DNA of 42,859 nt from Nitrospirae bacterium CG2_30_53_67. Its GTDB lineage: Bacteria; CG2-30-53-67. The position numbers and the translations under genes are program-made. Within the stretch, counting starts at the first letter, position 1; each line of letters begins with the position of its first letter. The stretch spans positions 1-42,859 of the forward strand of contig MNYV01000035.1 of the NCBI GenBank assembly GCA_001873285.1, given 5' to 3'. Under the pieces are notes generated by a model. The model was not told where the DNA came from. It made no database searches and was given only the letters and a program-made list of their open reading frames with translations. Positions 1 to 42,859 of this stretch are shown here, piece by piece.

Positions 1-150
1 TACAAGGAGTTAAAGGAAAGGCCCCAGTCATATCAATTATGCTTGGAGATTTACAAAATAACAAAAAGACTTAAGAGTGATATCGAGGAGGTTGAGCGGA
101 TGCTCAAGGCACTGATCAAGTCACTGGAAAACAAACACTTGACCCCTTGA
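1..150 (+). pseudogene. Remnant of a four-helix-bundle (S23/avd-type) protein, cut by window edge
   Basis: The frame is open from base 1 to a TGA at 148-150, giving about 49 residues. The start (YKELKERPQSYQLCLEIYKI) looks like helix 1 at the N-terminus of the small four-helix-bundle family first found as 23S rRNA intervening-sequence ORFs. The end (VERMLKALIKSLENK) looks like the family's last helix. The middle, with helices 2 and 3 and the conserved IAEG-type region, is missing, so an internal deletion seems to have joined the two ends in frame. The true start lies outside the window. The call rests on remembered family consensus. A different short helical protein is possible. Confidence 0.5.
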
Positions 151-170
151 ACCCTGGAATCCTTGACCCC
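139..170 (+). repeat. Tandem degenerate 8-bp repeat (TTGACCCC-like, four units)
   Basis: Four consecutive octamers read TTGACCCC, TTGAACCC, TGGAATCC and TTGACCCC. The array begins inside the last codons of the four-helix-bundle remnant and runs past its stop. It is directly visible. I know of no function. Confidence 0.6.
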
Positions 171-222
171 TTTTTTTACCCACTAAATGGGAGAAGAACC
201 TATATATTGAAATCCGCATAAT

Positions 223-270
223 TGTAAACTTTACATAAAAGTGGAAAAAATTTACATAAAAGTGGAAAAA
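223..270 (+). promoter_or_regulatory. Palindrome plus 21-bp-period direct repeat upstream of a sigma-54 promoter
   Basis: TGTAAA-C-TTTACA (223-235) is a perfect palindrome. Its right half starts a 20-base unit at 230-249 that is repeated exactly at 251-270. The period is 21 bp, about two helical turns. The block is roughly 125-170 bp upstream of the sigma-54 promoter at 393-408, the usual distance for an enhancer-binding activator. The repeat is seen; its role as an upstream activating site is inference. Confidence 0.45.
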
Positions 271-392
271 CTTTTCACACTCATTTTTAAGCGGTTCCTG
301 ATGCCGGGGACGGAGCTTGGATCCCATGAAAATATCTTCAAGGAAAACAGATAGTTAAAAAAAACAAAAAATATTTTTGCGGTAGGGAAAGT

Positions 393-408
393 TGGTACGA
401 TAATTGCT
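393..408 (+). promoter_or_regulatory. Sigma-54 (-24/-12) promoter
   Basis: The sequence TGGTACGATAATTGCT matches the RpoN consensus TGGCACG-N4-TTGCW with one mismatch. GG (394-395) and GC (406-407) are 12 bases apart, as required. Transcription would start near 419, leaving a leader of about 87 nt before the PEP-CTERM gene. PEP-CTERM genes in other bacteria are known to be controlled by RpoN with the PrsK/PrsR two-component system. Confidence 0.8.
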
Positions 409-505
409 CACTAAAAGCATGAAGGTTTAGCGTTTTCAAAAAAGGATACGAATAAAACTATTTTTGTTTTGAAATTTTTTTGAAACAAAGCAAGGGGGAT
501 TACTT

Positions 506-1201
506 ATGTTTAAGCCAAGAAAACTCTTACTATTACTTCCGGTTCTTTTATTGACCTTTCTCTTATCGGCCGGCGAGGCGTTAGCCATTCCGTTAGCGGA
601 TTTCGGTGGGGCTTTTTCTTTCACCATGGCCTATTCGGAGAAAGACAAAGGTAATACTACATACTATCCTTCCACGCTCTCTCTAAATTCCATGGACATC
701 ACCGCCGTGGAGACCTGGGCCGGTGGGGTTAATTCAACGGACCCGATCGTGACCAATCGTGCCTACATCTACATCGGGGGAATGCTGACAACCCCGTATG
801 GAAGCCCCGCAAACCCGTTCCAGTCCCTGACCGGGGGAGACGGTGTTTTTAGAATTACCGACGGGACGAATACCTATCTGACCGGTAGCTTAGCCCTTCC
901 GGTTGATTTCTACGTGCAAGGGTCTGCTCAAAAGGCTGTTGTCACTGTAAGCGGGATCTCTGTTTTCAATACCATCGGGTCCGCTTACCTAAGCGAACTC
1001 TCCGGCGTCAGTTCGTTCTCCTTTGCACCAAACCTGACTTTTTGTAACCCACATGCCAATAATTTTCTATCCAGCGGTACGGGAAGCATAGGGGGGAAAC
1101 TTAACGCCTATACGGCCCCGCCGGTAATTCCTGAACCGTCCAGTCTGGTCCTGCTGGGGTCGGGGGTGGCCGGGCTGCTGTTGCTGCGCAGAAAAAAATA
1201 G
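506..1201 (+). CDS. PEP-CTERM sorting-domain surface protein
   Basis: A 231-residue exported protein. Residues 1-27 form a signal peptide with a long leucine-rich core ending near GEALA. The C-terminus carries a textbook PEP-CTERM tripartite tag: PEP inside VIPEPSSLVLLGSG, a hydrophobic segment, and the basic tail RRKK. Such proteins are processed by exosortase and usually reach the cell surface or extracellular matrix. No exosortase gene lies in this window. The middle is Ser/Thr/Gly-rich, with no enzyme motif recognised. The start is supported by an AAGGGGG-type ribosome site about 10 bases upstream. It lies 64 bp before the next secreted protein and shares the sigma-54 promoter, so both are probably one operon. 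Confidence 0.9.
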   Translation: MFKPRKLLLLLPVLLLTFLLSAGEALAIPLADFGGAFSFTMAYSEKDKGNTTYYPSTLSLNSMDITAVETWAGGVNSTDPIVTNRAYIYIGGMLTTPYGSPANPFQSLTGGDGVFRITDGTNTYLTGSLALPVDFYVQGSAQKAVVTVSGISVFNTIGSAYLSELSGVSSFSFAPNLTFCNPHANNFLSSGTGSIGGKLNAYTAPPVIPEPSSLVLLGSGVAGLLLLRRKK

Positions 1202-1265
1202 AATAGAAGGGTTTATACCCATTAGCTTTATAAAACGATTATAACCTAAAGGAGGAAGACAAACC

Positions 1266-2327
1266 ATGAAGCGCCAAATCAGAAATCTAAAATCGTTCTT
1301 GCTCTTGCCCATATTTTTTTTACTTACGGGGTCAATGAGCGCCTATGCAACCCCTTCACTTCCAAGTGCCAATATCACCGGCCGTCTGGTGACCGATGCC
1401 AACAACACTCTATCACTTTCTTTGAGTTTCATCAGCCAGGTTAATTACCTGGACACAAGCTATGCCCAGGGCAATACCCCGGGGATTGAGAGTATCATCG
1501 GGGCAACGGTGACCATGACCGGGGCCACAAGGGTTTCACCGGGAAGCCTGACATTTACTGATGGCCTGCTGGAGGTCAAAGGTTCGGACAGTTATACCTA
1601 CATCAGTGCCACGGTTAACAGTATCTCCCTGACGATTTTCCCGGATGGGACCGTGGCCCTCAATCCGAATCTGGACGCAACAAACCCCGCCACGCTGAAC
1701 CTCGTCATGAGTGCCCTGAACACGGACACAACCCACCCGTCCCGGTTTGTGGATGAGTGGAGAACGGCCCTGAATGGGGGGACAATAGCCGGGATGCTGA
1801 TCATGGCCGAGCTTCAGAGGGATAATTATGGGAATATCATCGGCGATCCCACGGGGGTCAGTAATTCGAACATCTCTATGGGCCTCCTGGATGGGTCGCC
1901 TGCAGCCCCTCCGGCTCCGATTACGGCCAGAAGCATGGGGTATTGGAAGACGCATGATGCGGAGCGCGGGCAGTATCTGTCTTCGGCAATTGCCGTGGAT
2001 AATAGACACAAGGGAGCGTTTCATAACTCATCCTCCCAGTTGGAAGATGCCGTGATCACCAAAGGTAAGAAGACCATGTTACAGAAGGCGCAGCAGGAGT
2101 TGGGCGCGCTTTTGTTGAATATCGCTGCGGGATTGAGTGAGGGCAATCTACTGAGTGTTTCACAGCTTGAACTGATTGACCCGGTACTGAATACGCCAAC
2201 GGTTGTGGAGGATACAGTCGGTGAGGCCGTGGATGATATCGAGGCGGTGATCCTGAATCCTCTCAGCACTTCAAGCGACCTGGAAAGGGTCAAGGATCTT
2301 GCGGAATCGATCAATACGGCGGAATAG
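1266..2327 (+). CDS. Secreted protein of unknown function with a GYWKTH motif
   Basis: 353 residues with an N-terminal signal peptide (cleavage likely near MSAYA, about residue 28). Residues 30-200 are Thr/Ser/Asn-rich and look like a beta-rich extracellular domain. SMGYWKTHD (about residues 223-231) resembles the GYWKxH motif seen in many bacterial surface proteins. The last 100 residues are acidic and predicted helical. There is no PEP-CTERM tag or other anchor, so the protein may be released or held by a partner. It has a strong AGGAGG ribosome site, sits 64 bp after the PEP-CTERM gene and is followed by a strong terminator, so the pair is likely co-expressed. Function unknown. Confidence 0.8.
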   Translation: MKRQIRNLKSFLLLPIFFLLTGSMSAYATPSLPSANITGRLVTDANNTLSLSLSFISQVNYLDTSYAQGNTPGIESIIGATVTMTGATRVSPGSLTFTDGLLEVKGSDSYTYISATVNSISLTIFPDGTVALNPNLDATNPATLNLVMSALNTDTTHPSRFVDEWRTALNGGTIAGMLIMAELQRDNYGNIIGDPTGVSNSNISMGLLDGSPAAPPAPITARSMGYWKTHDAERGQYLSSAIAVDNRHKGAFHNSSSQLEDAVITKGKKTMLQKAQQELGALLLNIAAGLSEGNLLSVSQLELIDPVLNTPTVVEDTVGEAVDDIEAVILNPLSTSSDLERVKDLAESINTAE

Positions 2328-2351
2328 ATCAGGTATTTAAGGTATTACCGT

Positions 2352-2390
2352 AAAAGGCGGCGTATCGAAAATCATACGCCGCCTTTTTTT
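2352..2390 (+). terminator. Intrinsic terminator of the PEP-CTERM operon
   Basis: AAGGCGGCGTAT pairs perfectly with ATACGCCGCCTT around an 8-nt loop and is followed by a run of T. It lies about 25 bp after the stop of the second secreted protein. Confidence 0.92.
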
Positions 2391-2526
2391 ATCCCTCCCT
2401 GAGAAGAGAAGAAAATCCTATAATTGACAAATATATTGCAGTTGTTTAGAGTACCTCCTGCAGATTGAATCATAAGAAGGACCCTGCGGCCTTTTGAAGA
2501 GACGTGCAGGAACACGTCATACAAAG

Positions 2527-2684
2527 TTGACGGCTTCGTAAAAAGTCCGTCTGCGGCGTTGCGCTTCATTCTTCGTCGTTGCAGCGTACTTCTAAGTACG
2601 CCTCATTCCTCAGAATTCGCGCGCCTGGCATCCGGAGCTTTTTACTGTGCCGTCCCACTTGTGGACTTTTTACGAGTCCATCAA
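2527..2684. repeat. MITE-like palindromic element, 158 bp
   Basis: The ends TTGACGGCTTCGTAAAAAGT and (reverse complement of the right end) TTGATGGACTCGTAAAAAGT form 22-bp terminal inverted repeats with 3 mismatches. The 9-mer CAAAGTTGA occurs at both borders (2522-2530 and 2682-2690). No ORF lies inside. The core near 2579-2631 holds a GCGTAC/GTACGC hairpin and a CGCGCGCC block that reappear in the element at 32244-32407. I recall terminal sequences like CTCGTAAAAAGTC as common in dispersed repeats of deltaproteobacterial genomes. It ends about 50 bp before the AsmA-like gene. The bases at 2391-2526 hold nothing I can identify. Confidence 0.8.
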
Positions 2685-2735
2685 AGTTGATCAGCCCATG
2701 TTCACGGATCGGGTTGAAGGGGCATTCAGTTCTCT

Positions 2736-5700
2736 ATGGTCTTAAAAATTCTTAAAAAAAAGATCCTTTTACCCCTGATCCTGGCGTCTGTCCTGATTCT
2801 CTTCCTTTTCACGCTTCAGACTACGCTTCAACGGATACTTCCCCGGAATACGATCACAAACTGGGCCGCCCAAACCATGGGAAAAAAGCTTTCCGTGCGG
2901 ACCTCCATCGAGGATGTGCGCCTGAGCGTCTTTCCCCGCCCGTCCATACGGATGCGCAACATCCGGCTCTCGGACCTGAAGACGGGCACGGACTGGATCA
3001 GGGCCGAATCCCTGGAGGTCAAACTGAAAATTTTTCCCCTTCTCTTCGGCCAGGCCCTTGCTTACAAGGTCTATCTGAAACACCCGGAGATCCAAATCCT
3101 GAGAGACGACCATGGACGATGGCTCTTTATGAGCCCCGCCCCACCCGTAACTTCCGAAGAAGGGGTCAAAAAACACGAACCGGCGCTTAACCTGCAGACG
3201 ACGATCAAAAGCATCTTTTTCAAGAACGCCTCCCTCGTGATTCTGGACCGGCGGGATCCATCTAAAAGGCCTCATCTTGTGCTTCAGGAAGTTGACGGTT
3301 CCTTGAAACGGCCCTCCGAAGGGGCCCCGGTCCAACTGAAGATCAAGGGGCGGTTCCCGCACAGGCTCCTCGAGCTGAACTCCTTTTCCATCAAGGGAGA
3401 GATCGAGCCTGATGCCGGGACACTGGACCTAAAACGCGTGAAGGTTGATGCCGGCCTTGACCTCTACCGAATGCCGGCGGAAATCTCCAGGCCCTATCTG
3501 CGTGAATTCCTCGATCTCCAGCAGATTTCAGGAACGACCGATCTGAAGGCACATTTTATCATCCATCCGGACCACGGGCTCGACCTATCCGGAGATCTCT
3601 CGATGAATCATTTTCATTTCGTGGTCCCTCAATATGCCTCCCATCCCCTCATGGGGAAAGAGGCCCTCCTGAAATTTTCCCTCCATACCGCTGAAGGCAT
3701 CGTCAACGTCAAACACCTGGATCTCAGGCTGGGGGATCTCTCGGCCTGGGGGCATGGCATCTGGACCGGGAATCTCAATGGAAAACCCTGGTACGGGATT
3801 TCCCTGCACGCATCGAATCTCTCCTTCGAAGGAGTGCGGGGTTACCTTCCGGACCGGCTCCTGCCTGAAAAAATAGCACGCTCCATCAGGCATGTCTCTT
3901 CAACCGGAAGCCTGGATATTCCTTTACTTGAGATCACGGCAGCCGGCAAACCGCCATCGGAGACCGCCCAGGAGATAGCCGCCGGAGAAGGTCTTGCAGG
4001 ATACGAAAAGCGTTTCTCCATCAAGGTCGCCTTTCATGATTTCGGTTTGAAACAGGGCGGAGACATCCTGACCCTCTCACCGGTCAACGGGGAGATCTCC
4101 GTGGACCAGGATGCCGTTCAATTCCTGGACCTGAGCGGGGGGTATGGGAACTCCCGCTTCAATAAAATCACCGGGACTTTTTCCAGGACCGGGTCCAGGG
4201 AGACGGACCTTGAGATTGATGCAGGCCTGAACCTCCAGGAGATCCAGACTCTTCTTCTGCAATTACCGGAACCCATACGCGATACACTCCCTTTCTCACA
4301 CGTCCGTCAGTCCATAGGGTATGCCGGCGTACAGATCAGCCTGCGCTCTTCAAAAAACAAGGAGACGCCGTTTTCAATCCAGGGAACCATGGACCTAACT
4401 GGGGCGGGGTTCGCTTTCCCCCTGTCTCCTTTTGCCATCTCCGGGATCGAGGGAAGGCTGACCTTCAAAGAGAACGAAGTCCTCCCCTTCTCCCTGAAGG
4501 CAAAGATCGGCAATCTCCCGACCCTGATCCAAGGGAAGGTCTCCAGGGTCGGGAGCAACGACCCCTCTATCCGGCTGAAAATCTCTGCCATCCCCACGGA
4601 ACAGGATCTGACCTCATGGTTTCCCATATTTCAGAGAATCCTGAAGATCAGGGATGGGAATCCTGAACTCATCCTCCTGCTGGACGGAACCCCCAGCGAC
4701 ATGAATATGGATACCAGTCTTGACCTGACCAAGACCTCCTTTTCTCTCTCGGACTGGATGTCTAAGACCGCCGGGACCGGGAGCCGCTTAGGTTTTACCG
4801 GCCATGTGCTAAACGGGAAGGAGATGATCATTCAGAAGGGGGGATGGAGGCTTGGCGGGGAATCCCTCCTTTTTACAGGGAGTGTCAAGGAGAGCGCCGG
4901 GCTTTCCATTAAACTCGACATCAAAAATGCGGGAATCTCATTGCAGTCTCTTGCCGGGATCTTCCCCGTTTTGTCGGACAATCCGCCGGACTCCCATGTG
5001 TCAGGAGATCTCACGCTTTCATACAAGCCAAAAGATAAAGACCCCGTGGACGTGAAAGGAGACCTTCTCCTGAACCATGTCTCGGCGCATCCCCGCATGA
5101 GCCCCTGGACATTCCGCAAGATTGACGGGACCCTGCATTTTGCCGGCAAGGAGGTCTCGGCCAGGGGTGTCCAATGTGAATGGGGGGATGTTCCCCTTTC
5201 TTTTGACCTCAGGATCCCGAGGTTGGGCTCACCGGAACCGGAGCTCCGGATCGTTTTCCCTGACCTGGACCTGGCCCCCTTGGAAAAGGAATTCTTCTCC
5301 CCCGAAAGCGCCCTTCATAAGACCGACAGGGCGGCCTTGAAAAAAACCCGATTCAAGGCCGATCTCACCATGAACAAGGTCCGGTACAAACAATATGAAC
5401 TGCAAAACTTCCTGGCCGGCCTGGACATGAAAGACGGGGCGCTGACGATCCCATCCTTCACAACAGCCGGACTGGAGGGCACAGCAACGGGCAAGGCCGG
5501 TATCGACTTCCTTTCCGCAGAGATCCCGCGGTTCCAGGCCGAGGCGCAGATCGCCGGGGTGAGCGCCGAAAAGTACCTCCAGCTTTTCCCGGACAACCGC
5601 ACCTTCTATACCGGCGAGATCAGCGGATTCATCCGGGTGGAAGGCCATCTTTATCCGTCCCTTGAAGAAACATCCCGGCAAATGACCGGCGGGGCGCATC

Positions 5701-6236
5701 TTAGGATCCGATCCACACGGGAACGTAATTACCTCTTCAATCTCATCAAAGAGATCATCAACCGTGTTGAGATCATGGCAGGGAGGAAAGACGATCTCTT
5801 TCGTATCCTTGAATACGATACCATGGGCGGGGATTTCACCATCCATGATGGAAAATTTCATTCAGAGAACTTTTACATCAGTCAATACAACAAATTCGAT
5901 GTATCGGGGCTGACCCTGGACAAGCTGACCGCAGCGGTCCCAATCCGTGTCAAATACAACGTCGGGGCGGCAGGGAGCTATAATTTTCTCAATTCATACA
6001 TCGACTGTTATATCATGGCCCAGCCATTCTCCATGGCCACCGATATCATCAAGATGGTCCCTATCGCCGGCAAGGTGCTGACCGGCAAAGATGAAAGCCT
6101 CTATGCCGTTTATTATCATTACAAGGGACTGACTTCCAATGCGTTCCAGGATAAAAAGGAAGAGGCGCAGATGAAGAGCATCTCTTTCAAAGAGATCCCT
6201 GAACCGTTCAAAAATTCCCTGATCAAGAAGGAGTGA
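2736..6236 (+). CDS. AsmA-like (AsmA/YhdP superfamily) envelope protein
   Basis: A 1166-residue protein with one N-terminal membrane segment (residues 10-28) followed by a very long, beta-rich periplasmic region. The SVFPRPSIRMRNIRLSD stretch near residues 63-80 is typical of AsmA N-terminal domains. The C-terminal part (about residues 970-1110) resembles the AsmA-like C-terminal domain. Proteins of this superfamily (AsmA, YhdP, TamB) are thought to form lipid-conducting grooves between inner and outer membrane. That fits the mla lipid-transport genes 8 kb downstream, although they are not in one operon. The ribosome site (GAAGGGG) is weak and about 13 bases from the ATG. A MITE lies directly upstream, so its promoter may lie within or next to the repeat. 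Confidence 0.85.
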   Translation: MVLKILKKKILLPLILASVLILFLFTLQTTLQRILPRNTITNWAAQTMGKKLSVRTSIEDVRLSVFPRPSIRMRNIRLSDLKTGTDWIRAESLEVKLKIFPLLFGQALAYKVYLKHPEIQILRDDHGRWLFMSPAPPVTSEEGVKKHEPALNLQTTIKSIFFKNASLVILDRRDPSKRPHLVLQEVDGSLKRPSEGAPVQLKIKGRFPHRLLELNSFSIKGEIEPDAGTLDLKRVKVDAGLDLYRMPAEISRPYLREFLDLQQISGTTDLKAHFIIHPDHGLDLSGDLSMNHFHFVVPQYASHPLMGKEALLKFSLHTAEGIVNVKHLDLRLGDLSAWGHGIWTGNLNGKPWYGISLHASNLSFEGVRGYLPDRLLPEKIARSIRHVSSTGSLDIPLLEITAAGKPPSETAQEIAAGEGLAGYEKRFSIKVAFHDFGLKQGGDILTLSPVNGEISVDQDAVQFLDLSGGYGNSRFNKITGTFSRTGSRETDLEIDAGLNLQEIQTLLLQLPEPIRDTLPFSHVRQSIGYAGVQISLRSSKNKETPFSIQGTMDLTGAGFAFPLSPFAISGIEGRLTFKENEVLPFSLKAKIGNLPTLIQGKVSRVGSNDPSIRLKISAIPTEQDLTSWFPIFQRILKIRDGNPELILLLDGTPSDMNMDTSLDLTKTSFSLSDWMSKTAGTGSRLGFTGHVLNGKEMIIQKGGWRLGGESLLFTGSVKESAGLSIKLDIKNAGISLQSLAGIFPVLSDNPPDSHVSGDLTLSYKPKDKDPVDVKGDLLLNHVSAHPRMSPWTFRKIDGTLHFAGKEVSARGVQCEWGDVPLSFDLRIPRLGSPEPELRIVFPDLDLAPLEKEFFSPESALHKTDRAALKKTRFKADLTMNKVRYKQYELQNFLAGLDMKDGALTIPSFTTAGLEGTATGKAGIDFLSAEIPRFQAEAQIAGVSAEKYLQLFPDNRTFYTGEISGFIRVEGHLYPSLEETSRQMTGGAHLRIRSTRERNYLFNLIKEIINRVEIMAGRKDDLFRILEYDTMGGDFTIHDGKFHSENFYISQYNKFDVSGLTLDKLTAAVPIRVKYNVGAAGSYNFLNSYIDCYIMAQPFSMATDIIKMVPIAGKVLTGKDESLYAVYYHYKGLTSNAFQDKKEEAQMKSISFKEIPEPFKNSLIKKE

Positions 6237-6268
6237 CCGGCATCGGGGTTATCTTCCAAGGATCTCAC

Positions 6269-6386
6269 TGCATAAATTTTAAGCACATTCCCATATTCGG
6301 GCATCATGGATAGGCAGCTCGGCGCTTCCTCATAACTATTTAAAATTTCAGATCCATTTATCCACAGGCTGCCGTAAGACCGGGCA
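6269..6386 (+). promoter_or_regulatory. Two possible NtrC-type enhancer sites
   Basis: TGC-N11-GCA, the core spacing of NtrC sites (TGCACC-N5-GGTGCA), occurs at 6269-6285 and at 6370-6386, exactly 101 bp apart and upstream of the sigma-54 promoter at 6498. The inner bases match the consensus poorly, so this is a spacing-based call only. Confidence 0.3.
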
Positions 6387-6497
6387 GGGTGACTAAGAAA
6401 TAAGCTCATCACGTATAGGCCATGTCGTGAAGCTGGCATAACTGCCGGATTTCCTATGATATTTCAAATGGTTGTTTTTTCTGTAATTCAGAGGGAG

Positions 6498-6514
6498 TTG
6501 GCATCAGGGTTGCA
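6498..6514 (+). promoter_or_regulatory. Sigma-54 promoter of glnB-glnA
   Basis: TTGGCATCAGGGTTGCA matches the RpoN consensus TTGGCACG-N4-TTGCA closely, with GG (6500-6501) and GC (6512-6513) at the required 12-base spacing. RpoN/NtrC control of glnB-glnA is classical. The start point would be near 6525, giving an unusually long leader of about 250 nt. Confidence 0.75.
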
Positions 6515-6753
6515 AAGACCGAATAAAAGGGATCCGTTGTTTTTGAGCCGTATCTCCATAGGATGGAGGGTCGGACGGATGCTGCTTTTTGATTCGTCAA
6601 GACTGGATTGGATCAAAGCGGGTTCTAAGATCAGGAGACGAGCGGGAATGATCTCTTGTGGAAGAATCCCGGCTGGAGGAGGTGATAAAGCCTTTACAAA
6701 AAAACAGGTTCTGTGATATTTTTTAACCTCTTCATCCGGTTTTATTCCAATAA

Positions 6754-7113
<360 letters not shown>

Positions 7114-7151
7114 ATTTAGATTTTAATTATCTCTCAGAAAGGAAAACGGCA

Positions 7152-8564
7152 ATGACACCACAAAAGGTTCTGGAGTATGCCAAAAAGAACAATGCAAAGA
7201 TGGTGGATCTTCGGTTCATGGATTTCCCCGGATTATGGCAGCATTTTTCCGTGCCCATCTGCAAACTGGAGCTTTCCATATTTGAGGAGGGATTGGGATT
7301 TGACGGGTCCAGTATCCGGGGATGGCAGGCCATCCATGCCTCGGACATGCTGGTCCTGCCGGACTCTGAGACGGCCATCATGGATCCCTTTACCGAGCAA
7401 CCCACGCTCATCTTGATCTGCAACATCGTGGACCCGATCACCAAGGAACGCTATTCCAGAGATCCGAGATACATCGCCCATAAGGCCGAGGCCTATCTCA
7501 AATCCACAGGGATCGGGGACACGGCCTATTTCGGTCCGGAGGCGGAGTTCTTCATCTTCAATGACATCCGTTACGACCAGAACCAGCACTGCGGTTACTA
7601 TTTTCTGGATTCCGACGAAGGGATATGGAATTCCGGCCGGGAGGAAACCCCCAACCTCGGCTACAAGCCCCGAAACAAAGAGGGTTACTTCCCTGTTCCC
7701 CCCACGGATAAATATCAGGACATCCGAACAGAGATGAGCTTGGTGCTCGAACAGATGGGGATTGATATCGAGGCGCAGCACCATGAAGTCGCCACAGCCG
7801 GGCAGGCCGAGATCGACATGAAGTATGCCCCCATGTCCAGGATGGCGGATCAGCTCCTTGGTTTCAAGTATGTGGTCAAGAATGTGGCGCGGAAACACGG
7901 CATGACCGCCACCTTTATGCCGAAGCCGATCTTCGGTGACAACGGTTCGGGCATGCATGTCCATCAATCCATATGGAAAGATGGTAAGCCCCTTTTCTCC
8001 GGCAACAAGTACGGCGGCATGAGCGATATGGGCCTTCATTACATCGGCGGGATCTTGAAGCACGCGGCAAGCCTCGTGGCCCTGACCAACCCCACCACCA
8101 ACTCTTTTAAACGGCTGGTGCCCGGATACGAAGCGCCGGTGAACCTGGCTTACTCATGCAGGAATCGAAGCGCCGCCATCCGAATTCCCATGTACTCTGC
8201 CAATCCCAAGGCCAAAAGGATTGAGGTCCGCTTCCCCGATGCATCCTGTAACCCATACCTGGCCTTTTCGGCCATGCTCATGGCCGGTCTGGATGGAATA
8301 GAGAACAAGATCGATCCGGGAGACCCGCTCGACAAAAACATCTATGACCTTGCGCCTGAGGAATTGGCCGGGGTCCCGTCGGTTCCAGGCTCTCTTGATG
8401 CGGCCTTGGAGTCGCTCGAAGAGGATCACGAATACCTTCTCAGGGGGGATGTCTTTACTCAGGACGTGATTGACACCTGGATCTCTTACAAACAGGAAAA
8501 CGAGATCGATGCCATCCGGCTTCGCCCTCATCCCTATGAGTTTTACCTTTACTTTGATATTTAA
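7152..8564 (+). CDS. glnA: Glutamine synthetase, type I
   Basis: 470 residues, the length of dodecameric GSI. It makes glutamine from glutamate, ammonia and ATP in the cytoplasm. Visible signatures include [10 protein letters not shown] near residues 48-57, the metal and substrate motif FGPEAEFF, the ATP-binding region [17 protein letters not shown], and the [18 protein letters not shown] loop. The adenylylation site is present as [12 protein letters not shown] (tyrosine near residue 398), so GlnE-type control is expected. It follows glnB in one transcription unit. A GC-rich hairpin follows the stop. Confidence 0.98.
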
Positions 8565-8585
8565 GACGCAAGACTTTTCTCCTCT

Positions 8586-8611
8586 CCGGCGGCCATAAAC
8601 ACGGCCGCCGG
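8586..8611 (+). terminator. GC-rich hairpin after glnA
   Basis: CCGGCGGCC and GGCCGCCGG pair around a short loop about 20 bp after glnA. No T-run follows, so it may be a weak terminator or an mRNA 3' end stabiliser. Confidence 0.45.
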
Positions 8612-8663
8612 ATGATCTTCTCACGGCATCGTTATCCCTCAATGAAGATTTTTTAGTTTGTGC

Positions 8664-8691
8664 TTTACATTCTTTAAAAACGTGGTATATT
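8664..8691 (+). promoter_or_regulatory. Sigma-70 promoter of the small lipoprotein gene
   Basis: TTTACA (8664-8669), a 16-bp spacer and TATATT (8686-8691) lie about 60 bp upstream of the lipoprotein start. Confidence 0.6.
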
Positions 8692-8752
8692 CTCAGACTT
8701 AAAAACAGAGGAAAAAATTTTATTTACACTCTGTTATGAAAGGAGGTGATAC

Positions 8753-9160
8753 ATGATGAAAAAATCCATACTCTTTTTATCCTTGGCTGTAAGTTTGTTT
8801 ATTATGATCGGTCTTTTTGGACTGACTTCGTGCAAAAAAGCAGAAGAACAGGCACAAGACGTCATGGGGCAGGCTGGACAGGCGGTTGAGGAGACAGGAT
8901 CGGCCAAAGAGGAGAAGGCCGGCGAAATGGGGAAGGCTGAAGAAGCGGGTCCCGCGCCCACTGAAGAGGTAGCCCCTCAGGCTGAAACCCCGCCGAGCGC
9001 AGGAGCACCCGAAACAGAGCCCAGTGGAGTAGCGACCGAAACCCCGCCGGCCGAGGAGGCCCCTGCAGGCGCCGCCAATCCTGACACGGAGGCCGGTCAG
9101 CCCATGGAGAAAAACACCCAGGAAAATATGCCGGGAATGCCAGAAACTGAGCCAAAATAA
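8753..9160 (+). CDS. Small low-complexity lipoprotein
   Basis: 135 residues. The N-terminus is a lipoprotein signal with lipobox LTSC, the acylated cysteine being residue 26. The rest is almost entirely Ala, Glu, Pro, Gly and Thr and is expected to be disordered; such proteins often act as flexible envelope spacers. No family is recognised. An excellent ribosome site (AAAGGAGGTGAT) precedes two adjacent ATG codons, either of which could be used. It has its own promoter and terminator, so it is monocistronic. The strong signals suggest high expression. Confidence 0.8.
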   Translation: MMKKSILFLSLAVSLFIMIGLFGLTSCKKAEEQAQDVMGQAGQAVEETGSAKEEKAGEMGKAEEAGPAPTEEVAPQAETPPSAGAPETEPSGVATETPPAEEAPAGAANPDTEAGQPMEKNTQENMPGMPETEPK

Positions 9161-9187
9161 CCCAAAGCTCAGAACGATTGTTTGATG

Positions 9188-9225
9188 AAGAGGGGCTCAA
9201 AAAAAGTGAGGCCCCTCTTTTTTTT
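9188..9225 (+). terminator. Intrinsic terminator after the lipoprotein gene
   Basis: AAGAGGGGC...GCCCCTCTT forms a strong stem followed by a run of T, about 28 bp after the stop. Confidence 0.9.
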
Positions 9226-9284
9226 ACGCCTCTTGATTTGAACCCCTTCAAACAGAAGGACCCTCTCCCACCTTCAATAATCTC

Positions 9285-9314
9285 TTGACAAATTCCATAA
9301 GATGCATATAATAC
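9285..9314 (+). promoter_or_regulatory. Sigma-70 promoter of the zinc-ribbon gene
   Basis: TTGACA (9285-9290) is followed after 17-18 bp by ATAATA/TAATAC (9308-9314). The -10 region and the next 40 bp are rich in alternating AT with partial dyad symmetry (AATACAAATAT...AATATGTATT), a possible operator. The symmetry is imperfect. Confidence 0.6.
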
Positions 9315-9378
9315 AAATATGATATTAGTAATATGTATTGTATTGTATTATGACTCTTTATAGAATATGGAGAAAAAC

Positions 9379-9585
9379 ATGACCTGCCCAAAATGTTCAT
9401 CAAAAATGTATAAGACCAATCTCATGTATGAATCCAATGGCACGGGTAATTTTTCAATTTCAGACGAGCCTTTTTTTTATAAATGTCTGATGTGCGGTCA
9501 TAATCATTTTCTGACAGAGCCGGGCTCAAAGAAGACTTTTATTAACGGCCAGAAAATCAAGGGGGTCCTGGTGGACGTGGATTAA
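9379..9585 (+). CDS. Small zinc-ribbon-like protein
   Basis: 68 residues from the chosen start. Two CxxC knuckles, CPKC near the N-terminus and CLMC about 30 residues later, suggest one zinc-binding ribbon, followed by a short beta-rich tail. I chose the ATG at 9379 because TGGAG lies 6 bases before it. An in-frame ATG at 9367 would add four residues but has no ribosome site. It has its own promoter and ends in a 4-bp convergent overlap with the CDF gene. No specific family is recognised. A DNA-, RNA- or protein-binding role is only a guess. Confidence 0.7.
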   Translation: MTCPKCSSKMYKTNLMYESNGTGNFSISDEPFFYKCLMCGHNHFLTEPGSKKTFINGQKIKGVLVDVD

Positions 9586-10529
9586 GCGGGTTTCATTCCC
9601 CCCCCGGATTCCGGATGATACAAAAATTTGCATGCTTCCTTTCGGGCCGGGCATTCCAAGTGACAGGGCTCTACATGGATGACCACATCAGAGTTTTTGA
9701 TGAGCGCCTCGATCTCCTTCTCAATATGGTCCGTAATCCTGTGCGCCTCGTCCAGGTTTTTGTCCTTGCAGGTAACCAGGTGAAGGTCGATCAGTTTCAG
9801 GGAGCCTGACCGCCTTGTTCTCATCTTGTGATATTCAATGATTTCCGGGGAGTGGCTCAGAATAATTCTGTTGATCTCTCGTTGAATATCCTCGGGTATA
9901 TATTTGTCCATGAGGGCATCCGTGGAAGAACGAAAAATCTTAAATGCCGAATAGATCACCCAGAGCCCGATCAGGATCGCGATGATCTGGTCGAAGATGA
10001 TCCTCCCTTGCAGTTGAGCGAGGATCAGGGCGATCACTACACCGGTGTTGGTGTAGGTATCCATGACAAAATGAAAGGAATCGGCTTGCAGGAGCGGAGA
10101 ATCGGTCTCCTTGCCGATCCTTGCCAATCTCCTCCCCACCCAAAAGCTGATGATACTGGAGCAGATCATGACCAGGATGCCCGCGCCGAAATCAGGGGCC
10201 CGGCGAACGTAAAGCGCCTCACGGATGCCCTCTCCGATCAGGAGTAATCCGGCGATCCCAAGGAACAGGGCTTGAAACAGAGAGGCGATGTTCTCGACCT
10301 TTCCATGACCGTATGGATGTTCCGAATCGGCCGGCTGGACCGATTGCTTCATGGAAATAAAATTGATCGTCGAGACAAGAACGTCCATCAGAGAATCCAC
10401 GCCTGACGAGAGCATCCCCAGAGAGTTGAGCATCAAGGCGGTTGAAACCTTGGAGACAGAGAGGAAAATGGCTGCCGCAACTGAAAATCGCGCAGCTTTC
10501 ATTTTTTTCACTTCATCCGCAAGCTTCAT
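9582..10529 (-). CDS. Cation diffusion facilitator metal exporter (FieF-like)
   Basis: 315 residues with about six membrane segments in the first 210 and a cytoplasmic C-terminal domain, the normal CDF layout. Metal-site residues fit the FieF pattern: the DxxxD pair in GVDSLMDV (transmembrane segment 2) and the HxxxD pair in SFHFVMD (segment 5). The loop HPYGHGKVE is a CDF hallmark. Such proteins export Zn2+ or Fe2+ against protons at the inner membrane. The tail is Cys/His-rich (CHLECPARKEAC), possibly an extra metal site. The gene starts 21 bp after the ogt stop, so the two are probably co-transcribed. The exact metal cannot be told from sequence. Confidence 0.9.
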   Translation of the reverse strand: MKLADEVKKMKAARFSVAAAIFLSVSKVSTALMLNSLGMLSSGVDSLMDVLVSTINFISMKQSVQPADSEHPYGHGKVENIASLFQALFLGIAGLLLIGEGIREALYVRRAPDFGAGILVMICSSIISFWVGRRLARIGKETDSPLLQADSFHFVMDTYTNTGVVIALILAQLQGRIIFDQIIAILIGLWVIYSAFKIFRSSTDALMDKYIPEDIQREINRIILSHSPEIIEYHKMRTRRSGSLKLIDLHLVTCKDKNLDEAHRITDHIEKEIEALIKNSDVVIHVEPCHLECPARKEACKFLYHPESGGGMKPA

Positions 10530-10550
10530 GATCCCATATCTCCGAATCTC

Positions 10551-11081
10551 TTACCGGGTATCCCCGCAGATGCGGCGCTCCAGGTCCAGGAGAGATTTTT
10601 TGATCTTCAATCCTGCGCTGAAACCGCCCAGGGCGCCATCCTTGGAAATCACCCTATGGCATGGAATCAGGATGGGAACCGGGTTGGCCGCGCAGGCCGC
10701 ACCCACGGCCCGGCATGCCTGGGGATGACCGATCTGCTCCGCCACCCATTGATAACTTCTTTTCGCCCCGAAGGGGATCTCACGCAAGGCGTTCAGGACC
10801 CGCTGCTGGAAAGGGGTCATCCTGTTCAGATCGATTTTTGAGTGAAACTGCCGGATTCTCCCTTGGAAGTAGTTCTCCAGTTCTCTTGCCGTCTCATGCA
10901 ATGGGTCACATTCACGCGCGGGTGTCATATGGAACGCATTTACGGCCTCGTTTAAAAAATCCTGGAATGTGCTTTCCTGTAATGTAATCCTGCAGATTCC
11001 TCTCCCCGTGGAAAAAACGCCCACGGCTCCGAAAGCCGCAGGAACCCGGATATAAGATAGGGATAACGGGCGGGCCATCAC
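10551..11081 (-). CDS. ogt: Methylated-DNA--protein-cysteine methyltransferase
   Basis: 176 residues. It repairs O6-alkylguanine by irreversible transfer of the alkyl group to its own cysteine. The active-site motif PCHRV is present with Cys141, preceded by the DNA-binding helix containing the arginine finger (RAVGAACAANP) and followed by GGFSAGLKIK. The N-terminal part is the short variable domain typical of Ogt. No Ada-type zinc or AraC domain is fused. An AGGAG ribosome site precedes the start. It is the first gene of a likely two-gene minus-strand unit with the CDF exporter. Confidence 0.93.
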   Translation of the reverse strand: MMARPLSLSYIRVPAAFGAVGVFSTGRGICRITLQESTFQDFLNEAVNAFHMTPARECDPLHETARELENYFQGRIRQFHSKIDLNRMTPFQQRVLNALREIPFGAKRSYQWVAEQIGHPQACRAVGAACAANPVPILIPCHRVISKDGALGGFSAGLKIKKSLLDLERRICGDTR

Positions 11082-11193
11082 TGCTCCTGATTCAATTTTT
11101 TCAGGTTAACACAAAAATCCGATATATCACAATGATTTTTGAATGGGGCGCTTGAAAGGTCCGCCCGCAAGGTCTTTTCAAAACGTTTTGACC

Positions 11194-11222
11194 TTGACAC
11201 GTCTTCACCCCTATTATATATT
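11194..11222 (+). promoter_or_regulatory. Sigma-70 promoter upstream of rplI
   Basis: TTGACA (11194-11199), a 17-bp spacer and TATATT (11217-11222) place the start about 30 bp before rplI. This also argues against any start codon upstream of 11230. Confidence 0.75.
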
Positions 11223-11259
11223 TCATCAGAATTTTATCGTTATTTTGGAGGTGTTATTC

Positions 11260-11709
11260 ATGAAAGTCATTCTCAGAGAGGATGTTGAAAATCTTGGAAG
11301 GATCGGCGATATGGTGCAGGTCAAACCCGGCTATGCACGGAACTATCTGATCCCTCAGGGAAAGGCCGGCGAGGCTACGGTGCGTAATATCAAGGCGCTT
11401 GAACATCAGAAGAAGCTGGTGCAGGACCGGATCATGAAGACCGTCAAGTCGGCCGAGGCGCTTGCACAGAGGATAGAATCCGTTTCCGTGACGATCTCAC
11501 AAAAGGTGGGTGAAAACGACCGCCTCTTCGGTTCCGTCACGACCTTGCATATTGCAGATGCCTTGAAGGAAGAAGGGATCGAAGTCGACAAAAAGAAAAT
11601 CCTTCTGGAAGAACCGATCAAACAACTCGGAGTCTATAGTGTCCCCATCAAACTGCATACGGAGGTGACTGCGAATCTGAAGGTCTGGATCGTAGAAGAT
11701 AAGGAATGA
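11260..11709 (+). CDS. rplI: 50S ribosomal protein L9
   Basis: 149 residues, the usual L9 length. The N-terminal domain MKVILREDVENLGRIGDMVQ with VKPGYARNYLIPQGKA is the rRNA-binding signature. A long connecting helix and the C-terminal domain follow. The frame is open for 39 codons upstream, but the ATG at 11260 matches the family start, has a TTGGAGG ribosome site, and lies downstream of the promoter. It sits directly upstream of dnaB, a common bacterial arrangement. The usual partners rpsF and rpsR are not in the window. Confidence 0.97.
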   Translation: MKVILREDVENLGRIGDMVQVKPGYARNYLIPQGKAGEATVRNIKALEHQKKLVQDRIMKTVKSAEALAQRIESVSVTISQKVGENDRLFGSVTTLHIADALKEEGIEVDKKKILLEEPIKQLGVYSVPIKLHTEVTANLKVWIVEDKE

Positions 11710-11783
11710 CTTCTTTTGATGTCTCAACCATGAATTGATCGGAAAGATTCGCCGGCTGCTTCCCAAAAAAAACTTATGAATTC

Positions 11784-13178
11784 GTGAGGAAACAAACCTT
11801 GCTCCCATCCGGAGAAATCCTGGAGAAAGTCCCTCCTCAGAACATCGAGGCCGAACAGGCGGTGCTGGGGTCGATCCTGCTTCAGAACACGGCCATGAAC
11901 AAGGCCCTGGAGCAGATCGTCAGCGCCGATTTCTATACGACCGGCCACCAGAAGATCTTCGCCGCCATGACCCAGATGAACATGGCCGGCGAGGCCATAG
12001 ACCTGGTGACCCTGCGGGAGCACCTCTCACGAAAGAACCTCATGGATAGCGTGGGCGGAACGGCGTATCTCTCCCAACTGACCGATGTCGTTCCTACGGC
12101 GGCAAACATCCTGCATTACATCCGTATCGTCAAGCAGAAATCGATCGCCCGCAGATTAATCCACGTGGCCACAGATATCGTCCGAGAGGGATTCAGTGAG
12201 GGGTTGAGCGTGGAACAACTGCTGGAGTCCGCGGAAAAGCGGATCTTCGAAATCTCAGGCGAGAACATCCGCAGGGGATTCGTGGATATCCGCAGCATCC
12301 TTAAAGACAGTTTCGAGGTCATCGAGCGCCTTTATGAGAAGCAGGAACTGATCACCGGCATTCCGACCGGATTTACGGATCTGGATATCAAGACATCGGG
12401 ATTCCAACCCTCCGACCTGATTGTCGTCGCAGGACGTCCATCCATGGGAAAGACGTCCCTTTGTCTGAACATCGCCCAGTATGCGGCAATCAAGGCAAAA
12501 AAACCCGTGGCTATTTTTTCCCTGGAGATGTCCAAGGAACAGTTGGTCTTACGCATGCTTTGTGCAGAAGCAAAAGTGGACGCCCACCGTTTACGCACCG
12601 GCCAGCTTTCGAAATCCGACTGGCCGAGGTTGACGCTGGCAGCGGGAGAACTCTCCGAGGCGCCCATTTTTATCGATGATACGCCGGCCATCTCCGTGCT
12701 GGAGATGCGGGCCAAGAGCCGAAGACTGACCATGGAACACGGCATCTCTCTGATCATCGTGGACTACCTGCAACTGATGCGCGGGCAGACCTCCTCGGAA
12801 CGGCGTGAACAGGAGATCTCCGAGATCTCCCGTTCTCTCAAGGCCCTGGCCAAGGAACTGCGTATTCCGGTCATCGCGCTGTCCCAGTTGAACCGGGGCG
12901 TGGAGACCCGGCAGGATAAAAAACCTCAGCTTTCGGACCTTCGCGAATCGGGCGCCATCGAGCAGGATGCGGATGTGATTCTATTTGTCTACCGGGATGA
13001 AGTCTATAAAGAGACCGAGGACAACCTGGGCAAGGCCGAAATCATTATCGGGAAACAGAGAAACGGACCCACAGGAATGGTTCCCCTTCATTTTGAAAAG
13101 AAATATACCCTGTTTCAAAACTACAGCCCCCGGGAACAGGAAAAGGACTATGCCGAGTCCACGTCCCACTATAGCTGA
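11784..13178 (+). CDS. dnaB: Replicative DNA helicase DnaB
   Basis: 464 residues. Hexameric helicase that unwinds DNA at the replication fork. The N-terminal domain begins PPQNIEAEQAVLGSILL. The RecA-like C-terminal domain has Walker A GRPSMGKT (residues 217-224), Walker B IIVDYLQLM and the conserved SQLNRGVE...LSDLRESGAIEQDADV region. No intein is present. The start is a GTG at 11784 without a clear ribosome site; the family consensus region begins only about 16 residues later, so the exact start is uncertain. The 3' end overlaps alr by 29 bp. Confidence 0.97.
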   Translation: MRKQTLLPSGEILEKVPPQNIEAEQAVLGSILLQNTAMNKALEQIVSADFYTTGHQKIFAAMTQMNMAGEAIDLVTLREHLSRKNLMDSVGGTAYLSQLTDVVPTAANILHYIRIVKQKSIARRLIHVATDIVREGFSEGLSVEQLLESAEKRIFEISGENIRRGFVDIRSILKDSFEVIERLYEKQELITGIPTGFTDLDIKTSGFQPSDLIVVAGRPSMGKTSLCLNIAQYAAIKAKKPVAIFSLEMSKEQLVLRMLCAEAKVDAHRLRTGQLSKSDWPRLTLAAGELSEAPIFIDDTPAISVLEMRAKSRRLTMEHGISLIIVDYLQLMRGQTSSERREQEISEISRSLKALAKELRIPVIALSQLNRGVETRQDKKPQLSDLRESGAIEQDADVILFVYRDEVYKETEDNLGKAEIIIGKQRNGPTGMVPLHFEKKYTLFQNYSPREQEKDYAESTSHYS

Positions 13179-14286
13179 AATCAACCTGCAGGCCCTGCGG
13201 CATAATCTTCATCAGGTCATGCGGTTGGCGGGCCCTGAGAGAGCAATCCTTGCTGTCGTCAAGGCGGACGCCTATGGGCACGGCGCCGTCGAAATCAGCC
13301 GGGCGCTGAAGGAGGAAGGGATCCGGTTCTTCGGTGTGGCGACCGTAGAAGAAGGGATCAAACTCAGGGAGGCCGGCATAGATGGATCCATCACGGTTTT
13401 AGGGGGGGTCTTCCCTGAAGAGCATAGCCTGCTTTTGGATTGGAATCTCACCCCGGTTCTCTACCATCTTCCCTGGGCCCAAGAACTCTCCCGGATGGTT
13501 CAGGGCCTGGGACATGGGATCCCGGTCCAGATCAAGGTGGACACCGGCATGGGACGCCTGGGGCTGAACCCGGATGAGGCCCTGAAGGACATTCCGAAGA
13601 TCGCCCAACTCCCGGGGCTGAACGTGGAGGGGATCATTTCCCATTTTGCCGATGCAGACCTGGAGGACAAGGCCTTTACAGAAGGGCAGCTCAAGAAGTT
13701 CCAGGCGCTTCTCGATCATCTTTCAGATCTCGGGATCCGGATTCCATTCCGGCACATCTCCAACAGCGCGGCCGTCATGAGTTTCCCGCCGGCGCTCTTC
13801 AATATGGTACGGCCGGGGATCATGCTCTATGGGTATATGCCGTCGGATTCGTTTCCAGGCAAAGTGGACCTGCAGCCGGTCCTCTCGTGGAATACCAGAA
13901 TCATCCACCTTAAGGAAGTCCCGGCCGGAACCCCGCTCAGCTATGGGCGCACCTTCGTCACCCGGCGGAAGAGCCGCATCGCCACCCTTGCCGTGGGATA
14001 TGCAGACGGGTATTCCCGATCCCTCTCCAACCGGGCCGAGGTCCTGGTGAACGGGAGAAGGGCCCCCGTGGTGGGGAGGGTCACCATGGACATGACCCTG
14101 ATTGATGTCACCGATATCCCGGAGGCAAACCTGGGAGGCCGGGCGACCCTCATCGGAGAGGACAAAGGAGACCGAATCACGGCATGGGACCTCGCCCGAT
14201 GGGGGAATACCATTGCCTATGAGGTCCTCTGCGGCATCGGCCGCAGGGTCCCCCGTGTCTACGGAAGAGGTGAACATGGAGAATAA
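13150..14286 (+). CDS. alr: Alanine racemase
   Basis: 378 residues. PLP enzyme that interconverts L- and D-alanine for peptidoglycan. The PLP lysine is Lys38 in VVKADAYGHG. The catalytic tyrosine loop is seen as LSYGRTF, and the C-terminal domain has VGYADGYSR, GRVTMDMTLIDV and the ending CGIGRRVPRVY. The frame is open far upstream inside dnaB, but the ATG at 13150 gives the normal N-terminus (RPTIAEINLQALRHNL). It overlaps dnaB by 29 bp and mlaE by 11 bp, so translational coupling is likely. Confidence 0.96.
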   Translation: MPSPRPTIAEINLQALRHNLHQVMRLAGPERAILAVVKADAYGHGAVEISRALKEEGIRFFGVATVEEGIKLREAGIDGSITVLGGVFPEEHSLLLDWNLTPVLYHLPWAQELSRMVQGLGHGIPVQIKVDTGMGRLGLNPDEALKDIPKIAQLPGLNVEGIISHFADADLEDKAFTEGQLKKFQALLDHLSDLGIRIPFRHISNSAAVMSFPPALFNMVRPGIMLYGYMPSDSFPGKVDLQPVLSWNTRIIHLKEVPAGTPLSYGRTFVTRRKSRIATLAVGYADGYSRSLSNRAEVLVNGRRAPVVGRVTMDMTLIDVTDIPEANLGGRATLIGEDKGDRITAWDLARWGNTIAYEVLCGIGRRVPRVYGRGEHGE

Positions 14287-15076
14287 AGGTCAAGGGACCG
14301 GTTATGTGTCTGACTTCCTGGAACTCCTGGGCGGCTGGATCCTGAATGGCATTGAAGAGATCGGAAAGGTGATCATGCTTTTCTTCAATGCCCTGGTCTG
14401 GACTTTCCAGCCCCCTTTCTTTTTCAAGAATACCATTAAACAGATGCTGGAGGTCGGCGTCCATTCGATCCCGGTTGTCCTGATCACGGCCACCTTTACC
14501 GGGATGGTCCTCGCCCTTCAGACCCATACCGGATTCCAGCGCTTTAATGCAGAAAGCCTGGTCGGCACGGTAGTGGCCCTCTCCATGACCCGGGAACTCG
14601 GACCTGTGCTGACCGGATTGATCGTCGCCGGCCGGGCCGGATCGGCCATGGCGGCGGAACTCGGAACCATGCGGGTGACCGAACAGATTGACGCCCTCTA
14701 CACCCTGGCAACCAATCCGATCAAATATCTGGTCGTTCCCCGGCTGATTGCCGGCCTGGTGATGCTCCCGATCATGACGGTCCTTTCGGATATCGTGGGA
14801 ATCTACGGGGGGCTCTTTGTGAGCGTGACCATCCTGGACGCGAATCAGACGGTTTATCTCCGTAGGACCTGGGACTACCTGGAGTATAACGACATCTACA
14901 GCGGCCTCTTGAAGGCCGCCGTCTTCGGCCTGATCATCTCCCTGATCGGCTGCTACAAAGGTTTTTACACCCAGGGGGGAGCCGAAGGGGTGGGAAAAGC
15001 CACCACGGGTTCCGTGGTCATCTCCTCCATGCTGATCCTGATCTCGGACTATTTCATGACGGCCATCCTGTTTTGA
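14276..15076 (+). CDS. mlaE: ABC transporter permease MlaE
   Basis: 266 residues, the normal MlaE length. Inner-membrane permease of the MCE phospholipid transport complex, with an N-terminal interfacial helix and about five membrane segments. Family signatures MTRELGPVLTGLIVAGRAGSA and AELGTMRVTEQIDAL are exact, and the C-terminus GAEGVGKATTGSVV is typical. The chosen ATG at 14276 has an AAGAGG ribosome site and overlaps alr by 11 bp. It is followed by mlaF and mlaD. No mlaA, mlaB or mlaC is present in the window. Confidence 0.95.
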   Translation: MENKGQGTGYVSDFLELLGGWILNGIEEIGKVIMLFFNALVWTFQPPFFFKNTIKQMLEVGVHSIPVVLITATFTGMVLALQTHTGFQRFNAESLVGTVVALSMTRELGPVLTGLIVAGRAGSAMAAELGTMRVTEQIDALYTLATNPIKYLVVPRLIAGLVMLPIMTVLSDIVGIYGGLFVSVTILDANQTVYLRRTWDYLEYNDIYSGLLKAAVFGLIISLIGCYKGFYTQGGAEGVGKATTGSVVISSMLILISDYFMTAILF

Positions 15077-15146
15077 TCCGGTCCGGAGCAGGGGAAAGAA
15101 AAAAACCGAGATGGGGAGAACCCGGACTGCTGGAAATTAAAAAGCC

Positions 15147-15926
15147 ATGATTAAAATTGTAGAGTTGAGCAAATCCTTTGGCGAGAACCATGTGCTTCAG
15201 GGAGTGGACCTGGAGATCAAGGAAGGTGAGAGCATGGTCGTTATCGGGGGGAGCGGATCCGGCAAGAGCGTCCTGATCAAGCACATCATCGGCATCCTCC
15301 GTCCGGACACGGGGCGGATCTACGTGGCCGGAGAAGATATTGCTCAGGTCAGTGAACATGAGCTGAACCAGGTGAGAAAAAAATTCGGGATGCTCTTTCA
15401 GGCGGCCGCCCTGTTCGACTCTCTGTCCGTATGGGAAAACGTGGGGTTCGGTCTGAAACAGCATACCCGCCTGTCGAACAAGGAGATCCGGGAAAAAGCC
15501 CGTGAAAAGCTGGCCATGGTCGGGCTCTATGATGTGGAAGACCTTCGCCCGTCGGAACTTTCCGGCGGTATGCAGAAACGGGTGGGTCTGGCCAGGGCCA
15601 TCGCCATGGAACCTCAGATCCTCCTGTATGATGAACCGACCACCGGCCTCGACCCCATCAACGCCGATATGATCAACAACCTGATCATCGACATGCGGGA
15701 AAAGCTGAATGTGACCTCCGTAGCCATCACCCATGACATGGTCAGTGCGTACAAGATAGCGGACAGGATTGCCATGCTCTACAGGGGGAAGATCCTGCAG
15801 ATCGGCGCCCCCTCGGAGATCCAGGCCACGGAGAATCCCTATGTCCGCCAGTTCATAGCGGGCAGCGCGGTGGGCCCGATCACTGAAGATCTTGAAAAAG
15901 AATTGATGGAAAGGAGCGCCAAATGA
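15147..15926 (+). CDS. mlaF: ABC transporter ATPase MlaF
   Basis: 259 residues. Cytoplasmic ATPase that powers MlaE. Walker A GGSGSGKS (34-41), Q-loop GMLFQAAALFDSL, signature LSGGMQKR, Walker B LLYDEP with TTGLDP, and the H-loop AITHDM are all intact. It starts 70 bp after mlaE, and its end overlaps mlaD by 4 bp (ATGA), so MlaF and MlaD are translationally coupled. Confidence 0.95.
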   Translation: MIKIVELSKSFGENHVLQGVDLEIKEGESMVVIGGSGSGKSVLIKHIIGILRPDTGRIYVAGEDIAQVSEHELNQVRKKFGMLFQAAALFDSLSVWENVGFGLKQHTRLSNKEIREKAREKLAMVGLYDVEDLRPSELSGGMQKRVGLARAIAMEPQILLYDEPTTGLDPINADMINNLIIDMREKLNVTSVAITHDMVSAYKIADRIAMLYRGKILQIGAPSEIQATENPYVRQFIAGSAVGPITEDLEKELMERSAK

Positions 15927-17338
15927 AACTCAGTGCCGAGGCCAAAGTAGGCCTCTTCGTATTCATGGGGATCCTGATCCTGACCTATATGTCTTTTCGT
16001 GTCGGGGAAATTCATGTAGGGAAAAAATCGGGGAAGATGATCAATCTTCTCTTCGATTCCGCGGCCGGGCTGAGCAAGGATTCCTCGGTCCAAATCGCCG
16101 GTGTGGAGGTGGGCAAGGTCTATGACATTCAGCTCAAGGATGGGAAGGCCAATGTCATTGCCAGGATTGATCCCGGGATCTCGATCGACCGGGACTCCAA
16201 GGCCTATATCCGCTCGCTCGGCCTCCTGGGCGACAAGTATCTGGAGATCTCGCTCGGCAAATCCGGGGAGTCCATCAAGGAGGGGGAGACCCTTATGGCG
16301 CCGCCGGGAAGCGAGGATATCGGGAAGCTGGTCAGCAAGCTCTCCTCGATCGCGGACGACGTCAAGGCCGTCTCCTCTTCCCTCCGCGGGGCGCTGGGAA
16401 CCCAGGAAGGCGAACTCTCGATGCGTGAGATCGTGCAGAACTTTCGGGACCTGAGCGGAAACCTGAACCGTATTGTGGAGCGGAACAATGAACGCTTTGA
16501 CCGCGTTCTTGCAAACATCGACGAACTCACAGCGAACCTGAACCAGACGGTCAAGCAAAACAGGGATGATTTCCGAAAAACCGTAAGCCACGCCCGAACG
16601 GCAAGCGAGTCCATCGACAGCATCTTCAGAAAAGTGGACGAAGGCAAAGGGACACTGGGGCGGCTGGTCAATGAGGACGACATCTCGGGAAACCTGAACA
16701 ATGCCCTGGTCTCGGCCAACGACGTTCTCGGCGTCAAGAAAAAATACAAGACCTTCGTGTCGCTGCGCAATGAAGATCTTGTTGAAGCCAAGGATTCCAA
16801 GGCATACGTCTCCCTCAAGCTGCAGCCCAGAAAAGACAAGTTCTACCTTTTCGAGCTGGTCAGTCCTGAAGGGTCCAAGGGTGATTTTTCCCAAACCTTG
16901 ACGACCTCCCATATCACCAATACCGGAACCGGCGCCGGGTCGGCCTACTACCCGACCGACGTGACCCAGACCGTATTGGAGGAGAAGACCTCGGACAGGT
17001 TGATGTACACGGCGATGTTCGGAAGGAGTTTCGGCCAGACCTCCTTCCGGATCGGCCTTGAGGAGACTACCGGCGGTCTCGGGGTCGATCATACCTTCTT
17101 CGGCAATCAGGCAGCGCTCCATCTGGATGTCTGGGACCTGAAGGGAGAAAACAGCTTCGGGGGCGGGCCCCATTCCAAGGTCCGAGGCGATTACAATTTC
17201 CTGAAATTTTTCTATCTGACTGCCGGATATGACAACTTCCTGAACAACGAGGACTCTTCCCTGTTCTACGGGGCGGGGATCCAGTTCGAGGACGAGGATA
17301 TCAAGGATCTCTTGAGCCTCCTCCCGGTCAAGAACTGA
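15923..17338 (+). CDS. mlaD: MlaD-type MCE protein with C-terminal barrel-like domain
   Basis: 471 residues, far longer than the about 180 of E. coli MlaD. One membrane anchor (residues 8-25), one MCE domain (about 38-115, with AGLSKDSSVQIAGVEVGKV and LGLLGDKYLEI), then a long helical region (about 132-270, heptad-like and Asn/Arg/Asp-rich). The last 200 residues are beta-rich with alternating aromatics (FYLFELV, FKFFYLTAGYDNFLN, SSLFYGAGIQF), resembling an outer-membrane barrel. MCE-helix-barrel proteins that bridge both membranes are described in diderm Firmicutes such as Veillonella. By that model it would replace MlaC and MlaA. Symbol by homology and operon position. Confidence 0.88.
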   Translation: MKLSAEAKVGLFVFMGILILTYMSFRVGEIHVGKKSGKMINLLFDSAAGLSKDSSVQIAGVEVGKVYDIQLKDGKANVIARIDPGISIDRDSKAYIRSLGLLGDKYLEISLGKSGESIKEGETLMAPPGSEDIGKLVSKLSSIADDVKAVSSSLRGALGTQEGELSMREIVQNFRDLSGNLNRIVERNNERFDRVLANIDELTANLNQTVKQNRDDFRKTVSHARTASESIDSIFRKVDEGKGTLGRLVNEDDISGNLNNALVSANDVLGVKKKYKTFVSLRNEDLVEAKDSKAYVSLKLQPRKDKFYLFELVSPEGSKGDFSQTLTTSHITNTGTGAGSAYYPTDVTQTVLEEKTSDRLMYTAMFGRSFGQTSFRIGLEETTGGLGVDHTFFGNQAALHLDVWDLKGENSFGGGPHSKVRGDYNFLKFFYLTAGYDNFLNNEDSSLFYGAGIQFEDEDIKDLLSLLPVKN

Positions 17339-17423
17339 TCCGGTTGACGTTTCATGTTTAAAAATATTGATTTCCAATTTCTGCATGGTTAAACTTAAAC
17401 ACGGAAGAGAGTAAAACCCCATC

Positions 17424-18770
17424 ATGACCAAGATAAAGAGCTATTTCGCCTGCCAGTCCTGCGGATACCAGACTTACAAATGGATCGGCCGGTGTCCGGA
17501 CTGCGGCAAATGGAACAGTTTCATAGAAGAACGTGAGGCATCCGGAACTTTTTCCAAAAATCATGTCCGGCCCGAACCGGTCTCGCTCGGTGAGGTCAGC
17601 AAGGATCAGGAAGAGAGGATCCCGATCGGACTTTCTGAAATGGACCGCGTCCTGGGGGGCGGGCTGGTCCAGGGCTCGGTGACCCTGATCGGGGGCGACC
17701 CCGGCATCGGAAAATCCACCCTGTTGCTTCAGATCGCCGACTCCTTGTCACGTCAGGGACAGGAGATCCTATATGTCACGGCCGAAGAATCCCTCCGGCA
17801 GGTGAAGATCCGAGCCGACCGTCTCGGCATCAACCGCTCTTCACTTAAGCTCTTATCCGAAAACTGTCTTGAGGGGGTCATGCAGGTCATCTCCGACCTT
17901 TCCCCCGGCATGGTCGTTATCGATTCGGTACAGACGGTCTACACGGACACCATCCAGTCCGCCCCGGGCTCTGTCAGCCAGGTTAGGGAGGTCGCCGGCA
18001 TCCTCACCCGCATGGCCAAGCAAAAGGATATCTCAGTCTTTCTGATCGGCCATGTGACCAAGGACGGAAGCATTGCAGGGCCCAGGGTCCTCGAGCATAT
18101 CGTGGATACGGTCCTCTATTTCGAGGGGGACCAGGGACATGCCTACCGGATCATCCGAACCATCAAAAACCGTTTCGGGTCCACTCAGGAGATCGGCGTC
18201 TTCGAGATGAAGGAACAAGGCCTTGTAGAGGTCAAGAACCCTTCGGAGATGTTTCTTGCAGAACGCCAGAGCGCCGTCCCCGGGTCCGTGGTCGTGGCCA
18301 GCATGGAGGGAACCCGGCCGATCCTTGTCGAGCTTCAGGCCCTGGTCACACCCGTGGAGTTCGGCGTTCCGAGGAGGATGACCACCGGAGTGGACAAGAA
18401 CCGGGTGAATCTCCTGATCGCCGTCCTGGAGAAGCGGGCCGGCATCCCCCTGAACAGCCAGGACGTCTTCGTCAATGTGGTGGGCGGGATCACCCTGACC
18501 GAACCGGCCGCGGAGCTTGGAATCATCTCCGCCGTGGTCTCCAATTTCAGGGGGATCCCCATGGGAGAGAAGACCCTTGTTTTCGGAGAGACCGGTCTCG
18601 GAGGAGAAGTCCGTTCGGTCAGCCGGCCCCAGGCCAGGATCCGTGAGGCCGCCAAACTCGGATTCAGGCGCTGCATTTTACCCAAGCGTTCACTCTCCGA
18701 AGTGGATGCCCTCGGCATGGAACTCGTCGGCGTGGACGGGATCGATGCCTTGCTCGAGATTCTTCTATGA
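17424..18770 (+). CDS. radA: DNA repair protein RadA (Sms)
   Basis: 448 residues. RecA-like ATPase that promotes branch migration in recombination and repair. It has an N-terminal zinc finger with Cys10, Cys13, Cys24 and Cys27 (CQSCG...CPDCG), Walker A GDPGIGKS (91-98), the RadA-specific KNRFGST motif near residue 250, and a C-terminal Lon-protease-like domain (RPILVELQALV...GLGGEVR). It starts 85 bp after mlaD, with no clear promoter between, and ends 10 bp before recN. The pair likely forms a repair unit at the end of the long rplI-mla transcription run. Confidence 0.97.
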   Translation: MTKIKSYFACQSCGYQTYKWIGRCPDCGKWNSFIEEREASGTFSKNHVRPEPVSLGEVSKDQEERIPIGLSEMDRVLGGGLVQGSVTLIGGDPGIGKSTLLLQIADSLSRQGQEILYVTAEESLRQVKIRADRLGINRSSLKLLSENCLEGVMQVISDLSPGMVVIDSVQTVYTDTIQSAPGSVSQVREVAGILTRMAKQKDISVFLIGHVTKDGSIAGPRVLEHIVDTVLYFEGDQGHAYRIIRTIKNRFGSTQEIGVFEMKEQGLVEVKNPSEMFLAERQSAVPGSVVVASMEGTRPILVELQALVTPVEFGVPRRMTTGVDKNRVNLLIAVLEKRAGIPLNSQDVFVNVVGGITLTEPAAELGIISAVVSNFRGIPMGEKTLVFGETGLGGEVRSVSRPQARIREAAKLGFRRCILPKRSLSEVDALGMELVGVDGIDALLEILL

Positions 18771-18780
18771 GGGGACAGGG

Positions 18781-20487
18781 ATGCTCCGTGATCTTCGTAT
18801 CCAGAATTTCGCCATCATAGAAGATATCTCACTCACATTCGACCTCGGACTGAACATCATTACCGGAGACACCGGGGCGGGGAAATCCATCCTCGTGGGC
18901 GCCCTGGGCCTGATTCTGGGAGGACGGGGCTCGCCTGAAATGATCCGGACCGGAGAGGAGCAGGCCCGCATCACCGCCTGCTTTGATCTGCGCGGACAGC
19001 CCGAACAGATCCAGCGGATCCGGGACTTGGGCATCGAGATACCGGACGGAGAGCTCATGGTCCACCGGAACCTCAGCCGATCCGGAAAAGCAAAGATCAC
19101 GCTGAACGGGGATCCTGCCACGGCCGGGATCCTTTCCCAGATCAGCGAGAACCTCGTGGACATCCATGGTCAGCACGAACACCATTCCCTCCTGAACCGG
19201 GAGCATCATATTGATCTCCTCGATGCGTTCGGCGGTCTTTCCCCCATATTGTCGCAATACAAAGAAGTCTACCTTGAACTCACCCGCCTTAAAGAAAAGC
19301 TGCATCGTCTTGAGAGAGAAGGGAAGGACCTCCCGCGCCGGATCGATTTTCTTCAGTACCAGATCAGGGAGATCATGGATTTCAATCCGGAACCCGGCGA
19401 AGAAGAGGACCTAATCCGGGAAATCCAGGTGCTGAGGAACACGGAACGGATCGCATCCCTGGCCCAGGGGGCCTATGCCGAGCTTTATGAATCAGAAGGC
19501 GCGGTTTCGGACCGGATCGGCCGGATCATAGGGAGCCTGAGCGAACTCTCCTCCATCGATATGAGGATCGAGGCATTGTCCAAGCAGGGGGAAGAGGTAA
19601 AGTACCGTATCGAGGACATGGCGCGTACCCTCCGGGACTATCTCTCCCGCATAGAACCGGACCCGGACCGGCTCGCAGCCGTAGAGGAGAGGCTGGAGGG
19701 CCTTCGTCACCTGAAACGTAAGTACGGCCCGACCATCGAAGAGATCCTGCAATTCAGGCAGGCCGCGGAAGAGGATCTGAAGGGGCTGACCGGAGACGAG
19801 GCGGACCACTCTCTCTTGAATGAGGCCTGCAATAAGGCCCTCACTGCCGCAGCAAAGCTGGCTGAAGATCTCTCGAAATCCCGCAGGAGCTCAGCTCGAA
19901 GCATGGAGCGCGCGCTGGAGAAGGAACTCGCCGTCCTGGGGATGTCCGGGACGCGGTTTGTGGCGCAGATGGAAAAATATCCGGCCAGGCCCGAAGATCC
20001 TGCGGATACACGAGGCCGGGCCCTCACCTCAAAGGGCATGGACCAGGTGGAATTCCTGGTCTCACCCAATGTGGGAGAGGAACCCAAAGCGCTCTCCCGG
20101 ATCGCCTCCGGCGGGGAACTCTCTCGGATCATGCTGGCCATCAAGACGGTGCTCGCCGGCGTGGACCGGGTCGGGATCCTGGTTTTCGATGAAGTCGACT
20201 CCGGTATCGGCGGGGGCATTGCGGAAGTCCTCGGGAAAAGGCTTGCCTTTGTGGCCCGGGACCGCCAGGTCATCTGCGTTACCCACCTTCCCCAGATCGC
20301 CAGTCAGGGAAACACCCACTACCATATTGCAAAAGAAGTTCAGGACGGACGGACCCGGGTCACGGCCCGCCGCCTCGAGAGCAAGGATAGGATTCAGGAG
20401 ATCGCCCGGATGCTCGGCGGGATCGAGATGACCCGGACCACGGTACAGCATGCCAAAGAGATGTTGAAACTTTCAAATGGCCTATGA
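18781..20487 (+). CDS. recN: DNA repair protein RecN
   Basis: 568 residues, the normal RecN length. SMC-like protein that acts on double-strand breaks. N-terminal half: MLRDLRIQNFAIIED and Walker A GDTGAGKS (29-36). Coiled-coil arms follow through about residue 380. The C-terminal half has the ABC signature RIASGGELSR, Walker B LVFDEVDSGIGG and the H-loop CVTHLPQIAS. The frame is open upstream through radA, but the ATG at 18781 gives the family start and follows a GAGGGGACAGGG ribosome site. It overlaps the UPF0280 gene by 11 bp. Confidence 0.96.
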   Translation: MLRDLRIQNFAIIEDISLTFDLGLNIITGDTGAGKSILVGALGLILGGRGSPEMIRTGEEQARITACFDLRGQPEQIQRIRDLGIEIPDGELMVHRNLSRSGKAKITLNGDPATAGILSQISENLVDIHGQHEHHSLLNREHHIDLLDAFGGLSPILSQYKEVYLELTRLKEKLHRLEREGKDLPRRIDFLQYQIREIMDFNPEPGEEEDLIREIQVLRNTERIASLAQGAYAELYESEGAVSDRIGRIIGSLSELSSIDMRIEALSKQGEEVKYRIEDMARTLRDYLSRIEPDPDRLAAVEERLEGLRHLKRKYGPTIEEILQFRQAAEEDLKGLTGDEADHSLLNEACNKALTAAAKLAEDLSKSRRSSARSMERALEKELAVLGMSGTRFVAQMEKYPARPEDPADTRGRALTSKGMDQVEFLVSPNVGEEPKALSRIASGGELSRIMLAIKTVLAGVDRVGILVFDEVDSGIGGGIAEVLGKRLAFVARDRQVICVTHLPQIASQGNTHYHIAKEVQDGRTRVTARRLESKDRIQEIARMLGGIEMTRTTVQHAKEMLKLSNGL

Positions 20488-21202
20488 GAAAAGGGCATAC
20501 CGCAGCTTCATGCAAGGCGCCGGCCTTGTCCAGTTCCATGTGATGGTCAAGGAGACCGACCTCTGGATCTCCGCCGACTCCGACCTTAAGGACTCGGCCC
20601 TCTCAATCGTCAGGCAATATCGCCGCCATCTCGAGCATTATATCCGGAATCATCCCGAATTCCTGACTACCCTTGAACCCCTGGACGTGGAACCGGAGGC
20701 CTTTGATCTGATTCAGGTCATGGCCACGGCCGGCAAGACCGCGGGCGTAGGCCCCATGGCCGCCGTAGCCGGCGCCATTGCCGAATTTGTGGGAAGGGAC
20801 CTTCTCAGGGAATCCAAAGAGCTGATCGTGGAGAACGGAGGGGACATCTTCCTCGCGTCCGCTGAGGAGCGGACGGTCTCCATCTTTGCAGGCCGTTCCT
20901 CTTTCAGCCGCCGGATCGGAATCCGGATTAAACATGACCAAACCCCTTTGGGGATCTGTACCTCCTCCGGGACCGTGGGGCACTCCCTCAGCTTCGGGAA
21001 GTGTGACGCCGTCACGGTTCTCTCCTCGTCTGCGGCCCTGGCCGATGCGGCCGCCACGGCTGCCGGAAATCGCGTGCAGAGCCCCCGGGATATCCAGAAG
21101 GGGCTCGATTTTCTTGCATCCATCCCCGGCGTGCAGGGCGGGCTCATCATTGCAGGAGAATCCATGGGGGTTTGGGGGGACGTGGAGCTTATGAAGCTAT
21201 AA
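20477..21202 (+). CDS. UPF0280 family protein (ApbE-like fold)
   Basis: 241 residues. It matches the UPF0280 family: the AGVGPMAAVAGAIAEFVG stretch near residues 90-107, IVENGGDIFL, LGICTSSGTVGHSLSFG and ALADAAATAAGN are typical. The family is related to ApbE flavin transferases and is common in anaerobes and methanogens. Its reaction is not established. The start lies within the last codons of recN, indicating coupling. No membrane segments or signal peptide. Confidence 0.85.
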   Translation: MAYEKRAYRSFMQGAGLVQFHVMVKETDLWISADSDLKDSALSIVRQYRRHLEHYIRNHPEFLTTLEPLDVEPEAFDLIQVMATAGKTAGVGPMAAVAGAIAEFVGRDLLRESKELIVENGGDIFLASAEERTVSIFAGRSSFSRRIGIRIKHDQTPLGICTSSGTVGHSLSFGKCDAVTVLSSSAALADAAATAAGNRVQSPRDIQKGLDFLASIPGVQGGLIIAGESMGVWGDVELMKL

Positions 21203-21211
21203 GCGTCACCC

Positions 21212-21757
21212 TCAAATCCCATTCTTTTTATATCTTTGAACAAACCGCTCCCGCATCCGGTGAAAGATCTCCAGGGTCTCCCCGGAACGGTAGTCCGGAT
21301 AGGTATGATCAAACGGGCGGAAGCTCCCCCGGACAAAGCACAGGGTCACCTCGGCATAGATCCCATGGGCCAGATAGATCCTGTGGGAAAAATCCTTGGT
21401 CGTAGCCAGAACAATCCTCGATGCGTCGAGATACCCGGGGTCCAGATTGATCCGACGGAGAGGCTTCCCCTCTACTCTCCTCATATACCGTTCTTCGATC
21501 CGGTTGGTCTCGACCTTGATGCCGGCGATCCTGTCCGGCAGGATCAGGTCTTGAAAAAACAGAAACCTCCGGAAGATATTTTCGCCCAGCTCTTCAACAT
21601 AATAATCGGTGTGCCTCCAGGAGAGATCCGAAGTTTGATGAAGAATCGGGCCGAACGCAGTCTGAAGCAGCATGACTGCTTCGTCCATAAGGACGACATC
21701 CGAGGAGAGCATCCCGATAAAAAGCATGACCGGATGCGGTTTTCTTATCTTACCCAT
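21212..21757 (-). CDS. DUF4416 family protein
   Basis: 181 residues from the chosen start. Recognised as DUF4416, a family of unknown function sometimes named GTP-binding protein without good evidence. Visible family stretches include HPVMLFIGMLSS near the start, a central HTDYYVEELGENIFRRF, and KPLRRINLDPGYLDASRIVLATTKDF. The frame is open 31 codons further upstream, but the ATG at 21757 has a GAAGGAG ribosome site and removes a non-conserved leader. It is convergent with the UPF0280 gene, 9 bp apart, with no terminator between them. Confidence 0.8.
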   Translation of the reverse strand: MGKIRKPHPVMLFIGMLSSDVVLMDEAVMLLQTAFGPILHQTSDLSWRHTDYYVEELGENIFRRFLFFQDLILPDRIAGIKVETNRIEERYMRRVEGKPLRRINLDPGYLDASRIVLATTKDFSHRIYLAHGIYAEVTLCFVRGSFRPFDHTYPDYRSGETLEIFHRMRERFVQRYKKNGI

Positions 21758-21986
21758 TCCCTTTTCACTCCTTCTTTCAATCTCGGATTGTAGAATTTCA
21801 TACCCACGGCAATACCTGTTTATCATACGGCAAAGAGAAGAGAGAATCAATCTTGAAGAAGGCCCTTCTGATCCATCCCTGGATTTACGACCGGCACGGC
21901 CGGCTTATGATTTTCTGAATCAAGCCTGACGGTCTTCCAGCCATCGTGACTCGGTTCAGCGGCCGTCTCTTGTTTCAGAAAAGCGC

Positions 21987-22015
21987 TTTACAAACCCGCA
22001 AAGGTTGATTACAAT
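21987..22015 (+). promoter_or_regulatory. Sigma-70 promoter of trxB
   Basis: TTTACA (21987-21992), a 17-bp spacer and TACAAT (22010-22015) lie 36 bp before the trxB start. Apart from a small GAAGGCCCTTC palindrome near 21857, I see nothing else in 21758-21986. Confidence 0.6.
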
Positions 22016-22050
22016 CCCGAACATATTCATAATCGGCATAGGAGGAAGGA

Positions 22051-22983
22051 ATGATCCGTCATATCTTGATTATCGGCTCAGGACCCGCAGGCTATACCGC
22101 GGCAATCTATAACGCGAGGGCTGATCTCGCACCCCTGCTGATAGAAGGACCCCAGCCCGGCGGGCAGCTGACCATCACCACCGAGGTAGAAAACTTTCCC
22201 GGTTTTTCCCAGGGGATCATGGGCCCTGAGTTGATGGAGGAGATGAAGAAACAGGCCCTCCGGTTCGGCGCCGAAATCATCTCCGCACAGGTCGAATCCG
22301 CGGACTTCTCAACCCGCCCTTTTATGATCCGGCTGGATAACCATGAGGAGATCCGGTCCAAGACGGTGATCATCGCCACCGGGGCCTCGGCCCGGCTGCT
22401 CGGAATTCCGAGCGAAAGACGTTTGATGGGCCGAGGGGTTTCGGCCTGCGCGACCTGTGACGGGTTCTTTTTCCGAGACAAAGAGATCACCGTGATCGGG
22501 GGCGGAGACACGGCCCTGGAAGAGGCCATCTTCCTTACCCGATTTGCGAGCAAGGTCACGGTCGTACACCGGAGAGATGAATTCCGGGCCTCGAGAATCA
22601 TGCAGGACCGGGCCTCGGCCAATAAAAAAATCCATTTCGTTTTGGACTCAGTGATCGAACAGATCCTCGGCGAGGACAAAGCACAGGTCACGGGACTCCG
22701 GATCAGAAATGTCAAGAGTGGAGAGGTCACGGACATCCCCTGCGAAGGGGTCTTCATCGCCATCGGGCATGCGCCCAACACCAAAGTCTTCCAGGGACAG
22801 ATCGAGCTCGATGCAAAGGGGTACATCGCTCTCAAGGGGAAAACGCGCACCAGCGTATCCGGTGTCTTCGCGGCAGGTGACGTGGTCGATCCGGTCTACA
22901 AGCAGGCCATCACCGCGGCGGGCATGGGGTGCATGGCCGCCCTGGATGCAGAGCGCTTTTTAACTGAGGAGGGAGAGACATGA
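22051..22983 (+). CDS. trxB: Thioredoxin reductase (NADPH-type)
   Basis: 310 residues, the usual length. FAD enzyme that reduces thioredoxin. FAD motif [16 protein letters not shown] at the start, redox pair CATC (Cys133 and Cys136), NADPH motif [10 protein letters not shown] with the HRRDEFRAS arginine region, and a C-terminal FAD motif [11 protein letters not shown]. The ribosome site is AGGAGGAAGG. The ATG of the superoxide reductase-like gene overlaps its stop by 4 bp, so the two are coupled. That suggests a shared role in oxidative stress or thiol balance. Confidence 0.95.
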
Positions 22984-23438
22984 AAAATTTCAGCCGGCGG
23001 GAATTTATGGAAACGGGGATGGCGCTGACTGCAGGAACTTTGGCTCTCATGGAAGCACATCCTGCCTTCCCCCAGATGACTCAACCATCGCAGGAAGTCT
23101 ATCAGACCCTGAAAGACCCGAAGATCATTTCGGAACTGGAGATGAAGCACGTCCCCTTGATCGACGTCCCCGACCTGGTAAAAAAAATGGAGTCCTTCAA
23201 CCTCCATATCCGAATCGGCAGGGTCATCCACCCCATGGAAAAGCCGCACCATATCGAATGGATTCATGTCATGAAAAAGGGCGGCATCCCTCTGGCCGAG
23301 ATCAATCTCTCTTACGAGGGGGTCACCCCGTCCATTGTCCTGAATCTTGCTCTTTCAGAATCCACGGAGATCCATGTCAAGATCCTCTGCAATATCCACG
23401 GATACTGGATGGAGACCAAAAAGATTGAGGTGGTCTGA
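22980..23438 (+). CDS. Tat-exported superoxide reductase-like protein
   Basis: 152 residues. The C-terminal 100 match the single-iron superoxide reductase (neelaredoxin) domain. Expected Fe ligands are His57 (KHVP), His84 and His90 ([11 protein letters not shown]), and Cys137 and His140 (CNIHGYW). These enzymes reduce superoxide to peroxide without making oxygen. The lysine of the usual EKHVP motif is present (Lys56), but the glutamate is replaced by Met55. The N-terminus has a twin-arginine signal (SRREFM, then a hydrophobic stretch), pointing to export of the folded metalloprotein to the periplasm. It overlaps trxB by 4 bp. Confidence 0.85.
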
Positions 23439-23552
23439 TCCCGAGGCGAGGTTTTTCTATATCAGAAAGACCCCGTGATGGAACCTATTTTGTAAAAATG
23501 AAAAAACAAATTTCTCCTTTTTCAAATTCTTTATTAAGGAGAGCGAAAAACC

Positions 23553-24524
23553 TTGAAGATCCTGGTCATGGGCGCTGGATCCATCGGAAGCGTGTTCGGC
23601 GGGTTTCTGGCCGAAGGCGGCCATGAAGTGACCCTGGTCGGGCGTCCCTGGCACATGGAGGCCATTCAGGCCAAAGGCCTGCACATCTCCGGGATCTGGG
23701 GCGATCATACGGTCACCAACCTGCGGACACTGAGTTCGCTACCAGACGAAGGGGGGCTCGATCTGGTCCTCCTCACGGTCAAGTCCTACCAGACCCGGGA
23801 GTCGGTTTCCGAACTTGACCGCCATATCCTGGATCCGGTTCCGATCCTCTCCCTGCAGAACGGTCTGGGAAACCTGGAGACCATTGCCGAAATCGTGGGC
23901 CCGGACAGGACCCTGGGGGGGCGGGTCATCTTCGGAGCGGAGATCCGCAATCCCGGCGAGGTTGCGGTCACGGTCTATGCAGACCGCGTCGTGGTGGGAC
24001 CCATGAGGGGGAGCCGGTTTCCTGCCCGGAAAACAGAAGAAATTGCGGCGGCCGTCGATGGGGCCGGAATCCCCTGCATGGCTACGCGGGAAATAGAACG
24101 GTATATCTGGGGCAAGGTGCTCTACAATGCGGCGCTGAACGCTCCTGCATCCATTCTTGAGATCAACTACGGAAAACTTCTTGAAAACGAATCTACAAAA
24201 GCGCTGATGCGGGAGATCATCGTGGAGGCCTTTGCCGTGGCCAATGCAGATCACATCACTCTGGACTGGCCCTCCCCGGAGGCCTATCTGGAGATTCTGT
24301 TTGACAGGCTGATCCCCCCGACCGCTTCTCATTTTCCTTCCATGCTCCAGGATATCCGCCATGGGAAAAAAACGGAGATTGATGCCATAAACGGCGCCAT
24401 TGCCCGCCTGGGTCAAAAACATGCGATACCCACGCCGGTCAATGAGACCCTATCCGGACTGGTTCGGTTCAAGGAGTCCGGCAGGAGGAATTTTTTCAGG
24501 GAATCAAAAAAACAAAATCAATGA
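23553..24524 (+). CDS. 2-dehydropantoate 2-reductase family protein (ApbA/PanE)
   Basis: 323 residues. The N-terminal Rossmann motif GAGSIGSVFGGFLA binds NADPH, and GWxKVLYNAALN-like WGKVLYNAALNAPASIL carries the family's catalytic lysine and asparagine. The usual reaction is ketopantoate to pantoate, in pantothenate/CoA synthesis. Paralogues with other substrates exist, so no symbol is given. The start is a TTG with a good AAGGAG site about 10 bases upstream. The first ATG, five codons later, would cut off the first beta strand. The end overlaps the minus-strand gene at 24518 by 7 bp. Confidence 0.85.
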   Translation: MKILVMGAGSIGSVFGGFLAEGGHEVTLVGRPWHMEAIQAKGLHISGIWGDHTVTNLRTLSSLPDEGGLDLVLLTVKSYQTRESVSELDRHILDPVPILSLQNGLGNLETIAEIVGPDRTLGGRVIFGAEIRNPGEVAVTVYADRVVVGPMRGSRFPARKTEEIAAAVDGAGIPCMATREIERYIWGKVLYNAALNAPASILEINYGKLLENESTKALMREIIVEAFAVANADHITLDWPSPEAYLEILFDRLIPPTASHFPSMLQDIRHGKKTEIDAINGAIARLGQKHAIPTPVNETLSGLVRFKESGRRNFFRESKKQNQ

Positions 24525-24871
24525 ACCATGCCCGATCCCCCCAGAGGGGGCATAGAGTGGGCGGTGTAATTAAAGCTGATCTTGTCCTGGGCGAGAACCT
24601 GGCGGACATACTGGAAGAACTGAAGGCTTTCCGGGCCGGGATTCTTTGTACAGAAGAGGGTAATCATCACATTCTCGGGTTGGATCCCGGGATATTCCCT
24701 GGCAAAGGCCGGATCCATGATGTAACCGTAGTAGGTATCGATCTTGGCTCTGAGCTGTCTGTGCATGGTCCGGACATCGGCCCACGGGCGGTCCTCCTGA
24801 ATAATCAGAACCAGCTTGTTATGGACCTCGTCCTTGGCCACATAATCAATGACTGAAGGGTCCGACATCAT
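24518..24871 (-). CDS. DUF6572-like small protein
   Basis: 117 residues. The N-terminal half (VIDYVAKD..NKLVLIIQEDRPW..., then a helix ending in LRAKIDTYYGYI) resembles DUF6572 proteins, which have no known function. No signal peptide or membrane segment. The start overlaps the end of the upstream GAF/chemoreceptor-like gene by 4 bp, so the two are coupled and may work together. Family assignment is from memory and tentative. Confidence 0.65.
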   Translation of the reverse strand: MMSDPSVIDYVAKDEVHNKLVLIIQEDRPWADVRTMHRQLRAKIDTYYGYIMDPAFAREYPGIQPENVMITLFCTKNPGPESLQFFQYVRQVLAQDKISFNYTAHSMPPLGGSGMVH

Positions 24872-26895
24872 GGCTGGATCTCCTTGACCTCTGAAGACAA
24901 GACATGAATCCCCTGAATAATGAGTTCGCTTTCCTGTTTCCTCTTTTCCGCTTCCATAAACAAAGCGTCCACCATGTCGGAGACCTGGGTCACCATCCGG
25001 TATACGGTCTGAAGCCCATCAGACTGGTCGGCAGTGGCTTTGGCCACATCCTCGGTAAGCTTTCTCATGTTCTCATTGGCCTGGGCGATGACACGGCTCC
25101 CCTGATTCTGTTCACCGATACTCTTAGTCATCTGCTGGATCATTTCCTTGACCCGGTCAAAAGCATGGGAGACCACCTCTGTGCTCTTGACCTGCTCACG
25201 AGCGGCCTGTTCAATTTTCTGTGTCATCTCCATGGAGTTGAGCGCCCGCTTCAATATCTTGTCCAGGGCATCGGCGGATCGGCGGGAAAGCTGGACACCG
25301 ACTTCAATATGGCTGGGAATGGACTGGATCATGGTGACGGCCTTACGAACCTCATCCTGTACCGATATGATCATGAGTTCAATCTCTTTGGATGAGGTCG
25401 CCGTCTGTTCTGAAAGGGCCCTGATCTCGTTGCTGACTACAGCAAAACTCTTCCCCTGTTCGCCGGCCTGGGCAGAAATGATGGATGCATTCAGCGCCAG
25501 GACATTGGTTTTTTCATTAATATGATTAATGACCTCTAAAAAATGCCCGATCTCTTCTGCTTTCCGGCCGAGTTTCCCCATGACTTCAACGGACTCCATG
25601 ACGATATCATGGATTTTCCCAATCCCCCGGATCGAGTCCTGTACCAAGGAGACCGCTTCATCGGCTTCCTTCTTGACCTGCTCGGAGAGAGAACTGGACT
25701 CCTTGGCGTGGGTTTCCACCTCCCGGATCGACTGGTTCATCTCCGTGGTGGAGGAAACGGTATTCTCCGCCTCTTCAAATAAGATCTTCACACCCAAAGC
25801 CACTTCATTCAGCGAACCGGACATCTCGTGCACAGAAGCGGATGTATTGTTGACCGTCTCTGAAAGTCCTTCGGTGCTCCTTGCAAGCTGCTGAATATGG
25901 GTTGATATCATCTCGGCCCGGTTTGAAAGTTCCTTGACGATCTTTGAAAACTGCCCTTTCTGATTGAGAAGTTCCGTGAAGTTCCGCCCCAATTCCCGGT
26001 GCAGCCCATGGATCCCTTGAAACAGAGAGATGTTGGTCAGGGCAATAGACCCCTGATCGGCAAGGATCTGCAGCGTCGAGAGGTTTTCGTCCCGAATCGG
26101 ATTTCTCCGGTACTTATTGTCCACCGCGATCAGGCCGATCGGTACGCCCCGCTCCCGGAGGGGGATGCAGGCAAAGGATTTGGACCGGAGTTCGGGGATC
26201 CGGTCAAACGGCGGTCCCAGACGAAAGTCGGGAGACATCTCTGATATATCTTGGATGAGATAGACCTTATTCTCCTGGATCGTCTTGATCAGGGCCCCCC
26301 TTTTTTCGGAAAGGGGAATCCGCAGGTTTCTCCAGCCTGTCCCCTGATGCCCTCTGGACTCCCTGCATTCGAGAACCTTTCTCTCCTGATCAAGCATGAA
26401 GATATTGATCCTGTCAAAGCTCAGGATTCGGTTCGCTCCCTCGGCGATCAGTTTCAAAACCTGGTCCTTGCTCAGGGTCCTTTGTATGTCGGCTCCGATC
26501 TGATACAGATTGGACATGTCGCTGCGGAGCTGTTTAAACCGGGATTCGAATTCCTTCTTCTGTTCTTCAATCTGACTTTGAACCCGGTGCAGTTGATCCG
26601 TTTTCTCTTCATTCCAGTCAAAGCCTCTGCCGACCAGATACCCGGTCACACTCATCACTAAAGAGGTTCCGAAGGTCATATACAGGTATAGAAAAACCTG
26701 CTGTGGTGAATACGTGATCTCATGAATCATGAAATCCGCTATGGAGAAACCCGGAGGACGGAAAAACAGGAGGAGTATAAAAAGCCAACCCAAAGGCGCT
26801 CCCAGTCCCATGATCACGCCGTTGATGGTATAGGAAATTCTCTTATATGGAGACCAGATCGAAAAAAGATCGTAGATATCCTTTGGTCTTGTCAT
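24868..26895 (-). CDS. Membrane protein with GAF and chemoreceptor-like signalling domain
   Basis: 675 residues. Two membrane segments (about 25-45 and 66-88), a short coiled coil, a GAF domain (about 150-295, ending LADQGSIALTNI), then a long helical MCP-type domain (about 310-675). No HAMP and no periplasmic sensor domain. The hairpin tip reads NVLALNASIISAQAGEQGKS, where classical receptors have [20 protein letters not shown]. The altered tip is seen also in other deltaproteobacterial MCP-like proteins and may change CheA/CheW contact. The input is likely a small molecule or redox signal bound by GAF. It overlaps a DUF6572-like gene. No che genes are nearby. Confidence 0.85.
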   Translation of the reverse strand: MTRPKDIYDLFSIWSPYKRISYTINGVIMGLGAPLGWLFILLLFFRPPGFSIADFMIHEITYSPQQVFLYLYMTFGTSLVMSVTGYLVGRGFDWNEEKTDQLHRVQSQIEEQKKEFESRFKQLRSDMSNLYQIGADIQRTLSKDQVLKLIAEGANRILSFDRINIFMLDQERKVLECRESRGHQGTGWRNLRIPLSEKRGALIKTIQENKVYLIQDISEMSPDFRLGPPFDRIPELRSKSFACIPLRERGVPIGLIAVDNKYRRNPIRDENLSTLQILADQGSIALTNISLFQGIHGLHRELGRNFTELLNQKGQFSKIVKELSNRAEMISTHIQQLARSTEGLSETVNNTSASVHEMSGSLNEVALGVKILFEEAENTVSSTTEMNQSIREVETHAKESSSLSEQVKKEADEAVSLVQDSIRGIGKIHDIVMESVEVMGKLGRKAEEIGHFLEVINHINEKTNVLALNASIISAQAGEQGKSFAVVSNEIRALSEQTATSSKEIELMIISVQDEVRKAVTMIQSIPSHIEVGVQLSRRSADALDKILKRALNSMEMTQKIEQAAREQVKSTEVVSHAFDRVKEMIQQMTKSIGEQNQGSRVIAQANENMRKLTEDVAKATADQSDGLQTVYRMVTQVSDMVDALFMEAEKRKQESELIIQGIHVLSSEVKEIQP

Positions 26896-26963
26896 ATCGT
26901 CTGCCCGATGACGCTATTGAAGATTTTTAAAATGTTTGGTTATCTTCTAAGTTGTTTATATAC

Positions 26964-26991
26964 ATTATAATTCAACTTTTTAAACATTCAA
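26964..26991 (-). promoter_or_regulatory. Sigma-70 promoter of the GAF/MCP-like gene
   Basis: On the minus strand TTGAAT (26991-26986), a 16-bp spacer and TATAAT (26969-26964) lie about 70 bp before the start at 26895. Confidence 0.55.
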
Positions 26992-27134
26992 AGAATTATC
27001 TCGAACTTTCGGCCCTTATTTGGAATAAATAATTCTTTTGTCATGCTCTTCCTGAAACTCTCCGGAACCTCACCGGGCGATTCCGTGATTCCCCTATTCG
27101 ACTCTAATCGCATACTCATGGGTGTATAGAAGCA

Positions 27135-27163
27135 TTGACAAACTGACATAATTAATCTATAAT
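27135..27163 (+). promoter_or_regulatory. Perfect consensus sigma-70 promoter before the riboswitch
   Basis: TTGACA (27135-27140), exactly 17 bp, then TATAAT (27158-27163). The transcript would start near 27170 and enter the riboswitch about 40 nt later. Such a strong promoter fits control at the level of termination. The bases at 26992-27134 hold nothing I recognise. Confidence 0.88.
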
Positions 27164-27210
27164 AAAACTATAAGTCAGACAAAATGATATTATAAGTTAA
27201 AATAGTATTA

Positions 27211-27293
27211 TATCCACCGATAAAGGCGACCCGTCACGGGGAGCAAAGCCATGGGCCGGAAAATAAAGGCATCCATGGCTGCCGAAGTGGATA
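27211..27293 (+). promoter_or_regulatory. c-di-GMP-I (GEMM)-like riboswitch controlling sulfide:quinone oxidoreductase
   Basis: P1 pairs TATCCAC (27211-27217) with GTGGATA (27287-27293). Inside are AAAGGCGA, a short CCCG/CGGG hairpin, the conserved GAGCAAAGCC (GEMM consensus GACGCAAAGCC), a P3 stem ATGGGCC...GGC.AT.CCAT, and TGCCGA near the end. By alignment to Vc2, the ligand-reading base 20 would be G, as in c-di-GMP types. The first hairpin is shorter and lacks the usual GNRA tetraloop, so this may be a divergent member. GTGGATAGG (27287-27295) can instead pair with CCTATCCAT of the terminator, a clear antiterminator. Ligand binding should favour P1, free the terminator and switch the gene off. 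Confidence 0.7.
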
Positions 27294-27303
27294 GGAAATC
27301 AGG

Positions 27304-27344
27304 AAGGCCTATCCATAGAATTTTAGATGGATAGGCCTTTTTTT
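27304..27344 (+). terminator. Riboswitch-controlled intrinsic terminator
   Basis: A perfect 13-bp stem (AAGGCCTATCCAT with ATGGATAGGCCTT), a 10-nt loop and a T-run ending at 27344. It lies between promoter and SQR gene with no gene before it, so it must be a conditional terminator. Confidence 0.92.
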
Positions 27345-27384
27345 AATTTCGTTTTGATAACCGGCAGCAAAAGGAGAAAAGACC

Positions 27385-28641
27385 ATGAAACGACTTCTGA
27401 TCTTAGGGGCTGGCACAGCAGGAACCATGATGGCACACAAGATGCGCCGGAGACTCAAAGTCTCTGAATGGGACATCACCGTCATAGACAAAAGCGAAAA
27501 ACATTATTATCAACCGGGCCTGATTTTTGTTCCTTTCAAATTACACGGTTACACCGATGAAAAAGGAAGCGTGAAAAATACCAAGGATCTTCTCCCCAAG
27601 GACGTAAACTTTATAAATAAACCTATCACCCGACTCGACCCGGAAAATAACCGCGTGGAGACCGCAGATGAGTCGTTTGAGTATGATTGGCTGATCCTCG
27701 GCCTCGGCTGCAGGATCGCGCCGGAAGAGGTTCCGGGGCTTGAGGAAGGCTACGGCAAAAACGTATTTTATTACTATACCATGCCGTCAGCCCTGGATAT
27801 GCAGAAGGCCCTGGAGGATTTTGATGGAGGGAGGCTGGTCCTGAACATTGCAGAATATCCCATAAAGTGCCCGGTTGCGCCGATCGAGTTTATCTGCCTG
27901 GCCGACTACTTCTTTCACCTCAAAGGGATCCGCCATAAAGTGGACTTGGAAGTGGTCACCAGCGCGCAGGGAGTTTTTACCAAACCGGTGGCCGGACGTA
28001 TGCTGGGGGACATGTTCAAGGCAAAGGGGATCAAGGTAACCCCTAACTTCCCTGTGGCCGAGGTCCGTTCGGACCAGGGGAAGATCATCTCCCATGATGG
28101 GCAGGAGGTCCGTTTTGACTTCCTCGCCTCCATTCCGCCCAATGTGGGGGCGGAAGTCATCGATCAGGCCGGCATGGGAAATGGAAACGGCTATGCCCTC
28201 ACGCATCCGAACACCCTGAAATCCCAGAAGTACGACAACATCTATGTGATCGGCGACTGCACCAACGTCAATACCTCCAAGGCCGGATCCGTGGCCCACT
28301 TCGAGGCAGGAATCGTGGAGAGAAACCTCCTGAGGGAGATGGAAGGAAGGGCGCCGCTCCCGGATTTTGACGGGCACTCCAACTGTTTTATTGAAACCGG
28401 CTTCAAAAAGGCGCACTTGATTGATTTCAACTACAAGCAGGAGCCGATTCCCGGAAGATTCCCGCTCCCTACTTTCGGCCCCTTCTCATTGTTGAAAGAG
28501 ACACGGCTAAACCACATGGGAAAGCTCTTTTTCCGGTGGTTTTACTGGAATATGCTGCTGAGTGACTTGGTGGATCTGGAGATGATTATTCCTACGAGCA
28601 TGAGCTATCTCGGAAAGGATCTCTCATACGTAACAAAGTAG
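27385..28641 (+). CDS. sqr: Sulfide:quinone oxidoreductase
   Basis: 418 residues. FAD protein of the SQR family that oxidises sulfide at the membrane and passes electrons to quinone, releasing polysulfide or sulfane sulfur. FAD motif GAGTAGTMMAHKMRR at the start, a second one at YVIGDCTNV, and redox cysteine candidates in LGLGC, YPIKCPVAP and HSNCFIET. The C-terminal 60 residues are aromatic and amphipathic (KLFFRWFYWNMLLSDLV), fitting membrane attachment. The ribosome site is AAAGGAGAAAAG. The gene is alone behind the riboswitch, and the sulfur-carrier genes follow. The SQR subtype is not certain. Confidence 0.9.
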   Translation: MKRLLILGAGTAGTMMAHKMRRRLKVSEWDITVIDKSEKHYYQPGLIFVPFKLHGYTDEKGSVKNTKDLLPKDVNFINKPITRLDPENNRVETADESFEYDWLILGLGCRIAPEEVPGLEEGYGKNVFYYYTMPSALDMQKALEDFDGGRLVLNIAEYPIKCPVAPIEFICLADYFFHLKGIRHKVDLEVVTSAQGVFTKPVAGRMLGDMFKAKGIKVTPNFPVAEVRSDQGKIISHDGQEVRFDFLASIPPNVGAEVIDQAGMGNGNGYALTHPNTLKSQKYDNIYVIGDCTNVNTSKAGSVAHFEAGIVERNLLREMEGRAPLPDFDGHSNCFIETGFKKAHLIDFNYKQEPIPGRFPLPTFGPFSLLKETRLNHMGKLFFRWFYWNMLLSDLVDLEMIIPTSMSYLGKDLSYVTK

Positions 28642-28660
28642 TGCATGGCCTCTTGCACCA

Positions 28661-28838
28661 CAGGCCGGCAGACAAGAGGCCCGTTCCGGAGATATGACGA
28701 AGCATCGTTTGACCAGGCGCTGTCCTTGAAAAACATGCCTCCTTGCCCGGTATGTCTCAAAGCCTTTCTTGAAATCATGGATGGCGCATGAGACGCATCG
28801 GCATATCTCCGGGACGGGCCGCAGAGTCTGCCGGCCTG
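28661..28838. repeat. Long imperfect palindrome, 178 bp
   Basis: The outer arms CAGGCCGGCAGAC (28661-28673) and GTCTGCCGGCCTG (28826-28838) are perfect inverted repeats. Pairing continues inward with GGCCCGT/ACGGGCC and CCGGAGATATG/CATATCTCCGG, about 37 bp per arm with a few mismatches. The inner 90 bp pair weakly and have no ORF. It lies between sqr and the Rrf2 gene and could be a non-autonomous mobile element, a structured RNA or an mRNA end. No T-run follows. The rest of 28642-29029 holds only the Rrf2 promoter and operator. Confidence 0.75.
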
Positions 28839-28957
28839 CCCTCCCTATTCAATTGAACCTCATCGAATATCCTTTTCTGGACGGCAGATCCAAAATATGA
28901 AATACTCATGAACCGTCTTCATCCGATCGGTTTTTTTCTCTCATTAGTTTTTTCAAC

Positions 28958-28985
28958 TTGACAGCCGGAAAAACTTGGTTATAAT
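28958..28985 (+). promoter_or_regulatory. Sigma-70 promoter of the Rrf2-isc operon
   Basis: TTGACA (28958-28963), a 16-bp spacer and TATAAT (28980-28985), about 45 bp before the Rrf2 start. Confidence 0.8.
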
Positions 28986-28996
28986 TAAGACAAATT

Positions 28997-29011
28997 GGAC
29001 ACTTTTTGTCC
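28997..29011 (+). promoter_or_regulatory. Likely Rrf2 autoregulatory operator
   Basis: GGACA-N5-TGTCC is a perfect dyad a few bases after the predicted transcription start. A second, overlapping dyad GACAAA-N10-TTTGTC (28989-29010) is also visible. The position fits repression of its own operon by the Fe-S Rrf2 protein. It does not match E. coli IscR type 1 or 2 sites. Confidence 0.5.
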
Positions 29012-29029
29012 TGTGTTCAGGGAGATTTT

Positions 29030-29449
29030 ATGAAACTCACACGGGCTGGAGAATATGGCATACGAGGAATGCTTTACCTGGCCATGCAGCCCAAGGATCG
29101 GGTGACGCTTCTCAGTGATATCTCCAATACCCAGAATATTCCTGAAAGTTATTTATCAAAAATTTTTCAGATACTGACCAAGGCCGGGCTCGTCCGATCC
29201 CACCGCGGGTTTAAAGGGGGATATACCCTTGGGCTCCCTCCGGAAGAGATCACGATCAAAGATATCATCGAAGGAATTGAAGGCCCCATTGCGCTAAACC
29301 GCTGTGCCATGGAAGAGAGCCTGTGCAGTGAGGACACCGGCTGCCGGATTCAGGATGTCTGGAAAGATGCTCAAAACGCCATGGTCGGCGTCCTCGCAGG
29401 GACTACCCTTGCGAATTTGGTGGAAAAGTCGTTGTCCGGAGGGTCATAA
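29030..29449 (+). CDS. Rrf2-family Fe-S regulator (IscR-like)
   Basis: 139 residues. Winged-helix Rrf2 protein (MKLTRAGEYGIRGMLYLA, then YLSKIFQILTKAGLVRSHRGFKGGY). Three cysteines in a 15-residue stretch near residues 89-102 (CAMEESLCSEDTGC) match the cluster-binding triad of IscR-type proteins. It probably senses Fe-S status or a related signal and controls the following iscS-iscU genes. An in-frame ATG eight codons upstream (29006) is less likely, because GGGAG lies correctly before 29030. Promoter and a dyad operator lie directly upstream. Confidence 0.9.
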   Translation: MKLTRAGEYGIRGMLYLAMQPKDRVTLLSDISNTQNIPESYLSKIFQILTKAGLVRSHRGFKGGYTLGLPPEEITIKDIIEGIEGPIALNRCAMEESLCSEDTGCRIQDVWKDAQNAMVGVLAGTTLANLVEKSLSGGS

Positions 29450-29489
29450 AGATCTCAAAAGAGGTCTTTCTCAGCAAAAGGAGCGCGCC

Positions 29490-30662
29490 ATGAACAGAAT
29501 CGTCTACCTTGATTATGCTGCATCTACACGCCCTTATCCCGAGGTCATTGAGGCCATGCAGCCCTTTTTTCTGGAGCATTTCGGGAACCCTTCCAGCTTC
29601 CATGTTTTCGGTACGGCCCCGAAGAAGGCTATCGAGCAGGCCAGAGCGGAATTGGCGGACCTCATCCATGCCAAACCTGAAGAGATCCTCTTCACGGCAT
29701 CCGGCACAGAGGCCAACAACCTGGCTGTCAAAGGGATTGCCATGGCCATGGAAAAGAAAGGAAAGCATATCATCACATCGGCCATTGAGCACTACGGTGT
29801 GCTTCATTCCTGCAAGATGCTGGAACGGCTGGGCTTCGAGATCACCTATCTCCCTGTGGACGAATATGGGATGGTAGACCCTGATGAGGTAGGCCGTTCC
29901 ATCAGGAAAGATACCATCCTGGTTTCCGTGATGCTGGCCAACCATGAAGTGGGAACCATCCAGCCGATCCGTGAAATTGCAGAAATCACACGCGGGAAAA
30001 AGATCCCCCTCCATTCCGACGCCCGCATGGCCGTGGGACATATCCCGGTCGACGTGGGAGCATTGGGCGTCGACCTGCTCACCATCTCAGGGCAGCACTT
30101 TTACGGACCCAAAGGGTCCGGCGCCCTTTTCATCAGTAGGGGGACCCGCATCCAGCCGCTGATCCACGGGGGCATACAGGAACAGGGGCGGAGAGCCGGC
30201 ACCGAAGATGTCCCCGCCATTGTCGGGCTGGGAAAAGCCTCGGTCATGGCAAAAGAAAAAATTCTTGAAGAGATGAAACGTATCGCCGCATTACGAAACA
30301 AACTGGAAAAGGGGCTGATCAATCAAATCGATGAATTGAAGGTGAATGGTCATCCGGAGAAACGTCTTCCCGGCTTTCTGAATATTTGCGTTAGATATGT
30401 GGAAGGTGAAGGGATGATCATGATGCTGGTCTCCAGGGGGATCATGGCGGCCAGCGGTTCAGCCTGTTCTTCCAAGGCATTGAAGGCGTCTCATGTATTG
30501 ACGGCCATGGGTGTGGACCATGCCACGGCACAGGGATCCCTCCTGTTCAGTCTCGGCAGGGAAACCCAAGAAGAAGATATTGATTATGTCCTTGCCGAGA
30601 TGCCCCCGGTCATTAAAAGGCTCAGAATGATGTCTCCCATCTATCCCGGGAATCGTTCCTGA
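29490..30662 (+). CDS. IscS/NifS-like protein lacking the PLP lysine
   Basis: 390 residues, clearly of the IscS/NifS fold (YLDYAASTRP, FTASGTEANNLAVKG, ANHEVGTIQPI). The segment that normally reads S-x-H-K-x-YGPKG is SGQHFYGPKG here, so the PLP-binding lysine is His203 and the preceding His is Gln202. Two further PLP contacts are changed: the second Asn of ANNExG is His152, and Gln of HxDAxQ is Met180. By contrast the sulfur-carrying loop is intact (ASGSACSS, Cys326), as are His101 and Asp177. Classical cysteine desulfurase activity is therefore unlikely. Archaeoglobus fulgidus IscS also lacks this lysine yet forms a complex with IscU. The ribosome site is AAAAGGAGCG. It lies 40 bp after the Rrf2 gene and 29 bp before iscU. 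Confidence 0.9.
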   Translation: MNRIVYLDYAASTRPYPEVIEAMQPFFLEHFGNPSSFHVFGTAPKKAIEQARAELADLIHAKPEEILFTASGTEANNLAVKGIAMAMEKKGKHIITSAIEHYGVLHSCKMLERLGFEITYLPVDEYGMVDPDEVGRSIRKDTILVSVMLANHEVGTIQPIREIAEITRGKKIPLHSDARMAVGHIPVDVGALGVDLLTISGQHFYGPKGSGALFISRGTRIQPLIHGGIQEQGRRAGTEDVPAIVGLGKASVMAKEKILEEMKRIAALRNKLEKGLINQIDELKVNGHPEKRLPGFLNICVRYVEGEGMIMMLVSRGIMAASGSACSSKALKASHVLTAMGVDHATAQGSLLFSLGRETQEEDIDYVLAEMPPVIKRLRMMSPIYPGNRS

Positions 30663-30691
30663 CATGGATAGGGAATCGAAAGGAGAAGACT

Positions 30692-31084
30692 ATGCAGCAT
30701 TCAGATTACAGTGAAAAGGTCATGGACCATTTTAATAATCCCAGAAACATGGGGGAAATCCGGAATCCGGATGGAGAAAGCCAGGTCGGAAATCCAACCT
30801 GCGGGGATATGATGCAGATCCAGATCAAGGTGGAGGATGGCAAGATCAAGGAGGCCAAGTTCAAGACCTTCGGCTGTGTTGCGGCCATTGCCACCAGCAG
30901 CATTTCAACGGAAATGATTATCGGAAAGACCCTTGAAGAGGCTGAAAAACTGACCAACGATGCCGTGGCCCTGGCTCTTGACGGGCTTCCTGCGCATAAG
31001 CGGCATTGCTCGGTTTTGGCGGCGGAGGCTATCCAGGCCGCCATCCAGAACTACCGGGAACATGCCCTCGGCGGCGCGAAATAA
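30692..31084 (+). CDS. iscU: Fe-S cluster scaffold IscU
   Basis: 130 residues. Scaffold on which 2Fe-2S clusters are built. All three ligand cysteines are present (NPTCGD, FGCVAAIATSS, HKRHCSVLAAEA), with the regulatory Asp two residues after the first. It begins YSEKVMDHFNNPRNMG like most IscU proteins. It has an AAAGGAGAAG ribosome site and follows the lysine-less IscS-like gene. IscA, HscA/HscB and ferredoxin of the classical isc operon are missing, so this is a minimal pair. Confidence 0.95.
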   Translation: MQHSDYSEKVMDHFNNPRNMGEIRNPDGESQVGNPTCGDMMQIQIKVEDGKIKEAKFKTFGCVAAIATSSISTEMIIGKTLEEAEKLTNDAVALALDGLPAHKRHCSVLAAEAIQAAIQNYREHALGGAK

Positions 31085-31102
31085 AAATAAAAAGGAACCT
31101 GT

Positions 31103-31498
31103 ATGGCGGAAAAAATGGCCCTGATCGTCTTCAGCAATGAGATTGACAAACTGATCGCTACCTTTAATCTTGCCTTGGGCGGGGCTTCCATGGGGATGGA
31201 TGTGGTTCTCTTCTTCACCTTTTGGGGGCTCGAACTCCTAAAAAAAGACAAGACCGGAGACAGTTATCAGAAACCGAATCCTTCACTGGAGAAGATGATG
31301 GCCCATCCTAAGTTTCCATCCATCGACCAGATGGTGAAGATGTGCAAGGAGATGGGGGTCAAGTTTATCGCCTGCACACAATCCATGGAATTCATGGGAC
31401 TCACCAAGGATGATCTCCTCCCTGTGGTGGACAGTATAGCCGGCGTTGCAACGTTCCTGGCCGATGCTGAAAACGCTAAAATCAATCTTCTGATATAA
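31103..31498 (+). CDS. DsrE2-like sulfur-carrier protein
   Basis: 131 residues. It resembles the DsrE/DsrF/DsrH superfamily, subgroup DsrE2: N-terminal LIVFSNEIDKLIATFNLA, long DVVLFFTFWGLELL strand region, and the C-terminal FIACTQSMEFMGLTKDDLL with Cys91 in the usual redox position. A second Cys81 lies ten residues before. Such proteins hold persulfides and pass sulfur to TusA. It lies 18 bp after iscU and 15 bp before tusA, so it is in the same operon. Confidence 0.85.
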   Translation: MAEKMALIVFSNEIDKLIATFNLALGGASMGMDVVLFFTFWGLELLKKDKTGDSYQKPNPSLEKMMAHPKFPSIDQMVKMCKEMGVKFIACTQSMEFMGLTKDDLLPVVDSIAGVATFLADAENAKINLLI

Positions 31499-31513
31499 GG
31501 TAAGGAGGAAGCA

Positions 31514-31816
31514 ATGGGAACAAAGCAAACGACAGCCGTAAAAGCGGATGTAGTCCTTGACGCCTTTGGATTGATCTGCCCGATGCCGATCGCCAAGACC
31601 TGTCAGGCCATCAAGGGAATGGAGGTCGGACAGGTCCTGGAGGTCATCGCCGACGACCAGGGAATCGTTGAGGATATGCCGAGCTGGTGCCATACCACGG
31701 GGAATGAATTCCTCGGGATTGCGGAAGACCATGGTGAATATCATGCCTTCGTACGTAAGAGAGTCATCGACAGCAAAGAATGCCGTAGGCCCCCATGCAA
31801 TCATCCGTCTCAATAA
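31514..31816 (+). CDS. tusA: TusA family sulfurtransferase
   Basis: 100 residues. Small sulfur-relay protein with the hallmark CPxP motif (LICPMPIAKT, active Cys22). It carries persulfide sulfur between DsrE-type proteins and acceptors. The N-terminus VVLDAFGLICPMP and the middle GQVLEVIADDQGIVEDMPSWC are typical. A tail of about 20 residues with two extra cysteines (KECRRPPCNH) is unusual. The ribosome site is AAGGAGG. It ends the isc-dsrE-tusA run. Confidence 0.9.
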   Translation: MGTKQTTAVKADVVLDAFGLICPMPIAKTCQAIKGMEVGQVLEVIADDQGIVEDMPSWCHTTGNEFLGIAEDHGEYHAFVRKRVIDSKECRRPPCNHPSQ

Positions 31817-31825
31817 GGTTTTTCT

Positions 31826-31847
31826 ATTGCTTTATGCAATTTTTTTT
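31826..31847 (+). terminator. Weak intrinsic terminator after tusA
   Basis: ATTGC-TTTAT-GCAAT forms a 5-bp stem followed by a run of T. The stem is short, so readthrough to the PilZ gene is likely. Confidence 0.35.
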
Positions 31848-31887
31848 GTTACAAAGATATACAAGATGATCCCTATTTGAGGAGCCT

Positions 31888-32244
31888 ATGTCCGAAAAGA
31901 GAAGGGTTGCAAGAAAGATCAGCCGGACCAGAATCAGGTTCGGACAAGGCCGATGTGACAAAACCGCATTTACCAGCAACCTTTCAGTCAACGGCTTCTT
32001 TATTCGAACCAACCGGCCCTTTGCCCCGGGAACCCTGCTCGAGTTCGAGATAGATCATCCCAACGGCCATGTAATCCGTCTGGAGGGGCAGGTCGTGCAT
32101 GCCAGCCGTACCCTGGCGTCAATCTCCAGGGTCCGCCGGAGCGGAATGGGGATTGAACTCTTGGAAAAACCCGAAGAATATCTTGACTATCTTAAAAATC
32201 TAAGAAAAACGACCATCAGAGAAGAACCTGAAGACCCATCCTAA
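31888..32244 (+). CDS. PilZ-domain protein
   Basis: 118 residues, a single PilZ domain. Both c-di-GMP-binding signatures are visible: the RxxxR motif (Arg5 to Arg9 in EKRRVARK) and the (D/N)xSxxG motif (NLSVNG, Asn31-Gly36). It should bind c-di-GMP and act on a partner protein. The gene follows tusA by 71 bp and may be co-transcribed. This matters because sqr upstream has a c-di-GMP-I-like riboswitch. The stop codon lies in the direct repeat that borders the next MITE. Confidence 0.85.
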   Translation: MSEKRRVARKISRTRIRFGQGRCDKTAFTSNLSVNGFFIRTNRPFAPGTLLEFEIDHPNGHVIRLEGQVVHASRTLASISRVRRSGMGIELLEKPEEYLDYLKNLRKTTIREEPEDPS

Positions 32245-32407
32245 GTGGCCCTATTCGTAAATACGGTCGCATTCGAGTGCCGTAGGGCGGTCGGATCAGC
32301 GTTCCGCTCCTTGCGGCGTACCACAGGGGTACACCTCAGTCGCGCGCCTTGATGAGACCGCCCTACGACCCTCTCGGTACGTTACCATATTTACGAACAG
32401 GACCACT
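32244..32407. repeat. MITE-like palindromic element, 164 bp
   Basis: Terminal inverted repeats of 24 bp begin AGTGGCCCTATTCGTAAATA on the left and match the reverse complement of the right end with 3 mismatches. CTAAG occurs directly at both borders (32241-32245 and 32406-32410), a likely target duplication. Sub-terminal GTAGGGCGGTC/GACCGCCCTAC forms a further inverted repeat. The core (32311-32354) shares TTGC-GCGTAC...GTAC-CCTCA...CGCGCGCCT with the element at 2527. Short open frames inside are not genes. The bases at 32408-32583 show no feature I can support. Confidence 0.8.
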
Positions 32408-32583
32408 AAGGATAAGACTTTCCCTTCATTTTCGTGCGCCTGCCTGTTACAGACAAAATAAAACTTTTCATTTATTTTTCAGAAAAAGTCGGTTTTTTAT
32501 CATTTTTTTTGTGACTTTCCCCCTTTTCAAACCACTATATAGACAGAAACGGATTGATTAACCAGGCAAAATTAGGGGGCGAT

Positions 32584-32961
32584 ATGCAATTTCCGGATAC
32601 CACGCTTATTGAGGGGGTTCTCTCAAAGGACAAGAAGGCATTTGAAATGATGTATGAGACCTATTTCCCGAAGATTTATAATTATACTTTTTTTCATGTG
32701 GGCGAGAAAAAACTGGCCGAACAGATGACCGAGGAGATTTTTATCGAATTGGTCGGCACACTCGATCAATATACCAAGGGATTCTCTCTGGATCAGTGGA
32801 TCTTCAGGATCACTAGAAGGCACATGAACCCAGTTAAATCGCGGCAAAAGGAGGGGGATGCCCATCCGATCCGGAATGAAGATATCAGCCTCACCGATTT
32901 TTTTAAATTCGAGGAGGCCCTGTTGGCACATCGTCATCATGAAGTCATATACGGAGGTTAA
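32584..32961 (+). CDS. Minimal sigma-70 region 2 protein
   Basis: 125 residues. Residues about 15-80 resemble sigma-70 region 2 of ECF factors (FEMMYETYFPKIYNYTFFH, then AEQMTEEIFIELVG and WIFRITRRHM). Region 4, which reads the -35 element, is absent: the remaining 45 residues are charged and of no known fold. The ATG at 32584 has an AGGGGG ribosome site; an in-frame ATG at 32554 is less likely. The next small membrane protein follows by 6 bp, as in sigma/anti-sigma pairs. Either a truncated sigma factor or a region-2-only regulator. Confidence 0.7.
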   Translation: MQFPDTTLIEGVLSKDKKAFEMMYETYFPKIYNYTFFHVGEKKLAEQMTEEIFIELVGTLDQYTKGFSLDQWIFRITRRHMNPVKSRQKEGDAHPIRNEDISLTDFFKFEEALLAHRHHEVIYGG

Positions 32962-32967
32962 AGCAGC

Positions 32968-33192
32968 ATGGCAAAGAAAGTCACCAAACATTCATGGCTG
33001 CATGATCCTGATCAGAAACAGCAATTGAACTGTTCAGATGAGATTGAGGAGCTTGAAAAATTTCATGAGGCGGATCAAATGCCGATTAAACCGTCTGAAA
33101 AGTTCAAATCAGATCTCAAGGAAGAGCTTTGGAAAATCCTGAAGAATAAATACTACATCGTCTTTGCCTTAAGTATATTCTTCTTCGGGTGA
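32968..33192 (+). CDS. Small C-terminally anchored protein, possible anti-sigma partner
   Basis: 74 residues. Charged, helical N-terminal 55 residues, including KPSEKFKSDLKEELWKIL, which looks like the juxtamembrane part of many anti-sigma factors. The last 15 residues (YYIVFALSIFFFG) form a short hydrophobic segment that could insert in the membrane. An excellent GGAGG ribosome site overlaps the stop of the sigma-like gene. The role as its partner is inferred from position and size only. Confidence 0.6.
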   Translation: MAKKVTKHSWLHDPDQKQQLNCSDEIEELEKFHEADQMPIKPSEKFKSDLKEELWKILKNKYYIVFALSIFFFG

Positions 33193-33221
33193 GTTCTTCT
33201 TCCGGAATTTTTAGAACCCCC

Positions 33222-33251
33222 CTGACAGGTAGTTAAAGAATAAGCTATAAA
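33222..33251 (+). promoter_or_regulatory. Possible sigma-70 promoter of the first TauE/SafE gene
   Basis: CTGACA (33222-33227), an 18-bp spacer and TATAAA (33246-33251), about 70 bp before the predicted start. Confidence 0.4.
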
Positions 33252-33318
33252 TTCTCTTTATTCTTTCCCAAATAATACTTAATTGCTTTTCCCGCCCTAT
33301 CATCCCATACTGAATGAT

Positions 33319-34107
33319 ATGGATACGAGTCTTCTGGCCATACTCTTCTTGCTCGGCCTCTCCGGAGGTTTTGTCTCAGGACTTCTGGGAATCGGGGGAG
33401 GGATCATCATGGTCCCCCTCCTGCTCTATGTCCCCCCGGCGCTGCGCCTGGGCGCCCTCTCCATGAAGGAAGTGGCCGGCATGACTTCGGTCCAGAGTTT
33501 TTTCGGCGCAGCGTCCGGAGCCGTCGCCCATAAAAGACATCGACAAGTCAGCGCTCCTTTGGCCTGGGTCATGGGATCCGGCATGGGAACCGGGTCCCTC
33601 GCAGGGTCCTTCGGCTCCAAGGTCGTCTCTTCGGAGGCCATCCTCATCCTCTTTGCGCTCATGGCCCTGACGGCTTCCATCCTGATGTTCTTCCCAATTC
33701 CCGAATATGACGGGCAGGAGTCCGATGTACGGAATCTGATATTCAACAGGCCTCTTGCCTTGGCCGTCGGCTTGTCCATCGGCCTTCTATCCGGCATCAT
33801 CGGTCAGGGAGGCGCCTTCCTGTTCATTCCGGCCATGATTTATATCCTCCGCATCCCCACAAGAATCACCATCGGGACAGCCATGGTCATCGGTATGGTC
33901 TCCTCGGTCTCGGTTCTGATCGGCCGGATGGGAACCAACCAGATCCCCTATCTAAAAGCAGGGGTCCTGGTTGCAGGGGTACTGATCGGGGCGCAGGCCG
34001 GCGCGGCCGTAAGTCAGAAAACACCGACAGCCGTCCTCCGTAAAATCCTGGCTGTGATCATTGCAGCCACGGCCGTCAAGATCGGGTATGAACTTCTCAT
34101 CACATAA
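33319..34107 (+). CDS. TauE/SafE (TSUP) family membrane transporter, copy 1
   Basis: 262 residues with about seven to eight membrane segments. The repeated family motif is seen as GGFVSGLLGIGGGIIMVPLLL near the start and LSGIIGQGGAFLFIPAMIY in the second half. TSUP proteins move small sulfur or organic anions such as sulfite, sulfoacetate or thiosulfate. A TTG start at 33283 would add 12 residues, but ATG 33319 matches the start of the paralogue at 35086. It is followed after 25 bp by the candidate selenoprotein gene. The true substrate is unknown; the neighbours suggest a sulfur anion. Confidence 0.85.
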   Translation: MDTSLLAILFLLGLSGGFVSGLLGIGGGIIMVPLLLYVPPALRLGALSMKEVAGMTSVQSFFGAASGAVAHKRHRQVSAPLAWVMGSGMGTGSLAGSFGSKVVSSEAILILFALMALTASILMFFPIPEYDGQESDVRNLIFNRPLALAVGLSIGLLSGIIGQGGAFLFIPAMIYILRIPTRITIGTAMVIGMVSSVSVLIGRMGTNQIPYLKAGVLVAGVLIGAQAGAAVSQKTPTAVLRKILAVIIAATAVKIGYELLIT

Positions 34108-34132
34108 AGGATTCATAGAAAAGGAGAAAAAC

Positions 34133-34459
34133 ATGAATAAAATTAAAGTTAGATTCTTCCTAAATGAACCGAATGGCAAAACGTGAAACCATTTTAAGCA
34201 AATGATGCCCAGTTTGGGCATCAAATACGAAATAGAAATAGAAACCATCACAAAACCCCGGGCGGAATACCGCACCAGAGAGTATCTTAAGCAGGGTTTA
34301 CCAGCGGCGCCGGCCATTATGGTGGGGAACGAAATTGTTATCGCGGGATCGAATATTTCGGTGGATAAACTTGAAGCCGTTATCTGCCGACATTTGGGAT
34401 TATCCACACCGGAGCCGCAAAAGAAAAGTTTGACTGATCGTTTATTCAAGAGTAACTAA
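34133..34459 (+). CDS. Thioredoxin-fold protein with in-frame TGA; candidate selenoprotein
   Basis: 108 residues if TGA 34184-34186 (codon 18) is read through. The strong AAGGAG ribosome site sits before ATG 34133, upstream of the TGA; the frame continues from N-terminal MNKIKVRFFLNEPNGKT through TGA into NHFKQMMPSLGIKYEIEIE and ends at 34459. The second half (GLPAAPAIMVGNEIVIAGSN) is a thioredoxin or glutaredoxin-like cis-proline region. The TGA lies where a redox cysteine would sit, after the first beta strand. A perfect hairpin follows 17 nt later. A nonsense mutation of a Cys codon is the alternative. The gene lies between TauE/SafE and DsrE genes. Confidence 0.7.
34204..34222 (+). promoter_or_regulatory. 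Candidate bacterial SECIS hairpin
   Basis: GATGCCC-AGTTT-GGGCATC is a perfect 7-bp stem with a 5-nt loop. The loop starts 25 nt after the TGA and has G as its second base. This meets the bacterial SECIS rules as I know them: apical loop 16-37 nt downstream and a G among the first two loop bases. Confidence 0.6.
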
Positions 34460-34528
34460 TGCAATAACCGGGATGAAGACATAGTATCAGATATTGAGGG
34501 GCTGTTAACTACAGATGGGGGTGTAAAG

Positions 34529-34951
34529 ATGGAGAAGATAATAAAGAACGTGTCGGTAATGTGTTTTCATGATGAATTATGTCAGGTTTACAATGCGCTT
34601 ATGACGGCGCTGAGCCTTCTGAGGGAGGGCTCAAAGGTAACTATCTTTTTCGGCTCGCGCGGCGTAAATGCGATTCACAAGGATAAAGTAAAAGACCTTA
34701 AATGTATGCCCGACGCACCGGAAGAGGTAAGCAATGCAGTGATGAAGAAGATGGAAGAGATGAACCTCCCGACCGTGGAAGATCTGTTTGTTATGTTGCA
34801 TATGGAAGGTGCAAGGCTGCTCGCCTGCCCTTTGAATGTCCCGTTGTTCGGTATGAACAGAGACAACTTTGTGGAAGGAGTTGAAATCGCGGACCCCGCT
34901 ACATATTATAAAGAAGTGGTTGTGAAGGCTGACATGAACCTGACATTTTAA
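34529..34951 (+). CDS. DsrE-family protein
   Basis: 140 residues, DsrE/peroxiredoxin-like fold: an N-terminal strand-helix region with YNALMTALSLLREGSKVTIFFG, and a C-terminal LLACPLNVPLFG, with Cys100 in the usual sulfur-carrying position. Further cysteines are Cys12, Cys18 and Cys59. Likely a cytoplasmic persulfide carrier. It lies between the candidate selenoprotein and the second TauE/SafE gene. The start ATG at 34529 has only a moderate ribosome site (GGGTGTAAAG). Confidence 0.8.
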   Translation: MEKIIKNVSVMCFHDELCQVYNALMTALSLLREGSKVTIFFGSRGVNAIHKDKVKDLKCMPDAPEEVSNAVMKKMEEMNLPTVEDLFVMLHMEGARLLACPLNVPLFGMNRDNFVEGVEIADPATYYKEVVVKADMNLTF

Positions 34952-35085
34952 AACCAAAAAAAGAGGTTGTCCCTGATTTTCCTTTGAGAGTCTCTATGAT
35001 ACCTAAAAAACATGGATGAAGATGTCTTAAAAAATTCATCAGGAAGGTTCCCAAGCAAATTACGCTGTGAGAATGGAGGTCAAAG

Positions 35086-35874
35086 ATGACGGCAAACTTA
35101 GGTATCACCTTATTTACCCTTGGCCTGGGCGGCGGGTTTCTATCCGGTCTTCTCGGTCTCGGCGGTGCGATCTTCATGATTCCCTTGCTGCTTTATGTGC
35201 CGCCGTTCCTCCACGTGGGACAGCTCACCATGAAGACCGTGGCGGCCATCTCCATGGTCCAGGTCCTGTCCGCGTCGATCTCGGGTGTGATCGTCCATCA
35301 TAAGAACCGTTTTGTCAGCAAGAAACTGATTGCAACCATGGGAATCACCATGGTCGCCGGCGCTCTTTCCGGTTCTATCTTGTCCAAAAGATCGAGTTCT
35401 ATCTTTCTTCTCGGCATCTTTGCTGTAATGGCCTTGATTGCAGCGGTGATGATGTTTATCCCGAAACGGGAACAGGGTTCGGAGATTGACCCGGAGTCTA
35501 TCACTTTCAATAAGCCGGCCGCGGCGCTTGTCGGTTTGTTTGTGGGTTTTTTCGGCGGAATGGTGGGCGCGCCCGGTGCGTTCATTCTCATCCCGATCAT
35601 GATTTATATCCTTAAGATTCCAACACGAATTGTCATCGGATCCACACTCGGGATTGTCTTACTGGGGGCTGCTGCCGGGACCATTGGAAAACTTGCGACT
35701 GGGCAGATTATCTGGCCCATGGCGCTTTTGCTCGTTGCAGGAACCATACCTGGGGCGCAGATCGGCGGCGCCGTGAGCAAAAAGACAAAGGTTCAGACGC
35801 TGCGTATTCTGATCGCCGTCATCATTGCGATCACCGGTTTGAGAATGTTCTATCAGGTCTTTACCGGGAGGTAG
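35086..35874 (+). CDS. TauE/SafE (TSUP) family membrane transporter, copy 2
   Basis: 262 residues, the same length and layout as the copy at 33319 and clearly similar throughout (GGGFLSGLLGLGGAIFMIPLLLYVPP; FFGGMVGAPGAFILIPIMIYILKIPTRI). The conserved second motif differs at GQGG (copy 1) versus GAPG (copy 2), so the substrate may differ. Ribosome site GGAGG at about 35073. It lies between two DsrE genes. Two similar transporters this close suggest duplication with divergence, or a heteromer. Confidence 0.85.
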   Translation: MTANLGITLFTLGLGGGFLSGLLGLGGAIFMIPLLLYVPPFLHVGQLTMKTVAAISMVQVLSASISGVIVHHKNRFVSKKLIATMGITMVAGALSGSILSKRSSSIFLLGIFAVMALIAAVMMFIPKREQGSEIDPESITFNKPAAALVGLFVGFFGGMVGAPGAFILIPIMIYILKIPTRIVIGSTLGIVLLGAAAGTIGKLATGQIIWPMALLLVAGTIPGAQIGGAVSKKTKVQTLRILIAVIIAITGLRMFYQVFTGR

Positions 35875-35939
35875 AGAATTCGGATGCACATAGGGAGTAA
35901 CCCCGTATTTGCGAATCCATGAAAAGAAAGGGAAACACC

Positions 35940-36299
35940 ATGAGCAAAAAAATCACTTTAGTCATCACGCACTCCACGGATAATCACGACCGGGCCAACG
36001 CGGCGATTGCCTTGGCAGCGTCTCTGATCAGTGAAGGGGCTGATCTGACCCTCTTTTTTATTTTCGAGGGGGCCCTAATGGCAAGAAAGGGCGTGGCCGA
36101 GACCATTGAAGGGAGATATTTGACGCCGGTTCGGGAACTCTTCCCCATGATTCTTGAAGCAAAGATCCCTATGTATGTCTGCGGGGCCTGTGTGAAGGCT
36201 TATGAGATCCCTGCGGACGAGATCATGGATGGGTTCCTGATCACCCATATCCCGACATTGGCCGGAGAGATGATGCAGGGAGAAACCATCACCTTCTAA
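35940..36299 (+). CDS. DsrE-family protein with CGAC motif
   Basis: 119 residues, DsrE-like fold (KKITLVITHSTDNHDRANAAIALA, GADLTLFFIFEGALMARKG). Cys81 and Cys84 form CGAC, the likely sulfur-binding pair. The start was set at 35940, where AAAGGGAAA precedes the ATG; a start 7 codons upstream is possible. It follows the second TauE/SafE gene by 65 bp and ends the sulfur region. No terminator is visible before the mod operon. Confidence 0.85.
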   Translation: MSKKITLVITHSTDNHDRANAAIALAASLISEGADLTLFFIFEGALMARKGVAETIEGRYLTPVRELFPMILEAKIPMYVCGACVKAYEIPADEIMDGFLITHIPTLAGEMMQGETITF

Positions 36300-36382
36300 A
36301 AAATCGGCGTCCGTTTTCCGCTCTTTTTATGCTGTAAACAACGCGGGTTATTTCTTTATTGTTTTTTTAATTCATATTTTCC

Positions 36383-36412
36383 TTGACTTATCGTTATTCC
36401 ATGCTGTATATA
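36383..36412 (+). promoter_or_regulatory. Promoter of the modE-modABC operon
   Basis: TTGACT (36383-36388), an 18-bp spacer and TATATA (36407-36412). The transcription start would fall at about 36419, on or next to the modE ATG, so the mRNA may be leaderless. No ribosome site is visible. Confidence 0.5.
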
Positions 36413-36415
36413 ACG
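36392..36415 (+). promoter_or_regulatory. ModE-type operator
   Basis: The right half TATATAACG matches the E. coli ModE half-site exactly. Six bases (ATGCTG) separate it from the left half CGTTATTCC, matching at 6 of 9. The overall 9-6-9 layout is that of ModE sites. It covers the -10 element, so repression of this operon by ModE is expected. Confidence 0.6.
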
Positions 36416-36418
36416 CTA

Positions 36419-36793
36419 ATGCACAAAAAGCACAAAGGAAAGATATCGCCGGGTTTTCGAGGACGTATCTGGATTGATGGGGAAAAAGGAACCTTCCTGG
36501 GATATGGAAGAATTGTCCTTCTCGAAAGAATCCATGAGTACGGCTCTATTACAAAGGCTGCCAAGTCTATGGAGATGTCTTACCGAAACGCCTGGGAACT
36601 TGTGGACTCGATGAATACACAATCCAGTCAGCCGCTTGTTGAAGCAGCGACCGGCGGCAGGGGAGGCGGAGGCGCCATTCTGACTGTTGAAGGAGAGCAT
36701 GCAATCAAACTTTTCTGGGAATTTCATAAGGATTTCCAAAACTTCCTCAGGCATGAGGAACAAAAACTGATGCGGTCGAAAAGTAAACGGTAA
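36419..36793 (+). CDS. modE: ModE-like molybdate regulator, DNA-binding domain only
   Basis: 124 residues, about half of E. coli ModE. The winged-helix ModE domain is clear (GTFLGYGRIVLLERIHEYGSIT, then KAAKSMEMSYRNAWELVDSMN). The C-terminal di-mop molybdate-binding domains are absent. The start at 36419 gives the family-like N-terminus. Upstream starts would put the promoter inside the gene. It lies 31 bp before modA in the same orientation. An operator of ModE type covers the promoter, so autoregulation is likely, but the protein should not bind molybdate by the classical route. Confidence 0.85.
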   Translation: MHKKHKGKISPGFRGRIWIDGEKGTFLGYGRIVLLERIHEYGSITKAAKSMEMSYRNAWELVDSMNTQSSQPLVEAATGGRGGGGAILTVEGEHAIKLFWEFHKDFQNFLRHEEQKLMRSKSKR

Positions 36794-36824
36794 ATTAAGA
36801 CAAAAGATAAGAGGCGGTAACAAT

Positions 36825-37598
36825 ATGCTTAGAGGATTTTCACGTATATCAGTAGTTGTGCTTTTTATCGCAGTGATATTCTCATCTGTGACGTTTGCAG
36901 AATCACCAAAGGAAATAATCGTATCGGCGGCCGCTGATTTAAGCCGTGCCTTCAAGGAGATCGGGGCAGTATATGAAAAGGAAACCGGAGTAAAGGTGTT
37001 ACTCAATTTTGGCTCCACAGGCCTGCTGGCGCAGCAGATAGAAGGTGGCGCTCCAGTTGATCTTTTTGCCGCTGCAAACAAAAGCTACATTGACTCCCTC
37101 GAAGGAAAAGGTCTCATACTGCCTGAAACCAGGAAGCTTTATGCAGTCGGACGAATTACCCTCGCCACGCCAAAGTCATATGCAAAGTTAAGTTTTTTGC
37201 AGGATTTATTAAGGCCTGAGGTCAAAAAAATCGCTATTGCCAATCCGGCTCATGCGCCTTACGGAATGGCTGCGAAGGCTGCAATGGAGAAGATCGGCAT
37301 CTGGAAAAGGCTAAAAGATAAGTTGGTATTGGCTGAAAATATACGTCAGACCCTTGATTATGTTGAAACCGGGAGTGTGGATGCAGGAATTGTCGCCCTC
37401 TCCGTCAGCATAGGTTCAAATACAAACTTTACCCTTATTCCTGAAGAACTGCATCCTCGGATTGAACAGGCAATGGCTGTAATAAAAAACGGCCGCAATC
37501 CCAAAGAAGCAAAGGGATTTGCTGATTTTATAAACGGACCGGCAGGCAGGCCAATCATGAAAAAGTATGGCTTTGTTCTTCCAGTTGGAATGAAGTAA
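36825..37598 (+). CDS. modA: Molybdate ABC transporter substrate-binding protein
   Basis: 257 residues. Signal peptide (residues 1-25, ending VTFA), then the ModA fold: IIVSAAADLSRAFKEIG, KVLLNFGSTGLLAQQIEGGAPVDLFAAAN, NPAHAPYGMAA and VETGSVDAGIVAL. Periplasmic protein that delivers molybdate or tungstate to ModBC. It starts 31 bp after modE with an AAGAGGCGG ribosome site and is followed 4 bp later by modB. Confidence 0.95.
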   Translation: MLRGFSRISVVVLFIAVIFSSVTFAESPKEIIVSAAADLSRAFKEIGAVYEKETGVKVLLNFGSTGLLAQQIEGGAPVDLFAAANKSYIDSLEGKGLILPETRKLYAVGRITLATPKSYAKLSFLQDLLRPEVKKIAIANPAHAPYGMAAKAAMEKIGIWKRLKDKLVLAENIRQTLDYVETGSVDAGIVALSVSIGSNTNFTLIPEELHPRIEQAMAVIKNGRNPKEAKGFADFINGPAGRPIMKKYGFVLPVGMK

Positions 37599-37602
37599 TA
37601 AC

Positions 37603-38280
37603 ATGGATGGGGACTTGAATAATTCTATCCTTTTTTCAGCGAGACTTTCACTACAGGTGGCATGGGTTGCCACGGCGTTCATCATCGTGACCGGTGTGCC
37701 GGCCGCCTATTTTCTCGCACGGAAAGATTTCAAGGGCAAAGAGCTTATTGATATTATTTTTACCCTTCCTCTTGTTCTTCCGCCTACGGTTACCGGGTAT
37801 TATCTTATTGTTATATTCGGGAGAAATGGATTGATCGGTAAAATGATATATGACCGGACAGGCTTCACAATCATGTTCACATGGTATGCCGCCGTCCTTG
37901 CGTCATTTGTTGTTGCCTTGCCGCTTATGGTCAAGACAGCCAGAGCGGCGATTGAGTCAGTGGATAGAAATCTTATCAATGCCTCTTATACACTCGGACA
38001 CGGAGAGATTGAAACAGCGCTCAGGGTTATTCTGCCTCTTGCCAAAAAGGGCATCATTGCCGGGATCGTTCTTTCTTTTGCACGGGCTATGGGAGAGTTC
38101 GGGGCGACTCTTATGCTTGCAGGCAATATACCGGGCAAGACAGACACGATGCCGCTTGCTATCTACAGCCTTGCAATCAGCGATGAATGGACTCAAGCGC
38201 ATACCATGGTTATCCTGCTTACTATCATGTCCGGCCTATTTCTCTATATCGCAAATATCTACACGAAGCGGAGCATATGA
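37603..38280 (+). CDS. modB: Molybdate ABC transporter permease
   Basis: 225 residues with about five membrane segments. Typical ModB: LPLVLPPTVTGYYLIVIFGRNGLIG near residue 50 and the EAA loop INASYTLGHGEIETALRVILPLAKKGIIAG, then SFARAMGEFGATLMLAGNIPGKTDTMPLAIY. Inner membrane. It starts 4 bp after modA and overlaps modC by 4 bp. Confidence 0.95.
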   Translation: MDGDLNNSILFSARLSLQVAWVATAFIIVTGVPAAYFLARKDFKGKELIDIIFTLPLVLPPTVTGYYLIVIFGRNGLIGKMIYDRTGFTIMFTWYAAVLASFVVALPLMVKTARAAIESVDRNLINASYTLGHGEIETALRVILPLAKKGIIAGIVLSFARAMGEFGATLMLAGNIPGKTDTMPLAIYSLAISDEWTQAHTMVILLTIMSGLFLYIANIYTKRSI

Positions 38281-38996
38281 TGGGACTCTCGGTCAGTCTG
38301 AAAAAGAAGGTCAAAGGCTTTACTCTTGATGCGGCATGGGAGATTGGGGATGAACTCGCAGTCCTGTTTGGATACTCCGGGTCGGGTAAGTCACTGACCT
38401 TGCAGATGATCGCAGGACTGATAAGGCCTGATGATGGCATGATCCGTTTGGATAGTAAAACCTATTTTGACAACTCCGCCGGTATTGATGATCCGCCACA
38501 GCTTCGCGCGTTCGGCTATGTATTCCAGGACCTTGCCTTATTTCCTCACATGACGGTTTTCAGAAACATTATCTTCGGAGCTCCTGAGATACCCAAAGAC
38601 GAAAAAGTCTCAAGGGCCAAAGAAATGATCGAGGCATTTAAGCTTACAGGCCTTGAGGACCGCTATCCTTCCGAGATATCAGGAGGACAGAAACAGAGGG
38701 CCGCCTTTGCGCGTGCGCTTATCCGTCAGCCGGATGCTTTGCTGCTTGATGAGCCGTTCTCCGCCCTCGATCATCCCCTCCGGCTGGAAATGCGGGGCTT
38801 CCTCCAGGAGGTGAGGAAACGGTTTGCCATACCCGTCATCCTCGTAACCCATGATTTTGATGAAGCCTCATTTCTTGCGGATAAAATTATCGTGTACTCT
38901 CATGGGAAGGTTGCTCAGGTTGGTTCACTGAAGGAGGTGATGAATCAACCGTCAAGCGCTGAGGTTCAGATGCTTGCCGACACAAAGAAAGTTTAA
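38277..38996 (+). CDS. modC: Molybdate ABC transporter ATPase, short form
   Basis: 239 residues. Walker A GYSGSGKS (32-39), Q-loop YVFQDLALFPHM, signature EISGGQKQR, Walker B LLLDEPFSALD and the H-loop VTHDFDEA are intact. Classical ModC (about 350 residues) also has a C-terminal molybdate-binding TOBE domain, absent here. Two adjacent ATG codons overlap the modB stop. It ends 35 bp before the porin gene. Confidence 0.93.
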   Translation: MMGLSVSLKKKVKGFTLDAAWEIGDELAVLFGYSGSGKSLTLQMIAGLIRPDDGMIRLDSKTYFDNSAGIDDPPQLRAFGYVFQDLALFPHMTVFRNIIFGAPEIPKDEKVSRAKEMIEAFKLTGLEDRYPSEISGGQKQRAAFARALIRQPDALLLDEPFSALDHPLRLEMRGFLQEVRKRFAIPVILVTHDFDEASFLADKIIVYSHGKVAQVGSLKEVMNQPSSAEVQMLADTKKV

Positions 38997-39031
38997 ATAT
39001 TTTTCTATGAATTTAAAAAAGGAGCCATAAT

Positions 39032-40387
39032 ATGGAGGTCAAATATCCTCAGCCGACCCTGCTACGTATATTTCTTCCTGTCTGTTTGACCGCTTTAATG
39101 TTTCTGCCGGGAATCTCCTCGGCAGACGGCATGGAAAACAGCGGCACGGACACCCAGCAGCTCATTCAGATCCTCAAGGATAAGGGGCTTCTGACGGACG
39201 AGGATCTCGCCAAGATCCAGACTCGGATCAAGGAACAGAAAGAAAAAAAAGCACAAGATGAGATGGCCCCCGTGAAGATCCAGGGGAGGGTTCAGTTCCG
39301 ATATATGAATATCGAGGACTTCGACCCATCCACGAAGATCCCCCCTCTCGACGCCAACGGCTTTCGACTGCAACGCGTCCGACTCTTCTTCTCGGGCACG
39401 GCCGTTCCCAAGGTGGACTATTACATCCACCTGAATTTTGACCAGGGGACGGACGGGCGTGTCTGGGATGCCTATCTGCAGTACAATATCAGCCCGGAAT
39501 GGGGGCATGTCCGCATGGGCCAATACAAGGTCCCCTTCGGCAGGCAGTGGCTGGCCTCCTCTGCCAGGTTTCTATTTATGAACCGGTCCAACATAGGAGA
39601 CTATGCGGGTTTCCGGAGGGACATCGGGGTGATGTACGAGAAGTATTCCTTTACCGAACATTATCAGGATGCCTTTGCCGAAGCGGACATGACGGAGCCG
39701 AGCGTAAATTATGCCTTCGGTATTTTCAACGGGAATCACATCGCCGACGGGAACGGCTTCCTCTCCGGGTCCGATCTGACTTCAGCGCGTGTGGGTTCTG
39801 GAAACGATAATGATCAGTATCTCTACGTAAGCCGCCTGAGCCTCACGCCGGTGAAGAGGGAAGAGGGATTCAAATACCTTACGTTCGGTGCCAGCGCCGC
39901 CTATCAGAAACAGCCGACCAACGGTGAGCGGTTCATTCAGGACGACACCAAGAAGGCCTTATTCGATGTGACTTCGGGGAACCCCTGGAAGGCCTCGGAT
40001 TGGGAGGCGGCATGGGAAGTGGACAGCCAGTGGATCATCGGACAGGCGGTGTTCCAGGCCGAATATCTGCGGAGAAAACTCGCTGCCGATGGTCTGCTCA
40101 CGTTCACCAATGCACGGCAGGCCAGGTCCGTGACCGCTGACGGATGGTATGTTCAGGGAGGGTATTTTGTGGTCCCCAAGAAGCTCTCTTTGAATGCACG
40201 CTATGAAACCTATGACCCGAACAATCAGGTGAAATCCCAGAACGATTATGACCGGTATACCCTCGGGTTTAATTACTACATCAACGGGAATAACTTCAAA
40301 CTCCAGGGGGACTACAACTGGCAGGACGAGGCCGTGGAAGATCTGAATAATGATTTCTGGGAACTTCAGCTTCAACTGCTTTTCTGA
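39032..40387 (+). CDS. Phosphate-selective porin O/P family outer-membrane porin
   Basis: 451 residues. Signal peptide (about 1-31, ending ISSADG), then a short helical segment (residues 42-75, LIQILKDKGLLTDEDLAKIQTRIKEQ), then a beta barrel that starts with VKIQGRVQFRYM and ends with the C-terminal Phe of QLQLLF, the outer-membrane assembly signal. The barrel has RLQRVRLFFSGTAVPKVDYYIHLNFD and GHVRMGQYKVPFGRQW, typical of OprO/OprP-like porins. It follows modC by 35 bp and may be the outer-membrane entry for oxyanions such as molybdate. This substrate is inferred from position. It ends exactly where the histidine kinase on the other strand ends. Confidence 0.9.
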   Translation: MEVKYPQPTLLRIFLPVCLTALMFLPGISSADGMENSGTDTQQLIQILKDKGLLTDEDLAKIQTRIKEQKEKKAQDEMAPVKIQGRVQFRYMNIEDFDPSTKIPPLDANGFRLQRVRLFFSGTAVPKVDYYIHLNFDQGTDGRVWDAYLQYNISPEWGHVRMGQYKVPFGRQWLASSARFLFMNRSNIGDYAGFRRDIGVMYEKYSFTEHYQDAFAEADMTEPSVNYAFGIFNGNHIADGNGFLSGSDLTSARVGSGNDNDQYLYVSRLSLTPVKREEGFKYLTFGASAAYQKQPTNGERFIQDDTKKALFDVTSGNPWKASDWEAAWEVDSQWIIGQAVFQAEYLRRKLAADGLLTFTNARQARSVTADGWYVQGGYFVVPKKLSLNARYETYDPNNQVKSQNDYDRYTLGFNYYINGNNFKLQGDYNWQDEAVEDLNNDFWELQLQLLF

Positions 40388-42859
40388 TTATGCAGAGCCG
40401 GCCACAATCCTCCCTTCGGAAAAACGATAGGGATGGTTCTGCGAGAGACTGGAAATTTCGGCTTCGGAAAAATGGTCCGGATGGTACCGGCAGATCAGGA
40501 CAATCGGTTTCCTGCACTGCTTCAAATAATCATCCATCTTCTTTTCAAAATAAAAGATCTCCTGCTTTGCCTTTTCATCCGGTATAAGCCTTGTCATGTC
40601 CCTCGCAATCACAAGCCCATTCCAGGGGAGCTGCATGATCCGGTCGCAGAACCGGCTGGCGCATTCATACAGGTGCTCGCCGTCGCACTTTCCATGACTC
40701 AGAAGCGGCTCCTTGGCAGGACTGAAGATGATCTGTTCGTTTTCCATGAGTTCATAGACATTGAGGCTCTGGGCTGATAGGGTTTCCTTCATCCGGTCGA
40801 TATCCATGGGCGAGCCGAAATAGGCACAGATGTAATTTTGGTCCAGATAATCCTTCCAGATCGGTCCCATCTGCCGGATAAGCTCCGTGGTATCTCCATT
40901 CACGGAAATCACGTGCTGCACCTGGACGGATCCTCTATCCAACGGGAGTGTGAACATAAAGCAGGAACCTTCCCCCTTCCGGCTCTCCACCCATACATTC
41001 CCGCCATAATGTTTTACAATGGTCTTGACGATGGAAAGCCCGAGACCGCTCCCCTGGTACTGCCGGATGTCTCGGTCCATGGCTTTGCCGAACTTTTTAA
41101 ACAATATTTTCTGATCCTTTTCGTCAATCCCCGGTCCGGAATCCTGAATACTGAAACGGAGGAGCCGCTGTTTTTCCAGGACTTCTCCGACGATATGAAT
41201 CTCGCCTCCTGCGAGGGTGTACTTGACGGCATTGTCTATGAGATTGACAAAGACCTGCCGGATTCTGTCGGCATCCGCTTTCAAACCGGGCATGGACGAA
41301 GGAAGTTTAGAGATCATCCGGATCTGCTTGGCTTGAATTCTTGATTCAAAGGCCGGTAAAATCTCTCTGATCAGCGTATGAATATCGACCTCTTGTTCCT
41401 GAAAGTCCACAAAACCCGATTCCAGTTTGGAGAGATCCAGATAATCATTGATCAACTGCTTCATCCGGAAGCTCTCTTTCATGATAATATCCAGAAATTC
41501 CGTTCGGGTCTCCTGGGACTCTTCATGGTATTTAAGCAGGAGGTCGGCGTAGCTGATGATGGAAGTCAACGGGGTCCTGAGGTCATGCACGGCGATATCG
41601 ATAAAATCCGATTTTTCCCGGTTCAGTTCCTTGAGCCTGTCGTTTACCACCCTTAATTCCGTATTGGCCTTGCTGAGCTCCAGGGTCCTTTTCTCAACCT
41701 CTTTCTCCATATGCTGGTTGATCTGTTCAATCTGTTCCGTATATTGCTTCCGCTCCTCTTCAAATTTCATCTGCTTAGTCACATCCTGGCGTATCTGGAT
41801 CATGGAGAGGGTCCCGTCCGGATTCTTAAGCGGGGCGGAGGTCATTCGGTAGTATTTCCCGTCTCCGTTTTTCTTGGTGATTTCATATCTCATCTTTCCT
41901 TTGATTAAAATCTCCTGCAAAGAACAGATTTCTCCCGGACAGGCGCTGTTGAATCCCCTGAGCGCCTGATAGCATTTCTGTCCGACGACCTCTCCGAATT
42001 CCCTTTTCAGCGGATCATTGGCAAATTCGATATCGTGGTTCTCTTTGATAACCACAACCCCTTCGGCCATATTCATCAGAATGGAGCTCATCTGATCCTT
42101 CTGATCCTGTAGCTCCCGGTTCAGCCTGATTACTTTGGTGACGTCGTTGATGGTCTCAAGGACACGCGCCACATGGTTTTCCTTGTCGAAAAGAGGGGTC
42201 GTCGCAACATCAAGAATGATCTCGGTTCCGTCATTCCGGACGTGCGTGTGATGGTACTTGGTCGTGGTTCCTGTTTGAAAGGTCTGTTCTACGGGGCACT
42301 TTGGGCAAGGTTCTGAAGCGCCATGAAAGATCCGATAACAGTAGGAACCGATCAAATCGGATTCCGTATAACCCATCATCTCTTCCAGGGCGTGATTTAC
42401 GGATTCGATTTTGTAGTCACGGCCGATCACACAGATCCCGCTATGGGTATGACGGATCATGCTGTCCAGATAGTCTCGGGCATCTTTCAACTCCTCATTC
42501 TTCCTCTCCAGAAGTTCTCTGGCCTGTGTCAGATCTCTCGCCGTGGTCTCCAATTCCTGGTTGGAGACATTCAGTTCTTCGTTGGTTGACTCCAGCTCTT
42601 CGCTTGAGATCTGGAGTTCTTCATTGGTTGACCCCAGCTCTTCATTGCTCAATTGAAGTTTTTCATTGGTCTCCTCTAATTCTTCAATCACCTTTTTAAG
42701 TTCCAGGTTTTTACCGACCAGGGCGCCTTCCCGTTCCTTCAGGGCGTTCAACATAAAATTAAAGGTCTTGTTCAAGGTTCCGAACTCATCTTTCCTCTTT
42801 TCATCCAGCAATTTAGAGAAATCCCCCTCCCCTACACGTTTTGCCGCCTGCATCAAAAG
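40388..42859 (-). CDS. Multi-domain sensor histidine kinase, partial at 5' end
   Basis: The visible 824 codons run off the window; the true start lies beyond 42859. Counting from the first visible Met: end of a HAMP domain (1-45), a long coiled coil with three 14-residue repeats (64-105), two PAS domains (about 128-240 and 255-360) that each hold paired cysteines (CPKCP; CPGEIC), HisKA with H424 in AVHDLRTPL, and HATPase (N-box 538-546, DSGPGID, GSGLGLSI). The C-terminal 170 residues resemble the MEDS/DcmR sensory domain of methanogen and methylotroph proteins. No response regulator is seen nearby. Stop codons of this gene and the porin touch with no spacer. Confidence 0.9.
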   Translation of the reverse strand, partial: LLMQAAKRVGEGDFSKLLDEKRKDEFGTLNKTFNFMLNALKEREGALVGKNLELKKVIEELEETNEKLQLSNEELGSTNEELQISSEELESTNEELNVSNQELETTARDLTQARELLERKNEELKDARDYLDSMIRHTHSGICVIGRDYKIESVNHALEEMMGYTESDLIGSYCYRIFHGASEPCPKCPVEQTFQTGTTTKYHHTHVRNDGTEIILDVATTPLFDKENHVARVLETINDVTKVIRLNRELQDQKDQMSSILMNMAEGVVVIKENHDIEFANDPLKREFGEVVGQKCYQALRGFNSACPGEICSLQEILIKGKMRYEITKKNGDGKYYRMTSAPLKNPDGTLSMIQIRQDVTKQMKFEEERKQYTEQIEQINQHMEKEVEKRTLELSKANTELRVVNDRLKELNREKSDFIDIAVHDLRTPLTSIISYADLLLKYHEESQETRTEFLDIIMKESFRMKQLINDYLDLSKLESGFVDFQEQEVDIHTLIREILPAFESRIQAKQIRMISKLPSSMPGLKADADRIRQVFVNLIDNAVKYTLAGGEIHIVGEVLEKQRLLRFSIQDSGPGIDEKDQKILFKKFGKAMDRDIRQYQGSGLGLSIVKTIVKHYGGNVWVESRKGEGSCFMFTLPLDRGSVQVQHVISVNGDTTELIRQMGPIWKDYLDQNYICAYFGSPMDIDRMKETLSAQSLNVYELMENEQIIFSPAKEPLLSHGKCDGEHLYECASRFCDRIMQLPWNGLVIARDMTRLIPDEKAKQEIFYFEKKMDDYLKQCRKPIVLICRYHPDHFSEAEISSLSQNHPYRFSEGRIVAGSA
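42542..42667 (-). repeat. Three 42-bp tandem repeats within the kinase coiled coil
   Basis: On the minus strand the units encode NEKLQLSNEELGST, NEELQISSEELEST and NEELNVSNQELETT: 14 residues, or two heptads, each. They lengthen the signalling helix between HAMP and PAS. DNA similarity between units is high, so copy number could vary. Confidence 0.75.

Follow-up and report, generated by a model that had tools for sequence, protein, structure and literature searches.

A candidate compact GEMM-I riboswitch in the leader of a sulfide:quinone reductase gene

The type III sulfide:quinone reductase (SQR) gene of Nitrospirae bacterium CG2_30_53_67 is preceded by a leader that is probably (we put this at roughly 0.7) a riboswitch of a compact GEMM-I subtype, which would sense c-di-GMP and turn SQR off by transcription termination. 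Judged from sequence, P1, antiterminator and terminator share strands in the manner of an OFF switch; ligand binding and the direction of control are what we infer. The kind of switch, GEMM-I, is known, and the compact variant appears to be one that we have not found described. All positions refer to the window, the whole 42,859-nucleotide stretch of DNA analysed, and the promoters, RNA elements and genes described lie on its forward strand.

Results

Architecture of the SQR leader

The promoter (27135–27163) matches the consensus at 12 of 12 positions, with TTGACA at 27135–27140, a spacer of 17 nt and TATAAT at 27158–27163; in the relative G001 both hexamers are retained and the spacer is longer. 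In the MFE folds, the P1 5′ strand (27211–27219), made up of TATCCAC (27211–27217) followed by C27218 and G27219, pairs with 27283–27284 and 27287–27293 within a 3′ strand (27283–27293) that includes GTGGATA (27287–27293). An intrinsic terminator (27304–27344) follows, consisting of a perfect 13-bp hairpin (27304–27316 with 27327–27339), a 10-nt loop and a T run, and a ribosome binding site, AAAGGAG, can be read directly at 27370–27376. Between these elements, 27287–27295, shared with P1, can pair with 27308–27316, shared with the terminator, through eight Watson-Crick pairs and one G·U pair. This antiterminator would consume the entire outer P1 3′ strand together with nine bases of the 13-base 5′ arm of the terminator. 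An earlier note on this DNA had described a perfect promoter, a fold closed by TATCCAC/GTGGATA, a 13-bp terminator and a 9-bp antiterminator excluding both P1 and terminator, and each of these was recovered at the positions given here.

The predicted stability of the leader (27205–27345; −57.9 kcal/mol, z −6.25) was equalled in 0 of 200 shuffles, as was that of the aptamer alone (z −3.36; 0 of 200). When 27294–27384 was dinucleotide-shuffled 5000 times, 14 shuffles contained an 8-nt stretch complementary to the 3′ region of P1 and 10 a perfect 10-bp hairpin, and none contained both. A pattern-based terminator scan called none in the leader because its loop limit is 8, against the 10-nt loop here.

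In folding calculations, the transcript of the window ending after the antiterminator adopts the antiterminator fold (−39.8), and the full-length transcript adopts P1 and the terminator, at −57.9 versus −44.9 kcal/mol with the antiterminator forced. These calculated energetics resemble those of a kinetically controlled switch. The antiterminator formed in the cut transcripts of four of five orthologs (the window, G001, G003 and G004) and was not obtained in the folding calculation for the cut transcript of G005; the full G004 leader, with a repeated terminator arm and a P1 mismatch, folds without P1. Terminators of the same design are present in all four relatives (G001, G005, G003 and G004).

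We propose that, at low ligand, 27287–27295 would leave P1 and pair with 27308–27316, blocking the terminator and allowing SQR to be transcribed. With c-di-GMP bound, P1 would be held and 27308–27316 left free for the terminator, and transcription would stop before the gene. Since the terminator becomes available when ligand holds P1, the switch would be of the OFF type, with SQR on at low c-di-GMP and silenced at high c-di-GMP.

Assignment of the aptamer to the GEMM-I clan

No Rfam family reached its gathering score in the window. At a lowered threshold, RF03167 (c-di-GMP-I-GGC) matched the whole element with 38.9 bits against a cut-off of 59 (E-values of 6.5e-8 for 301 bases and 1.2e-7 for the genome), and RF01051 scored 31.8 bits against a cut-off of 35 (E 2.1e-4 in the genome). 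The search with RF01051 and its relatives that the earlier note proposed thus yielded a covariance match to the clan, at scores under the curated cut-offs, and membership of the aptamer in the c-di-GMP-I (GEMM-I) clan is supported by sequence at a level below both of them.

The bases G20, A47 and C92 recognise the ligand (PMC4744006, PMC3764141), and A48 is added to them in the available part of PMC3764141. The G20 equivalent lies at 27225, placed by our alignment A3 and by direct register; the ligand-stacking A47, A48 and A49 equivalents lie at 27245–27247 (A47 being A27245 and A48 being A27246); and the equivalent of C92, which pairs in Watson-Crick fashion with a ligand guanine (PMC4744006, PMC3764141, both in excerpt), lies at 27282. 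All six compact elements described below carry G20, A47 and C92, and the binding site predicted for the window element matches that of ordinary c-di-GMP aptamers. The clan match and these canonical bases lend support to the earlier reading of the aptamer as c-di-GMP-I-like.

The A20 that marks GEMM-Ib (cGAMP) aptamers is absent, its place being taken by G27225. Membership of RF03167 in the strict sense was rejected: the family consensus, GCGAA, has G at position 47, which is absent from the window (GCAAA at 27243–27247) and from all elements read in the phylum, where A stands at this position in 39 of 39 (L087 read by eye). We take the 'GGC' in the family name to denote positions 20/47/92. Matches to sau-5971 (29.7 bits, cut-off 90), salivarius-1 and mir-590 were dropped, as they mirror the terminator hairpin alone.

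A compact subtype with a matched change at the interhelical pair

P2 (27226–27244) is shortened to GC/GC, a 2×2 internal loop (GA/GA) and 3–4 bp closed by a TCA triloop, in agreement with the short first hairpin without a GNRA loop described earlier. P3 (27248–27279) folds into 7 bp, an AT bulge and 3 bp with a 10-nt loop, and shows two double-sided pair changes among five sequences. Neither a GNRA tetraloop in P2 nor a receptor in P3 is present at the window element. The P2 internal loop, 3×3 (AAA/GAC) elsewhere, is 2×2 (RA/GA) in the compact form, and all six compact elements share the short P2 without a GNRA loop, GGGGAGCAAAGCC and the AT bulge in P3.

The conserved C44-G83 pair brings P2 and P3 into a parallel arrangement (PMC3764141, in excerpt). 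Here, it is replaced by A27242, the A44 equivalent, and U27272, a bulged base equivalent to U83 according to alignment A3 and the folds, and the two are still able to pair. We propose that A44-U83 would keep P2 and P3 alongside one another without tetraloop docking, the role that C44-G83 has elsewhere. With tetraloop and receptor both gone and the internal loop shrunk, the losses fit together. On this comparison, the absence of the GNRA loop belongs to a coherent remodelling that includes the change from C44-G83 to A44-U83 and has been kept in relatives. On these features, we regard the RNA as a distinct compact subtype of the GEMM-I aptamer.

Position 44, read directly from each element and not from A3, is A in six of 39 elements, the compact ones, and C in the other 33 (one row by eye: L087, with C44 and A47). 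Position 83, read by eye from P3 folds, is G in 32 of the 33 non-compact elements, with L089 ambiguous; reading it in L101 and L104 needed sequence beyond the model's cut. Alignment A3 is fitted to R1, a model built from five compact elements, and is out of register or gapped at 44/83 in L078, L079, L087, L103, L105, L089, L081 and L073. Its 32 distinct rows hold CG in 18, AU in six, other combinations in five and a gap in three, these last two groups being mostly out of register. The covariation score of 44/83 (0.435) was reached in 0 of 500 shuffles, and sliding the columns by 1–3 gave at most 0.016. A44-U83 is a single inherited change and not a repeated one, but both bases of the tertiary pair changed to match, at the place that the fold predicts. 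Taken on its own, the compact set gives a thin covariation signal, with double-sided changes in two of 24 pairs, which 70 of 500 shuffles equalled; P1 is nearly invariant, as expected of a strand shared with the antiterminator.

Distribution of the compact form and history of the locus

Our class sample comprises eight genomes, which here make up the whole phylum. RF03167 at E ≤ 0.001 finds 39 elements in seven of them, including the six compact elements: that of the window, one each in G001, G003 and G004, and two near-identical copies in G005. A seventh copy, in G002, has decayed and lost its P1 5′ strand. R1 scores the six intact elements at 92–111 bits, the decayed copy at 52.6 and the other matches listed at 46.6 or less. 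R1 was searched against the eight phylum genomes, 386 relatives, 395 genomes of the phylum of G030, 82 of that of G052 and 95 of that of G092, in partly overlapping sets and, for the large searches, with stricter filters that lose weak matches; the 82 genomes of the G052 phylum gave no match. Outside matches were examined at the 35 loci with a stored locus (L139–L149 and L152–L175), of which 33 carry C44 (32 as scored; L145, scored 'G', has C44 by eye) and two remain, L163 lying in the wrong place and L164 not being parsed. No compact form was found among the 33 outside loci readable at position 44. As these outside matches are canonical, the compact form is, by its sequence signature and within the genomes searched, confined to one family of the phylum and to one locus.

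SQR orthologs preceded by the compact element are found in G001 (93% identical) and G005 (81% identical). Over the 83 columns of the aptamer, G001 is identical at 76 and G005 at 73; upstream of the aptamer, G001 matches at 74 of 162. In G003, the compact element stands before a PIN-domain gene, with Rrf2-NifS beyond it, and in G004 it stands before an HD_5 gene; neither genome has an SQR ortholog. G005 carries a counterpart of the HD_5 gene directly after SQR. HD_5 is the fold used by HD-GYP phosphodiesterases, and the HD_5 gene may be a second target of the element. The element is absent from the SQR orthologs of the sister family, in G006 (64% identical) and G007 (63%). These arrangements would be most simply explained if the element stood ahead of SQR in an ancestor and SQR was then lost on more than one occasion. 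Since the element is kept in G003 and G004 without an SQR ortholog, it is not tied to SQR alone, and its distribution in these two genomes and in G006 and G007 weakens the case that the switch serves SQR only.

The SQR gene and its surroundings

The gene downstream (27385–28641) was claimed to encode a sulfide:quinone oxidoreductase, and this holds: NF049943 matches with 554.7 bits against a cut-off of 525, and Cys162 and Cys334, within IKCPVAP and SNCFIETG, align with cysteines of human SQOR that we take to be the catalytic pair. NF049943 is named for a selenoprotein subtype; no in-frame TGA occurs in 27385–28641. Upstream of the locus in a near relative, a SECIS_3 match (L010:246–304; 41.6 bits, cut-off 63) hints at a selenoprotein. 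All eight genomes of the class contain dsrA above cut-off, which places SQR in a dissimilatory sulfite reductase background; the genome of the window has two such matches, on C147 and C37 (577 and 488 bits), and two copies are also present in six of the seven others.

Between SQR and the next gene lies a long imperfect inverted repeat (28661–28838; 29 nt at 86% and 13 nt perfect) that resembles a small mobile element or a hairpin element. A second promoter-like site, TTGACA-16 nt-TATAAT, can be read directly at 28958–28985 before an Rrf2-family regulator gene (29030–29449; TIGR00738, start codon chosen by eye). It is followed by a NifS-like cysteine desulfurase gene (29304–30662), whose true start must be later than 29304 because the profile match begins at residue 67, and by NifU, DsrE-like and TusA genes (30692–31816; profile matches). 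Because of this promoter, we claim riboswitch control for SQR alone; by their position, the nif/sulfur genes may have a transcript of their own.

After TusA comes a gene for a protein with a PilZ domain, a c-di-GMP receptor domain (31888–32244; PF07238, 37.3 bits), which has RRVAR and NLSVNG in keeping with the PilZ motifs RxxxR and NxSxxG and forms a second c-di-GMP link near the SQR locus. Together with 13 GGDEF matches in the genome, this adjoining protein makes c-di-GMP signalling plausible.

Other GEMM-I elements and a candidate cGAMP synthase

Other elements of this genome and of the phylum carry the A20 mark, before surface proteins. One GGDEF domain of the genome (C76:18932–19405; L113) has as its best PDB match 6d9m, an endolysin-GGDEF fusion, with which it shares GHLVGSQ including the Ser; an endolysin fusion with a Geobacter Hypr enzyme is described in the accessible part of PMC6456294. 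From this likeness, the domain apparently belongs to the Hypr type, which produces cGAMP in Geobacter, and its presence suggests cGAMP synthesis in the phylum.

Tandem GEMM-I pairs stand before FN3/PKD-type surface proteins in relatives (L101:435–535 and 647–797; L097, L080, L096, L091 and L104). The upstream element has G20 and an OFF-type terminator; about 200 nt on, the second is of the ON type, its own 3′ strand lying within the terminator, and has A20 in five of six pairs and G20 in L080. Their sequences suggest a 'NOT c-di-GMP AND cGAMP' gate, which is absent from Table 2 in the available portion of PMC9481103. A further pair lies near a contig end in the genome of the window (G000:C82; L003), where the contig includes no more of the upstream element than its 3′ end. 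At L076, L082, L083, L085, L100, L103, L105 and others, GEMM-I elements precede CxxCH (cytochrome-like), secreted and response-regulator proteins, with ORF starts judged by eye. In L075, L077 and L094, G21-C46 and C22 are replaced by C21-G46 and T22 (AAGCT ... CGGAAAG), adjoining the ligand site.

Discussion

Some points against c-di-GMP as the ligand come from the aptamer itself. A23, G32, A35, C44 and G83, highly conserved according to the available part of PMC3764141, are changed in the window, and P2 has no tetraloop. In the accessible part of PMC9262584, the P2 tetraloop interaction is one of two sources of stabilisation, and the Cd1 mutants A24-26U and C81A showed no binding, so that on the evidence of these two papers the tetraloop-less P2 and the changed positions count against a c-di-GMP riboswitch. 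The same OFF switch could instead respond to 3′,3′-cGAMP or to either dinucleotide, given the Hypr-like GGDEF enzyme in the genome (C76:18932–19405), the A20 (cGAMP) type in nine of 39 phylum elements, and the description of position 20 as a selectivity factor and no hard filter (PMC9262584, in excerpt). We consider this unlikely, however, as G20 is present in all six compact elements and, in the part of PMC9481103 available, in-line probing showed that the G form strongly favoured c-di-GMP and that the A form shifted towards c-AMP-GMP.

It is a little harder to credit that the aptamer derives from GEMM-I and has changed its ligand, the remodelled P2 and P3 forming a new specificity class. Internal loop, tetraloop, P3 bulge and interhelical pair are altered together, and the subtype is restricted to one locus in the genomes searched, but the ligand-contacting bases, which would be expected to change first, are unchanged. 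Least probable in our estimate is a decayed or ligand-blind leader, an attenuator that terminates without a small molecule. The decay of the G002 copy (52.6 bits versus 92–111 for the six others) and the survival of the element without SQR in G003 and G004 would suit it; against it, the core of the aptamer has changed less than the sequence around it, beside genes 81–93% identical, and the contact bases are invariant though an attenuator would not need them. We therefore prefer a c-di-GMP-sensing OFF switch.

If this RNA binds c-di-GMP, the tetraloop contact and C44-G83, listed as highly conserved, are replaceable in nature, curated Rfam searches miss members, and the element offers a small natural aptamer for structural and biosensor work. 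Control of sulfide oxidation would then pass directly to a second messenger whose usual role is in lifestyle decisions. A bolder idea, which we hold to be doubtful, is that the compact element founds a separate class of the GEMM-I clan, tetraloop-free and based on A44-U83, distinct in ligand preference or in affinity range and acting on sulfide oxidation; a second messenger would then directly decide sulfide oxidation in a bacterium that bears sulfite reductase. Our literature search found no paper joining a riboswitch and sulfide quinone oxidoreductase, a weak negative, as the colon-spelled enzyme name was outside the search.

Among known riboswitches, the element shares with RF01051, for example V. 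cholerae Vc2, the P1/P2/P3 three-way fold, G20, A47 and C92, the G21-C46 and C22-G45 pairs and a possible interhelical Watson-Crick pair at 44-83. It differs in scoring 31.8 bits (cut-off 35), in having A44-U83 instead of C44-G83 and a 2×2 instead of a 3×3 P2 loop, and in lacking the GNRA tetraloop, the receptor and the bulged A in P3. A receptor-less 'type II' exists, but with a GYRA loop (PMC11218506). RF03167 is the best-scoring Rfam family, with a full-length match, J1-2 AAAGGC and the 3′ TGCCGAAG in common, but at 38.9 bits against a cut-off of 59, and with GCGAA (G47) in the family where the window has A47. The Geobacter cGAMP riboswitches (GEMM-Ib) belong to the same clan; the window differs from these riboswitches by G20. 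C. difficile Cd1 likewise places a c-di-GMP-I aptamer on a terminating OFF platform (PMC9262584, in excerpt); it differs in possessing the tetraloop-receptor contact and in having flagellar genes under its control.

Follow-up and report, generated by a model that had tools for sequence, protein, structure and literature searches.

The stretch of DNA analyzed here (hereafter, the window) comprises 42,859 nucleotides of contig MNYV01000035.1 of Nitrospirae bacterium CG2_30_53_67, whose genome is available as a draft assembly of 183 contigs that is 95% complete. Among its genes is a short one, tsoC, predicted to encode a selenoprotein, whose frame runs from its ATG through a TGA and is open up to the TAA at 34457-34459 (Table 1). 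The ribosome-binding site, the ATG at 34133, the TGA at 34184 and the open frame had been pointed out in an earlier note on this DNA, and direct reading confirmed all four; no signal peptide is evident in the product. The same note had placed the gene in a cluster of DsrE and TauE/SafE genes, and matches to PF13686, PF02635 and PF01925 agree with this. Further upstream, at 27385-31816, a sulfur cluster is found that includes genes for a sulfide-quinone-reductase-like flavoprotein, DsrE2 and TusA, along with putative Rrf2-type regulator, NifS-like and NifU-like genes, named from sequence. Just 5' of the upstream TauE gene, at 32554-33192, a short open reading frame (ORF) with sigma-70 region 2 is followed by an ORF of 74 codons, an arrangement that may be left over from a sigma factor gene.

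Table 1. Features at and around tsoC in the window, with their basis.
Feature	Position	Strand	Basis or remark
TauE/SafE family permease, directly upstream of tsoC	33283..34107	+	PF01925, E = 4.3e-45
Ribosome-binding site AGGAG of tsoC	34122..34126	+	Direct sequence reading
tsoC, predicted selenoprotein gene	34133..34459	+	108 residues, Sec = codon 18, TAA included
In-frame TGA, putative Sec codon	34184..34186	+	TGA in 51/51 collected homologues and 42/42 survey matches
SECIS-type hairpin, 9 bp, GUU loop	34203..34223	+	Fold, conservation, covariation, codon bias, published constraints
DsrE2-like gene (DrsE_2 family)	34529..34951	+	PF13686, E = 4.6e-16
TauE/SafE family permease	35086..35874	+	PF01925, E = 1.6e-45
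DsrE-family gene, unit membership uncertain	35919..36299	+	PF02635, E = 5.1e-15

As to the identity of the protein, the ORF, when read with selenocysteine (Sec), matches a single NCBIfam equivalog, NF045708 ("NEPxGxxU motif selenoprotein TsoC"), far beyond its cut-off (143.5 bits versus 45), with residues 4-89 aligned to positions 1-86 of the 87 in the model and with the signature motif present as NEPNGKTU (residues 11-18). The same model is matched by all 46 aligned homologues. TsoC is a published family of the three-selenoprotein (Tso) operon (PMC13188914), credited there, with its model, to Haft & Tolstoy 2025. The match thus makes it very probable that 34133-34459 is a real selenoprotein gene, yet one of no new family, and the earlier description of a new selenoprotein has to be given up.

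The in-frame TGA and the hairpin downstream

Selenocysteine insertion at UGA 34184 and membership of the gene in TsoC form one joint claim, to which, from the sequence evidence, we assign a probability of about 0.96-0.97. It has to be weighed against the possibility that an ordinary thioredoxin-like gene of the Cys type has suffered a nonsense mutation or been misread in sequencing, in which case any real product would start at ATG 34202, past the TGA. An 85-residue ORF does begin at that ATG, and the source is a draft genome in many contigs, but the comparison of homologues speaks strongly against such an event. The earlier note had proposed to see whether relatives carry Cys or TGA at codon 18, and among 51 distinct TsoC sequences collected from their loci all 51 have TGA at the Sec codon and none has Cys. 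A survey of 395 genomes, from the phylum of a Desulfobulbaceae relative, uncovered TsoC in 30 of them, with 42 matches, each possessing one internal TGA, while no Cys homologues were found in these genomes at E <= 1e-6. The start, the frame and the ribosome site 5' of the TGA are conserved as well, AGGAG-type sites preceding nearly all homologues, and the frame, the TGA and the hairpin, with its covariation (see below), are kept in distant relatives. The invariant TGA in practice rules out a nonsense mutation at codon 18, and we attach almost no weight to this explanation.

It could also be proposed that this UGA is translated otherwise than as Sec, through a code in which UGA specifies Trp or through non-specific read-through. 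Such an idea requires only that the TGA be translated, and we found nothing else in its favor, while the genome encodes the complete set of Sec genes, the SECIS-type hairpin is conserved at the RNA level and the neighboring ORFs are normal under table 11. The Sec genes, whose presence the earlier note had made a check on its proposal, were all recovered: a tRNA-Sec with a TCA anticodon, SelA (611.6 bits), SelB (296.8 bits) and SelD (158.3 bits), the latter two each running into a contig end and thus seen in part, their full length not visible. The Sec genes and the normal stops of the neighboring ORFs rule out other recoding of UGA, leaving it a negligible probability.

The genome also carries (locus L114, G000:C132, 1932-2501, + strand) an ORF preceded by AAGGAGGG that encodes a thioredoxin-domain protein with a TPR-like C-terminus and an in-frame TGA within FNPGUSGC (UxxC). 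In NCBIfam it comes closest to the TsoB model, with 51 bits, and to the VPGUxxT type 2 model, with 42 bits, each far under its cut-off; it is a probable second selenoprotein of the genome carrying tsoC.

The hairpin has the form UGAUGCCCA-GUU-UGGGCAUCA, with a folding energy of -14.2 kcal/mol (z = -3.2 against shuffles) and a conserved core made up of the upper 5-6 bp. The stem of 7 bp with an AGUUU loop noticed earlier is real and represents its inner part; the full stem, however, has 9 bp and the loop 3 nt, so that the loop does lie 25 nt past the TGA, as had been stated, but with G as its first base instead of its second. Published constraints on bacterial SECIS (bSECIS) elements call for a loop of 3-9 nt, a stem of 4-16 bp, a G as first or second loop base, a distance of 16-37 nt from the UGA and an energy of at most -7.5 kcal/mol (PMC13188914), and the hairpin agrees with all of them. 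Hairpins satisfying these constraints follow 60 of the window's 1,749 TGA codons (both strands), and only at 34184 is there, in addition, a start codon before the TGA and an open frame of 60 codons or more after it, which places the observation beyond chance.

Comparisons among homologues point in the same direction. Nearly all TsoC sequences retain the core GCCCA/UGGGC, the loop begins with G in 50 of 51, and compensatory changes are seen in three of six hairpin pairs across 28 diverse sequences, with a covariation score that none of 500 shuffles reached and that is lost on sliding the partner. Codon choice under the hairpin is skewed, the Arg codon being AGG in 46/46 sequences, against an AGG share of 15% among the remaining Arg codons of these genes, and the Pro codon CCC in 47/48 versus 43% elsewhere, indicating a constraint there that goes beyond the protein, even if these counts, coming from related sequences, are not independent events. 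A SECIS-type hairpin had been claimed from the window alone, and it is now substantiated by the published constraints, conservation and covariation; the claim of selenocysteine at 34184 likewise gains from the Sec genes, the invariant TGA and the compensatory changes. Codon bias and covariation both back the SECIS element of tsoC, which we regard as a well-supported case of predicted UGA recoding from an uncultivated lineage.

TsoC in its genomic settings

The product is modeled by AlphaFold2 (46 homologues) with confidence as a thioredoxin-type fold (pLDDT 88, pTM 0.77) in which helix 1 (residues 16-31) has Sec18 near its start, and Foldseek matches this model to thioredoxins at modest TM-scores of 0.5-0.6, in support of the fold assigned in the earlier note; a search of the PDB with a sequence profile returned no significant match. 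Residues invariant in the alignment of 46 proteins include N11, P13, G15, Sec18, L56, P57, A59, P60 and A61. Overall, the Sec codon, the SECIS element, the fold and the neighbors are supported by comparative evidence, and it is the genomic setting of tsoC that is worth following.

Of 40 TsoC loci, 28 have TsoB alongside, whole or in part, commonly in the order ArsR - TsoA - TsoB - TsoC - VTT protein; the NCBIfam models of the three selenoproteins are NF045695 (TsoA), NF045694 (TsoB) and NF045708 (TsoC). TsoB is a rhodanese-DsbD fusion with two Sec residues, and the example of locus L018, scoring 1,018 bits on its model, contains rhodanese, DsbD and thioredoxin domains. In both the window genome and the other genome of its genus (G001), TsoA was not found and TsoB remained below the cut-off, while the same searches were positive in a genome of the same family (G002) and in most genomes with TsoC. 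Both proteins are thus likely absent from the window genome, at 95% completeness of the assembly. Many Tso operons (L018-L023, L080, L084) possess two TsoC copies, of the NDPCGxTU and NEPNGKPU types, the former with a Cys four residues N-terminal of the Sec, which suggests two working partners. At G382:C128:37540-39243, a TsoB homologue (913 bits, over the cut-off) without an internal TGA adjoins the usual two-TGA form of that genome and is probably a non-Sec version.

The set of TsoC, DsrE2-like and TauE genes is kept in G001, with a DsrE2-like copy 98% identical to that in the window, and is rearranged in a Desulfobulbaceae genome (G106; 62%). One G106 locus (L107, G106:C36, 6471-12884, + strand) is a hybrid operon without TsoB, in which an upstream ArsR is followed by TsoA - TsoC - TauE - DsrE2-like - SQR-like flavoprotein - MMPL exporter. 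A TauE/SafE gene also accompanies TsoC in another G106 locus and in G125, and adjoins the divergent TsoC of G234. In the sample, drawn from 395 genomes of a single phylum together with relatives, 12 loci have no TsoB nearby, some of them ending at contig ends, and 6 of these have TauE no more than 3 kb from TsoC, as against none of the 28 with TsoB; the hypergeometric chance of this pattern, calculated by hand, is about 2e-4, for a pattern noticed post hoc and for loci that are not independent (two from one genus, two from one genome). The TauE/SafE gene upstream of tsoC was not found beside TsoC in G001 or the other compared loci, nor was the DsrE-family gene found adjoining TsoC in other loci. 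As close homologues of the DsrE2-like protein (64-66%) are encoded away from TsoC in G405 and G250, the association of TsoC with DsrE2 is the looser one. The unusual feature of the window is that tsoC has genes for sulfur carriage and sulfur export as its neighbors rather than its usual two selenoprotein partners. A literature search on selenoprotein, DsrE and TauE, its scope leaving aside the original description of TsoC, returned no relevant report.

From these neighbors, a link of TsoC to persulfide handling can reasonably be proposed. SelB with Sec-tRNA would read UGA 34184 as Sec, directed by the hairpin within the coding sequence, resulting in a small thioredoxin-fold protein with Sec but without a partner Cys at +3 (UNHF), the selenol of which may act as a one-residue, monothiol-like nucleophile. 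It could take sulfane sulfur from the DsrE2-like carrier encoded by the adjacent gene, or reduce a disulfide on it; the reduced sulfur would then be passed on, to be moved across the membrane by the TauE/SafE permease. In most Tso operons TsoB may replace both, its rhodanese part the carrier and its DsbD part the membrane partner. Such a sulfur-transfer role appears less likely than not.

It is at least as likely that the role of TsoC is purely redox- or metal-related. A selenoprotein for general thiol redox or for metal or metalloid handling, with DsrE and TauE outside its pathway, has close to an even chance. Its thioredoxin fold, a weak similarity to the MTH895/ArsE family, and the ArsR-type regulators, TsoB (with DsbD and thioredoxin domains) and VTT protein of the usual operon would all be in line with it, while the adjacency to TauE and DsrE2-like genes, conserved across separate lineages, and the rhodanese domain of TsoB argue for sulfur instead. 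We tentatively suggest, at somewhat less than even odds, that TsoC is a module of two alternative systems, combined either with TsoA and TsoB (rhodanese-DsbD) in the Tso operon or, in the absence of TsoB, with a TauE/SafE permease, sometimes joined by a DsrE2-like carrier and an SQR-like flavoprotein, TauE and DsrE2 replacing TsoB in a selenium-dependent unit for sulfur transfer and export. The TauE/DsrE2 setting offers a testable clue to the function of TsoC, in handling sulfur compounds at the membrane.

Comparison with known systems

With thioredoxin, TsoC shares the position of its Sec18, which stands at the first active-site Cys, and of its conserved LPxAP motif, which stands at the place of the cis-proline loop. 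The proposal of Sec in place of a redox cysteine calls for care, no Cys form of TsoC having been seen (0/51). The CxxC or UxxC of classical thioredoxins is not seen, the window copy having UNHF, and +3 from the Sec is not Cys across the TsoC alignment, making a CxxC-type cycle within the motif impossible in this copy. Thioredoxin_3 and MTH895/ArsE-type proteins (PF13192, TIGR00412) are alike in fold and match weakly by profile (E = 0.01 and 0.0055, respectively), but TsoC scores under their curated cut-offs and has a single Sec and no CxxC. From other members of NF045708, which it resembles in the full-length match, the NEPNGKTU motif, the TGA at the Sec codon and a SECIS-type hairpin at the same place, the window copy differs in standing without TsoA and TsoB, next to DsrE2-like and TauE/SafE genes. 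The genus of the window probably falls outside the Tso operon as defined by these two proteins, but TsoC is common to both settings, and both would combine it with a sulfurtransferase-type domain and a multi-pass membrane protein.
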